Shown here: piece by piece, positions 1-64,000 of the stretch
Layout: each line of letters starts with the position of its first letter
Position numbering within the stretch: position 1 is the first letter of the stretch
Assembly: GCA_026003175.1 (NCBI GenBank)
Contig: BPGT01000002.1
Location: forward strand, 1,246,661 to 1,310,660
Source: Armatimonadota bacterium
Lineage (GTDB): Bacteria > Armatimonadota > HRBIN16
Reading direction: 5' to 3'
DNA: 64,000 bases
Notes under the pieces: generated by a model
Told to the model about the DNA's origin: nothing
The model's database searches: none
What the model saw: only the letters and a program-made list of their open reading frames with translations
Position numbers and translations under genes: made by a program

Positions 1-1806
1 GCGATTATCCTGCTGTGCGCTACCGCCTTTGCCCAGCAGGCGAACATACTACAGCCTTACTGCCTGCCTCAATTCGCCTCCGACGTGCGGTTGCGCCAGC
101 CGGTCACGTTCACCGCGTTGAGCGTGCCGCTATCCGATGCCCTGCAAGAGCTCTCTGGGCAGACGGGCGTGGCGCTTCGAGCGGGCAGAGGCGTGGGGCA
201 GTGGCGTCTGGTAGCGCGCGTGCAGAACCTTCCCCTTGCCGACCTGCTTGCCTCCATCGCCTATGCCTTCGATCTGAGCTGGCGCGTCGCGCCGGGCAAA
301 GAGGGTCAGCCTCCTGGATATGAGATATTCCAATCGCCGGCACAGGCACAACGCGAGCGAGGAGAGTTCGAAGAGCGTGTTCGGCTGCTCCAACGTATAC
401 TGCCGCAGGCGTTGGCGGAGGCACAACGACGCATCGAACGTGGGGAGACAGGAAAGGAACTGGTACCCACAGACAGAACCGACGGAAATATTATCAGCCA
501 TTACGCATACGGGTTCGTCATCCAGCCAAAGCTGCGCGTTGCCGCGGCGTTACTCACTCCGGAAGCCATCAACCGCCTTGTAGCTGGAGAGGACATCTAT
601 GTTCCGGGCAGTGCTTTCACTCCTCAGCAACAACAAATGCTGCTCAGTCCGATGGCGGGTGTAGAGATCGAGCCACCTGCACGGAAACAGGTCTTACAGG
701 TACGCTGGCAATACGAGCCGTGGCACTCCGAATTGAGTGTGCGCGTACTCTCCCGCACGGAGAACGGAGGCGGTAGTTCATCCACAGGATTTCCCCTGCC
801 TCCCTTGCCGATTGGAGGCAAATACGCTCTCTACGATACCACCGACTTGCGCACCCTGATGTCCTCCGACGAACTGCGTCGCACCCTGCCCGTAGAAGGC
901 ACGCCGCCTAAACACCTCACGGTTCCTGAACTGCTTCACCGCCTGTCGGTGATGGTTCCGGTGAACGTGGTCGCCGAGTATTATCCGTTGTCCATGCAGC
1001 TATGGTATCCCTCGGGCGCGGGCAGGAACGCCCAAGAGGTGCTGCAGATACTGCTGCAACGGAACTTCTACCAACCACAGCGGGCGGGCAATACCCTGCT
1101 CTTCTCGGCAAAGAACCGCTACGAGCGACGCCTCTGTGACGTGCCTGCCTCTTCTATCCGCCGCTGGCTGAACGCCGACGGATGGTTTGGTCTGCGCGTG
1201 CAAAGTCTGCAGGAGATTGCCAAACTAACGCCCTTCCAGCAACGCGCTCTGGGCATATGGGCATCTGCGGAGGCAGACCGTTTTGGTGGAGAAGGCGATT
1301 ACCGGGCGGTGGTTTACGATACGTTGTCTTCCCTGACCTACGCGGAAGGCACCGCCGAGGGAATATGGAGGCTGTTGACGGCTCTACCTCCAGCAGCACA
1401 GTTGCGAGCGTTGTCAGGACAGCAGGTTGTCATTAACGACTTCGCTCGGGTAGTCAAATTGCCCCTGGAAGACCTGACCCCTCCCTTCTTCCCGATAGAC
1501 GTGGCGCAGGCACTACCCTCCGAGAGGATATGGGTACAGGCAAAGCGAGCCGTCACCCAACGCTGGGCGTGCGAGAAGCCGCGTTTCGAGTCGGTGCGCA
1601 GGCTGATCGACCTGTGGCTCAGCACCCCCGGCGAGACTCTGGCAGATTTCCGTCGTCGGCTACGGGCGGAGCAAAAAGTGGACAGCGACCGATTCGTGCA
1701 GGTGGAGGTGGAGACCGTAACCCTTCGACTGGGAGCAGGAAACAAAGCCCTTGTGGATCCCGAGATCCAGCTGGCACGGTTTAAGCGCGGCTCGGGCACA
1801 CGATAA
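1..1806 (+). CDS. Secreted STN-domain protein, 5' end outside window
   Basis: The frame is open from the first base, giving 601 visible codons, so the gene starts upstream of the window. The first visible residues (AIILLCATAFA, then QQA) look like the end of a signal peptide with cleavage after AFA, so the product is probably exported. Visible residues about 28-95 resemble an STN domain, the short N-terminal module of secretins and TonB-dependent receptors (VTFTALSVPLSDALQELS). The remaining ~500 residues are not recognised, and no secretin or TonB beta-barrel region is evident. A GTG at 85 is in frame but would remove the signal peptide, so it is not the start. Function unknown; an envelope role is inferred. 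Confidence 0.6.
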   Translation, partial: AIILLCATAFAQQANILQPYCLPQFASDVRLRQPVTFTALSVPLSDALQELSGQTGVALRAGRGVGQWRLVARVQNLPLADLLASIAYAFDLSWRVAPGKEGQPPGYEIFQSPAQAQRERGEFEERVRLLQRILPQALAEAQRRIERGETGKELVPTDRTDGNIISHYAYGFVIQPKLRVAAALLTPEAINRLVAGEDIYVPGSAFTPQQQQMLLSPMAGVEIEPPARKQVLQVRWQYEPWHSELSVRVLSRTENGGGSSSTGFPLPPLPIGGKYALYDTTDLRTLMSSDELRRTLPVEGTPPKHLTVPELLHRLSVMVPVNVVAEYYPLSMQLWYPSGAGRNAQEVLQILLQRNFYQPQRAGNTLLFSAKNRYERRLCDVPASSIRRWLNADGWFGLRVQSLQEIAKLTPFQQRALGIWASAEADRFGGEGDYRAVVYDTLSSLTYAEGTAEGIWRLLTALPPAAQLRALSGQQVVINDFARVVKLPLEDLTPPFFPIDVAQALPSERIWVQAKRAVTQRWACEKPRFESVRRLIDLWLSTPGETLADFRRRLRAEQKVDSDRFVQVEVETVTLRLGAGNKALVDPEIQLARFKRGSGTR

Positions 1807-1906
1807 CGATTCGGCAGGTTTTTAACGCGCCCCTGTAGAATCCTCTATCAGCAGCGTGAACAGGGATGTTCGTGCCACACAGATTCACAACAAGGGAGGT
1901 GCTGCC

Positions 1907-2201
1907 ATGAGTACCCCCCAATCTCGAAGAAGCGCGACGGATATACACCCTCGCCCGCAAGGTGGTGCATCAGCACGGTACATGGGTTTCCCGTTCCGAC
2001 CTCAGTATGTACTGCGGTGCAAACCTGTACATCGAGCTCAAAGAAGATACCGGCAAACTGACCATCCTCGCCTTTGACAAGGACGGACAGCCCGCGGAGG
2101 AACCTGCTTTTATTGGCTACGCGGACGGCAGGACAGATGCCTTCCAGCCGGGCGAGTGGCAAACCCAGCTGCAACTGCTGGCGGAAGGGTCTGGAGCGTA
2201 G
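1907..2201 (+). CDS. Small protein of about 97 residues, frameshifted
   Basis: A good ribosome binding site (GGGAGGT, 1894-1900) precedes an ATG, but its frame soon leaves the coding-like reading. A run of six C at 1914-1919 lies just after the start. With five C the frame reads MSTPNLEEARRIYTLARKVV and continues smoothly through YCGANLYIELKEDTGKL to the stop. The corrected product is about 97 residues, soluble, with no signal peptide or known motif. The family is not recognised. The single extra C matches the other frameshifts of this window, so an indel error is as likely as a real mutation. Confidence 0.5.
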
Positions 2202-2280
2202 AAGCAGGATTCGGGCTACAACGCGCGAATCGCGGTAAAGGAAACACATCCTCATTCGAGGAAAGGGAGGGATACAATTG

Positions 2281-3846
2281 ATGTTCCATCTGGTTCCGGT
2301 GATTGTATCGGCTTTGCTGTTCGTATTCCTGTCGCTGTCGGCATCGTGGTCACAGCCGCTGCTGGCAGGGGCGGCGCGTGTGAAAATAACCCCGGACAAA
2401 CTGCCCTATTTGGCGGGGTACGGCGCAAACCGACGCGCTGAGGAGGTGCACGATGACGTGTACGCCAGCGCGGTGGTCATTCAGGCTGGTGAGACCAAAA
2501 TGGCTATCGTCTCCTGCGACCTGATCGGTCTGCTGTATCCTGCGGTACAGGATATTCGGAGCAAAGTATCCGCTGTGCCTGCAGGCAATATTATCATTGC
2601 CGCCACCCATACGCACAGCGGTCCCGACAGCATCGGTCTGTGGGGACAGCCGGAACAGGGCGTGTCAGGCGTGGATAAAGAGTGGTATGCCCAGATGAAA
2701 CAGAAGGTGGCAGACGCCATCGAGGAGGCGGCGAAAAACTTGCAGCCGGCGATGCTGCGCGTCGCCAGCGCGGAAGGGGTGACGGGTGTTTCGCGCAATG
2801 TGCGGGTAGCGGAGATTCTGGATACCTCTATCGCTGTGCTCCAGCTGCGCAACGCTAACGATAACAAAACCATCGCTACCATCGTGAACTACGCGGTACA
2901 CCCCGAGCTGATGAACACTCGCTCGCTGACCTCCGACATCGTGCATTACATGCGCCAGACGATTGAGAGCACAGAAGGCGGTATCGCCCTCTTCCTGAAC
3001 GGCGCACAGGGGGGCATGGTCACGGTGGACTCGCCCGGCAACGACTGGAAGGAATGCGAGCGTGTAGGCGACGCACTAGGGCAAGCCGCGCTGAACGCCC
3101 TGAAAAACGCCTCTACCCTGCGAGAGGCTCCTCTCGCTATCCAGCGGGAGCAGGTAACCATCCCGTTGCAAAACGAGCGGTTCAAGCAGGCGGCGCAAGC
3201 GGGACTATTCCCAGAACCGGTGCTACAAACGGATGAGGTCACTACCGAAGTGATGCACGCGACGCTCGGACCGGTAGAGATGGTCACTATCCCCGGCGAG
3301 GCGTTGCCCAATATCGGCTTCCAGATCAAACGCCACATGAAAGGTAACCCCAAACTGGTCATCGGTCTGGCAAATGACGAGCTGGGCTACATCCTCACCG
3401 AGGCGGACTACGGACTGCAGCTGTACAGCTACGAAACCAGCATGAGCGTCGGCGAGAAAGCGGGACGGGTGGTGACCGATAAGCTGCTGGCTATGGTACA
3501 GCAGTCGCCACCGGTTACCGCATCATCCAAGGTGGCTGCTTTCTTTGACGCTCTGCCCTCGCGCTTCCGCGCTGAGCGAGCGCAAGGTGCAAAGGTAACG
3601 TATCGCTTCAACATCACCGGCGAAGGCGGCGGCGTGTGGGAGATCGAGATTGCCAACGGCAAGTGCACCATCCGCCGGGGCGCGTCCGGTGTACAGGCAG
3701 ACGTCACCGTCAACACGAACGCGCAGACCTTCCTTGCCATAGTGGAGGGCAGGATGGCAGCCGACCAGGCGTACATGAGCGGACAACTGCTGGTGGACGG
3801 CGACCTGTTCCTCGCCCAGCGCATCGCTGACTTCTTTGCGTTCTGA
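2281..3846 (+). CDS. Neutral ceramidase-like protein with C-terminal SCP2 domain
   Basis: A signal peptide (residues ~1-22, ending near SASWSQP) is followed by a domain of the neutral/alkaline non-lysosomal ceramidase family: the early TPDKLPYLAGYGANRR, the SCDLIGL strand and the ATHTHSGPDS motif (His110, His112), which in the family helps bind the catalytic metal. The GDxSP-type segment that holds the nucleophilic serine in studied ceramidases is not clear here; the matching place reads NGAQGGMVTVD. True ceramide hydrolysis is therefore unproven. Residues ~418-521 look like an SCP2 sterol-carrier domain, a lipid-binding fold. The ATG at 2281 is chosen over a TTG one codon upstream because GGGAGG sits 10 bases before it. 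Confidence 0.75.
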   Translation: MFHLVPVIVSALLFVFLSLSASWSQPLLAGAARVKITPDKLPYLAGYGANRRAEEVHDDVYASAVVIQAGETKMAIVSCDLIGLLYPAVQDIRSKVSAVPAGNIIIAATHTHSGPDSIGLWGQPEQGVSGVDKEWYAQMKQKVADAIEEAAKNLQPAMLRVASAEGVTGVSRNVRVAEILDTSIAVLQLRNANDNKTIATIVNYAVHPELMNTRSLTSDIVHYMRQTIESTEGGIALFLNGAQGGMVTVDSPGNDWKECERVGDALGQAALNALKNASTLREAPLAIQREQVTIPLQNERFKQAAQAGLFPEPVLQTDEVTTEVMHATLGPVEMVTIPGEALPNIGFQIKRHMKGNPKLVIGLANDELGYILTEADYGLQLYSYETSMSVGEKAGRVVTDKLLAMVQQSPPVTASSKVAAFFDALPSRFRAERAQGAKVTYRFNITGEGGGVWEIEIANGKCTIRRGASGVQADVTVNTNAQTFLAIVEGRMAADQAYMSGQLLVDGDLFLAQRIADFFAF

Positions 3847-3962
3847 GGAAAAAGGGGCGGGACGACGGCGCCCGACGTTCTCCACCGGCTCTTCCGTCAT
3901 CCCGCCCACCGCATCGGCTGCGTGGCGCGTAGCCATCTCTATCTTAGGATATCTCGCCGGTC

Positions 3963-3990
3963 TTGATAGCTGTGTGAAATACGGTATTTT
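3963..3990 (+). promoter_or_regulatory. Possible sigma70 promoter of the NlpC/P60 gene
   Basis: TTGATA (3963-3968) and TATTTT (3985-3990) are 16 bases apart, with the predicted start of transcription only about 8 bases before the proposed TTG start codon. The -10 is weak, so this is tentative. Confidence 0.3.
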
Positions 3991-4004
3991 GAGAGGTCCC
4001 GGAT

Positions 4005-4905
4005 TTGCCCAGAGCAGTGGTCACCCATAACGTTGTAAAGATGCACGCACAGCCCGACGGCAACAGTGAGCAGGTATCGCAAACAATGCTCGGGCACACG
4101 CTATCACTTGCTACCCCGCCCAACCGCCAGGAAGGCTGGATGCAAGTGCAAACCGACGACGGTTACATGGGATGGGTGCGTGCGGGGCAGATACGCCCGC
4201 TGGATGAAAATGAAGAGTACCCCGCACGGGCGAAGGCATACCGCGTGAACGCACTATGGGCATTCGTGCGCGAGCAGCCAGATGCGCAATCTCCGCACCT
4301 CACCATTGCTCCCATGAGCGCATGGCTGGAAGGGCAGGGATGGCACGGTGACTGGCTGCATGTGCGCCTGCCCAACAGACGAGAGGGCTGGGTATCGGTA
4401 CAGGACGTGACCTCGCAGTGGGTAGTGGTCACGCGCATCGGCTGGCTACGCGTGGAGGGCTTGCTCTTCTCGCGGGGAGAAAGCACCGAGCCGTATGTAG
4501 TGCCTCGCCCCGGCTGGCAAAACGCCCTGGTATACACCGCCAGAAGGCTGCTGGGCGTGCCTTATCTGTGGGGCGGCAGTACACCCTTCGGGCTGGACTG
4601 TTCAGGCTTCGTGCAGCTGGTGTACCGCATGTGCGGGCTGGTAGTACCCCCGCGACGCCGATCTGCAGGCGGAGTTCACGCGCGCCGCTGAGGTGCCGCT
4701 GGAAGAAGCGCAATCGGGCGATCTCATCTTCTTCGCAGGTGGCAATGACCCACACCAGCGCACCGTCACACATGTGGGCATGGTGCTTGACGGTGAGCAC
4801 TTTATCCACTCCTCCGGTGGCGTGGGCGTCTATATCACCCGTCTGGACGAGCCGTATTACCGCTCCATCCTGTGGGGCGTTCGCAGAGTTACGGATAAAC
4901 TATGA
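4005..4905 (+). CDS. SH3-domain NlpC/P60 endopeptidase, frameshifted
   Basis: Predicted cell-wall peptidase cleaving gamma-D-glutamyl-diamino acid bonds. Two bacterial SH3-like repeats (roughly residues 1-65 and 70-150) precede an NlpC/P60 domain with the LDCSGFVQ catalytic cysteine motif, HVGMVL for the histidine, and a third polar position in FIHSSGG. The frame breaks at five C (4647-4651); with four C it reads on as VVPRDADLQAEFTRAAEVPLEE, a normal family sequence, and joins the catalytic His half. The TTG start follows GAGAGG by 8 bases; a GTG at 4017 is an alternative. No signal peptide is visible from either start, which is odd for a wall enzyme. Confidence 0.75.
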
Positions 4906-5027
4906 ACGAAAAGGGACGAAAAGAGGCTCTTCACCAGGGTGTTATGCAACATCTATTGACCTTGCCTCCATCGCGCTGGTAGTGTGGAGGAGGGGGAAAC
5001 GTTCCTATCCCTCGCCAGAACCGACTG

Positions 5028-6242
5028 TTACCACTCCTCCGGTATCGTCGCCACACCAACGTTGGGATTGCCTAGCCTGTAAGAGGTGAAAACCACTCGC
5101 TTACTGCGCCTATCCCAGCTTGGTACCGGCCCCGCGCCAGTGCCATAAGTGCGATGTCCGGTGGTGAGGATATGCATTCGGGTAGTCTTGCCGTTGAAGA
5201 GCGCAATAATACCATGCCAATTACCGGCAACAACCCACTTGCCGTTTTCGTCACCGGCGGTGTACCACCAGTTAACTTTTGCATATTCTGCGGGAGTGCC
5301 GCCTTCCCACCATGCGCCTGCGCCGATAATGCGCACCACACCTGTAGCGACGTCGATAACCTTCACATGTGACTCGCCATCGCGGTGCCCGCCACAGAAC
5401 AGAATCTGATCGTTTATCCACCAGTGCTCATGGGTTACCAGCTCGCCTGGCGACTGGTGGTATATCGCGCGGGGCTTGCCATCACGAATGTCCACCACCA
5501 TCAGCCGTTCGCGTCGTCCGGCGAAGCTCAGCAGGTGAGGGGAAGTACGACTCCAGAGTACATGTGTACTGAAGGATTCTACACGACAAACCTCGCGCAC
5601 CTCTCCTGTTTGTACGCCGATGGTGATAATGCCCATGCCGCCTTCCTTGAAATTGACACCAAGGCTCAACAGGCTTCCGTCGGCGTTTTCGTTCAATGCG
5701 GTGGCAGGGCTCAGATGGTCGGGTAGAGTGCATATCACCCGTTCTGTGGCGAACACCCGTGAAGGGGTTTTGAGCGGGTCAGAACTCGGCTCAATTTCTA
5801 CTCCTAATTCAAGCACCTGTTTGCCGCGTAGCGCAAACACGCTGTTCCGCGACCTTGCCGCGATAGCACCACCAATATCACCTTCAGGGGTCGTCAAGCG
5901 TACTAACTCACCGGTGGCAAAAAGGTAGCCCATGAGCCCGCCGCGTTCCCTTCCAGACGTGAACAGAAGCAGCGACTCATCGGCGAGGAAGGAGCGATCA
6001 TGGAAGTATAGACTGAAGTTTCCCGCTGGGTGGGTGGTGACAAATAAAAGGTCTACACCAGTTTCGGGGTCCTTCATACGCCGGTGTTCGGGTGGAAAAA
6101 CCTCCAGCGAGTAGGTACGGGTTTTCGGGACCATGGCGATTATCCTCGTATTCCAAAGAGATGTGGTCAACAGCACGCCCGTCCCACGCAGGAACTGGCG
6201 ACGATTGAGACGCAAAGCAACCAAAGGCGTATCCCTCTGCAT
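5028..6242 (-). CDS. Oligogalacturonate-lyase-like beta-propeller, Tat-type signal
   Basis: The N-terminus carries a twin-arginine motif (LNRRQFLRGTGV) followed by a hydrophobic stretch, suggesting Tat export of a folded protein. The rest (404 residues) is a repeat-rich beta-propeller matching the oligogalacturonate lyase family: FHDRSFLADESLLLFTS, GLMGYLF, VRLT and VTHEHWW. Family members cleave unsaturated digalacturonate in pectin breakdown and use a histidine/Mn site; His in HDRSF and HEHWW are candidates. No other pectin genes are nearby, so the substrate is uncertain. The ATG is preceded on its strand by a weak AAGGA. The gene stands alone between oppositely directed neighbours. Confidence 0.65.
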   Translation of the reverse strand: MQRDTPLVALRLNRRQFLRGTGVLLTTSLWNTRIIAMVPKTRTYSLEVFPPEHRRMKDPETGVDLLFVTTHPAGNFSLYFHDRSFLADESLLLFTSGRERGGLMGYLFATGELVRLTTPEGDIGGAIAARSRNSVFALRGKQVLELGVEIEPSSDPLKTPSRVFATERVICTLPDHLSPATALNENADGSLLSLGVNFKEGGMGIITIGVQTGEVREVCRVESFSTHVLWSRTSPHLLSFAGRRERLMVVDIRDGKPRAIYHQSPGELVTHEHWWINDQILFCGGHRDGESHVKVIDVATGVVRIIGAGAWWEGGTPAEYAKVNWWYTAGDENGKWVVAGNWHGIIALFNGKTTRMHILTTGHRTYGTGAGPVPSWDRRSKRVVFTSYRLGNPNVGVATIPEEW

Positions 6243-6427
6243 CGCTACATCCTTGACCTCATCCTGTTTTTCTTACAAACAAAGCCGCTTTCCTTCACAG
6301 AGTCAAAGCCAGTGCGAACTATCTCCGTCTGTAAAGAAAACGGCTCCCACCATGAATGCAAAACAGCAGCCCATCCCAGCGCAACATGGTATACTAAGTA
6401 CCGAAACCACTTCGGAGGACAAATCCC

Positions 6428-6678
6428 ATGTGCCTGGCGATACCGGGGCAGATATTGAGCATTGAAGGCGACGACCCGCTGAGCCGTACGGGCAAGGTCA
6501 GTTTTGGCGGTATTGTGAAGGATGTGAATCTCGCCTATGTGCCCGAGGCGAAGGTGGGCGACTATGTGATAGTGCATGTGGGCTTCGCTATCAGCATCGT
6601 GGACGAGAAAGAAGCGCAGGAGGTGTTTGAGTACCTGCGCCAGATGGAAGAACTGGGCGAGCTACAGGAGCAACCCGC

Positions 6679-6682
<4 letters not shown>
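6428..6682 (+). CDS. hypC: Hydrogenase maturation chaperone HypC
   Basis: An 84-residue protein with the invariant MCLAIPGQI start; Cys2 is the residue that carries the Fe(CN)2CO precursor between HypD and the hydrogenase large subunit. Beta-barrel core strands ([31 protein letters not shown]) fit the HypC/HybG family. GGAGGA sits 8 bases before the ATG, and TATACT at 6390-6395 may be the -10 box. The stop overlaps the hypD start (ATGA), so the two are translationally coupled. No hydrogenase subunits, hypA, hypB or hypF lie in the window. Confidence 0.96.
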
Positions 6683-7762
<1,080 letters not shown>

Positions 7763-7782
<20 letters not shown>

Positions 7783-9496
7783 CCGCCAGCACCTCTCGCA
7801 GATTGTCCACCAGCTGCCTGCCGCACTGTCGCAGATCCTCAAGGGTTTCCTCAGCAGGTTGCTGGCGTAAGCGAGCCATCAGTTGATGAAACCGCTCGTG
7901 CTGCTCTACCAATGTTTGTAAGCGGAAGGAGGAAAAAGCCGAGCACTGCGACGCATGTTGCTGCCAGAGGGAGAACCTGCACTCCTCGTTGTGCAAACAT
8001 CGGCTGGGGTCAGAGGTTTCTACTGCATAGCACGCCCGTCGCACCGCCTGCAGGTGGTCGTAAATCAGCTGGCTGATGACCTGTTGCGCGGCGTAGCCTC
8101 CGCCTTCGCGAATCGCCCTCTGCACACGCTCTTCCCACTCCTCTGGTGCAATATGGATAATGTGGATGCCTTCTACCGCCGCGTGCGATACACGGTTGCG
8201 TCCTTGGCGTTTCGAGACGTACAGCGCCTGGTCCGCTTCCTCTATCAGACTATCGGGGTTCAGCGTATGCAGGTCGACGGTGGCAACGCCGATGCTGGCG
8301 GTAATCTGGCGATAACAGCATGGGGTATCGGCTATCCTCTCGCGCAGCTGTTCTGCAAACTGGATAGCTGTATCCCCGTCCATCTCGGGAAGGATAGCCA
8401 CAAACTCCTCGCCGCCGTAGCGTGCAGGAAAAGCCCTGTTGCCACAGTGCTGCTCCAGTACGTTGGCTACCTTGCGAAGCACCTCATCGCCTGCCTGATG
8501 TCCGAAGGTATCGTTGAAGCTCTTGAAGTGGTCTATGTCCATCAACAGCAGCGACATCGCCCGGTTGCGTTCCAGCGACCACAGGAACTCGCGCCATAAC
8601 CGCTCGCGGAACACGCGGTGGTTGGGCAAGCCCGTGAGCCCGTCAGTCGCCGCCATGTGTTCCATCTGTGCGTTGGCTTCCGCCAGTCGCGCGGTCATCT
8701 GGCGCAGGCTCTCGTTTTGCGCCTCCAGCTCGTCGCGCTGAGCCTCGATAATCTCCTGTTGACGTTTGCGCTCGGTGATATCGATATTTGCGCTGATAGC
8801 ACCGAGCACGTTGCCCTCCACATCCAAAAAGGGAAAAGTGCTGGTCAGCATCCAGCGTAATTCGCCATTTTTGGTTACATCCTGCCACTCTAAATCGCGC
8901 AGCGACTCACCCGCAAACACCTTTTGAATCACTTGCCTGGTCGCCTCTATATCTTCAGGACGACAGAACAGCTCATAGATACTCTTGCCAATAGCCTCTT
9001 CGGCAGGGAAACCATATACTCGCTCCGCTTCGGTGTTCCAGTCGCGAATAATTCCCTGCTCATCATAGGTGAAGCAGGCAACAGGCATCCCCTGGAACAG
9101 CTGTGCGAAGTAGCGACGTGCTAATTCCTGCTCGCGCAGAGCGATTTGCAGGTGCTGTGTGCGCTCCTCCACCAGCTGCTCCAGATGCTGGCTATACTGT
9201 CTGAGCCTGTTGGTGGTACTCTGCGCCAGCCAGATAGTGAGTAGCACGAAGACACTGCCAAACAGGAACACGAAAGCGACGACGGAGTGCAACCAGTCCG
9301 TATGTTTTGCGAGAAGAGCCCAGATGCTAAACAAGTAGCCTGCGAAAAAGAAGACCATGAGCGCCATCAAGGTGCGCAACAAGTTGCAGTACCCTGCCTG
9401 CTGCACCGAGTGGCGCATACTCCACGCTCTGGCAATTGCCCAGAGCATCAGCACAGAACCAGTAGCGATAGCGATGACATCAAGCAGAGACTTCAT
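7763..9496 (-). CDS. Membrane PAS-GGDEF diguanylate cyclase with CZB-like tail
   Basis: Predicted to make cyclic di-GMP. Order: three membrane helices (residues ~5-90), a short coiled coil, a PAS sensor (~135-250, ending in [11 protein letters not shown]), a second coiled coil, and a GGDEF domain whose active site is GGEEF at residues 361-365. The usual RxxD inhibition site is absent ([13 protein letters not shown]), so product feedback may be lost. The C-terminal ~120 residues resemble a CZB zinc-binding domain: His in YDHLQAV, CRFSLW, and EQHERFHQL. Such domains sense zinc or hypochlorite in other diguanylate cyclases. The gene lies between hypD and hypE on the opposite strand, separating genes usually found together. 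Confidence 0.87.
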
Positions 9497-9619
9497 ACAC
9501 CAGAGATTATCGGATACGGAGGTATACTATCTTAGGGCAGTTGCAGGTGGTACAGCAGTGATTGGATGAAAGCAAGATACAGTACAGGGTGAACCGACCT
9601 GTCAGGAGGTACGGAAGCG

Positions 9620-10681
9620 ATGTCCACTTCATCCGAATCCGGTTTCCCGCTCACCTGCCCCATCCCTATCCAGCAGTATCCTTCCGTGGTGATGGCGCAC
9701 GGGGGTGGGGGCAGGTTGATGCATCAACTGATAGAGAAAATGTTCGTGGCGACCTTTGGCAGCGGCGCACTGCGCACACGCCACGACAGCGCGCGACTGG
9801 AGCTGCCCACCGCACGCCTCGCTTTCACCACCGACTCGTACGTGGTGCGTCCACTCTTCTTTCCTGGGGGCGACATCGGTAAGCTGGCGGTGTACGGCAC
9901 GGTGAACGACCTGGCGATGAGCGGCGCGCGCCCGCTATACCTCAGTCTGGGCATGATTTTAGAAGAGGGGTTGCCGATGGAGACGTTGTGGAGGGTGGTG
10001 CTCTCCATCCACGAGGCGGCGCAGGCGACAGGCGTGCAGATTGTCACTGGTGATACGAAGGTGGTGGACCGGGGTAAGGGCGATGGCGTGTTCCTGAACA
10101 CCTCTGGCGTGGGGGTAGTAGAGCACGACCTGCTGATTACGCCACAGTCGGTGCAGGTAGGCGATGCAGTGGTTCTGAGTGGAGACATCGGCAGGCACGG
10201 TATTGCGGTGATGGCAGTGCGCGAGGGGCTGGAGTTTGAAAGCGCGATTGAAAGCGACTGCGCCCCGCTGGCGGAGCCTGTGCTGGCATTGATAGAGTCA
10301 GGCTTGGAGGTGCACTGCCTGCGCGACCTCACGCGGGGCGGTCTGGCAAGTGCGTGCGTGGAGATCGCCGAGTCGGCAGGAGTGGGTATCCAGCTGGAAG
10401 AGGCGCGAATCCCCGTGCGCGAAGATGTGCGCGGCGCGTGCGAGATTCTGGGCTTTGACCCGCTGTACGTCGCCAACGAGGGCCGGTTTGTGGCATTTGT
10501 GCCCGCATCACAGGCGGAGCAGGCGGTAGAGGTGCTGCGGCGGTTTGAGGTGTGCGCAGGCGCGCAGGTAGTCGGCGAGGTGACCGATTCGCCGAAGGGC
10601 ACGGTGGTGTTGCGTAGCGTGATTGGCACCTCGCGCGTGGTGGACATGCTCAGCGGCGAACAGCTGCCCAGGATTTGTTGA
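9620..10681 (+). CDS. hypE: Hydrogenase maturation factor HypE
   Basis: PurM/ThiL-fold ATP-dependent dehydratase that turns the HypF-made carbamoyl on its C-terminal cysteine into thiocyanate, the cyanide donor for [NiFe] hydrogenase. Visible: [44 protein letters not shown]-like segment, RGGLASA, and the terminal PRIC whose cysteine is the modified residue. GGAGG lies about 10 bases upstream of the ATG. It shares a 123-base divergent intergenic region with the diguanylate cyclase, so it needs a promoter separate from hypCD. Confidence 0.95.
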
Positions 10682-10770
10682 CCGCTTGTGGCAGGGCATG
10701 TACTGTAGAGAGCGCGAAGAAGGCTTTTCTGATAAATTGCCCTGCGCTCCTATGTTGGGTAACATGGGGT

Positions 10771-10814
10771 ATCGGTTTACAAATGATATAAAATATGATA
10801 TAACTTGAACCGAT
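10771..10814 (+). promoter_or_regulatory. Promoter of the Xre gene framed by a 7-bp inverted repeat
   Basis: TTTACA (10776-10781), 17 bases, then TATAAC (10799-10804) form a sigma70-like promoter in a markedly AT-rich patch. ATCGGTT (10771-10777) and AACCGAT (10808-10814) form an inverted repeat that brackets it, a plausible operator for self-repression by the downstream Xre protein. Confidence 0.5.
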
Positions 10815-10844
10815 GGTATTCCACAGGATGAAAGGGAAAAGGCA

Positions 10845-11916
10845 ATGAACCTTGGCGAGCGACTCCGCAGTGCCCGCAAGCGCGCTGGTCTCAGCCTGCA
10901 CAAGGTGGCTGCTCGTGTAGGTGTCAGTGCACAAGCCATCTCCAAGTACGAGCGTGGCTTGGACATACCGAGCTCCACCGTATTGATTCGGCTTGCGGGT
11001 GAGCTGGGCGTTTCGCTGGAATGGTTGCTGCGTCCGGTGCAGGTCTCGCTCTCCGCAGTGGCTTACCGTAGTCACCGTAGCCGTTTGCCGAGTCGGGCTA
11101 TGGCTCAAATAGAAGAACGGGTACGGGAGTGGCTGGAGCGCTATCTGGCGATAGAAGACATTCTGGGCGAAGGGCAAACGTTCCGGTTACCCTCCATCCC
11201 GCGCACGATAGAGCACGAAGAGGATGTGGAACGGGTGGCAGAGGATTTGCGACGTGCCTGGAACCTTGGCGATGACCCTATTCCGCATCTCATCAGCACC
11301 CTTGAGGCTCAGGGGATCCGTGTGGGCGTTATGCCTGCGCCCGATCATTTCGACGCTCTCACTTTATTCGCCAACAAAGGGGGTACCTGTTATGGTCGTT
11401 AAGGAAGGAGTGCCAGGCGACCGCCAGCGGATGAGCCTCGCTCACGAACTGGGGCATCTGCTGCTGGAGATGCCCTCCTCGTGGGGTCATAAGGCGGTGG
11501 AGTCTGCTGCCTTTCGCTTTGCTGGAGCGCTGCTTGCTCCACGCTCCACCGTGCTACGTGAACTGGGCGAATCGCGCACGCACTTGGATGTGTACGAGCT
11601 GCATCTGCTCAAGCACCGCTACGGGATAAGCATGCAGGCGTGGATTCATCGCGCCTGTGATGTGGGCATCCTCTCCCCTGCCAGTGCACGGCAACTCTAT
11701 CGTCAGTTCCGCGTTCGGGGCTGGCACATTCAGGAGCCTGGCGATCCCTATCCTCCGGAGAGCACCAGTCGCCTGGAGCAACTGGTCATGCGCGCCCTCA
11801 CAGAAGGGTTGATTACAGAGCGACGCGCCGAGGAGCTATTAGGTCGTCCAATGGAGGCTTTCTGGAACGAGGTGCGCAGTCAGCATGACAATCTTCCTCT
11901 CCTGCTGCGTGCCTGA
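10845..11916 (+). CDS. Xre HTH plus ImmA/IrrE-type metalloprotease, frameshifted
   Basis: Residues ~1-62 are an Xre/Cro helix-turn-helix (LGERLRSARKRAGLSL, VSAQAISKYERG). The rest is a COG2856 ImmA/IrrE-like peptidase with the zinc motif LAHELGHLLL. The frame breaks in a five-G run (11379-11383); with four G the protein reads FANKGVPVMVVKEGVPGDRQ and continues to the end, about 356 residues. HTH-COG2856 fusions act as repressors that cleave themselves or partners in phage and toxin-antitoxin settings. The gene overlaps the PIN gene by 32 bases, suggesting a regulated pair. The frameshift is one of several of the same type here and may be an error. Confidence 0.72.
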
Positions 11917-12388
11917 TTCCAACGTGCTGATAGATTTCCAGCAAGCGGGCATACTGGAGGTTCTCTTCTCGTTACCTTCTCGCTGGTTATTACCCGATCT
12001 AACGCTGGCGGAAATGCACACTCCTGACCTGCACAGACTGCTTGAGTTAGGAGTAGAAGAAGCCCTCTTCAGTCGTGGAGAGGTTCAAGCTATCGTGCAG
12101 CTACGAGCGCGCTACCCGGCGCTCTCATTACCTGATTGCGCGAACCTGTACCTCGCCCATCGGGAACATGCTATCCTGCTCACGGGCGATCGCCTTCTAC
12201 GCCGAATTGCAGAAAACGACTTTGGGCTACAGGTGAGGGGCACGCTATGGCTGCTCGACCATTTGCTGACGATGGGCTACCTGAGCAGACAAAGCGCTGC
12301 CCATGCTCTGCGCGCTATGCTGGAAGCAGGCAGGCGACTACCTCGTGCCGAATGTGAACGACGGCTGGAGCGATGGGAGAGAAGCTGA
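11885..12388 (+). CDS. PIN-domain protein, probable partner of the Xre-ImmA gene
   Basis: A 167-residue protein with the PIN nuclease pattern: VPDSNVLIDF, an acidic residue in TLAEMH, LSLPDCANLYLA and LLTGDRLLRR give the usual four acidic positions that bind Mg/Mn for RNA cleavage. A C-terminal helical extension (~residues 115-167) follows. The ATG at 11885 has GAGGTG upstream; a GTG at 11909 directly before PDSNV is possible but lacks a binding site. The start lies inside the end of the Xre-ImmA gene. By analogy with PIN toxin pairs it may be a toxin or RNase controlled by that protein; this is inference. Confidence 0.7.
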   Translation: MTIFLSCCVPDSNVLIDFQQAGILEVLFSLPSRWLLPDLTLAEMHTPDLHRLLELGVEEALFSRGEVQAIVQLRARYPALSLPDCANLYLAHREHAILLTGDRLLRRIAENDFGLQVRGTLWLLDHLLTMGYLSRQSAAHALRAMLEAGRRLPRAECERRLERWERS

Positions 12389-12414
12389 GTCAGGATCTGA
12401 CGGCACCCCGCCGG

Positions 12415-12444
12415 TTGACCTTCCTTCCCCAAAAGGGATAAACT
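12415..12444 (+). promoter_or_regulatory. Promoter of asd
   Basis: TTGACC (12415-12420), 18-base spacer, TAAACT (12439-12444). The predicted transcript starts near 12451, giving a leader of about 27 bases with GGAGAGGAAGGAG before the ATG. Confidence 0.6.
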
Positions 12445-12477
12445 ATTACTGTCCACACACGGAGAGGAAGGAGAAAG

Positions 12478-13497
12478 ATGAGTCCTGGATACCATGTGGC
12501 TATTGCCGGGGCGACCGGCGCGGTGGGCACGGAGTTCTTGCGCGTGCTCGAAAAACACCGATTCCCTATAGCCTCGTTGAGACTTCTCGCCAGCGAGCGT
12601 TCCGAAGGCAAAAAGATGACCTTCGCGGGCGAAACCTTCACGGTACAACGCCTCACCGAAGTCTCGTTTGACGGCGTGCAGATTGCCTTCTTCTCGGCGG
12701 GGGCGTCGCGCAGCAGGCAGTTCGCACCAGCGGCGGTACGCGCAGGTGCGGTGGTGATCGATAACTCCTCCGCGTTCCGCATGGACCCGCAGGTGCCGCT
12801 GGTGGTGCCGGAGATTAACATGGAAGATGCTCGCGAACACAAAGGCATCATCGCCAACCCCAACTGTTCTACCATCATCATGCTGATGGCGGTAGCCCCC
12901 CTCCATCGGCGGTGGCGTGTGAAACGGGTGGTGGTCAGCACCTACCAGGCGGCGAGTGGCGCGGGTGCGCAGGCGATGCAGGAGCTGCTGGACCAGACGA
13001 CGGCGGTGCTGGAGGGTAAGGAGGTCACGCCGCGCGTACTGCCTCACCAGATAGCCTTCAACCTCTTCAGCCACAACTCCGCCATCAACGAGTGGGGCTA
13101 CAACGAAGAGGAATGGAAGATGATCCATGAGAGCCGCAAAATCCTGCATGAGCCGGAGCTGGCGATCACCGCCACCTGTGTGCGCGTGCCGGTGCTGCGG
13201 GCGCATTCGGAAAGTATCAACATCGAGTTCGCTCAACGTCGCCCCAGTGTGCAGGAGGCACGAGAGGCACTGAGCGCATTCCCCGGCGTGAAGCTGGTGG
13301 ACGATCGCGAGCGCAATCACTTCCCCATGCCCATCGAGGCGAGCGAGCGAGAAGAGGTGCTGGTGGGGCGCATCCGTGAGGATATCTCCAACCCGATGGC
13401 GTTAGAACTGTTCGTGAGCGGCGACCAGCTGCTCAAAGGTGCAGCTCTCAACGCTGTGCAGATTGCGGAAGGGATGATCGCCCGAGGCTGGTTATAG
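12478..13497 (+). CDS. asd: Aspartate-semialdehyde dehydrogenase
   Basis: NADPH-dependent reduction of aspartyl phosphate to aspartate semialdehyde, the branch point to lysine/diaminopimelate, threonine and methionine. The 339-residue length is typical. Motifs: IAGATGAVGTEFLRVL for NADP, SAGASRSRQFAPAA, and the catalytic Cys130 in NPNCSTIIM; QAASGAGAQAMQEL and CVRVPVLRAHSES follow. A strong ribosome binding site precedes the ATG. It starts an asd-dapA-rnj group like that of Bacillus relatives. The 125 bases after it hold a purine-rich, repeat-like stretch with GCGCTCTCTGCGTGCTTAGC. Confidence 0.96.
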   Translation: MSPGYHVAIAGATGAVGTEFLRVLEKHRFPIASLRLLASERSEGKKMTFAGETFTVQRLTEVSFDGVQIAFFSAGASRSRQFAPAAVRAGAVVIDNSSAFRMDPQVPLVVPEINMEDAREHKGIIANPNCSTIIMLMAVAPLHRRWRVKRVVVSTYQAASGAGAQAMQELLDQTTAVLEGKEVTPRVLPHQIAFNLFSHNSAINEWGYNEEEWKMIHESRKILHEPELAITATCVRVPVLRAHSESINIEFAQRRPSVQEAREALSAFPGVKLVDDRERNHFPMPIEASEREEVLVGRIREDISNPMALELFVSGDQLLKGAALNAVQIAEGMIARGWL

Positions 13498-13622
13498 AGG
13501 AATATACTGCAGGGAGCGCGGAGGACGCGGAGGGGGACGTCAAAACGAACATCTCTGCGCTCTCTGCGTGCTTAGCGGTGAGATGCCTACCACAGAAGGT
13601 GTAGAATAGACAGGAGGCAACG

Positions 13623-14510
13623 ATGCAGGTGAATTGGGGACCCGTGGTGACTGCAATGGTCACCCCATTTGATGAGAATCTGGAGGTCAACATCGACGCG
13701 GCGCAGGCGCTGGCGGAGTTGCTGGTGCAGACCGGCTCCACCGGGCTGGTGGTGAGCGGAACTACCGGCGAGTCGCCAACCCTCACCCACGAGGAGAAAG
13801 TGACCTTGTTCCGCAAGGTGAAGGAGGCGGTGGGCAACCGCGCAGCAGTGCTGGCGGGCACCAGCACCTACGATACCGCCGAGTCGGTGCGCCTGAGTCA
13901 GGAGGCGGAACGCGCGGGCGTGGACGGTCTGCTGCTGGTTGCGCCGTACTACAACCGCCCTTCGCAGGAAGGGCTGTACCAGCACTTCAAAACCATCGCA
14001 CACGCTGTGGACCTGCCGGTCATGATTTACAACATCCCGGGGCGCACCGGAGTAAATGTGGAACCTGCCACCCTGCTGCGCCTGGCGGAGATAAACAACA
14101 TCGTGGCGGTGAAGGAAGCCAGCGGCAACCTCAACCAGATGTCCGAGATTTGCGCCAACGCACCCGAAGGTTTTCTGGTGTATAGCGGTGACGACTCGCT
14201 CACGCTTCCCCTGCTGGCGGTCGGCGGAGTGGGCGTGGTCAGCGTGGCGTCGCATGTGGTCGGGCGCGACATCCGGCGCATGTGCGAAGCCTTCTTCGCA
14301 GGACAGGTGCAGGAAGCGAAGAGGCTACATCACCGGATGCTCCCGCTGTTTAAGGCATTGTTTTGCACCACGAATCCCGTGCCCGTGAAAGCGGCTCTGA
14401 ATATGCTGGGGGCGAATGTGGGAGGTGTACGTCTTCCGCTGGTAGAAGCGAATGAGAAAGAGAAGGAGATCGTCCGAAAAGCATTGAGAGACTACGGGTT
14501 ACTGCAGTGA
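13623..14510 (+). CDS. dapA: 4-hydroxy-tetrahydrodipicolinate synthase
   Basis: Condenses pyruvate with aspartate semialdehyde, the product of the preceding gene, on the way to diaminopimelate and lysine. A 295-residue TIM barrel with SGTTGESPTL, the tyrosine-containing MIYNIPGRTGVN, and Schiff-base Lys164 in VAVKEASGN; GDDSLTLPLL lines the site. GGAGG precedes the ATG. Its TGA overlaps the GTG start of rnj (GTGA), indicating coupled translation. Confidence 0.97.
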   Translation: MQVNWGPVVTAMVTPFDENLEVNIDAAQALAELLVQTGSTGLVVSGTTGESPTLTHEEKVTLFRKVKEAVGNRAAVLAGTSTYDTAESVRLSQEAERAGVDGLLLVAPYYNRPSQEGLYQHFKTIAHAVDLPVMIYNIPGRTGVNVEPATLLRLAEINNIVAVKEASGNLNQMSEICANAPEGFLVYSGDDSLTLPLLAVGGVGVVSVASHVVGRDIRRMCEAFFAGQVQEAKRLHHRMLPLFKALFCTTNPVPVKAALNMLGANVGGVRLPLVEANEKEKEIVRKALRDYGLLQ

Positions 14511-16189
14511 ACGAAGACACCTTTCCCTACGAAGAGAGTATTGCGCTGATACCGCTGGGTGGCACCGGCGAAATCGGCAAGAACCTCACCGTGGTGCAGT
14601 TCGGTGGGGAGATACTGGTGGTGGACTGCGGTCTGGCGTTCCCGTTTGACGATGTGTATGGCGTGGATATCGTGATACCCGACATCACCTACCTGCGCGA
14701 GAACGCCGACCGCGTGCGCGGCATCGTGCTCACGCATGGACACGAAGACCACGTGGGCGCGTTACCTTACGTGCTGTCCGAAATCAACGTGCCGGTGTGG
14801 GGCACTCGTCTGACAATCGGGCTGGTGCGTGCTAAGCTGAGCGAGCGACTGCCCCTCTCGCAGCTGGACCTGCGAGAATACGCTCCTGGTGATCGCGTCC
14901 CGATAGGTCCTTTCATCGTGGAGCCGGTGCGCGTCACGCACAGCATCCCCGAAACGGTCGCGCTAAACATCGAAACACCCATCGGGCGGTTGGTGTTCGT
15001 CAGCGATTTCAAGATAGACCATACGCCCATCGACGAATGGCGTTTCGACGCGGCGCGGTTCGGTCAGCTGGGCGAAGAGGGCGTGCTCGCGCTAGTATCG
15101 GACAGCACCAACGCCGAGAAACCGGGAGTTACCCCCTCCGAGCGTGTGGTGGGCGCGGCGTACGACCGCATCTTCAGCGAGGCGCCGGGGCGAATCATTG
15201 TTACCATGTTCGCCTCCAACATCCACCGGATGCAACAGGTGCTGGATACCGCCGCTCGCTATGGTAAAAAGGTGGCGGTGTTAGGACGCAGTATGCAGCA
15301 GAATCTGGAAATCGCCATCGAGATGGGCTACGTGTGGCTACCGCCCGACACGCTTATCCGAACCGACCAGATTGGGCAATACGAGGGTCGCGAGCTGGTT
15401 ATCCTTGCTACCGGCGCACAGGGGGAACCGCTTTCTGCCCTCACCCGTATCTCGCGCGACGAGTACAAGGCGGTGCAGATCGAGCCCGGCGACACGGTGA
15501 TTCTCTCCGCGACGCCCATCCCGGGCAACGAAAGCCTGGTATGGCGCACGGTGAACCGTCTCATCCGCAAGGGTGCTCACGTTATCTACCCGCCGATGCA
15601 ACCTGTGCATGTATCGGGACACGCCTACCAGGAAGAGCTGAAGATGATGCTCGCACTGGTGCGTCCAAAATATGTTATCCCTATGCACGGCGAACCCCGA
15701 ATGGCGGTACAATATGCACGGATGGCAAGGGAGATGAACATCCCGGCGGAGAATATCTTTCTGATGGATTTGGGCGACACGCTCTACTTGCATCCTGAAG
15801 GCGCGAGGTTCGGCGAAAAAGTTCCCGTAGGCAGGGTGCTGGTGGATAGCGGGGGCAACAGCGGTATCAGCGATGTAGTGTTGCGTGATCGCAAGCATCT
15901 GGCACAGGACGGGCTGGTGCTGGTGGTCGTGAGCATCGACAAGGAGACCGGCGAGATACTGGCTGGTCCCGACGTGACCATTCGCGGCATGGCGGTCAGC
16001 GAAGAAGAGGAGCCGCAGTTTACCGAGTATCTGCGCCAGCAGGTGCTGATGGAGCTGGAGGACCTGGAACTATCCGAAGTGACTGACTGGGACGCGGTTC
16101 GTGCGGATGTGCGTAGCGCGGTGACGCGGGCGGTGAAACAGCGATTGAAGCGTCGCCCGGTGGTGATTCCGGTTGTGATGGAGATTTAG
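14507..16189 (+). CDS. rnj: Ribonuclease J
   Basis: Metallo-beta-lactamase/beta-CASP RNase acting as 5'-3' exonuclease and endonuclease in mRNA turnover and rRNA processing. The 560-residue length fits RNase J1/J2. Zinc motif HGHEDH (His77, His79, Asp81, His82), VSDFKIDHTP, the beta-CASP segment (VTMFASNIHRMQQV, GRSMQQNLEIA) and PMHGEPRMAVQYARMA are all present; the C-terminal domain is intact. Synteny with dapA matches rnjB in Bacillus. Start is GTG, chosen from the four-base overlap with dapA. Confidence 0.96.
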   Translation: MNEDTFPYEESIALIPLGGTGEIGKNLTVVQFGGEILVVDCGLAFPFDDVYGVDIVIPDITYLRENADRVRGIVLTHGHEDHVGALPYVLSEINVPVWGTRLTIGLVRAKLSERLPLSQLDLREYAPGDRVPIGPFIVEPVRVTHSIPETVALNIETPIGRLVFVSDFKIDHTPIDEWRFDAARFGQLGEEGVLALVSDSTNAEKPGVTPSERVVGAAYDRIFSEAPGRIIVTMFASNIHRMQQVLDTAARYGKKVAVLGRSMQQNLEIAIEMGYVWLPPDTLIRTDQIGQYEGRELVILATGAQGEPLSALTRISRDEYKAVQIEPGDTVILSATPIPGNESLVWRTVNRLIRKGAHVIYPPMQPVHVSGHAYQEELKMMLALVRPKYVIPMHGEPRMAVQYARMAREMNIPAENIFLMDLGDTLYLHPEGARFGEKVPVGRVLVDSGGNSGISDVVLRDRKHLAQDGLVLVVVSIDKETGEILAGPDVTIRGMAVSEEEEPQFTEYLRQQVLMELEDLELSEVTDWDAVRADVRSAVTRAVKQRLKRRPVVIPVVMEI

Positions 16190-16226
16190 CGCGCCTCCGG
16201 TCAGCCAGAAGGGAGGGCTAACAATC

Positions 16227-16826
16227 ATGGATAACGCCATGAGGCGTGCTGTGGTGCTGGCAGTACTGGGTGCAGTGATCATCGTCGGTGTGCTTGGGCT
16301 GCGCCAGACAGGGGTTCTGCGCAGTGCCCAGGCACGTGCCAACGATGAGTTCGCTCTGAGTGAACAGGCGCACCATGAGGGCGACTTTGAAGCTGCCATG
16401 CGCCACATGGAGAATGCGGTGAAGCTAGACCCGCATTTTGTGGAAGCGCGCGAGGGGCTGGCGGCAATGTATGAGCAGCATCGAGGCATGGATTCTGCCA
16501 TCGCCGAATACCAGCGTGCCATCCGGGAAGATCCGCAAAACGAAGCACGCTACTGTTACCGGATTGCGGAGACCTACTTCGTCAACCGGAAGTGGGAACC
16601 CGCGCTGGAATGGCTCAGGCGGGCGGACAGCTTGAAGCCCGGCGACTGGCACGTGCAGCGCATGATTGGCTTCTGTCTGGAGCGGCAGGGTAAATGGCAG
16701 GAGGCAGAGCAACACTGGAGCCGTCTATTGCAGAAAAACGCCGACGACGCGAACGTGCAACGTGGTCTGGAGCGGGTTCGACGGCATCTGAAAAATACCA
16801 CACAGAAAGGCAGTCAGGGAGGATAG
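16227..16826 (+). CDS. Membrane-anchored TPR protein
   Basis: 199 residues: a single N-terminal transmembrane helix (~8-26) followed by about four tetratricopeptide repeats (for example EGDFEAAMRHMENAVKLDPH, then RGMDSAIAEYQRAIREDP, then NRKWEPALEWLRRADSLKP). Likely a scaffold for protein interactions at the outer face of the inner membrane. GGGAGG precedes the ATG. The stop is three bases from the small heat shock gene, so they are probably co-transcribed. Specific partner unknown. Confidence 0.8.
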   Translation: MDNAMRRAVVLAVLGAVIIVGVLGLRQTGVLRSAQARANDEFALSEQAHHEGDFEAAMRHMENAVKLDPHFVEAREGLAAMYEQHRGMDSAIAEYQRAIREDPQNEARYCYRIAETYFVNRKWEPALEWLRRADSLKPGDWHVQRMIGFCLERQGKWQEAEQHWSRLLQKNADDANVQRGLERVRRHLKNTTQKGSQGG

Positions 16827-16829
16827 GCG

Positions 16830-17309
16830 GTGTTTCGCAACTATCGTGATATTTTGCGACAAATGGAGATGGAAATGCAAAGGCTATCTGACGATGCGTT
16901 GCTCAGCGTGTTCGGAACGCTGGGTGCGACGGAACGCTTCTGGCAACCGCCCGTCGACCTGTGCGAGACTGAAGACGCGCTGGTGGTGAAAGCGGAGATT
17001 GCCGGTGTACAGCCCGATAGAATCAACGTCTCCTTATCGGCAGACGACAGGATGCTGGTCATCTCCGGCATACGGGCGGAGGACGAGGAAGAACGTCGTG
17101 CTCGTGTGCGGTGCTACCAGCTGGAAATTTACTACGGTCCATTTGAACGCCACGTTGCTCTTCCGCCCGACATACCCATAGACCGCGAGAACATCTCTGC
17201 AACTTATCGTAATGGCGTGTTGACGGTGCGGCTCCCCAAGCGTACGCAGGAAGAGATACCAGCTACCCGGCGCATCCCCATCACCGAAGGTGAGCGCGAG
17301 AACGAGTAG
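16830..17309 (+). CDS. Small heat shock protein, Hsp20/alpha-crystallin family
   Basis: 159-residue ATP-independent holdase. The alpha-crystallin domain spans ~residues 38-140: PPVDLCETEDALVVKAEIAG, then ISATYRNGVLTVRLPK, the conserved NGVLTVRLPK C-terminal strand. A short arm with IPI-like RRIPIT follows and would dock in neighbouring dimers. GTG start with GGAGG 10 bases upstream. Its location directly before lon suggests a proteostasis operon; no HAIR or CIRCE element was seen in front of it. Confidence 0.93.
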   Translation: MFRNYRDILRQMEMEMQRLSDDALLSVFGTLGATERFWQPPVDLCETEDALVVKAEIAGVQPDRINVSLSADDRMLVISGIRAEDEEERRARVRCYQLEIYYGPFERHVALPPDIPIDRENISATYRNGVLTVRLPKRTQEEIPATRRIPITEGERENE

Positions 17310-17331
17310 TGGATGAAAGCGAGGGAGGCAT

Positions 17332-19794
17332 ATGGTAGACGAAGGGACTCCGGTCAAGACGAGTAACGATAACGAAAGGGACCTGCGGATGGAAATCCCG
17401 GAGGTGCTGAACCTGTTGCCTCTTCGGGATACAGTGGTGTTTCCGGTGCTGATTGTGCCTATCGCCGTTGGCAGGGAAAGCTCCATTAAGCTCATCGACG
17501 ATTCGGTGGTAGGGGGCAACCGAATCATCGGCGTGGTGGCCATGAAAGACCCCACCGTGGAATCGCCTACGATGGACGATATTTATCGTGTGGGCACGGC
17601 GGTGGTTATCCGCATGATGGGCAAAATGCCCGATGGCATCCGCCTGATTGCGCAGGGCATCAGCCGCATTGAGATACTGGAAGCGGTACAGACGCAACCC
17701 TACCTGCGGGTGCGGGTGCGGGTCGTCCCGGAGCCTTCCCAGATTAGCGAAGAGGACAGTCTGGAGATAGAAGCATTACGACGAAACATTGCCGCCTCCT
17801 TCCAGAGGGTAGTGCAGCTCTCGCCCAACATGCCCGACGAGCTGGAAGGCATCGCGCTCAACGTTACCGAACCTCACGTACTCACCGACCTGGTGGCGGC
17901 GCATCTGCCCCTCTCCATCGCCGATAAGCAGAAGATTCTGGAAACCTTCGACCTCAAGGAACGGATGCGCCTGCTGATGCAGATGCTGGCGCGCGAGGTG
18001 GAGGTACTGGAACTGGGCAGCAAACTGCAGTCGGAAGTGCATTCCGAGCTCAGCAAGACGCAGCGCGAGTATTATCTGCGCGAGCAACTGAAGGCTATTC
18101 AGAAAGAGCTCGGCGAGATGGACGAAAATATGGCGCAGATCGAGGAACTGCGCCAGAAGATTGCCGAAGCCAAGATGCCTCCCGAGGCAGAGAAAGAGGC
18201 TCTGCGCGAGCTGGACAGACTATCGCGTATCCCCTCCGCCTCGCCAGAGTACACTGTGGCGCGTACTTACATTGAAACGATGGTCGCTCTGCCCTGGAGC
18301 ATCTCCACCGAAGATAATCTGGATATCTCGCAGGTGCGCCAGGTTCTGGATGAGGACCATTACGGGCTGGAGAAGGTCAAAGAGCGCATTCTGGAGTACC
18401 TGGCGGTACGCAAGTTCAAAACCGAAGGCACTATGCGCCAACCCATCCTGTGTCTGGTGGGACCGCCGGGCGTGGGTAAGACCAGTCTGGGACGCTCCAT
18501 CGCCCGCGCGTTGGGCAGAAAGTTCGTGCGCATCTCGCTGGGCGGCATCCGCGATGAAGCGGAGATTCGCGGTCACCGGCGCACCTATATCGGCGCACTG
18601 CCCGGACAGATTATTCAGGGCATTCGCCGCGCTGGCTCCAACAACCCTGTCTTCATGCTGGACGAGATAGACAAAGTAGGCGCGGACTTCCGCGGCGACC
18701 CATCCGCCGCCCTGCTGGAAGCACTGGACCCCGAGCAGAACAGCCAGTTCCGCGACCACTACCTGGACGTGCCCTTTGATCTCTCAAAGGTGCTGTTCAT
18801 CACTACCGCCAATGTGCTGGATACTATCCTGCCGCCCCTGCGCGACCGCATGGAGGTGATTGAAATCCCCGGCTATACCGAGGACGAGAAAGTGGAAATC
18901 GCCAAACGCCATCTGATTCCGCGCCAGATGCAGGAACATGGCTTGAACGAGCAGGAGCATATCGAGTGGACGGAGGAGGGCATCCGTGCCATTATCCGCG
19001 GCTACACGCGCGAGGCGGGTGTGCGTAACCTGGAACGGGAGATCGCCTCGGTATGCCGCAAGGTAGCCCGTCGCTTCGCGGAGGGCGAGACCGAGAAGGT
19101 AGTGGTAGACGCAGCGAAAGTAGAAGAGTTTCTCGGTGCACCGCGCTTCGAGTTCGAAGAGATCTCCGAGCGCACCTCACAGCCGGGTGTAGCGGTTGGG
19201 CTGGTGTGGACGCCTGTCGGCGGCGACATCGTGTTTGTAGAAGCCACGCTGATGCCCGGCAGTAAGGGATTGCTGTTGACCGGACAGCTGGGCGATGTGA
19301 TGCGCGAGTCGGCGCAAACTGCCCTCAGCTATATCCGCAGTCACGCGAAGGAGCTGGGTATAGACCCGAACTTCTTCGAGAAGCACGACGTGCATATCCA
19401 CGTGCCTGCGGGTGCCATCCCCAAAGACGGACCTTCCGCAGGAATCACGATGGCGACCGCGCTGGCGTCTCTGCTCACCGGCAGGTGCGTCAAGCCCCGT
19501 CTGGCGATGACGGGCGAGATTACCCTTTCCGGGCGCGTGCTGCCGGTAGGTGGTATCAAGGAGAAGGTGCTGGCGGCGCATCGCGCAGGTATCGAAACGG
19601 TGATACTGCCCTCGCGCAACAGGAAAGACCTGATCGAGGACGTGCCGCAGCAGGTGCGTGAGCAGATGCACTTCGTGTTCGTGGACACTATCGACGAGGT
19701 GCTGAAGGAGGCGCTGGTGGTATCCACCGGCACGGCGAGGCGTCGCGCCCGCAGGAAAACGGAGGAAAGGGAAGTATCTGTCGTGGCCACGTAG
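17332..19794 (+). CDS. lon: ATP-dependent Lon protease
   Basis: 820 residues, normal length. N-terminal substrate-binding LON domain (~20-215), coiled linker, AAA+ module with Walker A GPPGVGKT (~377-384) and Walker B FMLDEIDK, then the Ser-Lys protease domain with Ser702 in DGPSAG and Lys745 in [12 protein letters not shown], spaced 43 residues as in studied Lon enzymes. It degrades misfolded and regulatory proteins. The GAGGGAGG binding site precedes the ATG. Located after the small heat shock gene, probably in the same transcript. Confidence 0.97.
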
Positions 19795-19824
19795 GGTGAT
19801 ATGGCGGTTTGAGGAGAAAATCGG

Positions 19825-20862
19825 GTGATACAGTTTGTGCGGGGCGATATTCTGCACTCGCAAGCGGAAGCTCTCGTCAACACGGTGAACACTGTGGGGG
19901 TGATGGGAAAGGGCGTTGCTCTGCACTTCAAGAAGCGGTTTCCTGAAAACTATCGTTTTTACCGTGAGGCTTGTGAGCGAGGAGAAGTCGTGCCCGGTAA
20001 GGTACTGGTGTTTCGGACAGAATATCTCCAACCTCGCTATATCATCAACTTCCCCACAAAGCGACACTGGCGGGAAAGGTCGCGTCTAGAAGACATTGAG
20101 GCCGGTTTGGAGGACCTGGTGCGACATGTGCGTGAGCTCAACATCATGTCTATTGCTCTACCGGCATTGGGATGCGGGCACGGTGGATTGGACTGGAATG
20201 AAGTTCGTCCCCTCATTGAAAAGGCGTTCGCCAGCTTACCGGAGGTGCAGGTAGAGGTCTATGAGCCCAATCCGCCGGAGCGAGTGTCTTTCACCAAACC
20301 GGTAAGCCTCAAGCCTTCTCATGCTGCACTCTTGCTAGCGATACACCAGTACAACCGAGTAGAACCTGAAGCGACGCTACACGATATCCAGCACATCGCG
20401 TATCTGTTATCCAGCGTAGGTGTCTTTTCGCTGAGAAAACAGCGCAGTGGCTTTGCGGTCAAGGCAGGCAGGCTCCATGCTCGGGCGATAGAGATGTTAG
20501 TGAGGCGTATCCCTTCTGTCTATCTGGAGCGAAAATACGGTTACAGACGTCAGGTGCTGTTCACTGTTACGGAAGAGGGGGTAGAGCGGGCTCGTTTGGT
20601 GCTACAACAGCACCCCAAAATCCAGAAAAGGCTTCAGAGCGTGAGCCAGATCCTAGAGGGGCACGAGAGCTCTTTTGCCCTGCAGCTACTGGCGTTGGTA
20701 ATGTACCATCGCAAAAATTCCATCTTCGGACAGCACCTCGAGCACCTTCTGGAGAACAGGTCGGTGCTCTTTCCGCAGTGTGATCACCCTCGGAACGGCG
20801 AGTTGGTGGAGCAGATACGTGCTGTTTGGGAAAGCGTCCAGCGAGCAGAATCGCCGACATAG
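19825..20862 (+). CDS. DarG-like macrodomain protein without adjacent DarT
   Basis: The N-terminal ~150 residues are a macrodomain of the DarG type: [32 protein letters not shown] and [14 protein letters not shown]. Lys79 in NFPTK corresponds to the catalytic lysine reported for DarG, which removes ADP-ribose from thymidine bases of DNA modified by the toxin DarT. The C-terminal ~190 residues ([34 protein letters not shown]) look like a diverged form of the DarG toxin-binding domain. No DarT gene lies beside it: Lon is upstream and the RND gene downstream. GTG start with GAGGAG upstream. Base composition is less GC-rich than its neighbours, hinting at transfer. Confidence 0.75.
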
Positions 20863-20877
20863 TACGCATCCAAGACG

Positions 20878-23800
20878 CTACTCCACCGGCGGCAGCGTTG
20901 CCGGGTCGCGCCGACGTACTTTTACCAGCCACCAGCGCACGATGTCATCTACAATGGTATGCATGATGGGAATGTCCAGCAGGCTCAGTACCGTACCCAC
21001 CACCAGCCCGCCGATAACCACCGTGCCCAGAGGCTGGTAGGCGTCGGTACCCGTGCGCGGGAAGAAGGCAACGGGCGTCATCGCGATAATGGTGATGAGT
21101 GAGGTCATCAGGATAGGACGTAGACGCTGAGGACATGCCTCGATAACCGCTTGATTGCGCGGTACGCCCTGCTCGCGGTAGCGCATGATGAGGTCAATGA
21201 GCAGGATAGCGGTGGTGATGTCCATACCAGTCAGGACGATGACCGCCATCACCGACACGGTGCTGAACGCTTGCCCCGCTAGCCACAGTGCGATAAACAC
21301 GCCTGAAAGCTCCAGTGGCAGAGAGAAAATCATCTGCGCCGGCTGCAAGAAACCGCGGAATTGGGCTACCAACACCAGAAAGATAAACACCACTGCTAAC
21401 TGAAGACCCTGCAGAAGCCGACGAAAACTGTCCATCATCTGCGTCATGTCGCCGCGTACCTCGATACCGTAACCCGGCGGCCAGTTTAGCTGCATCTGCG
21501 CTCGCATCATCACGTCCATCGCCACATCCATCGATGGACGGTTCGGCTGGTGGGGTTCATCGGGTGACTTCCACGGAGGGCGATAATCCGCCTTGCGGTA
21601 GTAGCCCATCACACTGACCACGCGACGGAAGTTATCGTGTTCAATCAGCGTGGGTGCTTCGCGATACTCTATTTGCGCCAGCGACTTGAGTGGAACCTGT
21701 TTACCGTCTGGCGCGATGATAGGCAGTAGGCCGATGTCTTCAGGGCTTTGTCGTTCTTTTTCATCAAAGCGAACCAGCACGGTGCTCTGGCGCCTGTTCT
21801 CCAGCCGGAAAAACTCGGTGGTGAAACCGCCTTTGAGCGCGTAGTACGCCTGGTCGGCGATGTCGGCAGGCGTCAACCCCAGCTCCTGCGCCCGACGGGC
21901 GTCTATCTTGATCTCGTACGTGGGTTTGGTCATGGACCAGGACGTGGCTACCTGGTAAATATCAGGCACCTGCTTGCGGGCGATGTCCGCTACTTGCTCG
22001 GCGAGCATCGAGACGATTTTGAGGTCGGGACCGTACACCAGCAGCTGGATGGGTGCGGCGGAGGACGCCATCACATCGGAACCCATCTCCTTAATCTGCA
22101 GGCGGCGAATGCCCGGGATGGTGGAGGTAGCTTCGTGCACAATGCCGTCTATAATCGTCCACACATCACGCTTGCGGGTGTCTTTATCGGTGAAAGTGAG
22201 CATAGCGACCGCGCCGTTGGTAAATCCCATGCTGTAGCCGTTGAAGTACGCACCGGAGGTATAGCCTGGTCCCCCCTCGAAGCCGATTTCGATGGAGGCG
22301 TGCTGAATCTCTGGGTACTTCTCCATGATTTTCTCCAGCTGGCGCACGGCGCGTTCGGTCGCCGCATACGAGGTGTTGGGTTCCATCTCCAGCGTGAGGT
22401 ACGCCTGCCCCACGTCCGCCAGCGGCATCATCTCCGAGCCGATGAAGTAGTAGAAACCAAAGCCGATGATGATGGTGGAAAAGATTCGCGCCAGGTTTGC
22501 AAAGCGGTTTTTCAGCATCCAGCGAATCAGGTTTGCATAGCCCGCTTCCATCCTGTCCAACCCACGCTGAAAGGGCGCGAGCATGGTTCGGTAAAACCAG
22601 CCACTGTTCTCGCGTAAGACAGCGGGGTCATCATGAGGCTTCAGGATGTGCGCAGCCATTAGCGCGGTCAGCGTCAACGAGACGAGAAACGACGCTAGCA
22701 ACCCGAAGATGATCGGCCACACCAGCCCCACGAACATCAACTGCACAATACCGCCGCAGAACAGCAAAGGGCTCAGTGCAAGCACCAACATGAGCGTGGA
22801 AGCCGCAACCGCCAGACGCACCTCGGTAATGCCGTCTATCGCGGCGGTCTTGGGGTCTTTGCCCATGCGCAGGTGACGTTCCACAGCATGGATATCGATA
22901 ATGGCATCATCCACCAGTCGCCCGATAGAGAGCAGTAGACCGATGAGCGTGCTGGAGTTGAGCGTCATACCCATCGGGATGAGCGCGAGCAGTGCCATCG
23001 CCATCGAGATGGGGATAGCGGTCATGGCAATCAATGTGCCACGCCAGTTACCCAGGAAGAAGAGCACCGCGATGCCGGTCAGCAGGATGGCTAAGCCCAG
23101 TTCCTCTACCATATTGCGCATCAGGACGCCGACGAACGCGCTATTGTCGTAGGCGATGCGGATTTTAATACCGGGGTAGTCGCGCTCGAGGCGTTTCACC
23201 TCCTGCATCACCGCGTGAATCACCCGGGGCGAGGAGGCTTCCGGGCTTTGCAACACGCTGATTTCGATCGCTTCATCCACTCGCGAGGAGTTGCCGACAC
23301 GGTAGTAGTGATGATACCCGCTTCGTGGTTCGTAATAGGTGTCCTCCACGCGAGCAACATCTTTGATATACACGGTACGCCCGTCTACACTGGCGATGGG
23401 ATAGTTGGCAATGGTCTCTGCACTGCGTCCCAGCGTGTCCACACGCACAATCTCTTCGTTGTCGCCGGCGGTTAAGACGCCTGCGGGCTTGGCGATGTTG
23501 TTTTTATCCAGAGCGTCGCGAACGTGCAGGATGGACAAACCGTACGCCGCCAGCTTCTGACGGTCTACAATCACCTGCATCTGTCTGCGGTAACCGCCAA
23601 ACGCCTGCACGGTGAAGATGTCCGGGCTGACCGCTTTGAGGCGGTTGGAGATTTCGTTGTCCGCCAGCTCGCGCAGGCGTTTCATATCCCAGCGATCGTC
23701 GCCGGTAAGGGCAAGCGAAAGCACCGGCAGGTTCAACGGGTCAATCTTGAGCACCCAGGAAGGCTTCAGGTTCGCCCCTGTCATCGGCAGGTCTGCCTGA

Positions 23801-24210
23801 ATGACGTTGAGCAGCGCCTGCACCTCCACAAGCTTCTTGTCCATGTTGGTACCGTAAGGAAACTCCAGCGAGACGATGCTGAAGCCCTCCTGCGAGGTGG
23901 AGCGGATGTAGCGCACACCGGGGATATTAATGAGACGTTCCTCAATCGGCTTGGAGATGTAGGTCTCCATCTCCTCTGCGCTCAAGCCGGGCATCATAGA
24001 CACGATGCCGATCATAGGGCTTTCCACATAGGGCATGAAGCGACGGGGCATGTAGAAACCCAGGGCAATCACCGCCAGTATCACCATCGCGGTATAGAAG
24101 GCGATAATGATGTACGGGTGCTCAATAGACCAGCGCGAGATGTTGATCGCCCCTTCGGCAACATGTCCCAAGATGCGAGGACGCGTGCGCTCCTCCGGTT
24201 GTCTTGCCAT
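20878..24210 (-). CDS. RND-family efflux permease
   Basis: 1110-residue AcrB/CusA-type inner-membrane pump with two sets of six helices and two large periplasmic porter regions. The proton-relay aspartates are present in GRLVDDAIIDIHAVERH, and the second-half motif LTGMDITTAILLIDLI is clear. It starts one base into the end of the membrane fusion gene (overlap at 24210) and ends just beyond the converging DarG-like gene. The neighbours carry heavy-metal-binding motifs, so metal export is more likely than drug export, although the sequence alone does not settle it. The TolC-like outer-membrane partner is not in the window. Confidence 0.92.
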   Translation of the reverse strand: MARQPEERTRPRILGHVAEGAINISRWSIEHPYIIIAFYTAMVILAVIALGFYMPRRFMPYVESPMIGIVSMMPGLSAEEMETYISKPIEERLINIPGVRYIRSTSQEGFSIVSLEFPYGTNMDKKLVEVQALLNVIQADLPMTGANLKPSWVLKIDPLNLPVLSLALTGDDRWDMKRLRELADNEISNRLKAVSPDIFTVQAFGGYRRQMQVIVDRQKLAAYGLSILHVRDALDKNNIAKPAGVLTAGDNEEIVRVDTLGRSAETIANYPIASVDGRTVYIKDVARVEDTYYEPRSGYHHYYRVGNSSRVDEAIEISVLQSPEASSPRVIHAVMQEVKRLERDYPGIKIRIAYDNSAFVGVLMRNMVEELGLAILLTGIAVLFFLGNWRGTLIAMTAIPISMAMALLALIPMGMTLNSSTLIGLLLSIGRLVDDAIIDIHAVERHLRMGKDPKTAAIDGITEVRLAVAASTLMLVLALSPLLFCGGIVQLMFVGLVWPIIFGLLASFLVSLTLTALMAAHILKPHDDPAVLRENSGWFYRTMLAPFQRGLDRMEAGYANLIRWMLKNRFANLARIFSTIIIGFGFYYFIGSEMMPLADVGQAYLTLEMEPNTSYAATERAVRQLEKIMEKYPEIQHASIEIGFEGGPGYTSGAYFNGYSMGFTNGAVAMLTFTDKDTRKRDVWTIIDGIVHEATSTIPGIRRLQIKEMGSDVMASSAAPIQLLVYGPDLKIVSMLAEQVADIARKQVPDIYQVATSWSMTKPTYEIKIDARRAQELGLTPADIADQAYYALKGGFTTEFFRLENRRQSTVLVRFDEKERQSPEDIGLLPIIAPDGKQVPLKSLAQIEYREAPTLIEHDNFRRVVSVMGYYRKADYRPPWKSPDEPHQPNRPSMDVAMDVMMRAQMQLNWPPGYGIEVRGDMTQMMDSFRRLLQGLQLAVVFIFLVLVAQFRGFLQPAQMIFSLPLELSGVFIALWLAGQAFSTVSVMAVIVLTGMDITTAILLIDLIMRYREQGVPRNQAVIEACPQRLRPILMTSLITIIAMTPVAFFPRTGTDAYQPLGTVVIGGLVVGTVLSLLDIPIMHTIVDDIVRWWLVKVRRRDPATLPPVE

Positions 24211-26114
24211 CAGTGCTGATGTCCCCCTTCAACCTTCTCCAACTTCATCCCGCACTTCGGGCAGTCTCCGGGCTTATCAGAACGCACCTCAGGATGCATT
24301 GGGCAGGTGTACACTGCCTGATCCGTCGGCTTGTCGGTCGTGGTGTCTGTATGCTGTGGATGCTGATTTCCGGCTGGCGACGATGGGGTGTGCCCACCAT
24401 GCTCCATACCGGGCATCGCGGGCATCTCGCCGGAAGGTTCCGGCAACCTCTTTGGTCCCGAAACTCCCCACTCTACCGGCGTCACCGAGTCGCCCTCCTT
24501 CAGGTATTCGTTGCCCTGCGTGATGACCTCATCGCCTTCGCGCAATCCCGAGAGCACCGCCACGCGCCGCCCGTTGCTTTCACCCAGCATCACATTTACC
24601 CTGTGCGCAGTATACTTCCCGCCACGTTTTTCGGGCACCAGGTCCATGCCGCACTTCGGGCATTTGCCGGGATGGTCGGATTTAACCTCAGGGTGCATGA
24701 CACAGGTATAGGTGACCTTGCCTTGCGCTTGATTTTGCTGTACGACCCACACGAAGGGTTTGCCATCCACGTCGCGCTGGATGGCGGACAGGGGCACGGA
24801 GATAAGCTTTTGGGGTTTACCCTTTGCGATTTGCATCACCACATACTGCCCCGGTAGCAGTTTACCGGTGTGGTTGGGTACCACTGCTTCGATGGTAACC
24901 GTGCGGCTCTGCGGGTTCGCAGCGTAGAAGACAGAGGTCACCCTGGCGTCCAGCCGAAAGCCCGGGTCGGCGGGAATGGTTACCGTGACAGGGTTGCCCT
25001 CGCGAATGCCGAGCGCGTCGCTCTCGGCAACGTTTGCCTGCAGACGTACGTGGTCTATCGTGCGCAACTTCAAAAGCACCGTACCAGGCATCACCAGCGT
25101 GCCCGGGCTGACCAGTCGCTCAGTAATCACACCCGATACAGGGGCGGTTATCTGCGTGTAGCTGGTAACGATGGCTTCCGCACGTCGTGCGGCTTCGGCT
25201 TGTGCCTGCATGGCGGATGCGCGAGCGAGCTTCGCCTGTACCGCTTGTAGTGCAGCGGTTGCCCTCTGGACGCCTGCCTGCATGGCTTGCGCCTCGTGCC
25301 CCGCCTGCGTTAACTGCGCCTCTGCTGCGCCAAGCATCGCCTGCGCTTGCTTGACTCGCGCTTCTGCCTTGTTCAGCCGCACCTGCGCCTGATTGAGCTC
25401 CGCACGCGCCTTTGCCGCTTCCGCTTGTGTGCGCTGTCGTTCCTCTTTGGAAATGGCTCCCGCCTTCAGCAAGTTCTCAGCGCGAGAGTCCTCCGCCTGC
25501 CAGTAGGCGTTGTTCGCCTCTGCCGCCTGTATCTCCGCCAGCATCTCCTCGCGCTCGGCGCGAGCCATCTCCAGTTCCCGCTGGGCGGACTCCAGCTCGC
25601 GCCGCGCCTTTTCCACCATTGCCTGCGCCGAATCGCGTTTGCGTCGCGTCTCTTCCAGCTCGGCGCGCATCTGTTCGGCTTCCCGCAACATGGCTTCGCG
25701 CTCGTAGCGGGCAGCGGTAGCCCCTGCTCCCGCTTCTTGCAGCCGCGCGGAACGCTCGCGCGAGTCGAGCCGCACCAGTAGTTGTCCTTGCTGCACTCTG
25801 TCGCCCGGATACACCGGCATCGCCACCACCCAGCCCTCCACGCGCGCCACGATGTCGGTATCGTTGTAGGCGACCACCGAGCCAGTGTAAGTGACGGTGG
25901 GCATGAACATCTGCGCACGCACCTTCTCCGTCGCTACAGGCACGGAGCCAATCGGCGTGCCCGTCTGGCTCATGTCCATCGCCTGCGCCTCGATCACCGT
26001 CATGGAGCCGGGCGGGCGCTTCGTGCGCACCACGTAGCTGGTGACAGCGAACAGCAGGACGATAAACAGTAAAGTGCCCCAGTGTGCTAGAACGAACCGC
26101 GCGAGCGTTCTCAT
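24210..26114 (-). CDS. RND membrane fusion protein with two heavy-metal-binding motifs
   Basis: 634-residue periplasmic adaptor: one N-terminal membrane helix (~12-28), lipoyl/barrel segments, and an unusually long alpha-helical hairpin (~residues 125-310, rich in Ala/Glu/Gln) that would reach toward an outer-membrane channel. Two copies of a heavy-metal-binding domain are visible: YTCVMHPEVKSDHPGKCPKC near residue 464 and YTCPMHPEVRSDKPGDCPKC near 602, the latter before a His-rich end (GGHQH). In related CusB-like proteins this module is usually N-terminal; here one sits inside the C-terminal region and one at the end. Operon with the upstream YHS gene and downstream permease. Confidence 0.9.
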   Translation of the reverse strand: MRTLARFVLAHWGTLLFIVLLFAVTSYVVRTKRPPGSMTVIEAQAMDMSQTGTPIGSVPVATEKVRAQMFMPTVTYTGSVVAYNDTDIVARVEGWVVAMPVYPGDRVQQGQLLVRLDSRERSARLQEAGAGATAARYEREAMLREAEQMRAELEETRRKRDSAQAMVEKARRELESAQRELEMARAEREEMLAEIQAAEANNAYWQAEDSRAENLLKAGAISKEERQRTQAEAAKARAELNQAQVRLNKAEARVKQAQAMLGAAEAQLTQAGHEAQAMQAGVQRATAALQAVQAKLARASAMQAQAEAARRAEAIVTSYTQITAPVSGVITERLVSPGTLVMPGTVLLKLRTIDHVRLQANVAESDALGIREGNPVTVTIPADPGFRLDARVTSVFYAANPQSRTVTIEAVVPNHTGKLLPGQYVVMQIAKGKPQKLISVPLSAIQRDVDGKPFVWVVQQNQAQGKVTYTCVMHPEVKSDHPGKCPKCGMDLVPEKRGGKYTAHRVNVMLGESNGRRVAVLSGLREGDEVITQGNEYLKEGDSVTPVEWGVSGPKRLPEPSGEMPAMPGMEHGGHTPSSPAGNQHPQHTDTTTDKPTDQAVYTCPMHPEVRSDKPGDCPKCGMKLEKVEGGHQH

Positions 26115-26126
26115 GGTTACTCCCCT

Positions 26127-26549
26127 CTAATGCATGTGGTGTTCGCTTTGAGAGGAGGAAGCGGCGTTCTTCTGCTGTTTGACGTACTTCGCCGGTTCTT
26201 TATCGAACTGTGGCTTGCACTTCGGACAGCAGAAGTAGTACACCTTGCCCTGGTAGGTGGAGGTCTGCGCTTTGGCAGGGTCTTTCACCACATTACCGCT
26301 CACAGGGCAACGCACCACCTGCTTTTGCGCATACTTGGCAGGGTTGCTGTTGAATTCACCGATGCACTTCTTACAGCAGAAGTAGATGGTGCGCCCTTCA
26401 TACTGCACGCTGGGCGCCTTCTTGAGGTCCTTGATAACCTCGTTAGACACGGGGCAGGTCAAGCCGCTGTTCGCCGGCGGCTTCTGGGGAGCGGCTATCG
26501 CCACCACTGCAAACAGCGCGACCAGCAAGGTGAAACCGAACGTTCGCAT
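26127..26549 (-). CDS. Secreted double-YHS-like metal-binding protein
   Basis: 140 residues: a signal peptide (FTLLVALFAVVAIAA) then two YHS-like repeats, each with a CPVS motif, a strand ending YFCC, and a Lys-Cys pair (FCCKKCIGEF and FCCPKCKPQF), and a histidine-rich tail (SEHHMH). Such domains bind copper or related metals. First gene of the efflux operon, 12 bases before the fusion protein. The ATG at 26549 is chosen because AAGGAGG stands 9 bases before it and it begins the signal peptide; a longer frame upstream runs through the promoter. Confidence 0.83.
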   Translation of the reverse strand: MRTFGFTLLVALFAVVAIAAPQKPPANSGLTCPVSNEVIKDLKKAPSVQYEGRTIYFCCKKCIGEFNSNPAKYAQKQVVRCPVSGNVVKDPAKAQTSTYQGKVYYFCCPKCKPQFDKEPAKYVKQQKNAASSSQSEHHMH

Positions 26550-26580
26550 AGTTTGTAACCTCCTTTTGATGTATACGCCT

Positions 26581-26669
26581 TTACTACAGGCTATAGAAGA
26601 ATACGCAACGAGACCCGCGACAAGTTTCCTGTTCATCTGCATTTTACTACAGGCTATAGAAAAATGCAA
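26581..26669 (-). promoter_or_regulatory. Efflux operon promoter with duplicated 18-bp operator candidate
   Basis: Reading on the minus strand, TTGCAT (26669-26664), 17 bases, then TAAAAT (26646-26641) form a promoter. An 18-bp sequence, TTACTACAGGCTATAGAA on the plus strand, fills the spacer (26644-26661) and recurs exactly in the leader (26581-26598), 63 bases away, six helical turns. Its core CTACAG-G-CTATAG is a near-palindrome. This is the layout of a repressor site; a metal-sensing repressor is inferred but not identified. Confidence 0.6.
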
Positions 26670-26855
26670 GGTATGGAGGGGTTTGCCACAGCGTGGGGCT
26701 GACGACCAGGCAGGGGATAGATAGAATAGGCAGAGCGTGGCGGTTGCCAGTTAAGAACTCGTGATATTCGCGCTACAAGGAGCGTGTTTTGCTGTGATGC
26801 CAGGCGTCGGCGAAGCATCTCGGAGAGGGACACCGATGCCTCTGCTGGCGGGGCG

Positions 26856-27695
26856 CTACCTTACTCCCGTCATCCGGTCCAGCTTTTGCGCCCAGGGGGT
26901 GTTTTCTATCCATTGGCTGAGCGAGACTCGCTCCGCAATGATATGCAGCGCTATCAGCAACGCCAGCACCACCGCCTGCGTCCACAGCGGTACACCCGCC
27001 ACCAGCGACACACCTAGCACCCCACCGAGCAGGTTAGAACCCACATCGCCCATCATCGCCTCGCCCGCTGCATCGCGCCGACGCAACAGCACCGCTGCTG
27101 CCATCAGGAAGCCCAGCATCGCCGCAGTCAACGCCTGCTCGGTGCGCAACAGGTAGACCACCGTAACTACCGATAACGCCAAAAACACCGATACCGCCCT
27201 GCCCGGACGCATGTCCAGCAGATTCATCATGTTTGCCATCAGTGCAACGATCAAGCCGCCGGTCAATATCACCCATCCCGTCTGCAGTAGCGAGGCGGTG
27301 AACAGCCCCACTGCCAGCCCGCCCACAGCTTTTAGCAAGCCTGTAGTCACTCTGCCCCCTCGCAGGGCGCGCAGGTGTCCTCGCAAACCCTTGACCTCTG
27401 CACCACCCCACAGGTCGTCTACCAACCCCAGCAAGCCGAAGCCGAACGCCGACACTAGAAAAGCCAGACAGAGCGGACGCACCTCCTCATCCGCCATCCA
27501 TGCCAGTTCCGCATACAACACGCTGCAAAAAGCCCACCAGATAGCCCCGTAGCTGCAGGGTATCATCGCCCCGCGATAGTTTGGTTTCAGCCAGCTCCAG
27601 CGACGACACAGTTTGGGGAAGAAGGCAATGCCACCCAGCAGTACCACAAACGGAGAGGTGACAAACAGCACAAGCGCTATCAGTTGTCCGTCCAT
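26856..27695 (-). CDS. MraY/WecA-like polyprenyl-phosphate sugar-phosphate transferase
   Basis: 279-residue multi-pass membrane protein (about nine helices) of glycosyltransferase family 4, which moves a sugar phosphate from a UDP-sugar onto an isoprenoid carrier. Visible catalytic motifs are LGLVDDLWGG (Asp-Asp pair), ANMMNLLDMRPGRA and the MMGDVGSNLLGG loop. It is shorter than MraY (~330) and lacks the histidine-rich loop, so its acceptor and sugar are unknown. Its start overlaps the GT2 gene end by 16 bases; it is the last gene of the steA operon. Confidence 0.8.
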   Translation of the reverse strand: MDGQLIALVLFVTSPFVVLLGGIAFFPKLCRRWSWLKPNYRGAMIPCSYGAIWWAFCSVLYAELAWMADEEVRPLCLAFLVSAFGFGLLGLVDDLWGGAEVKGLRGHLRALRGGRVTTGLLKAVGGLAVGLFTASLLQTGWVILTGGLIVALMANMMNLLDMRPGRAVSVFLALSVVTVVYLLRTEQALTAAMLGFLMAAAVLLRRRDAAGEAMMGDVGSNLLGGVLGVSLVAGVPLWTQAVVLALLIALHIIAERVSLSQWIENTPWAQKLDRMTGVR

Positions 27696-28378
27696 AGTTT
27701 CACCTGCCTCCGCCCCACACTGGCGAGCAACACATGCCAGCCCTGCCTTGACCTATGCAGGAAGCCCCGCCAGCTTCTGCCCGTGTAGCGGTGCGTCATA
27801 TGTACGTCCACTTCTTGCACTCGTGCCCCCAGACGCACCAAATCCACAGTCATACCCACTTCTATCCCAAAACCGCCCGCCAGTGCGTCCAGCTGCCGAA
27901 GCGGTTGCCACCGTATGGCTCGCTGACCGCTCAGAGGGGCACGGAATCGCCTGCCCGTCTGGCGTAACAGCACCCACCGCGCGAACCGGGCTACCAGCCC
28001 AAAACCGCCATATCGCCCCGCAGGCGGTAGCACGCCGATAGCCATATCTGCTTCGTCGCAGGCAACCACCCCCAGCAGGTGCGCCGCTTCGCTCGCGCTG
28101 GCTCCTACGTCGGCGTCCACCAGCAGTATCACGTCGTTATCGGATGGTTGTTGCTCTCGTACCCAGCGCAAACCCTTTGCCAGCGCGCTTGCTTTGTCCC
28201 CTCGCCCACTGCGCTCCAGCACTATTGCTCCAGCCTCGCGGGCGCGTTTAGCGGTATCGTCCGTGCAGGCGTCGGCGACCACCACCACCTCAGCAGGTAG
28301 TGCGATCAACGCACGCACCGTCTCCGCCACCGTCGCTGCCTCGTTCCTCGCGGGCACCACCGCGAAGACGCGCCTCAT
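27680..28378 (-). CDS. Family 2 glycosyltransferase
   Basis: 232 residues with GT-A fold features: VVPARNEAATVAETVRALI, VVVADACTDDTAKRA, and the metal-binding DVILLVDADVGAS. It resembles the lipid-linked sugar transferases that act at the inner membrane, without a membrane helix of its own. Placed between SteB and the MraY-like protein with overlapping ends on both sides, so it probably extends the product of the latter. Confidence 0.85.
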   Translation of the reverse strand: MRRVFAVVPARNEAATVAETVRALIALPAEVVVVADACTDDTAKRAREAGAIVLERSGRGDKASALAKGLRWVREQQPSDNDVILLVDADVGASASEAAHLLGVVACDEADMAIGVLPPAGRYGGFGLVARFARWVLLRQTGRRFRAPLSGQRAIRWQPLRQLDALAGGFGIEVGMTVDLVRLGARVQEVDVHMTHRYTGRSWRGFLHRSRQGWHVLLASVGRRQVKLWTDN

Positions 28379-29241
28379 TTTGCCTCCAGAAGCGCACTGG
28401 GGATGGTTCGCTCCGCACTATCCTTCATCCCGTACGCCGCAGCTTCCGAGTCGAACAGGAAAGGTAACACTATCTGTCCCAGGGCGGTGTCGATACAGTC
28501 CACGCTGGCGATGTCCATCTCCCGATACACCGCCACATGCGACCCGGCGCAATCGCGCCGTTCCGTCGCCACCACTTCGATACCGATATCCTGCCACTGT
28601 CGGATGAGCGGTCGGTCAATCTCCGCCGCACGAGGGCTTTCCGGTGTAGAGCTGCCTCCGACCACCACCACATAGCGACACGGCAGCGTGTACTCGCCTG
28701 AAGTGCGTACCAGTCCTTCCCGTCGTAGTATCTCCACCGCCTGGTCATAACCGAACAACGCTACACCGTTCGCTAGCGCCTTGACGATGGCGGTGAAGTC
28801 TTCGGGGAGATTGGGCTTCAGGGTGCGCAGGTTGCGGATGATGCGCTGCTTCTGCTCATCGTTCAGATCCAGCCAGCGATTGGTCACCACTGTTACCGAA
28901 ACGGTTTCCGCGCCTGCGTCTCGCAGCGCTTTCAGCGTATCCGCCAGAGCGCGGTCGTCATCTCCCGTCTGCACCACCGCTATCCGGCGCGCCTTCAATC
29001 GTTGCTTGACAAGGCGTGGCATCAGTTCTTTCAACGCCTGTTCCATGCGCTCAAAGTCGCGCCGGTTGCGGTCGCTCTCGGCGGTGATGCGGGCAAGGTC
29101 TTCTTGAATACGCCGGATCAACCGCTGTTGTGTTTCCGCTGGCGCGGTGTTCAGGAACAGCCCCCCAATGAGCATCCCCACCGATAGCGCGAGGAACACC
29201 GCCGCCAGGCTTACCAGATGGTAGCGAAGGTCTGCAAACAT
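28375..29241 (-). CDS. steB: SteB/MctB-family envelope protein
   Basis: 288 residues: one N-terminal membrane helix (LAAVFLALSVGMLIGGLFL), a coiled coil (~40-85), then an alpha/beta region (RRIAVVQTGDDDR). This is the family called copper transporter MctB in mycobacteria and SteB in corynebacteria, where it partners SteA in cell envelope and septum function. The genomic pairing with SteA here supports the SteB role more than copper transport. Its ATG overlaps the following GT2 gene by four bases. Confidence 0.82.
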   Translation of the reverse strand: MFADLRYHLVSLAAVFLALSVGMLIGGLFLNTAPAETQQRLIRRIQEDLARITAESDRNRRDFERMEQALKELMPRLVKQRLKARRIAVVQTGDDDRALADTLKALRDAGAETVSVTVVTNRWLDLNDEQKQRIIRNLRTLKPNLPEDFTAIVKALANGVALFGYDQAVEILRREGLVRTSGEYTLPCRYVVVVGGSSTPESPRAAEIDRPLIRQWQDIGIEVVATERRDCAGSHVAVYREMDIASVDCIDTALGQIVLPFLFDSEAAAYGMKDSAERTIPSALLEAK

Positions 29242-29256
29242 CCCGTGCTTTTCTCC

Positions 29257-30426
29257 CTAAAAGCGCAGACGTAAACGTAGCCACACATACAATAGGCGAA
29301 CGAGGTCGCGCCCTACCGGCGACAACAAAAACGCCACCACCACGGGCATCATCGCTGCCACGAACAACCAGCCGAACTCACGCCAGGCAAACCGCTGAGG
29401 ATACAAACGGCTAACCCCTTTGGCGTCCACCAGCTTATCACCCACGCGCAGGCGCGTCAAAAAGGTGCTGGACATTCCCTGTCGCCCTTTCTCCAGAAAC
29501 TCCAGCAGGCTAAAGTGCGTGCCGACTGCCACAATGAGCTGCGCGCCCTTTTCGTACGCCAGCAACATGGCGATATCCTCGCTGGTACCGGGCGCACGCC
29601 ACACTGTGTACGGTAGCCCCAGCCGCTGTACTCGCTCCAGACCGGGCGAGACGCGCTCTGCGCTCGTGTATTGATGCACCACCAACTCTGCACCGCACCG
29701 CAACGCCCTGTCGCTCACGCTGTCCATATCGCCCACGATGATGTGGGGTTTGAATCCCATCTCTATCAGAGCATCCGCCCCTCCATCCACTCCGATCAGG
29801 ACGGGGCGCACATCGCGCAGGTAGTTGCGAATAGCGATAAGGTCTTGTTTGAACCGCTCGCCGCGCACCACCACCACCGCATGGCGTCCGGCTATCGGTG
29901 TGCTGATTTCCGGGACATCCAGCACGTCCAGCAAGGCGTCGCTTTCCTCTTGCAAGTACTCCAGCGTGTTCTGTGCGAAAGCGCGCAATTCGCTTTTCAA
30001 CCTCTGCTGAGCCAGTATCAGTAGCTGCTGCACGCGCCCTTCGTCCAGGCGTTCCAGTGGGAAGCAAATATTGGGTAAGCGGCTCAGGCATAGCGTATCA
30101 TCAGTGATAGTAACTGCGTCCCCCTCCTGTAACACCTCCACCAGACGGGAGTCATGACATTCGTACATGGGGATACCGGCACGCAACAGGATATTCGGTC
30201 CTGAGTTGGGATATCGCCCCGTGATGAAAGGAGCGAGATTAACCACCGCCGCTACCTGTCGTGCTACCAGCGCCTCCGCTGCCACTGCGTCTAAGTCAGG
30301 ATGATCAATAATGGCGATATCGCCCGCGTGCAGCCGCTGCACCAGTCGCTTCGTTCGCCGGTCAAAGCGAGCAGCACCCTGAGTGCTCGGGATGGAGCGT
30401 TGTATGTGGGTGGTGGCGCGTGACAC
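29257..30426 (-). CDS. steA: SteA-type septum/envelope protein with TPK-like fold
   Basis: 389 residues. Conserved early block GAARFDRRTKRLVQRL then GDIAIIDHPDLDAVAAEAL, a central thiamin-pyrophosphokinase-like region (VDGGADALIEMGFKPHIIVG, DMDSVSDRAL), and a C-terminal membrane helix (LFVAAMMPVVVAFLLSPVG). In corynebacteria SteA is a membrane protein of the division septum. The GTG start at 30426 is required to keep the conserved N-terminal block; it coincides with the predicted transcription start, so the message may be leaderless. First gene of a four-gene envelope operon. Confidence 0.83.
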   Translation of the reverse strand: MSRATTHIQRSIPSTQGAARFDRRTKRLVQRLHAGDIAIIDHPDLDAVAAEALVARQVAAVVNLAPFITGRYPNSGPNILLRAGIPMYECHDSRLVEVLQEGDAVTITDDTLCLSRLPNICFPLERLDEGRVQQLLILAQQRLKSELRAFAQNTLEYLQEESDALLDVLDVPEISTPIAGRHAVVVVRGERFKQDLIAIRNYLRDVRPVLIGVDGGADALIEMGFKPHIIVGDMDSVSDRALRCGAELVVHQYTSAERVSPGLERVQRLGLPYTVWRAPGTSEDIAMLLAYEKGAQLIVAVGTHFSLLEFLEKGRQGMSSTFLTRLRVGDKLVDAKGVSRLYPQRFAWREFGWLFVAAMMPVVVAFLLSPVGRDLVRLLYVWLRLRLRF

Positions 30427-30432
30427 ACTACA

Positions 30433-30461
30433 TTAGTATCCGAAACGGGGCAAAAAGTCAA
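30433..30461 (-). promoter_or_regulatory. Promoter of steA operon, next to a MITE
   Basis: Minus-strand TTGACT (30461-30456), 17 bases, TACTAA (30438-30433). The expected start site falls at about 30426, the first base of the steA GTG codon. The outer base of the -35 box is also the first base of the target duplication of the adjacent mobile element. Confidence 0.7.
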
Positions 30462-30469
30462 GCGGTGCA

Positions 30470-30655
30470 GAGGGCGTTCGAAATTGCTGGTTGAATGGAT
30501 AGATAACCTAACCCCCTTGCCCCCTTCCCTGCAAGGGAAGGGGGAACGCCCATCTCCTCGTAGGAGAGGGGACGGGGGTGAGGTAAGGCAGGGATAGCAA
30601 GAACGCCTCTCTCCTTGCGCTACAACCAACTTCTCAACAATTCTCGAACACCCTC
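30470..30655. mobile_element. MITE copy 1, 186 bp
   Basis: Ends are inverted repeats (GAGGGCGTTCGA-AATTG on the left; complement of the right end GAGGGTGTTCGAGAATTG). Flanked by a 9-bp direct repeat AGCGGTGCA (30461-30469 and 30656-30664), the expected target duplication. Two internal hairpins: CCCCCTTCCCT/AGGGAAGGGGG and a CTCTCCT/AGGAGAG stem. It differs from the copy at 57971-58157 at only two positions. It codes for nothing. Beyond the right duplication the bases GAGGGCGTTCG recur, so the target itself resembled the element end. Confidence 0.85.
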
Positions 30656-30756
30656 AGCGGTGCAGAGGGCGTTCGGAAACCCTTACTGCACAAGGAGGTT
30701 CGTTTCCTCGTCAAGAACGATTTTTCAGAAACCCTGCGCGGGAAGGAGCCTTCATT

Positions 30757-33700
30757 ATGCAACGCGACACGCACCAGGCATCCGAGAGCCTGCCTCTGGT
30801 CGGGGCAGCATATTTCTACTGGTACGAATGGGACACGCACGCTGGTGAATGGGGCAACTGGGTCAACGGCATCCACAATACACCGCTATACGGCTACTAC
30901 GACAGCCGTAAAGTGGCAGACAATGTGCGCTCGCAACTGCTCGCCGCCGACTGGGGCATCACGCACCTTTACATGGACTACTGGGGACAGGGCTGGCGCG
31001 GTGAAGGTGGAGAGCCTCGTGAAGCCACTGTGCTGAAAGCCACCGAGCATGTGCACGCGCTGGGCTATCGCCTCTTTATGGGATTATATCAGGACGGCGA
31101 AAACTTCGCCATGCGCGAGTTCTGGCGCAATGTCAGCGAACAGCGTGACACCGTGTACTGGATGCGCCAGTATGCTCGCTCGCCCGTGTGGACATGGCTG
31201 GGCGGAAAGCCTTTCCAGCTGGTCTACTCGCGCAACGGCGCACCACAGCTCACGGAAGACCATCGGGGATTCCAGCAATGGCTCCGGGAGCGATACCGCA
31301 CCATCGAACAGCTGAACAGCGAATGGGGTACTCGCTACAGCGATTTTGGGCAAATCCGCATGGACGTGAACAGTACCGGCTTCCAGCGCGCGCTGAGCAT
31401 CGAATATCAGTACGAGAAATGGCAGCGCGATTGGCACAAGCTGGAGGAGCTGATCCGGCAGGAGTTCGGTCTGCCCGGTCTGGCTGCCTCTTTTGACGTA
31501 GGCTACGCACCCTTCATGGGCTTCGGCTTCGAGCGGTTTGCGCGCGTGTTCGATGGGGCGCACTCGTACGCGGGCATTTTCGGTGTGCCGCATGAGCAAG
31601 ATGCTGAACGTTTCCTGCAGGCGGCGGTCACCCACAGGTGCGGGGGCGTGTTCTTTGACCACCTGAAGCACCGCTATTTCGATTGGGGCATCCGCGTGCC
31701 CGGTACCGCCTACCCGCCCGAACCCCACCATTACGACCGTTTCTGGGTGGGCAACCTGATGCGCGAGGTAGACGGTGTGCTGCATCTCAGCTGGAACGAG
31801 TGGTGGGAAGGCTCCAACCTCGAACCAAGCTTCGAAGGCGGCAAACGATTCTGCGAGACGAACCTGCTGTACAGCACCCTCTGGCAGCTGACCTATCCAC
31901 GCTTGCAGAAGGAAGTACCCGTTGCCTTGCTGGTAAACGACTGGATTTTCGAGAGCGGCGACGGCGACGCAAACGACCTTTACCATGCGGTGCAGGCTCT
32001 TCGGGCGATACAGGCTCCTTTCGAGGTGCTGCCGCAGAGTGAGATAGGCTCGGAACACCTGCAGAAGTACAGCGTGGTGATTGCGCCATCGGGTGGAGCG
32101 GGCTTCGGACTGAACGACAAGCGCGAGCGCATAGCGGATGTGCTGAAAGAATGGCTCCAGCAGGGCAACCGAACACTTATCATCTCAGCATCATCGGTAG
32201 AATGCACCAACGCAATGATGTCCGTTACCCCTTCCTCACAACCTGAAACCTCCCGCCAGCGGTTTAACTTCTTTGTAGACGTTGGCGTGCCGGGCGATGA
32301 GAGGATACTACAAAATGGCTTCAGCGGGCGTGAGGACTGGGGCAAGCTGCCTGCTGGTGCTTACGGAGCGGGCAGTCAGGCAACTGTGCGCTGGACGCCC
32401 GGATCGGGTACGGTAACCGATCTTCTGCTTCCCGCCCTGCCGAATACCGACCTGCTCCTGCGCTGGCATGGCAGCGTGATGTGGCAGCACCGGATGAGCG
32501 TGCTTGTCAACAACGAACGGGTGGGCGAAGTGGTGCTGGAACCCGGCTGGCGCGTTTATGAGGTGCACATTCCCGCCTCCGCCATCGGCGCATCGCGCGT
32601 TGCAGAGGTGCGATGGCAGTTCTCGGAGGCGATGATCCCGCGCGAGAGGGAGCCGCAGCGATTCAAAGACGAAAGCCGAGCCTGCAACCTTGCGCTGGAC
32701 TGGGTACAAATCTCCACCTCCGACGTGCCCGCAGGCGAAAGGCAAAGCGTGGAATGGCAACCGACAGACATCGCCCGCTTCGCCGAAGATGAGATGGTCT
32801 TCCGCACCCCCCTGCAACGCCGCCGCAGCCGCCTGCCGGAGGGCGAAGTGCTCAGCCGCTACAGCGACGGCTTGCCGCGCGACGTGCTGACATCTGTCAA
32901 GGGCTCCCATCTGCTCACGGTGAACGGCATCTTCACCGACGACACACGCTGGTGGGCAAAGGTGCTGGAAGGGATAGCGAACATCCCGTGTGGCAAATAC
33001 GTCCGTCTCGCTGACGGTAGTCTTCCCGACACTCCCGACCTGATGAGCGCGGCGTTGTGGGCGGAAAACACCTGCTTCCTGCTGCTGGAAAACCGCACGG
33101 GGCAGACGCAACAGGTCACCCTGCATCCACCGGAGAGAAACAACCTGCCGCTGGCGGAAGTAACCACTCTGACCATAGACGGCAGGCACTTTCTCCCGCG
33201 CAAGGTAGCCTCCCTGCCTTTCGAAGACACCGTACAATATGTCTCCGCCTACCAGCTGGTGTACGCGCCGGTGCAGATAGCCACCCCTAAGTGGGCTGTG
33301 TTTCCTGGTGGTAAACCGCGCGTGCCGGTGACGGTCCAGAGCCTCTTGCCTGAGCCGGTAACCGTCACCCTGCAGATAGGCGCGAAGATCGCCAGCATCA
33401 GAGGCGAGCCGATGACGCTTCGCCTCGCCCCGGCAGAAAGTAAGAGAGTAGAGCTGCGCTGCGAGGTCAAGCCCTTTGCCGACTGGGGTGTCAAAACGGT
33501 GTATGTGGAAGCAACATGGCAAGGGGGCAACGGACAGCAACAGAAGGCGTTCTTCCTGCGCCCACTAACCGTCGGACGCAACGCCAACGTGCGCGTGCTG
33601 AATACATCCGCATCCTCTCACGCTCCCTCCGTATCTGTTACCAATGCGCCCTTTACCTCTCACGGCAACATGCGCTGGTGGCACCCTGCGCTGGACGTGT

Positions 33701-35415
33701 CCGGCGAAACCGCCCGGGACGTGGAAATAGTGTTTTCGGGCACACGCATCCGTGTCGGCGACTTGCGTGAGGGCGAGCGCAAAGAGGTGCGCCTGCCGAT
33801 ACCGTTCACCTCCCAGTTGCAAACTCGCCAGGCAACCGTCACTATCCGCTGGCGCGACAGCGCAGGCATCCGCGAACGCACCGAGCCACTGACCGTCGCC
33901 ACCGCGCCGCCTCGCCTGCCCAGAACTCGCCCGGAACAGGTATCCTCCCTGCTCATCACTAGCGCAGACGAGGCGCGAGGGATGCCTCTCTCTGTGCCTC
34001 TGCCTGCCGGTTGGCGTGGGCGAGCGTGGCAGTTACGCCTGCCGAATGGCACTCCCCTGCCCACACACATCGCCGATGGCAGATTGCATTTCATCGTCCC
34101 ACCGCGCACACCGAGCTGGCGCATCGACATTGGCGCTCCCGGCGACGAGCAGGTGCTTGTGCGCGGCATGGCTCAGCGCGAGAGGTGGGCGCAGGGCAAT
34201 ACGGTGCGCTGGATACCGGGAGAGGGACGCGAGACGGTGCTTCGTGTGCCTGTTCCTGCGGAGGGCGCATATCGCCTGCTGCTTCACGGGCAAGCGATGT
34301 GGGCAAATCGCGTTGTTATGTTCGCCGATGGACAGAAGGTGGGTGAGTATGACCTGCGTCCGGGCTGGCAAACTCTGGCGATCAACCTGCCGCCGCGCAA
34401 ACGCTCATCCACACAACCTGTAGAGATTCGCCTGCTCTTCGAGCAAGCACACCGTCCGGCTGAGAAAGGCGCGGGCGATGACCGCCGGGTATGCAACCTC
34501 GCACTGGACTGGGTTGCGCTGGAGCGGGTGGAGGAAACAGGTTCGGTGGTGCTGGCGGTGTCTCCTCTGCGAGGTGTGCCTCCATCACCTATCCGAGTGC
34601 AAACAGGCAATAGAGCGGTGCGCGTGGACAATGGCATGCTGGAGCTGGAGTGGCGCGAAGACGCCGGAGGCACACTCACCCGCCTGTATTCGAGACGCAC
34701 CGGAAGAGACTACGCTGCGCAAAGCTGCGGCACAGGCATTGGCACGTTCGGCAGGAGTGACCCCAGGCATCCTGCGCAGGACACCGCGCATTTTGTGATA
34801 GACGACATCCGGTGGCAGCGCAACGGCAAGGCAAACGTGCGCGTCATCGAACGCAACCCGGTATGGACGACGGTAGAGGTTACCGCCGGAGGAGGCAACC
34901 TACCCCTGCGGGTGACGCAACGCTACCGTGTGTTCGCCGGACTGCCGCTGGTGGAGGTGGATGTGCGAGTTCAGCCCCTGTCGGCGGAAGCGGATGAGCT
35001 CGTGGCGTTGGAAGCACGCTTCGCCGCCCGCTGGTGGACAAAGAGCTTCCCCAATTTCGTAGGCGTAGGCGATAACCCGCCGGAGGTGTACGGTGCGAAG
35101 GTACACTTCGGCTGGCGGATGGGCGACTGGGTGCCGCCCGTGCTGACGCTGTTCCACCCCGGCGACCTGAGCGAGAGCTTCTCCCTGCTCATTGCCGAGA
35201 ACGAAGGATGTAACTGGGTGCGACAGGGCTTCTGGGGTGACGTTCGCGGTAAGCCTGCTGAAGCCCGCCGACACGCCATAATGGAGCTGGTCGCCCAGCC
35301 GGTGATGCCCGTCCACCTGCGATACTGGCTCTGGCTTCACGAGGGGTACCATGTACACGCCCGCCAGATGCGCCAGAGGCTGATGCATCCGGTACGCGTG
35401 GTCCCGTTGCCCTGA
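30757..35415 (+). CDS. Giant multidomain glycoside-hydrolase-like protein
   Basis: 1552 residues. The first ~390 resemble GH99/WbsX-like or GH42-like TIM barrels (VGAAYFYWYEWDTHAGEW, LNSEWGTRYSDFGQI, HLSWNEWWEGSNLEP; the Glu in NEWWEG is a candidate catalytic residue). Residues ~390-500 look like a glutamine-amidotransferase-like domain of beta-galactosidases. A ~135-residue beta module occurs twice (~509-651 and ~1123-1258), each ending CNLALDWV. The C-terminal ~290 residues resemble a beta-sandwich of family 38/2 glycosidases. No signal peptide is seen despite the domain mix. AAGGAG precedes the ATG. Substrate unknown; the LacI regulator downstream suggests sugar-linked control. Confidence 0.7.
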   Translation: MQRDTHQASESLPLVGAAYFYWYEWDTHAGEWGNWVNGIHNTPLYGYYDSRKVADNVRSQLLAADWGITHLYMDYWGQGWRGEGGEPREATVLKATEHVHALGYRLFMGLYQDGENFAMREFWRNVSEQRDTVYWMRQYARSPVWTWLGGKPFQLVYSRNGAPQLTEDHRGFQQWLRERYRTIEQLNSEWGTRYSDFGQIRMDVNSTGFQRALSIEYQYEKWQRDWHKLEELIRQEFGLPGLAASFDVGYAPFMGFGFERFARVFDGAHSYAGIFGVPHEQDAERFLQAAVTHRCGGVFFDHLKHRYFDWGIRVPGTAYPPEPHHYDRFWVGNLMREVDGVLHLSWNEWWEGSNLEPSFEGGKRFCETNLLYSTLWQLTYPRLQKEVPVALLVNDWIFESGDGDANDLYHAVQALRAIQAPFEVLPQSEIGSEHLQKYSVVIAPSGGAGFGLNDKRERIADVLKEWLQQGNRTLIISASSVECTNAMMSVTPSSQPETSRQRFNFFVDVGVPGDERILQNGFSGREDWGKLPAGAYGAGSQATVRWTPGSGTVTDLLLPALPNTDLLLRWHGSVMWQHRMSVLVNNERVGEVVLEPGWRVYEVHIPASAIGASRVAEVRWQFSEAMIPREREPQRFKDESRACNLALDWVQISTSDVPAGERQSVEWQPTDIARFAEDEMVFRTPLQRRRSRLPEGEVLSRYSDGLPRDVLTSVKGSHLLTVNGIFTDDTRWWAKVLEGIANIPCGKYVRLADGSLPDTPDLMSAALWAENTCFLLLENRTGQTQQVTLHPPERNNLPLAEVTTLTIDGRHFLPRKVASLPFEDTVQYVSAYQLVYAPVQIATPKWAVFPGGKPRVPVTVQSLLPEPVTVTLQIGAKIASIRGEPMTLRLAPAESKRVELRCEVKPFADWGVKTVYVEATWQGGNGQQQKAFFLRPLTVGRNANVRVLNTSASSHAPSVSVTNAPFTSHGNMRWWHPALDVSGETARDVEIVFSGTRIRVGDLREGERKEVRLPIPFTSQLQTRQATVTIRWRDSAGIRERTEPLTVATAPPRLPRTRPEQVSSLLITSADEARGMPLSVPLPAGWRGRAWQLRLPNGTPLPTHIADGRLHFIVPPRTPSWRIDIGAPGDEQVLVRGMAQRERWAQGNTVRWIPGEGRETVLRVPVPAEGAYRLLLHGQAMWANRVVMFADGQKVGEYDLRPGWQTLAINLPPRKRSSTQPVEIRLLFEQAHRPAEKGAGDDRRVCNLALDWVALERVEETGSVVLAVSPLRGVPPSPIRVQTGNRAVRVDNGMLELEWREDAGGTLTRLYSRRTGRDYAAQSCGTGIGTFGRSDPRHPAQDTAHFVIDDIRWQRNGKANVRVIERNPVWTTVEVTAGGGNLPLRVTQRYRVFAGLPLVEVDVRVQPLSAEADELVALEARFAARWWTKSFPNFVGVGDNPPEVYGAKVHFGWRMGDWVPPVLTLFHPGDLSESFSLLIAENEGCNWVRQGFWGDVRGKPAEARRHAIMELVAQPVMPVHLRYWLWLHEGYHVHARQMRQRLMHPVRVVPLP

Positions 35416-35531
35416 CAGGACTGGTCATCTTATTGTCTGGTGAACCTGATCTTCGCATCGTCAATCTGTTGCTCTTGTATGGGCGTTGCGGAAGGGTAGC
35501 AAGTTTTTGCCGTTTTGTCTTTTCAACCCCC

Positions 35532-35618
35532 TTGACTCCTTTGGCAAGTGGTGTTATAATGAGGTTGTTAGTTGAACGTCAAACTATTTTTGGTCTTTAT
35601 TGGTTGAACGTTAGACTA
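35532..35618 (+). promoter_or_regulatory. LacI gene promoter with two operator-like repeats
   Basis: TTGACT (35532-35537), 17 bases, TATAAT (35555-35560): a near-consensus promoter. Just after the expected start are two copies of GTTGAACGTYARACTA (35571-35586 and 35603-35618), 32 bases apart, three helical turns on one DNA face. They contain the central CG typical of LacI-family sites, so self-repression by the encoded regulator is likely. Confidence 0.7.
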
Positions 35619-35628
35619 GGAAAGATAA

Positions 35629-36720
35629 ATGCCTGAAGGGACCCCAACCATCAAAGACGTCGCCGAACGGGCGGGTGTGTCGGTAACCACCGTAACCAAC
35701 GTGCTGCACGGGCGAGGTGGTCGCTTCTCGGAGGAGACCAGAGAGCGCGTGCTGCAGGCGGTGGAAGAGCTGGGCTACCGTCCCAACCAGATTGCACGCA
35801 GCCTGGTGCGCCGACGCAGTCACACACTGGGTGTGGTGGTGGAACATTTTCGTGGCGCGCTATTAGGTAACCCGTACTACTCTACTTTACTGGATGGCAT
35901 TCTTGCCGAAGCAGTGCAGTCGGGTTACCAGATAAAGATCATCGCGCTGGAACGCCCTGACCCAACCCATGCACGTATGAACACGGAGGACGGCTCTATC
36001 GACGGCGCGATTCTAGCTGCGCCTCTGCATCAAAGCCCTCTGTTACAGTGGGTAGAGGACTGCAATATTCCCCGCGTGGTGGCAGGTAGCAGCCCGCGCG
36101 ACCTGCGCGCCGCCTGCGTGGATGTAGATGACGAGGGATCTGTGTACGCCGCCGTCAAGTGGCTGGTAGAGATCGGACACCGACGCATCGCCTTCATCGC
36201 CGGTCCGGTCAACTACTGGAGCGCGAGGCAGCGCGAACAGGGCTACCTGCGCGCTCTGCACGATGCGGGTATCACCCCCACCCCACACTGGATACGGCGA
36301 GGTAACTACAGCACCCTTTCTGGAAGACAGGCGATGGATCTGTTGCTGCAGGTGCGTCCAGCGTTCTCGGCGGTGGTATGCTGCAACGACTGGATGGCTC
36401 TGGGTGCGCTGGAAGTGCTTCGTCGTAAGGGATTACTGGTACCCGATGATATATCGGTGTTGGGCTTTGACGATGTAGAGGCGGCGGCAGTCGCTTCTCC
36501 GCCCCTGACTACCATCCGGCAGCCAGTGCGCGAAATCGGCATTACCGCCGCCCGACTGCTGATTCAACAGATCGAGAGCGGCAAACCGTCTACCGAGCAT
36601 GTGATATTCCCGGGCGAGCTGGTGCAGCGAGACAGTGTAGTCCCCTGTTCACCTGAACCGCCCGACAGCATAAAGCAACAACAGCGCACACGCCCGCGGC
36701 GCAGGCGCTACTCACTCTGA
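35629..36720 (+). CDS. LacI-family transcriptional regulator
   Basis: 363 residues. N-terminal helix-turn-helix (TIKDVAERAGVSVTTVTNVL) and hinge (GYRPNQIARSLVRRRSHTLG), then a periplasmic-binding-protein-like sensor (~60-335) with GFDDVEAAAVASPPLTTIRQ, the usual family end. It probably senses a sugar and controls carbohydrate genes, perhaps the giant hydrolase upstream and the two genes that follow. AGGAAAG precedes the ATG. A basic tail (RTRPRRRRYSL) is unusual. Confidence 0.93.
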   Translation: MPEGTPTIKDVAERAGVSVTTVTNVLHGRGGRFSEETRERVLQAVEELGYRPNQIARSLVRRRSHTLGVVVEHFRGALLGNPYYSTLLDGILAEAVQSGYQIKIIALERPDPTHARMNTEDGSIDGAILAAPLHQSPLLQWVEDCNIPRVVAGSSPRDLRAACVDVDDEGSVYAAVKWLVEIGHRRIAFIAGPVNYWSARQREQGYLRALHDAGITPTPHWIRRGNYSTLSGRQAMDLLLQVRPAFSAVVCCNDWMALGALEVLRRKGLLVPDDISVLGFDDVEAAAVASPPLTTIRQPVREIGITAARLLIQQIESGKPSTEHVIFPGELVQRDSVVPCSPEPPDSIKQQQRTRPRRRRYSL

Positions 36721-36739
36721 ACAGGAGGTGCAGGCTCCT

Positions 36740-37027
36740 ATGAACATGAAAAAAGAAGTTTCTCCATCCGTGGCGATAGCGGTTATCGTTATTGCCGTGC
36801 TCATTGCAGGTTTCTTCCTGTATCGGGCTTTCGTGGGAAACCGTCCCAGTACCGCGCCCTCGCAGATGGGCTTGAAGGTGAACGAACTGGTCAACCGCAC
36901 AGGAGGCGATGCCCGATTGCTCACCCCGGAGGAACGCAAGCTGGTGATGGAAGCTATCCAGAAACGGATGATACCACCAGGCATCTTTAGAAACCTGGAC
37001 ATGAGCCAGGCAAATCCAACCAACTAA
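36740..37027 (+). CDS. Small single-pass membrane protein
   Basis: 95 residues: a lysine-rich start, one membrane helix (VAIAVIVIAVLIAGFFLYRAF), then a soluble tail containing LTPEERKLVMEAIQKRMIPPG. No known family. AGGAGGT lies 10 bases before the ATG at 36740, which fixes the start over an in-frame GTG inside that site. Between the LacI regulator and the prepilin, both close by, so probably one operon; similar small proteins may be part of pilin-like secretion units (inference). Confidence 0.7.
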   Translation: MNMKKEVSPSVAIAVIVIAVLIAGFFLYRAFVGNRPSTAPSQMGLKVNELVNRTGGDARLLTPEERKLVMEAIQKRMIPPGIFRNLDMSQANPTN

Positions 37028-37054
37028 TCCCAAAACCAAAGGAGGTTCGCTGAC

Positions 37055-37918
37055 ATGTCACGCAACAGAGCGTTCACGCTCATCGAACTGCTCGTCGTCA
37101 TCGCGATTATCGCGATACTGGCGGCGATCCTGTTCCCGGTGTTCGCTCGCGCCCGGGAGATGGCACGCAAAACCTCGTGCCTTTCCAACATCAAGCAGCT
37201 GTCTCTGGCGGTGCTGCAGTATGCGCAGGATTACGATGAGACCCTGCCTTACCCCGGCTGGTCGCCTATCGAGACGCCTGCTGGACTGGCGTGCCACGGC
37301 TGGCGATACGCCGTGCAACCCTACATCAAGAACACGGGTATCTACCTGTGCATGAGCTTCGAGCAGCCGGGCGAGCCGATCTGGAACTGGTCGTGCTACC
37401 ACGACACCGAGGGTGTGTATCCCCCTGCGCTCATGAGCCGATTAAGCGAGACTGGCTATACGATGGAGATGAACATCGGCATCAAGCGCTCCTACGGCGG
37501 CGCAGCCAACTGGGCGCAAAAGAACGAGGTAGGCGTGCGCCTGGGCTGGATTGTGAACCCGCTGCTGCCTAACCCGGTGCAACTGGCAGCCATCCCGCGC
37601 CCTGCCACTGTCATCCAGCTGCTGGAATCGCGCGAGTACTGGAACGACCACGGCCCCTGGGTGCTCAACGGCGACTGGTTCCGAGCCTGGTTCGACCAGA
37701 ACAAGGGCGTGGTCACCTCGCACAACGGCATCAGCAACTGGAGCTTCCACGATGGTCATGTGAAAGCCATCAAGCTCTGCGCCACGATGGGCGCGCTGAA
37801 CTGGACCAACGAACAGGGTCCCACCGACGACTATCTGTGGGACTGGAAGCCCGCTCAGCAAGTGGAGTGGCTGCGCGACTGGCGTGACCGCTGCCGCACT
37901 ATCCCCGAGTACCAGTAA
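37055..37918 (+). CDS. Type IV prepilin-like protein, DUF1559-related
   Basis: 287 residues with the class III prepilin N-terminus [20 protein letters not shown], cleaved by prepilin peptidase before Phe7; the residue before it is Ala rather than the usual Gly. The body has the family pattern [20 protein letters not shown] and a C-terminal H(D)G region ([13 protein letters not shown]). Such proteins are abundant in Armatimonadota and Planctomycetes and may form pseudopili or surface assemblies. AAAGGAGG precedes the ATG. A strong hairpin follows the stop. Confidence 0.88.
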
Positions 37919-37929
37919 TCCAGCCCAAG

Positions 37930-37961
37930 GGTTCGAGCCTCCCTGCCCGGAGGCTCGAACC
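37930..37961 (+). terminator. Hairpin after the prepilin gene
   Basis: GGTTCGAGCCTCC (37930-37942) pairs perfectly with GGAGGCTCGAACC (37949-37961) across a six-base loop, 11 bases after the stop. The following T-run is weak (CTTTCT), so termination efficiency is uncertain. Confidence 0.6.
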
Positions 37962-37986
37962 AGCTTTCTATCCCTCAGCCCACACC

Positions 37987-38015
37987 TTGACACCACCTCC
38001 CCAAAAGCGTATCCT
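37987..38015 (+). promoter_or_regulatory. Promoter of the HAD phosphatase operon
   Basis: A consensus TTGACA (37987-37992) is followed after 17 bases by TATCCT (38010-38015). The expected transcript starts near 38022, about 32 bases before the ATG. Confidence 0.55.
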
Positions 38016-38053
38016 TTTAATAGCGGCGTGACTCTCAACACGAAAGAGGCAAT

Positions 38054-38884
38054 ATGGGTTCCCTTCCCTTTGAACTGGTAGCGGTAGACCTGGACGGCAC
38101 ATTAGCGGACGAGCATAACCGCTGTTCTCCGGTAGATCTGCGGGCGATGCACGCGGTGACTGAACAAGGAGCATACGTGGTCATCGCCTCCGGCAGGATG
38201 CACGCTGCCACCGAACGCTTCTGGCACGAGGCACGGCTCAACGCGCCTATCCTCTCCTACAACGGCGCAATGATCAAACACCCGCGCGATGGCTTCATCT
38301 GGTTCCATCTGACCGTGCCCGCTCCTTTTGCGGACGAGATAGTAGACTTTTGCGAAGCACACAGCTACCACCTGAACTATTATCTGAACGACCACCTCTA
38401 CGTGAAGGAAGAAACCCGCTGGTCTCAGCTGTACCACCAGCGCACGGGGTCGGTCATCGAACCGGTGGGCAGTCTCACGCGCTTCCGGGGGCACTCCCCT
38501 ACCAAACTCATCCTGATTGACACCCCTGAAACCACCGACAAGCTTAGGGAGATGTTTCACGACCGCTTCGGCGAGCGGCTGAATATCATCAAGAGCAACG
38601 ACGAGTACCTAGAGTTTATGCACCCGGGCGCGAACAAGGCGCGTACCCTGCAGCGGCTGGCGTATCAGCTGGGCGTGCCGCGTGAGCGCGTGCTGGCTAT
38701 CGGCGACGGCAATAACGACATCCCCATGATGCAATGGGCGGGCTACGCGGTGGCAATGGGCAACGCCAAACCAGCCGTCAAGGAGCTGGCGCACCAGATT
38801 GCTCCGCCAATCGAGCAAAACGGTCTGGCGGTCGCACTCGTCGATATTTTCAAACTGGATGCAAAGGAGGTCTTCGGCTCTTGA
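38054..38884 (+). CDS. Cof-type HAD-IIB sugar phosphatase
   Basis: 276 residues with all HAD motifs: VAVDLDGTLAD (nucleophile Asp), SGRMHAAT, a lysine in the third motif, and GDGNNDIPMM. The cap domain (~85-190) is type IIB. Members dephosphorylate sugar phosphates, nucleotides or flavin precursors; the substrate cannot be read here. AAAGAGG precedes the ATG. The stop overlaps the TTG start of the lipoprotein that follows. Confidence 0.9.
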   Translation: MGSLPFELVAVDLDGTLADEHNRCSPVDLRAMHAVTEQGAYVVIASGRMHAATERFWHEARLNAPILSYNGAMIKHPRDGFIWFHLTVPAPFADEIVDFCEAHSYHLNYYLNDHLYVKEETRWSQLYHQRTGSVIEPVGSLTRFRGHSPTKLILIDTPETTDKLREMFHDRFGERLNIIKSNDEYLEFMHPGANKARTLQRLAYQLGVPRERVLAIGDGNNDIPMMQWAGYAVAMGNAKPAVKELAHQIAPPIEQNGLAVALVDIFKLDAKEVFGS

Positions 38885-40665
38885 CGCTATATCGTTTGAA
38901 ATATGTGATTGCACTGTTCCTGCTGACGGTGGCTCTTTCGGGTTGCGGAATGTTCCACAGCGAGACCAATCCCCCCGTCAACGGTTCAGGCAGTCTGATG
39001 CTCACCATTATCTGGACCGGCAATCGCGGTGACCCGTCGGCGCCGCACTCGGTGCGGGTGAACCTTTTGCGAGGCGATAAATCGATCCAGGAGCTGGTAT
39101 TCAGCCGTGCCGATACCCCTTCCACTGCGTGGACCGCCCAGCTGGAGAGCGGCACCTACCTGTTGCAGATCTCCGTCTATCCCAACGAAAACGCCACAGG
39201 CACACCGGTTGCCTCCGGCGAGGTCACCGTACAGATTGTGCAGGACACCCCTCAACGGCTGAACGTCGCTACCGGCGGCACACCAGCTGCCCTCGCCATC
39301 CTGCCGAACGTCGTCATACTCACGCCCGGGCAGATATTGCCGTTGTCGGTGCTGGGGGTGGATGCTCAGGGACGCTACTTGCTCCTGCCAGCAGGTTCCA
39401 CAGTGCGATGGAGCGTGAGCGATGGCAACGTGCTGAACCTCGGCGCAGACGGCGTCGCTCGTGCGCTGGCTCCGGGCAACGTGACGGTGACCGCCAGTGT
39501 GGACAGTCTGGGACTGGCTGCAAACGCCTCTGTGGGTGTGCAGACCGTCACCCGCGAGTGGACGATCCTGGTGTTCATGAACGCCGCCAACAATCTGGAG
39601 CCGGACAGTGTGGACGACATGAACGAAATGGAGCAACTCGGCTCTACCTCCGATGTGAACATCGTAGTGCAGTGGAAGCGCATCGCGGGCTATGACAGCA
39701 CCAACGGCGACTGGAAGACCACTCGACGCTATTACGTGACCAGAGACAGCGACCCCGAAACGGTGAACTCCAACTTGCTGGTGGACATGGGCACGGGGGT
39801 GGATATGGGTAGCCCCAACACCCTGCGCGATTTCCTGCAGTGGGGTGTGCGCAGTTTCCCCGCACGCAAGTATATGGTGGTGATATGGAATCACGGAGCA
39901 GGCTGGCGGGCTTATCGTGACAGGTTGAACCTCCTTGCGCGTGGCGTCTCCTATGACGATAACACCGGCAACCATATCCGCATCTGGGAGCTGCCTCTCG
40001 CGTTGAGTGTGGGCGTTAGGTGGGACATCATTGCCTTTGATGCCTCACTGATGCAGATGCTGGAGGTAGCTTATGAGATACGCAATCTGGGCGACTACAT
40101 TGTGGGTTCTGAGGAGAGTCCACCGGCTGCGGGGTATCCCTATCATCGTATCCTGGCTCCGGTTGTCTCTAATCCGTCTATCTCGGCGCGAGACCTCGCC
40201 GCACAAATTGTGACGCAGACCATCAACTACTATAACCCCGACAGCACCGACAACATCACGCAGTCCGCACTGGACGCCTCGCAGATAGAGAACGTGGCGC
40301 AGAAGGTGGACATCCTGGCGCGGGTTTTGCTCACCGTCGCTACCAGCAACGGCACTGCGGTCGCCTCCGCGCGGGATAACGCACAGGCTTATGCAGAATA
40401 CACCTACAAGGACCTGTGGGACTACACCGAGCAACTACGTGCACGGTTGCCCGGCTCACAGGAGCTGACCGATGCACTCAACGGCGTACAGAACGCCTTG
40501 TCGCAAGCAGTGACCGCCGAGGCGCATAGTAACCGTCGCGTAAATCGCTCCCACGGATTGTCTATCTACGTGCCGACGCCCGGCGGCTTCGAAACGCGCT
40601 ACGGACTGCTGGCGTTTGCACGGGCGACGCACTGGGAGGAGTGGTTGCAGAGCCAGCCACAGTAG
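38881..40665 (+). CDS. Clostripain-like (C11) lipoprotein with Cys-to-Ser change
   Basis: 594 residues. Lipobox LSGC at 19-22 makes it a predicted lipoprotein. Residues ~40-215 hold beta-sandwich regions including a bacterial Ig-like domain (LTPGQILPLSVLGVDAQGRY). Residues ~220-590 match the clostripain family: WTILVFMNAANNLEP, the dyad histidine His338 in WNHGAGW, and FDASLMQMLEVAYE where the family has DACLM. Ser389 replaces the nucleophilic cysteine, so it is either inactive or a serine variant. TTG start: AAAGGAGG lies 10 bases upstream and it begins the signal peptide. Confidence 0.82.
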   Translation: MTLYRLKYVIALFLLTVALSGCGMFHSETNPPVNGSGSLMLTIIWTGNRGDPSAPHSVRVNLLRGDKSIQELVFSRADTPSTAWTAQLESGTYLLQISVYPNENATGTPVASGEVTVQIVQDTPQRLNVATGGTPAALAILPNVVILTPGQILPLSVLGVDAQGRYLLLPAGSTVRWSVSDGNVLNLGADGVARALAPGNVTVTASVDSLGLAANASVGVQTVTREWTILVFMNAANNLEPDSVDDMNEMEQLGSTSDVNIVVQWKRIAGYDSTNGDWKTTRRYYVTRDSDPETVNSNLLVDMGTGVDMGSPNTLRDFLQWGVRSFPARKYMVVIWNHGAGWRAYRDRLNLLARGVSYDDNTGNHIRIWELPLALSVGVRWDIIAFDASLMQMLEVAYEIRNLGDYIVGSEESPPAAGYPYHRILAPVVSNPSISARDLAAQIVTQTINYYNPDSTDNITQSALDASQIENVAQKVDILARVLLTVATSNGTAVASARDNAQAYAEYTYKDLWDYTEQLRARLPGSQELTDALNGVQNALSQAVTAEAHSNRRVNRSHGLSIYVPTPGGFETRYGLLAFARATHWEEWLQSQPQ

Positions 40666-40692
40666 AACGGCTGTCATCACTGATGCCGTTTT
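40666..40692 (+). terminator. Weak hairpin after the C11-like gene
   Basis: AACGGC (40666-40671) and GCCGTT (40685-40690) flank a 13-base loop directly after the stop, and four T follow. The stem is short, so this is only a candidate terminator. Confidence 0.3.
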
Positions 40693-40823
40693 GAACGCAA
40701 GCGAAGAATCTCGTGGTATTGCTACACTGCGATGCTTCGACGCTGGCGAGGCTCGCCATGACACCGTGCTGAGAACTTGCGCGCACTGAAGTGCGCTACT
40801 AAAAACGAACCTGGAGTTGCGCC

Positions 40824-42047
40824 ATGCACACCGAAATCATCACGCTGGAAGGGCATATTATCGACTCGCTCACGCTGTCGAAGGTTCTGGACATCCTTAT
40901 CTCGTTGGGCGTGGACTACGAGATACGCTCCTTCCGTATCGGCAAGTCGCATGACGAACCCAGCCATGCGGAGATACTCGTCATCGCGCCCGATGAGCAA
41001 AGCCTGCAACGTGCCCTGCATGAGGTGCAGCAACACGGCGCGGTCATCTCGCAGGAGGATGCGAATCTGCAACCCGCTCCGCAGGACGGTGTGTTCCCCG
41101 AAGGGTTCTACTCTACCACCAATTTGGAAACCTTTGTGCGAATCGAAGGCACGTGGATACCCGTCGAGCGCATCGAGATGGACTGTGGCATCCGTGTCAT
41201 GCGTACCGAAACGGGCTGGCGGGCGGAGTGCGTGCCTTTGCACTGGGCACGACAGGGTGACCTGTTCGTGGTGGGGAGTGCTGGCGTGCGCGTGACACCT
41301 ATGCCACGCCGTGAGGCGGGGAGCGTGTTCCACTTTATGGGCAGTGAGGTTTCTATCGAGAAACCTAAGACGCGCATTGTGCAGGCGGTGGCGCGCGCTG
41401 TGCGCGAGGCCAAACTCAAGGGACAGAAGGTGCTGTTTGTAGGCGGGCCCGCTATCGTGCATACTGGAGCCGCGCCCTATTTGGAGCGGTTGATTCGCAC
41501 CGGGTGGATAGATGTGCTGTTTGCGGGCAACGCACTGGCAACACACGATATCGAGCGCGTGCTGTACGGCACTTCGCTGGGCGTCGCGCTGGAGACAGGC
41601 GTCCCTGAAACGCACGGACACGAACACCACCTGCGGGCGATCAACACCATCCGCGCGGCAGGCGGTATCCGTCAGGCGGTGGAGAAAGGCATCCTGAAGA
41701 GCGGCATCATGCACGCCTGTGTGGTAGCGGGGGTGAGGGTGGTGCTGGCGGGAAGCATCCGCGACGACGGTCCCCTGCCCGATGTCATCACTGATACCGT
41801 ACAGGCGCAGGACGCCATGCGTGAGGCGGTTCAGGGCGTGGGTGTTACGCTGATGGTGGCAACCACCCTGCACTCCATCGCTACAGGCAACCTGCTACCC
41901 GCATGGGTAACCACCTTCTGCATTGACGCCAACGCAGACACCGTCATCAAGCTGACCGACCGCGGTTCGCATCAGGCGTTTGGCATCGTTACCGACTGCG
42001 CCTTCTTCCTGAAAGAGCTGGCGACGCAGTTGTGTGGAGAGGAGTAG
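40824..42047 (+). CDS. Ornithine cyclodeaminase, LOR/SDH (TIGR00300/AgrE C-terminal) type
   Basis: 407 residues matching the LOR/SDH conserved-domain family, which forms the C-terminal half of cyanobacterial AgrE/ArgZ and there converts ornithine to proline and ammonia with NAD. Visible: the N-terminal LEGHIIDSLTLSKVLD block, FHFMGSEVSIEKPK, VLFVGGPAIVHTGAAPYL, ETHGHEHHLRAINTIR and VVLAGSIRDDGPLPDVITD. The next gene, four bases on, encodes the other half of AgrE. Together they would turn arginine into proline. GGAG lies upstream of the ATG. The assignment rests on family knowledge and synteny. Confidence 0.83.
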   Translation: MHTEIITLEGHIIDSLTLSKVLDILISLGVDYEIRSFRIGKSHDEPSHAEILVIAPDEQSLQRALHEVQQHGAVISQEDANLQPAPQDGVFPEGFYSTTNLETFVRIEGTWIPVERIEMDCGIRVMRTETGWRAECVPLHWARQGDLFVVGSAGVRVTPMPRREAGSVFHFMGSEVSIEKPKTRIVQAVARAVREAKLKGQKVLFVGGPAIVHTGAAPYLERLIRTGWIDVLFAGNALATHDIERVLYGTSLGVALETGVPETHGHEHHLRAINTIRAAGGIRQAVEKGILKSGIMHACVVAGVRVVLAGSIRDDGPLPDVITDTVQAQDAMREAVQGVGVTLMVATTLHSIATGNLLPAWVTTFCIDANADTVIKLTDRGSHQAFGIVTDCAFFLKELATQLCGEE

Positions 42048-42050
42048 CCC

Positions 42051-42842
42051 ATGACGTGCGTGCTGATGTGCCCACCCGATCACTACGACCTGCGTTATGA
42101 GATTAACGCCTGGATGCATCTGGAGAACAAGCCCGACCTGACCGCTGCCGTTCAGCAGTGGCAGAGGCTGTACGAACAGTTACAGCGACTGGCGCAGGTG
42201 GAGCTGGTCTCCCCTGCCCCCGAGTGCCCCGATATGGTCTTTACTGCCAATGCGGGACTGATGGTGGGCGAGAAGGCGGTGCTGTTGAGCCGTTTTCGCC
42301 ACCCTGAGCGTCAGCCCGAGGAACCGCACTTCCGCCGCTGGTTTAAGGAGCACGGCTACACAGTGTATACGATGCCCGAAGACTGCCCATTTGAAGGAGA
42401 GGGCGACATCCTGTGGGCGGGCGAGCGATACCTCGCCGGCTACCGCAAACGCACGGAGATATGCGCCCACCGTACCGCGGCAGAGTATCTGGGGCGTGAG
42501 GTACTCTCACTGGAGCTGGTGGATGATCGCTGGTATCATCTGGACACCGCACTGTTCGTGCTGGATGAACATACGGTGGTGTACTATCCGGGTGCGTTCG
42601 ACCCTTACGCGCGCCGCGTGCTCGAAGAGCACTACAACACGTTGTATGTGACACAGGAGGAAGCACTGCGCTTTGCCTGTAACAGCGTGGTTATCGGTCG
42701 CACTGTGCTCATGCCGGAAGGTTGCCCGCTGGTGGCCAGCCTGCTGGAGCGCAAGGGTTATGAGGTGGTTTCGATACCGATGAGCGAGTTCATCAAAAGC
42801 GGCGGAGCGTGCAAGTGCCTGGTGATGTTTTTAGAGAGGTAG
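42051..42842 (+). CDS. Arginine dihydrolase-like protein (AgrE/ArgZ N-terminal type)
   Basis: 263-residue member of the guanidine-modifying (GME) superfamily. MCPPDHYDLRYEINAWMHLE, CPDMVFTANAGLMVGE, FEGEGDILWAG, RWYHLDTALFVL and the catalytic-cysteine end SGGACKCLVMFLER follow cyanobacterial ArgZ closely; the Cys in KCL is the expected nucleophile, with Asp in DMVF and His in YHLD. ArgZ hydrolyses arginine to ornithine, CO2 and two ammonia. The preceding gene would use the ornithine. In cyanobacteria the two are one polypeptide; here they are separate. Confidence 0.85.
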   Translation: MTCVLMCPPDHYDLRYEINAWMHLENKPDLTAAVQQWQRLYEQLQRLAQVELVSPAPECPDMVFTANAGLMVGEKAVLLSRFRHPERQPEEPHFRRWFKEHGYTVYTMPEDCPFEGEGDILWAGERYLAGYRKRTEICAHRTAAEYLGREVLSLELVDDRWYHLDTALFVLDEHTVVYYPGAFDPYARRVLEEHYNTLYVTQEEALRFACNSVVIGRTVLMPEGCPLVASLLERKGYEVVSIPMSEFIKSGGACKCLVMFLER

Positions 42843-42952
42843 GCGGCCCGGCAGGAGCCTCGCCCCCAGCGCGGTGTCATGGAGAGCGTTAGCGAAGCAA
42901 TCTCCGTAGCCAACAAGCAGGAGTTCTGTTCCTAAAGCCGAAGATTCTTCCC

Positions 42953-44407
42953 ATGAACGCATACGTCAAGCTGGCAACCCTGAAAGGCGTAGACGAGTTC
43001 CTCGCCGCGATAGAATCTCTGAATGTGCACATCCCCTGCGATCGGCAGGTTCTGTCGGGAGACACATCGCCCCTTGCACAGCCCTTGACGGTGGACGGAT
43101 TAACCATTGGCAACCGGTTCGCAGTGCAGCCGATGGAAGGATGGGATGGCACGCCCGACGGCAGACCTTCCGACTTGACCTTCCGCCGATGGCGACGGTT
43201 CGGCAGCAGCGGCGCGAAGCTGATATGGGGCGGAGAGGCGGTCGCCGTGCAGTACGACGGCAGGGCGAACCCAAACCAGCTGGTGCTGAACGAACAAACA
43301 CGCGACGACCTTGCCCGCCTGCGCGACGCACTGGTGGAGGAACATCGCCAATCCGCTGGCTCCACTGATGGGCTGGTCATCGGCTTGCAGCTGACCCATT
43401 CCGGTCGTTACAGCCGTCCGAAGGACAAGCCCGAACCGCGTATCCTGTATCGCCACCCCATTCTGGACAGGCGGCTAAATCTGCCCGACGACTACCCTGT
43501 GCTGACCGACGGCGAGATACGGCAGATTATCCACTCGTTCATCCGCGCGGCGAAGCTGGCATGGCAGATTGGCTTCCACTTCGTGGACATCAAGCACTGC
43601 CACGGCTACCTGGGGCACGAGTTCCTCAGCGCGCACACCCGCGAGGGCGACTACGGCGGAAGCTTCGAGAACCGCACCCGTTTCCTGCGCGAGGTGGTAC
43701 AGGGAATTCGTGCCGAAGCGCCCGGGCTACGGATTGGAGTGCGTCTCTCCGCGTTTGACATGATACCCTTTCGCCCCGCCCCCCAAACATCCCGACCGGG
43801 TAAACCGGGCGTAGGCGTGCCGGAGCCATACGGACACCTGCTACCCTATCGCTGGGGTTTTGGGGTGAACCCACACAACCCGATAGAACCCGACCTGACC
43901 GAGCCTGCTGCCTTTCTTGTCCTGCTGCGTGAACTGAACATCCGGCTGGTAAACCTCTCTGCAGGCAGTCCGTACTACAATCCGCATATCCAGCGCCCCG
44001 CTCTGTATCCTCCTTCCGACGGCTACCAGCCTCCCGAAGACCCGCTGGTGGGGGTAGCACGGCAGATGTGGGCGGTACATACCCTCAAAAGTCGGTTTCC
44101 GGAGCTGGTATTTGTGGGCACAGCGTATACCTACCTGCAGGAGTACATCCCGTATGTAGCACAGGCGGCGGTGCGCGAGGGGTGGACGGACCTCGTGGGG
44201 CTGGGGCGCATGATGCTGGCGTATCCCGAGCTGCCTCGTGACGTGCTGGAAGGTAGACTATTGCAAACCAAACGATTGTGCCGCACCTTCAGCGATTGCA
44301 CCACCGCCCCACGCAACGGGTTGCCCTCCGGTTGCTACCCGCTGGATGAGTTCTACAAACGCTCCCCGCTGGCAGAGCAGTTGAAGCGGGTGAAACACGC
44401 GGGATAG
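42953..44407 (+). CDS. Old Yellow Enzyme-type FMN oxidoreductase
   Basis: 484-residue TIM-barrel NAD(P)H:flavin oxidoreductase. FMN/substrate features: [46 protein letters not shown], and the [18 protein letters not shown] block, where His residues would bind the substrate carbonyl; [19 protein letters not shown] near the end binds phosphate. It lacks the iron-sulfur and FAD domains of 2,4-dienoyl-CoA reductases. No strong binding site precedes the ATG. Substrate unknown; likely reduces activated alkenes. Confidence 0.88.
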
Positions 44408-44587
44408 CAGCAACATCCCTCTGCACAATTTACCGTCAGTATCCTTCGCGGTTTTTGGCGCACCTCGCAGGACGCGCAGGAGCAAATCGCCACTTGAGGT
44501 GGAAAGACTTCAGTGAAAGCGAACACGCGAATACCTGAGGGGTATCCCTTTTACCATATCAGCGCAAGGAAGCGAGGTGTGAACAGG

Positions 44588-44671
44588 ATGTCGACCGTTA
44601 TCGCGCTTTGTGTGGCTATCGCGGCGATTGCACTGGTGATACTCATGATCCGTGAGGGCGCATACCTCTAA
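44588..44671 (+). CDS. Possible 27-residue membrane peptide
   Basis: MSTVIALCVAIAAIALVILM then a short basic-acidic tail: one clear membrane helix. The codons for GAGGTG and AGG upstream could serve as a binding site. The flanks (44408-44587 and 44672-44740) hold nothing else recognisable. Too short to be sure it is translated. Confidence 0.4.
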   Translation: MSTVIALCVAIAAIALVILMIREGAYL

Positions 44672-44740
44672 CTTGGCTGGCGAAGGACACCAGAGGCATC
44701 AGAGAGGAGGGATGCCGAAGCGGTTCATCTGCGCACAGAG

Positions 44741-44763
44741 CAGGGCGGCTTTTTGCCGCCCTG
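44741..44763. terminator. Strong hairpin beyond the M20 gene
   Basis: CAGGGCGGC (44741-44749) and GCCGCCCTG (44755-44763) form a perfect nine-base stem with a TTTTT loop, three bases past the stop of the converging amidohydrolase. There is no T-run on either side, so it may act as a transcript end or stabiliser rather than a classic terminator. Confidence 0.45.
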
Positions 44764-44766
44764 TTC

Positions 44767-45933
44767 CTACGTACCGAGCTCTGCCAGCGCAAGCCGAACG
44801 AACATCTCCACCCCCGGTGCAAGCGCCTCGTCCGGGAAATCGAAGCAGGCGGTATGCCAGTCCGCCACCTCACCCAACCCCAGAAAAAACATCGCCGAAG
44901 GGACTGCCTGTGCGAAGCAAGCGAAATCCTCCGCACCCATCAGCGGGTGCTCCAGCCATATTACCTTCTCCCTCCCGAAAGCCTCTTCCGCTGCCCGCGC
45001 TATCCGGGTGATGACCGTCTGGTCGTTCCACAAAACGGGCACACCGTCGTGCCACTCGAATCGCCCCGCCAGATGCCACGCCTGAGCGATGGCATCCACC
45101 AACTGCCCTGTACGCTGGCGCACCCTACTCCGGCTCTCTTCACGCAAACAACGCACCGTCCCCGCCAGATGTATCTCTTCCGGTAGCACGTTATAGGTAT
45201 TGCCCGCGTGGAACTGCGTGACGCTCAGCACAACGGGGTCGGAGGGCGCGCTCTCGCGACTTGCCAACAGCTGCAACGCCTGTACTAGCTGCGCCCCGGC
45301 GACGATGGGGTCATCGGTGAGGTGTGGTAATGCAGCATGCCCGCCTCTGCCTTTTAGCCAAATGTCGAACGTGTCTGCTGACGCCATCATCGCGCCTGCA
45401 CGAACGCCCACGCTCCCCAGCGGCAGCCCGGGGCGCCCATGCAAGGCTATCACCCACCGGGGAGGCATCTCCTGCAAAACGCCCTTTGCCAGCATCGCCT
45501 TCGCGCCCGAAACGCCTTCTTCCGCTGGCTGGAAATAGAAGCGTACCGTCCCGCGTAGCTGTGCACGCAATTGCGCCAGCACCGCCGCCGCGCCCAGTAA
45601 GATGGTGGTGTGTCCATCATGCCCGCAGGCGTGCATCTTGCCAGGGTATTGCGAGCGGTAGGGCAGATCGTTCTGTTCCTCGATGGGCAGGGCATCCATG
45701 TCGGCGCGAAAACCCACCACCATCCCCTCGCCCGACTCGCCTCGCAGGGTACCCACCACACCTGTGCCCGCCACCCCTGCGCGCACCTCTAAGCCACACT
45801 TCTTCAGCCAATCTGTTACTATGCCCGCTGTGCGGTACTCCTCGAAGCCCAGCTCGGGATGGGCGTGCAGGTCATGGCGTAGAGCGATCAGATCGGATTG
45901 TAGCTGCAGAACGCGTTCGCGTATCTGGTTCAT
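44767..45933 (-). CDS. M20-family amidohydrolase (hippurate/N-acyl-amino-acid type)
   Basis: 388 residues of the M20D metallopeptidase family, which cleaves N-acyl amino acids or peptides. Motifs: LRHDLHAHPELGFEEY, FRADMDALPIEEQND, the metal ligands of MHACGHDGHT, FYFQPAEEGVSGAKAML with the catalytic Glu pair, and LMGAEDFACFAQ. Dimerisation domain at ~185-300. GGGGAG precedes the ATG. Monocistronic; physiological substrate not evident. Confidence 0.92.
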   Translation of the reverse strand: MNQIRERVLQLQSDLIALRHDLHAHPELGFEEYRTAGIVTDWLKKCGLEVRAGVAGTGVVGTLRGESGEGMVVGFRADMDALPIEEQNDLPYRSQYPGKMHACGHDGHTTILLGAAAVLAQLRAQLRGTVRFYFQPAEEGVSGAKAMLAKGVLQEMPPRWVIALHGRPGLPLGSVGVRAGAMMASADTFDIWLKGRGGHAALPHLTDDPIVAGAQLVQALQLLASRESAPSDPVVLSVTQFHAGNTYNVLPEEIHLAGTVRCLREESRSRVRQRTGQLVDAIAQAWHLAGRFEWHDGVPVLWNDQTVITRIARAAEEAFGREKVIWLEHPLMGAEDFACFAQAVPSAMFFLGLGEVADWHTACFDFPDEALAPGVEMFVRLALAELGT

Positions 45934-46353
45934 GTTGCTCCCCTTTCACCGCTGTCCAGTTCCTTTTCACCACAAAACATCTGAAACCCTTGTGCAACAC
46001 GGGGAAAGAATCTCCCGCCTTTCTGTATAGTCTGTTGTTGGTACCGCTCTCCTGTGCTATTCTGAACGGAGCGAAGAATCGCATACCACAGGCTGAAGCC
46101 TGCACTGCCAGCCTTAGCTGTTCACTACTTATCCGTGGGTTTACGGTTCGGCGAGAGCCGCGCCCTCCCCGGATGGGGCGTAACAAACCGATCAACGAGA
46201 CAAGCCTTCGACAGAGTTGCTACCACACTGGGGGTTCGAACATAAGGAGCCGTCGCATCGACCGCTAAGATTCTTCGTGGCGCGACTTGCCAATGGCATC
46301 GAAGTGACCATCGAATGCGCCCCTGCCTCCCTGCTAATACAGTACCGCAAACG
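45934..46353. other. Intergenic stretch with dispersed-repeat fragments
   Basis: No gene is supported here. AGCGAAGAATC at 46070-46080, preceded by TGAACG, recurs at 40700-40710, and a GC-rich segment around 46140-46175 resembles other intergenic patches of the window. These look like remnants of a degenerate dispersed repeat. The promoter for the FHA gene begins at the right edge. Confidence 0.5.
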
Positions 46354-46382
46354 TTGACGCGGTACGCATCGCAGGATATAAT
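46354..46382 (+). promoter_or_regulatory. Promoter of the FHA-phosphatase-kinase operon
   Basis: TTGACG (46354-46359), 17 bases, TATAAT (46377-46382). Transcription would start near 46389, 28 bases before the GTG start codon, with GGAAGGTGGG between. Confidence 0.7.
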
Positions 46383-46416
46383 CAAAAGCAGTGATTCGCA
46401 GGAAGGTGGGAAACGC

Positions 46417-47568
46417 GTGCGCAACCTGTTTGAACGCATCAATACGCTGTTTGGCAACTGGTATGAGGGGCTTTTCGGCACAGGAGGCGAGCTACACCCG
46501 CGCGAGGTGCTACGCCGGCTGGTGACGACGGCGGAAGAACACTGTATTGAGGGGCTGGACGGCGAGCTGTACGTCCCGAACCGCTATAAGCTGGAGATTG
46601 CTCTGCAAAACCCCGAAGAGCAGGAAGCATACCTTACCTTCCTGCAACCGCAGGAGCTGGCGGACGCACTGTGGCAGGAGCTGCAACAGGGAGGCTATCG
46701 CCTGCGTGGGGGTATCGTGTGTGAGGTGGTGGCGCAACCTGTTGCCCCTGCTCATGCTTCCAGGCAAGCACTGCGCATCACGGCGAAGTTTGATCCTTCT
46801 GTTCCTCTGCCGCTAGTGATGCGTGCGCCAACCTCCGTTCCAACCGAAGAAGCCACCAACATCGCCAGCATGCCAGCCGCCTCCATGACCGATGTGGCTA
46901 CCGACGCTGGCGCGCGAGCGGTGCTCAAAAGTGAGGATGGGAAACCTCTGCTTCATCTGGCGAACCGACCGGTTATCATCGGGCGGTCGCGCAACGTAGG
47001 GTGCGACCTTGTGCTGGATGCCGACCGGCAGGTTTCGCGCCGACACGCCCGCATCGAATGGGATGCGACAGCAGGCAGCTACGTCATCTACGACCTGCAG
47101 AGCACCAACGGGTTGTATGTCAATGAGCAGCGGGTGGATAACAGGGTACTACGTTCGGGCGACCACATCCGTGTGGGTAAAACAGTGCTGGTTTTTGAAA
47201 GCATCGAACTGCCTGCTGAAAAGCACGAAACACCCCCTACGGAGGCACTCTCGTCACGTCCCGCTGCTATACTCACTCTGCACCCAGATACCCCACAAGA
47301 GGAGGTCTTTTCTCTACCCAGTGAGGCATTGATAGGACGTGCGCTCACCGCGAACATCGTGCTAGAGGAGCCGGAAGCAGCAATGCGTCATGCGGTTGTT
47401 CGCTGGGATGGCAAAGAGTGGGTGATAGAGGACCTGGGCAGCGTGTTAGGTACTACTGTCAATGATAAACCCATTCCCCCGCGCAAGCCCGTGAACCTGT
47501 GCCCGGGCGACATCATCTGTGTGGGCAAAACAAGAATGCGCTTCGACATCATCGAGGGATCAGCATGA
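46417..47568 (+). CDS. FhaA-like protein with DUF3662-type and two FHA domains
   Basis: 383 residues. N-terminal domain (~1-115, FERINTLFGNWYEGLFG, LHPREVLRRLVTTAEE) is like that of actinobacterial FhaA. FHA1 (~180-265) keeps the phosphothreonine-binding pattern GRSRNVGCDLVLD, SRRHARIEW and STNGLYVN. FHA2 (~290-380) is altered: AMRHAVVRWD lacks the usual Ser before Arg, and VLGTTVND replaces STNG, so it may not bind phosphate. It probably reads phosphorylation by the kinase three genes on. Start is GTG after GGAAGGTGGG; the stop overlaps the next ATG. Confidence 0.82.
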   Translation: MRNLFERINTLFGNWYEGLFGTGGELHPREVLRRLVTTAEEHCIEGLDGELYVPNRYKLEIALQNPEEQEAYLTFLQPQELADALWQELQQGGYRLRGGIVCEVVAQPVAPAHASRQALRITAKFDPSVPLPLVMRAPTSVPTEEATNIASMPAASMTDVATDAGARAVLKSEDGKPLLHLANRPVIIGRSRNVGCDLVLDADRQVSRRHARIEWDATAGSYVIYDLQSTNGLYVNEQRVDNRVLRSGDHIRVGKTVLVFESIELPAEKHETPPTEALSSRPAAILTLHPDTPQEEVFSLPSEALIGRALTANIVLEEPEAAMRHAVVRWDGKEWVIEDLGSVLGTTVNDKPIPPRKPVNLCPGDIICVGKTRMRFDIIEGSA

Positions 47569-47663
47569 ACGTTCTGGCTGGGCTGCTTCGGTTTGTGTTG
47601 CTGGCGGCGCTGGTGTTGTTCGTGCTGTACGTAGCGTGGACTATACGACAGGATGTGGAGTAA
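47565..47663 (+). CDS. 32-residue membrane peptide in the FHA-kinase operon
   Basis: Starts with an ATGA overlap on the FHA gene and consists almost entirely of one helix (LLRFVLLAALVLFVLYVAWT) with a short acidic end (IRQDVE). Its coupling to both neighbours (stop five bases before the phosphatase ATG) argues that it is real. Too short for family assignment; a membrane tether or regulator of the signalling proteins is possible. Confidence 0.6.
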   Translation: MNVLAGLLRFVLLAALVLFVLYVAWTIRQDVE

Positions 47664-47667
47664 CAGA

Positions 47668-49116
47668 ATGGCACGTTTGATGACGGGGAAGAAACCTCTC
47701 TGGCAGATAGCCACCGCAACCGATGTCGGTAGAAAGCGGGCGCACAACGAGGACAGCTACGCCGTGCTCAACACGGCACAGCTGCGAGCAGTTTACGATT
47801 TCGCCCTGATCGTGGCTGACGGTATGGGAGGACGCAACGCCGGAGAGGTCGCCAGCCGTGTGGCAGTGGAGGCGGCATCGCAGGCGATACTGAACAACGT
47901 GACACACGCTGACGCCCCTGCCTTGCTGCGTTTCGCGGTAGAGGCGGCGCATGTCTCCATCCAGCAACGCGCCCAGGAGAACACGGAGTACGAGGGCATG
48001 GGCACTACTCTGGTAATCGCCCTGGTGAAGGACACAGAAGCATGGATCGCCAGCGTAGGCGACAGCCGCGCGTACATCCTGCGAGATAACCAGCTTCTGC
48101 CTTTGACGGAAGACCACACCTTCGTCGCCGAGCAGGTGCGCGCAGGCGGAATGAGCATCGAGCAAGCACGGCATAGTCGCTTCCGACACATGCTGACCCG
48201 GGCTGTGGGCACGAACGCCGACTACACTCCTGATATCATCTCGGCGAACCTGGAACCGGGCGATGCACTGATGCTCTGCACCGACGGGTTAACGAGCATG
48301 GTTTGGGAAGAGGAGATTGTGCGCCTTTTGCGCAAGCATCGTCACGACCCCGAACGTGCCTGCCAAAGCCTTATCGAGGTCGCCAACGCGCAGGGTGGGC
48401 AGGACAATATTACCGTGTTACTGGCAGCAGACATGCGCGAGGTCCCTGCCCAGTATGATGATGAAGAAGAACTGCAGACGGTCTCCGAACTGCCGACGCT
48501 TAAGAACCCGCTACGTCAGGTAGCGCGTCTAACGCAACACCTTTCCCTCCGACACGTAGTGTCGGGTGCTGTAGCGGCGATAGTGGTAGTGGGTGTGCTG
48601 TGGGGAATTTCCTCTGTGCGAAAGCCAAAACCTGCGCCTCAGCTGCTACCGCCTCCACCTATCGTGGACCTGGCAAGCGTGCGCTATGCAGAGCAGCCGC
48701 AGGTGCTGTTGAACAAACCGTTACGTGGTGCACCGCTGGTTGTGGCGCCAGACGGCAATATCTATGCTATGAGCGAACAGGGAAGGATACTGCGCATCTC
48801 GCCGGAGGGGAAAATACTCACCGCATCCGACGTACCCTTCAGTGCTGCAGCAAATCCCGAAATCAAGCCTGACATGGTATATTTCGCCACTGACCCACAG
48901 GGTAATTTCTACGTGTGCGATCGGGCAGCCCGACGTATCCTCAAATACCGTCCGGATGGAACATTGCTCGGCAACATCGGCGAAGGCAGGTTGAAGCGGC
49001 CAGCTGCACTGGCGGTGGCAAAGGACGGTTCGGTATACGTGATAGATGCGGGCAAACTGACTGTCTTCCGCGCGATACCGGCAGGGATGGACAATGGCGC
49101 TCAGCCCCATCGGTAA
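47668..49116 (+). CDS. PP2C Ser/Thr phosphatase with membrane helix and propeller-like tail
   Basis: Residues ~10-245 are a PP2C phosphatase: RKRAHNEDSYAV, VADGMGGRNAGEVASR, SVGDSRAYIL, LCTDGLTSM and GGQDNITVLLA supply the Mn-binding aspartates. A membrane helix follows (~295-315, VVSGAVAAIVVVGVLWGI), then ~150 residues with NHL-like repeats (APDGNIYAMSEQGRILRISP, DPQGNFYVCDRAARRI) outside the membrane. It should oppose the kinase encoded next. ATG at 47668 has GGAG seven bases upstream. Its end overlaps the kinase start by 23 bases. Confidence 0.88.
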   Translation: MARLMTGKKPLWQIATATDVGRKRAHNEDSYAVLNTAQLRAVYDFALIVADGMGGRNAGEVASRVAVEAASQAILNNVTHADAPALLRFAVEAAHVSIQQRAQENTEYEGMGTTLVIALVKDTEAWIASVGDSRAYILRDNQLLPLTEDHTFVAEQVRAGGMSIEQARHSRFRHMLTRAVGTNADYTPDIISANLEPGDALMLCTDGLTSMVWEEEIVRLLRKHRHDPERACQSLIEVANAQGGQDNITVLLAADMREVPAQYDDEEELQTVSELPTLKNPLRQVARLTQHLSLRHVVSGAVAAIVVVGVLWGISSVRKPKPAPQLLPPPPIVDLASVRYAEQPQVLLNKPLRGAPLVVAPDGNIYAMSEQGRILRISPEGKILTASDVPFSAAANPEIKPDMVYFATDPQGNFYVCDRAARRILKYRPDGTLLGNIGEGRLKRPAALAVAKDGSVYVIDAGKLTVFRAIPAGMDNGAQPHR

Positions 49117-50740
49117 ATACGAACGTGTAGACGTACTGGGTTACGGCGCGACGGGCATTGTGTACCTTGCGTGGGATTCCTTGCTGCGCAAGCAGGTTGC
49201 GCTGAAAGAAATCAACATCCAGGCAGGCGACATGGAGCGATTCCTGGAAGAGGCTCGTTTGCTGGACCGCCTGAACCACCCCAACATCGTGCGCGTGCAC
49301 AGCGTAGACCGTGTAGACGGCAAAATCCTTATCGCGATGGAATATGTGCCCGGCGTCAACCTGCAGGAACTGTTGCGCCAGCAGGGCAAGCTGCCCATCC
49401 GACAGGCTCTGGATATCGCCATTCAGGTGCTGGACGCGCTGGAGTATGCTCACCGCAACCATACCATCCACCGCGACATCAAACCGGGCAACATCCTGAT
49501 ACGCAAAGACGGCGTGGTGAAACTGGTGGACTTTGGGTTGGCGACCATACTGGGCACAGGCTCGTATGCGGGCGGAGCGGGAACCTACGTGTACATGGCG
49601 CCTGAGGATTTCGAAGAGGAAGAGCACTCCGACCATCGCTCCGACCTGTGGGCAGTAGGTGTGACGCTGTACGAGATGGTCACCGGTCACCGACCGTTCA
49701 ACGCCGTCAACCCGAAGAACCCCTTCTCGTGGCAGGAGGCAGTGCAGAAGCAGCAACCGCCGCCCCTGCAGCAGTTTGCGCCCAACGCACCGTCCGCCCT
49801 GCAGACGGTGATAGAGCGAGCGCTGGCGAAGCGCAAAGAAGACCGCTACCCGACAGCGGGGGAGTTTGCCCAGGCGCTGCGTCGCGTGCAGGTGATGCTG
49901 CCTGATACAGGAGACGAAACGCTTGCAGTGGTGTCGTCGCAGGCGTATGGTGCTCAGCAGCGACAGAAACCCTCACTGCGTGTTGCGCCTGAAAGCCCGC
50001 GCTCCGCTGCTGCCCATGTGGAACCGCAGGAGGTTTCGCTCGGTCCGGTACGCCAGGGCGAGCAGTGTACCGCCAGAGTGGTGGTGCGCTCGACGAATCG
50101 CAAGCCGCTGGACGCGCGGCTGGTTTCACAACCAGGCTGGCTGTATGTGCACCCTCCTGTGCTGCAACGCAAACGGCAGATAGTGACCCTCACCGCCGAC
50201 ACGGGTATGGTCTCCACACAGGGTACCCTGTCTGACGTGGTGCAGTTTGTCAACGGAGAAAGCCGAATCAACATCCCTGTTAAGATCGAGGTATTGCCAC
50301 CCCGTCCGCAATTCCGACAGGTAGCATACTGGTATGTGCCTCTATTCGTTGCGTGCCTGGTGCCATTATTCACCGTGATACTCGGCTCCAACCAGTGGAC
50401 TCACTGGATGCCTATCGGTCTGGAACTTTCGGGCTTGCTGGGGGCAATGTTGACGCTCATCACCATCGGAGCGGAGCTGCGCTCCGGAGAGCGAACGGCG
50501 GCGGTTCTGCTGATGCTCACCGGTTTGTCGGCAACGGGAACCTATCTGGGAGTGCTCGGCGACCCCCAGAACCACCCGCAAGGCAGGGTAGCGGTAGACC
50601 TGCTGACCATCATGGGAGCAGTGTTGCTGCTTCAGGTGTTCAGCACACGCCGCTGGAAGTGGTGGGGATGGGTTCTGGTAGGGTTATCGCTGGCTCTGTC
50701 GGGAGTGATCGCTTCGATACTGGGAACACGAGTATCATAA
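49094..50740 (+). CDS. Membrane Ser/Thr protein kinase, PknB-like
   Basis: 548 residues. Kinase domain ~9-265: glycine loop LGYGATGIVYLAWD, Lys38 in VALKEI, HRDIKPGN (Asp128), DFG (Asp146) and MAPED, so it should be active. An Ig-like beta domain (~315-410, containing WLYVHPPVLQRKRQIVTL) follows, then about five C-terminal membrane helices. Having the beta domain before the helices is unlike PknB, whose sensor is outside. With the FHA protein and PP2C phosphatase it forms a complete write-read-erase phosphosignalling set. Confidence 0.9.
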   Translation: MALSPIGKYERVDVLGYGATGIVYLAWDSLLRKQVALKEINIQAGDMERFLEEARLLDRLNHPNIVRVHSVDRVDGKILIAMEYVPGVNLQELLRQQGKLPIRQALDIAIQVLDALEYAHRNHTIHRDIKPGNILIRKDGVVKLVDFGLATILGTGSYAGGAGTYVYMAPEDFEEEEHSDHRSDLWAVGVTLYEMVTGHRPFNAVNPKNPFSWQEAVQKQQPPPLQQFAPNAPSALQTVIERALAKRKEDRYPTAGEFAQALRRVQVMLPDTGDETLAVVSSQAYGAQQRQKPSLRVAPESPRSAAAHVEPQEVSLGPVRQGEQCTARVVVRSTNRKPLDARLVSQPGWLYVHPPVLQRKRQIVTLTADTGMVSTQGTLSDVVQFVNGESRINIPVKIEVLPPRPQFRQVAYWYVPLFVACLVPLFTVILGSNQWTHWMPIGLELSGLLGAMLTLITIGAELRSGERTAAVLLMLTGLSATGTYLGVLGDPQNHPQGRVAVDLLTIMGAVLLLQVFSTRRWKWWGWVLVGLSLALSGVIASILGTRVS

Positions 50741-50752
50741 TGTGGGTGAGTG

Positions 50753-50941
50753 ATGATGCGAGAGAACCCGTTTCCGGGCATGAACCCCTATCTGGAAGAC
50801 CCGCAGCTGTGGCCGGGGGTGTACTACCGGTTCGTCACCTATCTGGCTGACGCCATTGCACCGTCCTTGCAGGTCAGCTTGCTTCAATCTGCCCTTGCTG
50901 TAGGATATTTGCTGGTACATGGCGAACTGCTTCCACAATGA
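50753..50941 (+). pseudogene. DUF4058 gene remnant
   Basis: The first ~40 residues (ENPFPGMNPYLEDPQLWPGV, then FVTYLADAIAP) are the conserved start of DUF4058 proteins, which normally run to about 250 residues. Here the similarity stops and the frame ends at 62 residues, its TGA overlapping the next gene's ATG. Most likely a 5' fragment left after a deletion. ATG codons at 50753 and 50756 are equally possible. Confidence 0.6.
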
Positions 50942-52307
50942 CCTCTTTGACGCTCCACAAACAGATAACCGGCTGGGGACGGTATCCACGCGCCCTGTGC
51001 CATCTCTATCGCCCGGAGCGGGTGGGAGGGGTGATAGGCACGCTGCAACACGCCGAGCCGAACGGTTTCCTGCCACGCGGGTTGGGGCGGGCGTATGGCG
51101 ATGCCGCGCTCAACAGCGAGGGCGGGATTATCCTGATGGAGCGCATCGACCGTTTCCTCGCCTTTGACGAAAGCACAGGTGTGGTGCGGTGCGAGGCGGG
51201 TGTGTCGCTGGCGGACATCATCTCCACCTTCCTGCCACGCGGGTGGTTCCTGCCGGTGACGCCGGGCACCAAGTTCTGCACGGTTGGCGCGTGTGTGGCG
51301 TGCGACGTACACGGCAAAAATCACCATCACGATGGCTCCATCGGCAATTTCGTGCGCTCGCTTACCTTGCTTCTGCCTTCGGGGGAAACGGTGCGCTGTT
51401 CGCGCGAGCAAAACCCTGAACTCTTCTACGCCACCATCGGCGGGATGGGTTTGACAGGCATCACCTTAGAGGTGGAACTGCAGCTGCGCCGGGTAGATAC
51501 CGGCTGGATGGTGGTGGATTACGTGCGCACACGCGATCTGGATGAGACCCTGCGCACTTTCCACGAGCGCGATGAGCATTATCTGTATTCGGTGGCGTGG
51601 CTGGATTGCGTGGCGCAGGGCAGGGGTTTCGGCAGGGGGGTGCTGATGTTCGGCAGGCATGCGACGGTGGACAATCTGCCCCCCGCCAGACGCCAGAACC
51701 CGTTCACCATCCCCCGCAAGCGCGACAAAAGCGTGCCGGTAGACCTGCCGGAGTTCGTGCTGAATCCCCTCTCATTGAAGGCGTTCAATGGGGCTTACTA
51801 CGCTACGCATCCCAGTCGCGAAGGCGTGTTCGTGGATTATAACACCTACTTCTACCCACTGGACAGCATCCTGCAGTGGAACCGCGCGTACGGCAAGCGA
51901 GGTTTTGTGCAATGGCAGTGCGTGTTGCCGTACGAGAACGGGATGGAGAACCTCACGCGCATTTTGGAGACAGCGCAGCGACGGCACGCTTACCCCTTCC
52001 TGTCGGTGCTGAAGCGCATGGGCGAGAGCAGTGGTGGCATCCTCTCCTTCCCCATGCCGGGCTACACCATCGCGTTGGACTTTCCGATACGCAACGGGCT
52101 GTTTGAAGTGCTGAACGAGCTGGATAAAATCGTCATCGAGGCGGGCGGCAGGCTGTACCTGGCGAAGGACGCGCGCATGTCGGCGGAGACCTTCCACACG
52201 ACCTATCCGCAACTGCCGCGCTGGCAGGCGGTGAAGACGCAGGTGGACCCGAAAGGGGTATTGCAGTCCGACCTGGCGCGTCGCCTGCGTCTGATGGAGG
52301 TGGCGAA

Positions 52308-52311
<4 letters not shown>
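50938..52311 (+). CDS. FAD-binding oxidase, DprE1-like
   Basis: 457-residue VAO-type flavoenzyme. ITGWGRYPRALCHLYRPERV, LPRGLGRAYGDAALNSEGG, VTPGTKFCTVGACVACDVHG and KNHHHDGSIGNFVRSL match the DprE1 family, which oxidises the 2'-OH of decaprenylphosphoryl-ribose. The following SDR overlaps by four bases and would be the DprE2-like reductase, so the pair can epimerise a polyprenyl-linked sugar. Outside actinobacteria the true sugar is unknown. Two cysteines in the FAD segment are unusual. Confidence 0.82.
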
Positions 52312-55361
<3,050 letters not shown>

Positions 55362-55432
55362 TGCCCGCAGCCTCCGTGAAACTGGTTTTGTGAGGGAATC
55401 ATTCGTGAGTGCGTTAGAGGTATCCTGCGAGT

Positions 55433-55963
55433 TTACTCAGTGTCGATCTCTCCCACCTGACGCATTATCCGGATATATAGGTCATGCTTCATGTGGAAAC
55501 CTGCTTCAGACAGCTTCTCCAAGAGAGGCCGAAGCGAAGGCACCACCCCGGTTTCCCTCGCCAGTTTCAGTATTCCCAACGTCCCCAGGACCGGAATGTT
55601 GTGCTGTTGCGCCCAGCGACGTGCCAGCAGGTCATCAAGAAGCACAACGACTCGCTCCCTGCTCCTTGAGGCGCGAAGTGCAATGCTCAGTGCTTCTCGT
55701 TCCCCCATGCCCAGTGCGGAAGGAATATCCGCGGGAACCGGTCCCGACCGCACCAGATCCAACCAGCTACCAGTTACCTGATGTAACTCTGCCGATCCAA
55801 CGCGCTGCTCTCCCCGGAGTATTTCCTGATAAACAGACTGTGGCAGGTAAACCTTTGCGAAAAACGGCGGTAGCAAATCCACATGATGAGCGAACGAGAG
55901 GGCAATCCACACGCTAGTGTCAACGACGGCTGTAGCCTTCGAGGTCTCCTTTGTACAGATCAC
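55433..55963 (-). CDS. DUF3368 PIN-like protein
   Basis: 176 residues. Acidic PIN positions appear in VVDTSVWIAL, YQEILRG, MGEREALSIALRA and VVLLDDLLARRWAQ, and GTLGILKLARETGVV is the DUF3368 signature. Usually encoded beside a UPF0175 protein, as here, and suspected to be a toxin-like RNase. The GTG start overlaps the UPF0175 stop (GTGA), the normal coupling for such pairs; a longer in-frame start exists but would lie deep in the upstream gene. Confidence 0.78.
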   Translation of the reverse strand: MICTKETSKATAVVDTSVWIALSFAHHVDLLPPFFAKVYLPQSVYQEILRGEQRVGSAELHQVTGSWLDLVRSGPVPADIPSALGMGEREALSIALRASRSRERVVVLLDDLLARRWAQQHNIPVLGTLGILKLARETGVVPSLRPLLEKLSEAGFHMKHDLYIRIMRQVGEIDTE

Positions 55964-56226
55964 TGCTGGTTTCTCAATTCGGCAATAGTAGACTCCTCCA
56001 TTGCCCAATCGGATTCCGAATAGTCATAGTACACACCACCCTGTTCTCCCAGCAGCTTCGCAAAGTCGACCAGAGACATCCCAAGCAGCTCGGCACCACG
56101 CGATATGCTCATACGGTGCTTTTGCACAAGCGTGAGAACGTATGTCTGTAACGCGAGTCGCTGTCTTTCCTCTGGTGATAAAAGTTCGGCTACCTCATCG
56201 GGTAGTTCTATGGTTATCGCTCGCAT
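55960..56226 (-). CDS. UPF0175 protein, antitoxin-like partner of DUF3368
   Basis: 88 residues: AITIELPDEVAELLSPEER, then MSISRGAELLGMSLVDFAKLL, a small DNA-binding-like helix-turn-helix of the UPF0175 family, and an acidic end (YDYSESDWAMEEST). Paired with the downstream PIN-like gene by a four-base overlap. The ATG at 56226 matches the usual family start; an upstream in-frame start adds only eight atypical residues. Confidence 0.8.
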   Translation of the reverse strand: MRAITIELPDEVAELLSPEERQRLALQTYVLTLVQKHRMSISRGAELLGMSLVDFAKLLGEQGGVYYDYSESDWAMEESTIAELRNQQ

Positions 56227-56252
56227 GAGAGACCACCCACCTTTTGCCAATA

Positions 56253-57176
56253 CTATCCATCAGACGTTATCATACCAGTACCGCTTACCGGTTGCAACCG
56301 GGTTCGAAACGCTGGCAGCTCGGCGGCGAACAGCACGTTGTGCGCCCAGCCCGCGTATGCGCCGAAACGCGCCCGGAAAAAGTCACCCACCTGCCAGTAT
56401 ACCTTTTCGGTAAGGCTGCGCCCCTGCAGCTCAGGCAGGTAGTCGCGCCGTGCGATTTGCCATACATGCGTGTCTACCGGTATCGCCTGCGGCTTGTCCA
56501 GCGCAAACAGGCACACACAATCGGCGATCTTGTGCCCCACGCCGGGCAGGGTCGTCAGCGCGTGATGCGCCTCTTCATACGGAGCGTAGCGCAAGCGGTA
56601 CAGCCAATCTCTCCCCCGTTCGTGAAGATACCTCGCAGCCTGCACAACCACTCTTGCCCGATAACCAAAACCGAGGGCAAAGAGATCCTCCTCGCGGGCT
56701 TCTGCCAGAGTGTGCACCGGGGGAAAACGATGGTAATCCACTCCGTCTACTGCTGCCAGTCTCTTTCCGTAGCGTTGGCAGAGGGAATCAATCATGCGCG
56801 TGATGCGCGGGATGTTGTTCGCACTGGAGCACAGAAAACTGAAAAGACACTCCACGGGGTCTATACGCAGCACGCGCAAGCCAGGAAAAGCAGGAGCAAC
56901 TTTGGCGAACCGCACATCCGCCTCACACCATTGCCGATACAGTGGAGCAAGAGGAATGTGTAGCCGGAAATAGTCGCGGAGCAAGGGGGCAATCTCATCG
57001 TTCGGGAAGGATTGATAGAGAACATCATCTGCCGTCTGGCGCAGGGTGACAATATAAGAGCCAATAACCCCCCTCCACTCGTTTGCAGCAACCGGTTTCC
57101 AGCGGAACGACTGCCCGCAAACGAGGGTCACGTCACATCGCAGCTCTTCCGGCGGCACATCTAGCGAACGCCACAT
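56253..57176 (-). CDS. ogg: 8-oxoguanine DNA glycosylase, OGG1 type
   Basis: 307 residues. TLVCGQSFRW, the helical segment NNIPRITRMIDSL, and the helix-hairpin-helix LPGVGHKIADC with Lys216, then IPVDTHVW with Asp235, spaced 19 residues as in OGG1. Lys attacks the sugar and Asp activates, giving glycosylase and AP-lyase activity on 8-oxoG. This is the eukaryote-like OGG1 form rather than Fpg. The ATG overlaps the rex stop (TGATG), so it is the second gene of a rex-ogg operon, linking redox sensing with oxidative DNA repair. Confidence 0.88.
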   Translation of the reverse strand: MWRSLDVPPEELRCDVTLVCGQSFRWKPVAANEWRGVIGSYIVTLRQTADDVLYQSFPNDEIAPLLRDYFRLHIPLAPLYRQWCEADVRFAKVAPAFPGLRVLRIDPVECLFSFLCSSANNIPRITRMIDSLCQRYGKRLAAVDGVDYHRFPPVHTLAEAREEDLFALGFGYRARVVVQAARYLHERGRDWLYRLRYAPYEEAHHALTTLPGVGHKIADCVCLFALDKPQAIPVDTHVWQIARRDYLPELQGRSLTEKVYWQVGDFFRARFGAYAGWAHNVLFAAELPAFRTRLQPVSGTGMITSDG

Positions 57177-57871
57177 CACACGCCGTCAATCTGGTGTGTG
57201 GAGGAGACAACCGGGCGGTCCTCTTCATGCTCTAGATGGTAGGAAAGCACCGCCAGCTCCTGCAGGAAGGAGACGTTGCGCACCACCACGTGTGGCGGAA
57301 CCCGCAGGATAGTGGGTGCAAAATTGAGGATGGCGGTCACCCCAGCGTCTACCAGTCTATCCGCCACCTCCTGCGCCGCGCTGGCGGGTACCGCGATAAT
57401 GCCGATACGAGCGTGGATACGTTCGTTCACCTCTTTCAAACGGTTCACGTCCAGTATCTCATGGTCCCAGAGCATCCTGCCGATTTTGGCGTAGTTGTTG
57501 TCGAACACGGCGGCGATGGTGAACTTGTGTTCGCGCAGCCCGGGGTAGCCTACCAGCGCGGAACCCAGATTCCCCGCGCCTACCAGCAGCATCGGCTGAT
57601 CGCGATGGATTTTGAGGATGCGAGCGATGCGCTGATGCAAATCGCTTACCCTGTAGCCGACGCCCGGCTTACCGAACTCACCAAAATAGGACAGGTCTTT
57701 ACGAAACTGCGCGGCGTTGATACCTGTCTGCTCCTCGATATCTGCGGAGGAGATAGTATGTACTTTCGCCGCCTCGAGGTCACTAAGCAACCGCAGGTAG
57801 GTCGCCATACGCTCGAGGGTCGGGATAGGCACCCGGTTATTACTGGATTCCGTCTTCTTGCGACGTGCCAT
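57176..57871 (-). CDS. rex: Redox-sensing repressor Rex
   Basis: 231 residues. N-terminal winged helix (PIPTLERMATYLRLLSDLEA, AAQFRKDLSYFGEFGKPGVG) binds DNA; the C-terminal Rossmann domain (LVGAGNLGSALVGYPGLRE, AAVFDNN) binds NADH or NAD+ and releases DNA when NADH rises. The ATG is chosen because it starts MARRKK directly before the family core; a longer frame begins inside the promoter. Leader of about 55 bases with AGAGAGG upstream. A TTCACAAG half-site in the promoter spacer could be part of an autoregulatory operator, but no full Rex palindrome is visible. Confidence 0.92.
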   Translation of the reverse strand: MARRKKTESSNNRVPIPTLERMATYLRLLSDLEAAKVHTISSADIEEQTGINAAQFRKDLSYFGEFGKPGVGYRVSDLHQRIARILKIHRDQPMLLVGAGNLGSALVGYPGLREHKFTIAAVFDNNYAKIGRMLWDHEILDVNRLKEVNERIHARIGIIAVPASAAQEVADRLVDAGVTAILNFAPTILRVPPHVVVRNVSFLQELAVLSYHLEHEEDRPVVSSTHQIDGV

Positions 57872-57932
57872 TTTCTGGATAAACGCCTCTCTGAGAGTAT
57901 GTCCTTCGTGAAATATAGCGTAACTAAGCAAG

Positions 57933-57962
57933 ATTATACCTCGCTTGTGAAGAAAGGGTCAA
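57933..57962 (-). promoter_or_regulatory. Promoter of rex-ogg, next to a MITE
   Basis: Minus-strand TTGACC (57962-57957), 18 bases, TATAAT (57938-57933). As at steA, the outer base of the -35 box is the first base of the mobile element's target duplication. Confidence 0.7.
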
Positions 57963-57970
57963 GTTCGGTG

Positions 57971-58157
57971 GGAGGGTGTTCGAAATTGCTGGTTGAATGG
58001 ATAGATAACCTAACCCCCTTGCCCCCTTCCCTGCAAGGGAAGGGGGAACGCCCCTCTCCTCGTAGGAGAGGGGACGGGGGTGAGGTAAGGCAGGGATAGC
58101 AAGAACGCCTCTCTCCTTGCGCTACAACCAACTTCTCAACAATTCTCGAACACCCTC
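57971..58157. mobile_element. MITE copy 2, 186-187 bp
   Basis: Inverted-repeat ends GAGGGTGTTCGA-AATTG and complement GAGGGTGTTCGAGAATTG, flanked by a 9-bp direct repeat AGTTCGGTG (57962-57970 and 58158-58166). Two mismatches to the copy at 30470-30655, same orientation, same two internal hairpins. No coding capacity. An extra G at 57971 lies between the duplication and the inverted repeat. Confidence 0.85.
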
Positions 58158-58244
58158 AGTTCGGTGAATCTGTTCGATATCGACTTGCCAGTGGGCAACT
58201 TCGGCAAAATAGAAGACAGATAGCCTGCGAAAGCTCCCTTTTTC

Positions 58245-58274
58245 CGGAGGGACGCGACGGAAAGCGTCCCTCCG
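58245..58274. terminator. Hairpin between clpB and the MITE
   Basis: CGGAGGGACGC (58245-58255) pairs perfectly with GCGTCCCTCCG (58264-58274) over an eight-base loop, 27 bases beyond the clpB stop. No proper U-tract follows on the clpB strand; a CTTTT lies on the other side. Probable transcript end of clpB. Confidence 0.5.
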
Positions 58275-58300
58275 AGCCGTCCCTTTTAGACAATGTGCGG

Positions 58301-60910
58301 CTAGCTCACCACCTCCGCTTCCACACGCTTGCTGAAGACCAGCTCGCCATTCTGAGCGTCTACCACAATGTGATCGCCCTCGGCGAACTCGCCTGCCAGC
58401 AGCTTCATGGCGATAGCGTCCATAACGCGCTTCTGCAGCACGCGCTTAAGCGGTCGTGCGCCGTACACTGGGTCAAAGCCCTCGGCGGCAAGCACTTCCT
58501 TCGCCGCGTCGGTAATCGTCAAGCCGATGTGTTTCTCTTCCAATCGCTTCTGCAGCAGGCGAATCTGGATGTCCACAATCTGCTTGATCTCGCGCACCGA
58601 CAGCGGGTTGAAGACGATAATCTCATCGATGCGGTTCAGGAACTCGGGGCGGAAGTGCGCCCTGACCGCCTCCAGAACCTGCATCCGCGCCTCCTGCATA
58701 TCCATGAAGGCGTTCTCCCGCCAGATACTGCGACCCCAGGTTGGAGGTCATAATCAGCACGGTATTCTTGAAGTCTACCGTGCGCCCCTTGCCGTCGGTA
58801 AGACGACCGTCATCCAGCACCTGTAGCAGCACGTTGAACACATCGGGATGTGCCTTCTCAATCTCGTCCAGCAGGATGACGCTGTACGGGCGTCGGCGCA
58901 CTGCTTCGGTGAGCTGCCCGCCTTCCTCGTAGCCTACATAGCCCGGAGGCGCACCGATAAGCCTTGCCACCGAATGCTTCTCCATGTACTCCGACATGTC
59001 GAGGCGGATCATCGCTCGTTCGTCGTCGAACAGGAACTCTGCCAGCGCACGAGCGAGTTCGGTCTTACCCACCCCCGTCGGTCCGAGGAACATGAACGAG
59101 CCAATGGGACGGTTGGGGTCCTGCAAGCCCGCACGCGCCCGGCGCACTGCGTTAGACACCGCCTCAATGGCGTGATCCTGTCCGACCACTCGCTGGCGCA
59201 GACGCTCCTCCATGTGCAGCAGCTTCTGCATCTCGCCCTCCATCAGGCGCGAGACAGGAATGCCCGTCCACTTGCTGACCACCTCGGCGATGTCGTCAGC
59301 GTCTACCTCTTCCTTCAGCAGTTTCATGTGCTTCTGCAGCTCTTCCAGTCGCTTCGTCTCGGCGTCCAACTGCTTTTGCAGGGAGAGGATCACGCCGTAG
59401 CGCAGTTCCGCTGCTTTGGCAAGGTCGCCTTCACGCTCCGCCGCCTGCTCTTGCAGGCGTGCCTGCTCGATCTGCTCCTTGATACGGCGGATACTGGTGA
59501 TAATCTCCTTCTCCTGCTGCCAGTGCGCCTTCAGGCGGTTGCTCTCCTCGCGCAGGTTGGCGATTTCCGCCTCCAGCTTCGCCAGTCGCTCCTTGCTGGC
59601 TGGGTCGTCCTCTTTGCGCAGCGCCTCGCGCTCGATCTCCAGCTGGCGGATGCGCCGCTCGATCTCGTCGATTTCGGTGGGCATGGAGTCAATCTCCATG
59701 CGCAGGCGCGACGCCGCCTCGTCAATCAGGTCAATTGCTTTGTCGGGCAGGAAGCGATCGGTGATGTAACGGTGCGACAGCGTTGCCGCCGCAACGATAG
59801 CGCTGTCGGTGATGCGCACGCCGTGATGCACCTCGTATCGCTCCTTCAACCCGCGCAGGATGGCAATGGTATCGTCCACATCGGGTTCGGTGACCAGAAT
59901 GGGCTGGAAACGTCGCTCCAGCGCAGGGTCTTTCTCGATGTGCTTGCGGTACTCGTCCAGCGTGGTTGCGCCCACACAGCGCAGCTCGCCCCGGGCGAGC
60001 ATAGGCTTGAGCATGTTGGCAGCATCAATCGCGCCCTCCGCTGCGCCCGCGCCCACGAGGGTATGAATCTCGTCGATGAAGACGATAATCTGACCCTCGG
60101 CGGCTTGAATCTCGCGCATGACCGCCTTCAGACGGTCCTCGAACTCACCGCGGTACTTGGTGCCTGCCACCATCGCGCCGAGGTCCATCTGCCACACGCG
60201 CTTGTTCTTCAGCCCTTCGGGCACGTCACCCGCCACGATACGCTGCGCCAGCCCCTCCACGATGGCTGTTTTTCCGACACCGGGTTCACCGATGAGCACC
60301 GGGTTGTTCTTGGTACGGCCGCGACAACACCTGTATCACACGCCGGATCTCCTCGTCACGCCCGATGACTGGGTCCAGCTTGCCCTTGCGGGCGCAGGTC
60401 GGTCAGGTCGCGCCCATAGCGCTCTAACGCCTGATACTTCTCCTCCGGGCTCTGGTCGGTGACGCGATGCCCACCGCGAATCTCCATCAGTGCCTGATAC
60501 AGGTTATCGGGCGTGACGCCCGCCTGCTTCAGCAGACGCCCCGCAGGTCCCTGTGTGTCCTCCACCAGCGCCATCAGCAGGTGCTCGGTGCTGACATATT
60601 CGTCTTTCAGTCGCTCCGCCTCCTCAAAGGCTTTGTCCATCACCTGCTTGAAGCGCGGGGTGATGTAGGAGGCAACGGACGCACCGTGCACCTGCGGCAG
60701 CTTCTTCAGCTCCGCCTCCACATAACGGCGCAGCATGGGCACCTGCACGCCCAGCTTCTGTAGCACCGTCGGCACGATGCTCTCGGTCTGGTCGATGAGT
60801 GCCAGCAACAGATGTTCGGCGTCGATATTTTGATGATTCATGCGCTCGGCGATGCTCTGCGCATCCTGCACCGCTTCCTGAGCGCGGATGGTCAATTTAT
60901 CCAGTCTCAT
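58301..60910 (-). CDS. clpB: Disaggregase ClpB, with three apparent frameshifts
   Basis: Hsp100 chaperone that rescues aggregated proteins with DnaK. All parts are there: N domain (~1-145), first AAA+ with GEPGVGKT, the long coiled-coil middle domain, second AAA+ with GPTGVGKT and [16 protein letters not shown], and a normal C-terminus (about 866 residues). The frame breaks three times: near 60392 ([17 protein letters not shown] resumes after removing one C), near 60318 ([14 protein letters not shown] resumes after removing one base), and near 58717 ([14 protein letters not shown] resumes after removing one G). All are single-base gains, so sequence error is more likely than loss of this gene. 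Confidence 0.88.
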
Positions 60911-60953
60911 GGTCGTTACCCTCCTGCGTTGTTATCCATTTGCTGTCGCCTTT

Positions 60954-60983
60954 ATTATACCACTTGATAGAGATATTATCAAG
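60954..60983 (-). promoter_or_regulatory. clpB promoter overlapped by a HAIR-like HspR operator
   Basis: Minus-strand TTGATA (60982-60977), 17 bases, TATAAT (60959-60954). The inverted repeat CTTGATA-N7-TATCAAG (60963-60983) covers the -35 and spacer. Its 7-7-7 layout equals the HspR operator HAIR (CTTGAGT-N7-ACTCAAG), with five of seven bases per arm shared. Confidence 0.7.
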
Positions 60984-61240
60984 TAGTTTGCGCATGATTT
61001 TAGAAAAAGCGATTTCACACGATGACGAAGAGTATACTCGCAATCAGCACGAACGTCCTCATGGTAGCTGGTAGATAGGGAGAGCAAGGCTTCTGTTGAG
61101 CCGATGGGGGGATGTTCACAACTGAAACCGATCCTGTTCAAAGGTTGCGGTTAAGGCTCGGTGGGAGCCTCGCCCTCCATTGTGTCATGCCGTCGCGGAA
61201 CCGCTCCGCTTACATCCCAATAATCACGTAGGACGGGGCG
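60984..61240. other. Intergenic stretch between clpB and upp
   Basis: No gene is supported. GGAGCCTCGCCC at 61164-61175, followed by GTGTCATG, recurs at 42853-42864 before GTGTCATG, which marks it as part of a degenerate dispersed repeat. Confidence 0.5.
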
Positions 61241-61861
61241 CTATGTTCCATACAGCCTGTCGCCGAAGTCGCCGATGCCGGGCAGGATGTATTTGGCGGG
61301 ATTCAGCTCCCTGTCCAGTGCGGCGGTGAAGATGGGCACGTCGGGATGGTGACGCTCGATGCGCTCCACGCCCTCCGGCGCAGCCACGACGCACACCAGA
61401 ACCATCCTCCCCGCCCCGCGGCTGCGTATCGCCGCCAGAGCCTGGTCTACCGAGCCTCCCGTCGCCAGCATGGGGTCTATCAGCAGCACTGTGCGCCCCT
61501 CTACCGGCGGCAGCTTCAGGTAGTACGAGTTGGCAACGGCGGTAGCGTGGTCGCGCTCCATGCCGATATAGCCCACCGACACATCAGGAAACAGGTCTAC
61601 CACTGCTTCCAGCATCCCCAGCCCAGCCCGCAGGATGGGCACCACCACCAGCTTCGCTGAAAGCACCGTGCCCTGCGTCTCCTCCAATGGTGTCTCCACC
61701 GTCACGCTTTCGGTGGGCAGGTCACGAGTGGCTTCAATGACCAGGATGGTGGTCAGCTTGCGGGTCAGGGAGCGGAAGATTTCAGGCGGAGTGTGCTTGT
61801 TGCGCAGCTGGGTCAACAGATGCTGCGCGAGAGGGTGCTGTACCACGTGCAAATTACTCAC
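61241..61861 (-). CDS. upp: Uracil phosphoribosyltransferase
   Basis: 206 residues, standard length; salvages uracil to UMP with PRPP. VPILRAGLGMLEAVVDL, the PRPP loop LLIDPMLATGGSVDQAL, and the C-terminal GIGDFGDRLYGT uracil-binding end are intact. GTG start, overlapping the rluD end by eight bases, with GGAGG inside the rluD tail. Confidence 0.97.
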   Translation of the reverse strand: MSNLHVVQHPLAQHLLTQLRNKHTPPEIFRSLTRKLTTILVIEATRDLPTESVTVETPLEETQGTVLSAKLVVVPILRAGLGMLEAVVDLFPDVSVGYIGMERDHATAVANSYYLKLPPVEGRTVLLIDPMLATGGSVDQALAAIRSRGAGRMVLVCVVAAPEGVERIERHHPDVPIFTAALDRELNPAKYILPGIGDFGDRLYGT

Positions 61862-62846
61862 TGGCTTCCTCCTTTTGGGCTCTCAGCCAATCGATAATCG
61901 CTTGCATGTCTTCGGGTGGTTCACAGGTGAAGGTCATCTCCTGTCGGGTGACAGGGTGCGTGAAGGTCAGGCGGTAGGCGTGCAGTGCCTGTCCGCCCAT
62001 GCGTTCAATCAGTTCATCCAGTGTGCGCGCCTGCACCTTCTTCCAGCCGTACTGCGCTGCCGAACGCCCTGCGCCGTACACCGGGTCGCCCACCACCGGA
62101 TGCCCTGCGTACGCCGCATGCACGCGCACCTGATGCGTCCTGCCCGTATGCAGCCGCGCTTCCAGCAGGGAACAGACACCCAGGTTCTCCCGCAGTTCGA
62201 ACTCGGTCACCGCCGGGCGAGCGCTGGCGTCATGTACCAGCGATTTGACGCTCATACGGGTGCGGTCGCTCTCGCTGCGCCCGATGGGTGCATCCACCAG
62301 CGCCCTTTGGAAACGCGGAACACCCCACACCAGCGCAAGGTATCTCCTCTCCACCAGCCTCTGCTGAATCTGCTCTGAGAGGAAGTGATGCGCGAGGTCG
62401 GTGCGTGCGATGATAATGAGACCGGTGGTGTCTTTGTCCAGCCGATGCACGATGCCAGGCCGCTCCGGCGAACCGACGGTGGACAGCCTGCCGAACCGCG
62501 CTAACGCCGCGTTCACCAGCGTGCCGCTCTCGGCACCGGGCGCGGGGTGCGTGACCATGCCACGCGGTTTGTTCACCACCGCCAGATGTTCGTCCTCGTA
62601 CAGCACCTGCAGAGGGATGGGTTCGGGCAGTGGCTCGGCAGGAGGCGGTGCAGGCGGTTCCAGATAGACCTCGTCGCCCGCCTTCAGGCGCACGTTGGGC
62701 TTTGCCGCCCTGCCGTTGAGCTCCACCACACCCGCCTCAATCCATCGCTGAATCTGCGCGCGCGACACCTCAGGCAGACGTTGCGCGAGGAACACATCCA
62801 GCCGAACACCCTCCTCGGCAGGGGGTAGCGTGATACCAGAGCGCAT
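61854..62846 (-). CDS. rluD: RluD-family pseudouridine synthase
   Basis: 330 residues. An S4 RNA-binding domain (~10-70, RLDVFLAQRLPEVSRAQIQR) and a catalytic domain with HRLDKDTTGLIIIA holding the nucleophilic Asp, then HTGRTHQVRVHAAYAGHPVVG. It modifies uridines in 23S rRNA; the exact site is not readable. The ATG at 62846 is preferred: an extended frame upstream has no family similarity and runs over the -10 box. First gene of rluD-upp. Confidence 0.92.
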   Translation of the reverse strand: MRSGITLPPAEEGVRLDVFLAQRLPEVSRAQIQRWIEAGVVELNGRAAKPNVRLKAGDEVYLEPPAPPPAEPLPEPIPLQVLYEDEHLAVVNKPRGMVTHPAPGAESGTLVNAALARFGRLSTVGSPERPGIVHRLDKDTTGLIIIARTDLAHHFLSEQIQQRLVERRYLALVWGVPRFQRALVDAPIGRSESDRTRMSVKSLVHDASARPAVTEFELRENLGVCSLLEARLHTGRTHQVRVHAAYAGHPVVGDPVYGAGRSAAQYGWKKVQARTLDELIERMGGQALHAYRLTFTHPVTRQEMTFTCEPPEDMQAIIDWLRAQKEEASE

Positions 62847-62871
62847 GGGTCGTCTCTTCCATCTCACCTGC

Positions 62872-62877
62872 ATTATA
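62872..62877 (-). promoter_or_regulatory. -10 box of rluD-upp
   Basis: TATAAT on the minus strand, about 26 bases before the ATG; no clear -35 box at the right distance. GGTGAG and GGAAGAG lie in the short leader. Confidence 0.45.
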
Positions 62878-63039
62878 TCACGCCTCGCCCCTTGCCGAGA
62901 AGAATCAGCGGCTGCTTGGGAGCCATCCGGCTGGTTGTTGTGCTCCACGCAGGGCAATTGTGCCATGCTATCCGCTGCTGGTCCTCAACACAACAGCCAG
63001 TCACCTCTTGCTGGAGAGGACAAGCCTGTCTTCGCTTAC

Positions 63040-63999
63040 CTGCCCCCCTCCACCCCGTCATGCGCTCGATGACGGACAACGGCAAGTATATGCGTGCGCG
63101 TATGTTGCGCACAGGATGTGGCAGAACGATCTCCCCATTGTCCCGAGAACACCTTGTTTGCTTCCAGCCGAAAACCGCCATCGTTTTCCCTTGAAACACC
63201 ACAGACACTTCCCGAAGGGCGGGGTCGTACGCCACCCGCGCAGCAGGCACCCCAAACATCGGTGAACGCAGCCAGCCCACCTGCAAAGATACACTGCGCC
63301 GTCTATCTCCAGATGGCGGCGGCAATAGCAACAGTTTGCGAGACGTCCAAACTGCCGAATAATAAACAACGTAGTACGCGCACTTGGGGCTTCTTGGAAA
63401 CACGACGTGTTGGTCGGCCGTTTGACTGTTGGGCTGATGCCCCTACGGTCTCATCAAACACAAACACGTCGCCGGTGTGAGCATCTACAGCTACGATGTA
63501 CGTTTGGCCAACACCTACCTCAGTGTCGATATCAAAAGGTAACTGATATAGGAAAATGCCACAATAGACGGGTATTTCCCATTGTATCGCTGTACACGTC
63601 CAGTCCAGAACGAAATACACTTTCGCTTACCACAGCTGAGAGCACTCCCGGCATCTGGGTAATCAACCCCAGTGCAAGTTGGTGGGCGTGCTGCTGCGGA
63701 ATGGATGGGGTCGTCGAGAGCCACTCTGGGGTGCCCGGGGGTCGCGCCACAGACACCGGGATACTTTGCCTAAACGCCTGTGAACCTCTACTACCGCAAC
63801 TCGGTTGTGGGGGGACCCCTCGGTACAGGGTGCGCACCGCCAGAGTACCGTAGCGTTCTGTGGTAAAAATGGGCTTCAGCAAGGAAGTTTGGGCTTCTCT
63901 CAGCCAGAAAACTGTTGTGCAACTTCCCGCAGTTGCTCATGTGGTATCCACTGGGAACGTTCACCCTCGTCGACGCCGAAGCAAGCAGGATCCTCATAA
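63040..63999 (-). pseudogene. Decayed gene with PepSY-like and stalk-like pieces
   Basis: Minus-strand protein-like fragments lie in different frames: LREVAQQF and FLAERSPNFLAEAHFYH near 63900, LALGLITQMPGVLSAVVSES near 63660, QTYIVAVDAHTGDVFVFDET (PepSY-like) near 63490, and VAYDPALREVSVVFQGKTMA with RARIYLPLSVIERMTG (like the N-terminal stalk domain of copper amine oxidases) near 63070-63230. No start-to-stop reading joins them; at least three frame changes and a stop are needed. It is probably a secreted PepSY/stalk protein that has decayed. The 5' end may lie outside the window. Confidence 0.5.
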
Positions 64000-64000
64000 A

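Follow-up and report, generated by a model that had tools for sequence, protein, structure and literature searches.

A MITE and an autonomous insertion sequence with similar ends are probably directed to one base at the upstream edge of sigma-70 promoters in an Armatimonadota bacterium

A 186-bp MITE and an autonomous insertion sequence (IS) of about 1 kb, both found in the genome of an Armatimonadota bacterium, occur at a single register of sigma-70 promoters. Such a promoter, with TTGAC and a -10 box spaced 16–18 bp apart and called by sequence and by conservation in relatives, is present at 79 of the ~85 informative MITE sites. Taken as a whole, promoter-directed insertion by the MITE/IS family is in our judgement very probable. 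For the polymerase-capture step alone, in which the promoter would be read via the promoter-bound RNA polymerase holoenzyme, our inference is that the balance tips slightly in its favour.

The window, a 64,000-nucleotide stretch of contig BPGT01000002.1 (assembly GCA_026003175.1), holds two copies of the MITE. Copy 1 (30470-30655, plus strand; inverted-repeat ends GAGGGCGTTCG / CGAACACCCTC) lies upstream of a steA-like gene (29257-30426, minus strand) for which orthologues were found. As the first-pass annotation had described, this element is 186 bp long and is bordered by a 9-bp target duplication, AGCGGTGCA (left, 30461-30469; right, 30656-30664), that begins on the outermost base of the minus-strand -35 box TTGACT (30456-30461), base 30461 being its first T. 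The steA promoter has a weak -10 region (30433-30438, minus strand), TACTAA at spacer 17 or ACTAAT at spacer 18, that is conserved in congeners; the promoter and its -35 box are kept without the MITE in all eight congeners sampled, and the orthologous rex promoter is conserved without it in six. The direct repeat at copy 1 is 20 bp (AGCGGTGCAGAGGGCGTTCG), a correction to the 9 bp given before, because an older, related element has left a remnant end (GAGGGCGTTCGGAAACCC..., 30665-30685, plus strand) that is stacked on the same 9-bp target and abuts the right duplication at 30665. Within 30665-30756 of the window, this remnant end separates copy 1 from the next gene. Copy 2 (57972-58157, plus strand, 186 bp) is in the same register, as had also been claimed, at the promoter of a rex-like gene (57176-57931, minus strand; orthologues found). 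Here the minus strand reads TTGACC (57957-57962) and TATAAT (57933-57938) with a spacer of 18; the left duplication, AGTTCGGTG (57962-57971), comprises the 9-bp repeat at 57962-57970 and a further base, G57971, next to the left end of the element, and the right duplication lies at 58158-58166.

The 4.1-Mb genome (G000) contains ~100 near-identical copies of the element, which is short and non-coding, with terminal inverted repeats and a target duplication, and is therefore classed as a MITE. A whole-genome search with the element returned 43 scored matches out of 176 candidates, and its core pattern gave 144 matches versus 0 in a reversed control; some of these 144 may be the core alone, without a full MITE, because the core also occurs on its own, as a repeat widespread across the genus and in certain other genomes of the phylum. 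Copies were gathered by core sequence, blind to their flanks, and the work was done on the DNA stretches around them: 97 flank-distinct copies were examined with flanks, and 98 had both ends. The length is exactly 186 bp in 89 of the 98 (ends GAGGGTGTTCG/CGAACACCCTC). Target duplications of 9 bp flank 58 of the 98, and duplications of 10–12 bp another 16; the rest are stacks, decayed or rearranged. TTGAC starts at an offset of 8 from the element end in 54 copies, and at offsets of 9, 10 and 11 in 14, 4 and 2; the element is on the upstream side of TTGAC, and the opposite TTGAC orientation is essentially absent near it. Duplication length tracks this offset, with 9 bp paired with offset 8 in 45 copies, 10 with 9 in 12, 11 with 10 in three and 12 with 11 in one (there is one exception). 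Since the two covary, it is the promoter-proximal cut that is fixed, and the duplication ends on the first T of TTGACA. The element end followed by the box, GAACACCCTC-N8-11-TTGAC, occurs 81 times in the G000 genome and 37 times in six congeners, in each case versus 0 in a reversed control. The genome-wide listing of flanks that the first-pass annotation had proposed as a check shows duplications (9 bp, sometimes 10–12) and -35 boxes recurring, and the register across ~80 sites is far beyond chance.

The MITE interior contains a GC-rich double-hairpin core (30508-30587 in copy 1, element positions ~39-118). The internal hairpins described earlier are real: the MITE folds with a minimum free energy of -85.9 kcal/mol (z = -5.4). 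No meaningful Rfam match was obtained. Outside the MITE, congeners carry the core as a repeat in its own right, frequently arrayed in tandem units of ~95–110 bp (G003:C46:18037-18548, G008:C11:13476-13857), and some other members of the phylum also contain it; the MITE seems to have taken up this repeat.

Aligned flanks of the copies read TTGACA, a 17–18-bp spacer and TATAAT. When scored at fixed register against TTGACA/TATAAT, 79 of 94 assessable copies reached at least 8/12, with a null of ~1.5% per side; among the 15 below this score, nine mark the outer end of a stack or are one-sided, and about six are true two-sided exceptions. A plausible start codon follows the predicted transcription start at a median distance of 80 bp, and by our own reading of the protein sequences the target genes resemble many housekeeping functions (recG-, carB-, pnp-, glnA-, rpmA- and dxs-like). 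Perfect promoters of the form TTGACW-N16-18-TATAAT number 46 in the genome, versus 0 in the reversed control; at least six of them bear an element end at -35 by strict end match, and eight by coordinate comparison. For the congeners, a -10 box of at least 4/6 at 16–18 bp was seen at 34 of the 37 sites, to which the rex site adds a TATAAT at spacer 19 (total 35). At one locus (L002, G000:C3:107353-107556) an insertion separates two divergent promoters that have 7 bp between their -35 boxes. Its 9-bp duplication reaches the outer base of each box, so that both promoters are intact. One promoter, TTGACTTTTTT...TCGA, recurs at L058, L059, L150 and G004 L067 with T-runs of varying length (shortened spacers).

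An autonomous element with the same ends, for which the first-pass annotation had suggested a search, was found in the same genome. This IS (989/1012 bp; ends GAGGGTGTTCGAAAAAT / GAGGGTGTTCAAAAAAT, like those of the MITE) encodes a 333-aa DDE transposase and shows the same targeting. G000 has ~10 largely complete copies, and further copies are present in G002, G004 and G009. Most IS copies in four congeners and in the Fimbriimonadales bin KatS3mg016 sit at the register of the MITE, for example upstream of an rpoB-like gene in G004, and at least one, L158, is a clear exception with no recognisable promoter at its site. Copies L206, L209 and L212 have two different in-register promoters, one per end, and lack a shared duplication; this points to recombination or deletion between elements that lay at different promoters. 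The transposase matches PF01609 (DDE_Tnp_1) above cutoff (E 3e-7) and covers most of the length of NF033579 (IS5) at 39 bits, below the curated cutoff of 140 bits. No solved-structure relative of the transposase was found, and an AlphaFold2 model of the L206 protein (pLDDT 41) was too poor for use.

The stacks provide evidence of repeated insertion at one base. At L120 a 1012-bp IS lies between a MITE and the promoter, in the order duplication-MITE-duplication-IS-duplication, and a single 11-bp sequence, CTTGAATCTCT, is present three times, followed by TGACATACT...TAGAAT. As this stack is heterologous and has one common duplication, it records two successive insertions at one base; heterologous MITE+IS stacks of this kind show that unequal crossing-over between identical copies did not give rise to every stack. 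The promoter of the rpmA-like gene carries a MITE in G000 (L023) and an IS in G004 (L200) at the same base with different 9-bp duplications, and must therefore have been hit independently in two species. Similarly, in G002 an element end that arrived independently sits at the very base of the rex promoter that is occupied in G000. Stacking arises because insertion regenerates the target.

The nearest named relative of the IS is ISAae1, an IS5-like element of Aquifex aeolicus plasmid ece1. The two transposases are homologous over their full length (~31–33% identity) with the D, D and E columns conserved, and ISAae1 has a similar size of ~1 kb, similar ends (GAGCCTGTTGAAAAAATC) and a 9-bp duplication (AACCAAGGT), although it is distant in sequence. 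In the one ISAae1 copy examined, the site is TTTACA-N16-TATACT in the same register. We found no account of ISAae1 target choice in the open-access literature. Relatives of the transposase in named records are mostly from Fimbriimonadales (Armatimonadota) bins; further relatives are rare, a search of the phylum yielding 7 among 201 genomes, each from the genus of the window, and one of the phylum of G201 yielding 2 among 247. Those in KatS3mg016 (a Fimbriimonadales bin), G201 (a Caldimicrobium bin), G202 and G310, the last picked before its flanks were inspected, have TTGACA or TTGACT at offset 8–10, a handful of sites beyond the genus in bins whose assignments may be wrong.

A transposase that simply reads a TTGAC word in naked DNA, with coding insertions purged and promoter copies remaining, would explain why no part of the target varies less than TTGAC, why the register is base-exact, and why 9 of 70 TTGAC insertion sites have no good -10 box. 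The -10 boxes speak against it. A -10 box of at least 4/6 accompanies 61/70 MITE TTGACW sites. Away from elements, it accompanies 16/34 TTGACW words that are intergenic and face a gene, 5/20 of the other intergenic words and 3/73 in coding sequence (Fisher, 3e-5, 2e-7 and 1e-26, respectively); genes for these controls were called with a simple program of our own based on codon usage, and the intergenic words include real promoters. Insertions at predicted promoters therefore exceed both chance and other intergenic TTGAC. Furthermore, at two-sided sites lacking TTGAC, 6/11 still have a -10 box of at least 5/6 at the right spacing, versus 3/300 shifted controls, and degenerate -35 sites (TTGCGA, TTGTGT, GTGACA, ATGACA, TTGCCT, GTGACT) retain 5–6 of 6. 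Since the -10 box is enriched over other TTGAC sites and retained where the -35 box is degenerate, we conclude that promoters are recognised and not a 5-bp word. The spacing to the -10 box also varies (16–18), unlike a fixed DNA footprint, and the far half of the target has no TTGAC half-site, which excludes a symmetric TTGAC dimer target. Altogether, reading of the bare word is unlikely. The earlier proposal of target choice is strongly supported as regards promoters, by the 79 of ~85 sites, the like habit of the IS, the congeners and the other lineages; its wording of "GTCAAG-like -35 boxes" was too narrow, as the whole promoter including the -10 box recurs.

Retention could also produce a bias, if insertion were broad and copies were kept only where they are useful as insulators or upstream elements, a role that had been suggested for the hairpins. 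The strongly folded interior and the many copies at genes resembling housekeeping genes are in keeping with this. However, we rejected selection for insulation because it cannot yield base-exact placement or repeated insertion at one base, as in the stacks of different elements at one target, and the autonomous IS, with a different sequence between similar ends, targets alike. An intrinsic-terminator insulator is ruled out by the lack of any terminator-like site within the MITE; both orientations are found (49 vs 30, p = 0.04), and the eight congeners keep the steA promoter without it. The insulator or upstream-element role is thus not borne out, and we consider this explanation highly improbable. 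An effect on expression, putatively through displaced upstream regulatory DNA, is possible. Another reading, in which the cue is DNA shape or some other upstream-binding host protein (a bend, a nucleoid protein) and not RNA polymerase, has a precedent in gammaproteobacteria, where H-NS biases the landing of bacterial transposons and H-NS-bound DNA is a transposition hotspot (Nat Commun 2024, PMC11335895). The hotspots described there are regional, whereas the MITE and IS strike a single base of a sigma-70 promoter. A cue of this type would be expected to give a regional, not a base-exact, preference, and there is little base bias upstream of the duplication; we think it improbable. The main rival to polymerase capture is a transposase that reads promoter-like DNA directly over -35 and -10, which would look much the same.

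In the mechanism that we propose, polymerase capture, the MITE would be moved in trans by an ISAae1-like, IS5-type DDE transposase, as the shared ends, duplication length, target and stacking suggest, and the target-site choice of this transposase would be directed to sigma-70 promoters. Strand transfer would place one cut at T^TGACA, directly after the first T of the -35 box, and the other ~9 bp upstream, and the element would land with the whole core promoter (-35, spacer and -10) intact just downstream of it. The 9-bp target is centred ~5 bp upstream of the -35 hexamer, near -40. Class II activators sit near -40, where they contact sigma region 4; the complex of transposase and element ends may dock on this region of sigma or next to it, or exploit the DNA bend there. 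The dependence on a -10 box ~23–30 bp from the cut at variable spacing, together with the absence of a mirrored half-site, fits holoenzyme docking or a bend better than fixed-sequence reading. That the transposase lands on the promoter-bound holoenzyme, hitting one base only at the upstream boundary of -35, and that this is a family-wide ISAae1-like trait spanning several phyla, we regard as marginally the better supposition. Promoters would offer a safe harbour: they are available in every genome, the coding sequence and core promoter would be spared, and the site would be regenerated, making stacks possible.

Most bacterial insertion sequences choose their targets loosely or via short sequence words, and to our knowledge no bacterial transposon aims at promoters as this MITE/IS family does. 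Searches of the open-access literature turned up no report of a bacterial IS or MITE that targets promoters in a fixed register, and such targeting is likely new. Among yeast retrotransposons, Ty1 and Ty3 insert at Pol III genes and Tf1 at Pol II promoters. These are similar in that the transcription machinery guides insertion just upstream of transcription units and genes are spared, but they are eukaryotic retroelements with an integrase and are not homologous to the MITE/IS family. The IS-derived MITEAba12 of Acinetobacter (PMC6382973) resembles our MITE in being short and non-coding, with shared terminal repeats, target duplications and many copies, and differs in that we came across no account of promoter-register targeting for it. 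A family that strikes promoters at one exact base would represent a new mode of target selection and a natural safe-harbour strategy, and polymerase capture, if true, would parallel in bacteria the polymerase-guided integration of yeast retroelements. Whether bacterial transposases read the transcription machinery becomes directly testable with purified parts. The family could potentially be used to place DNA upstream of promoters with genes unbroken, and MITE/IS insertions would serve as natural maps of promoters in uncultured bacteria.
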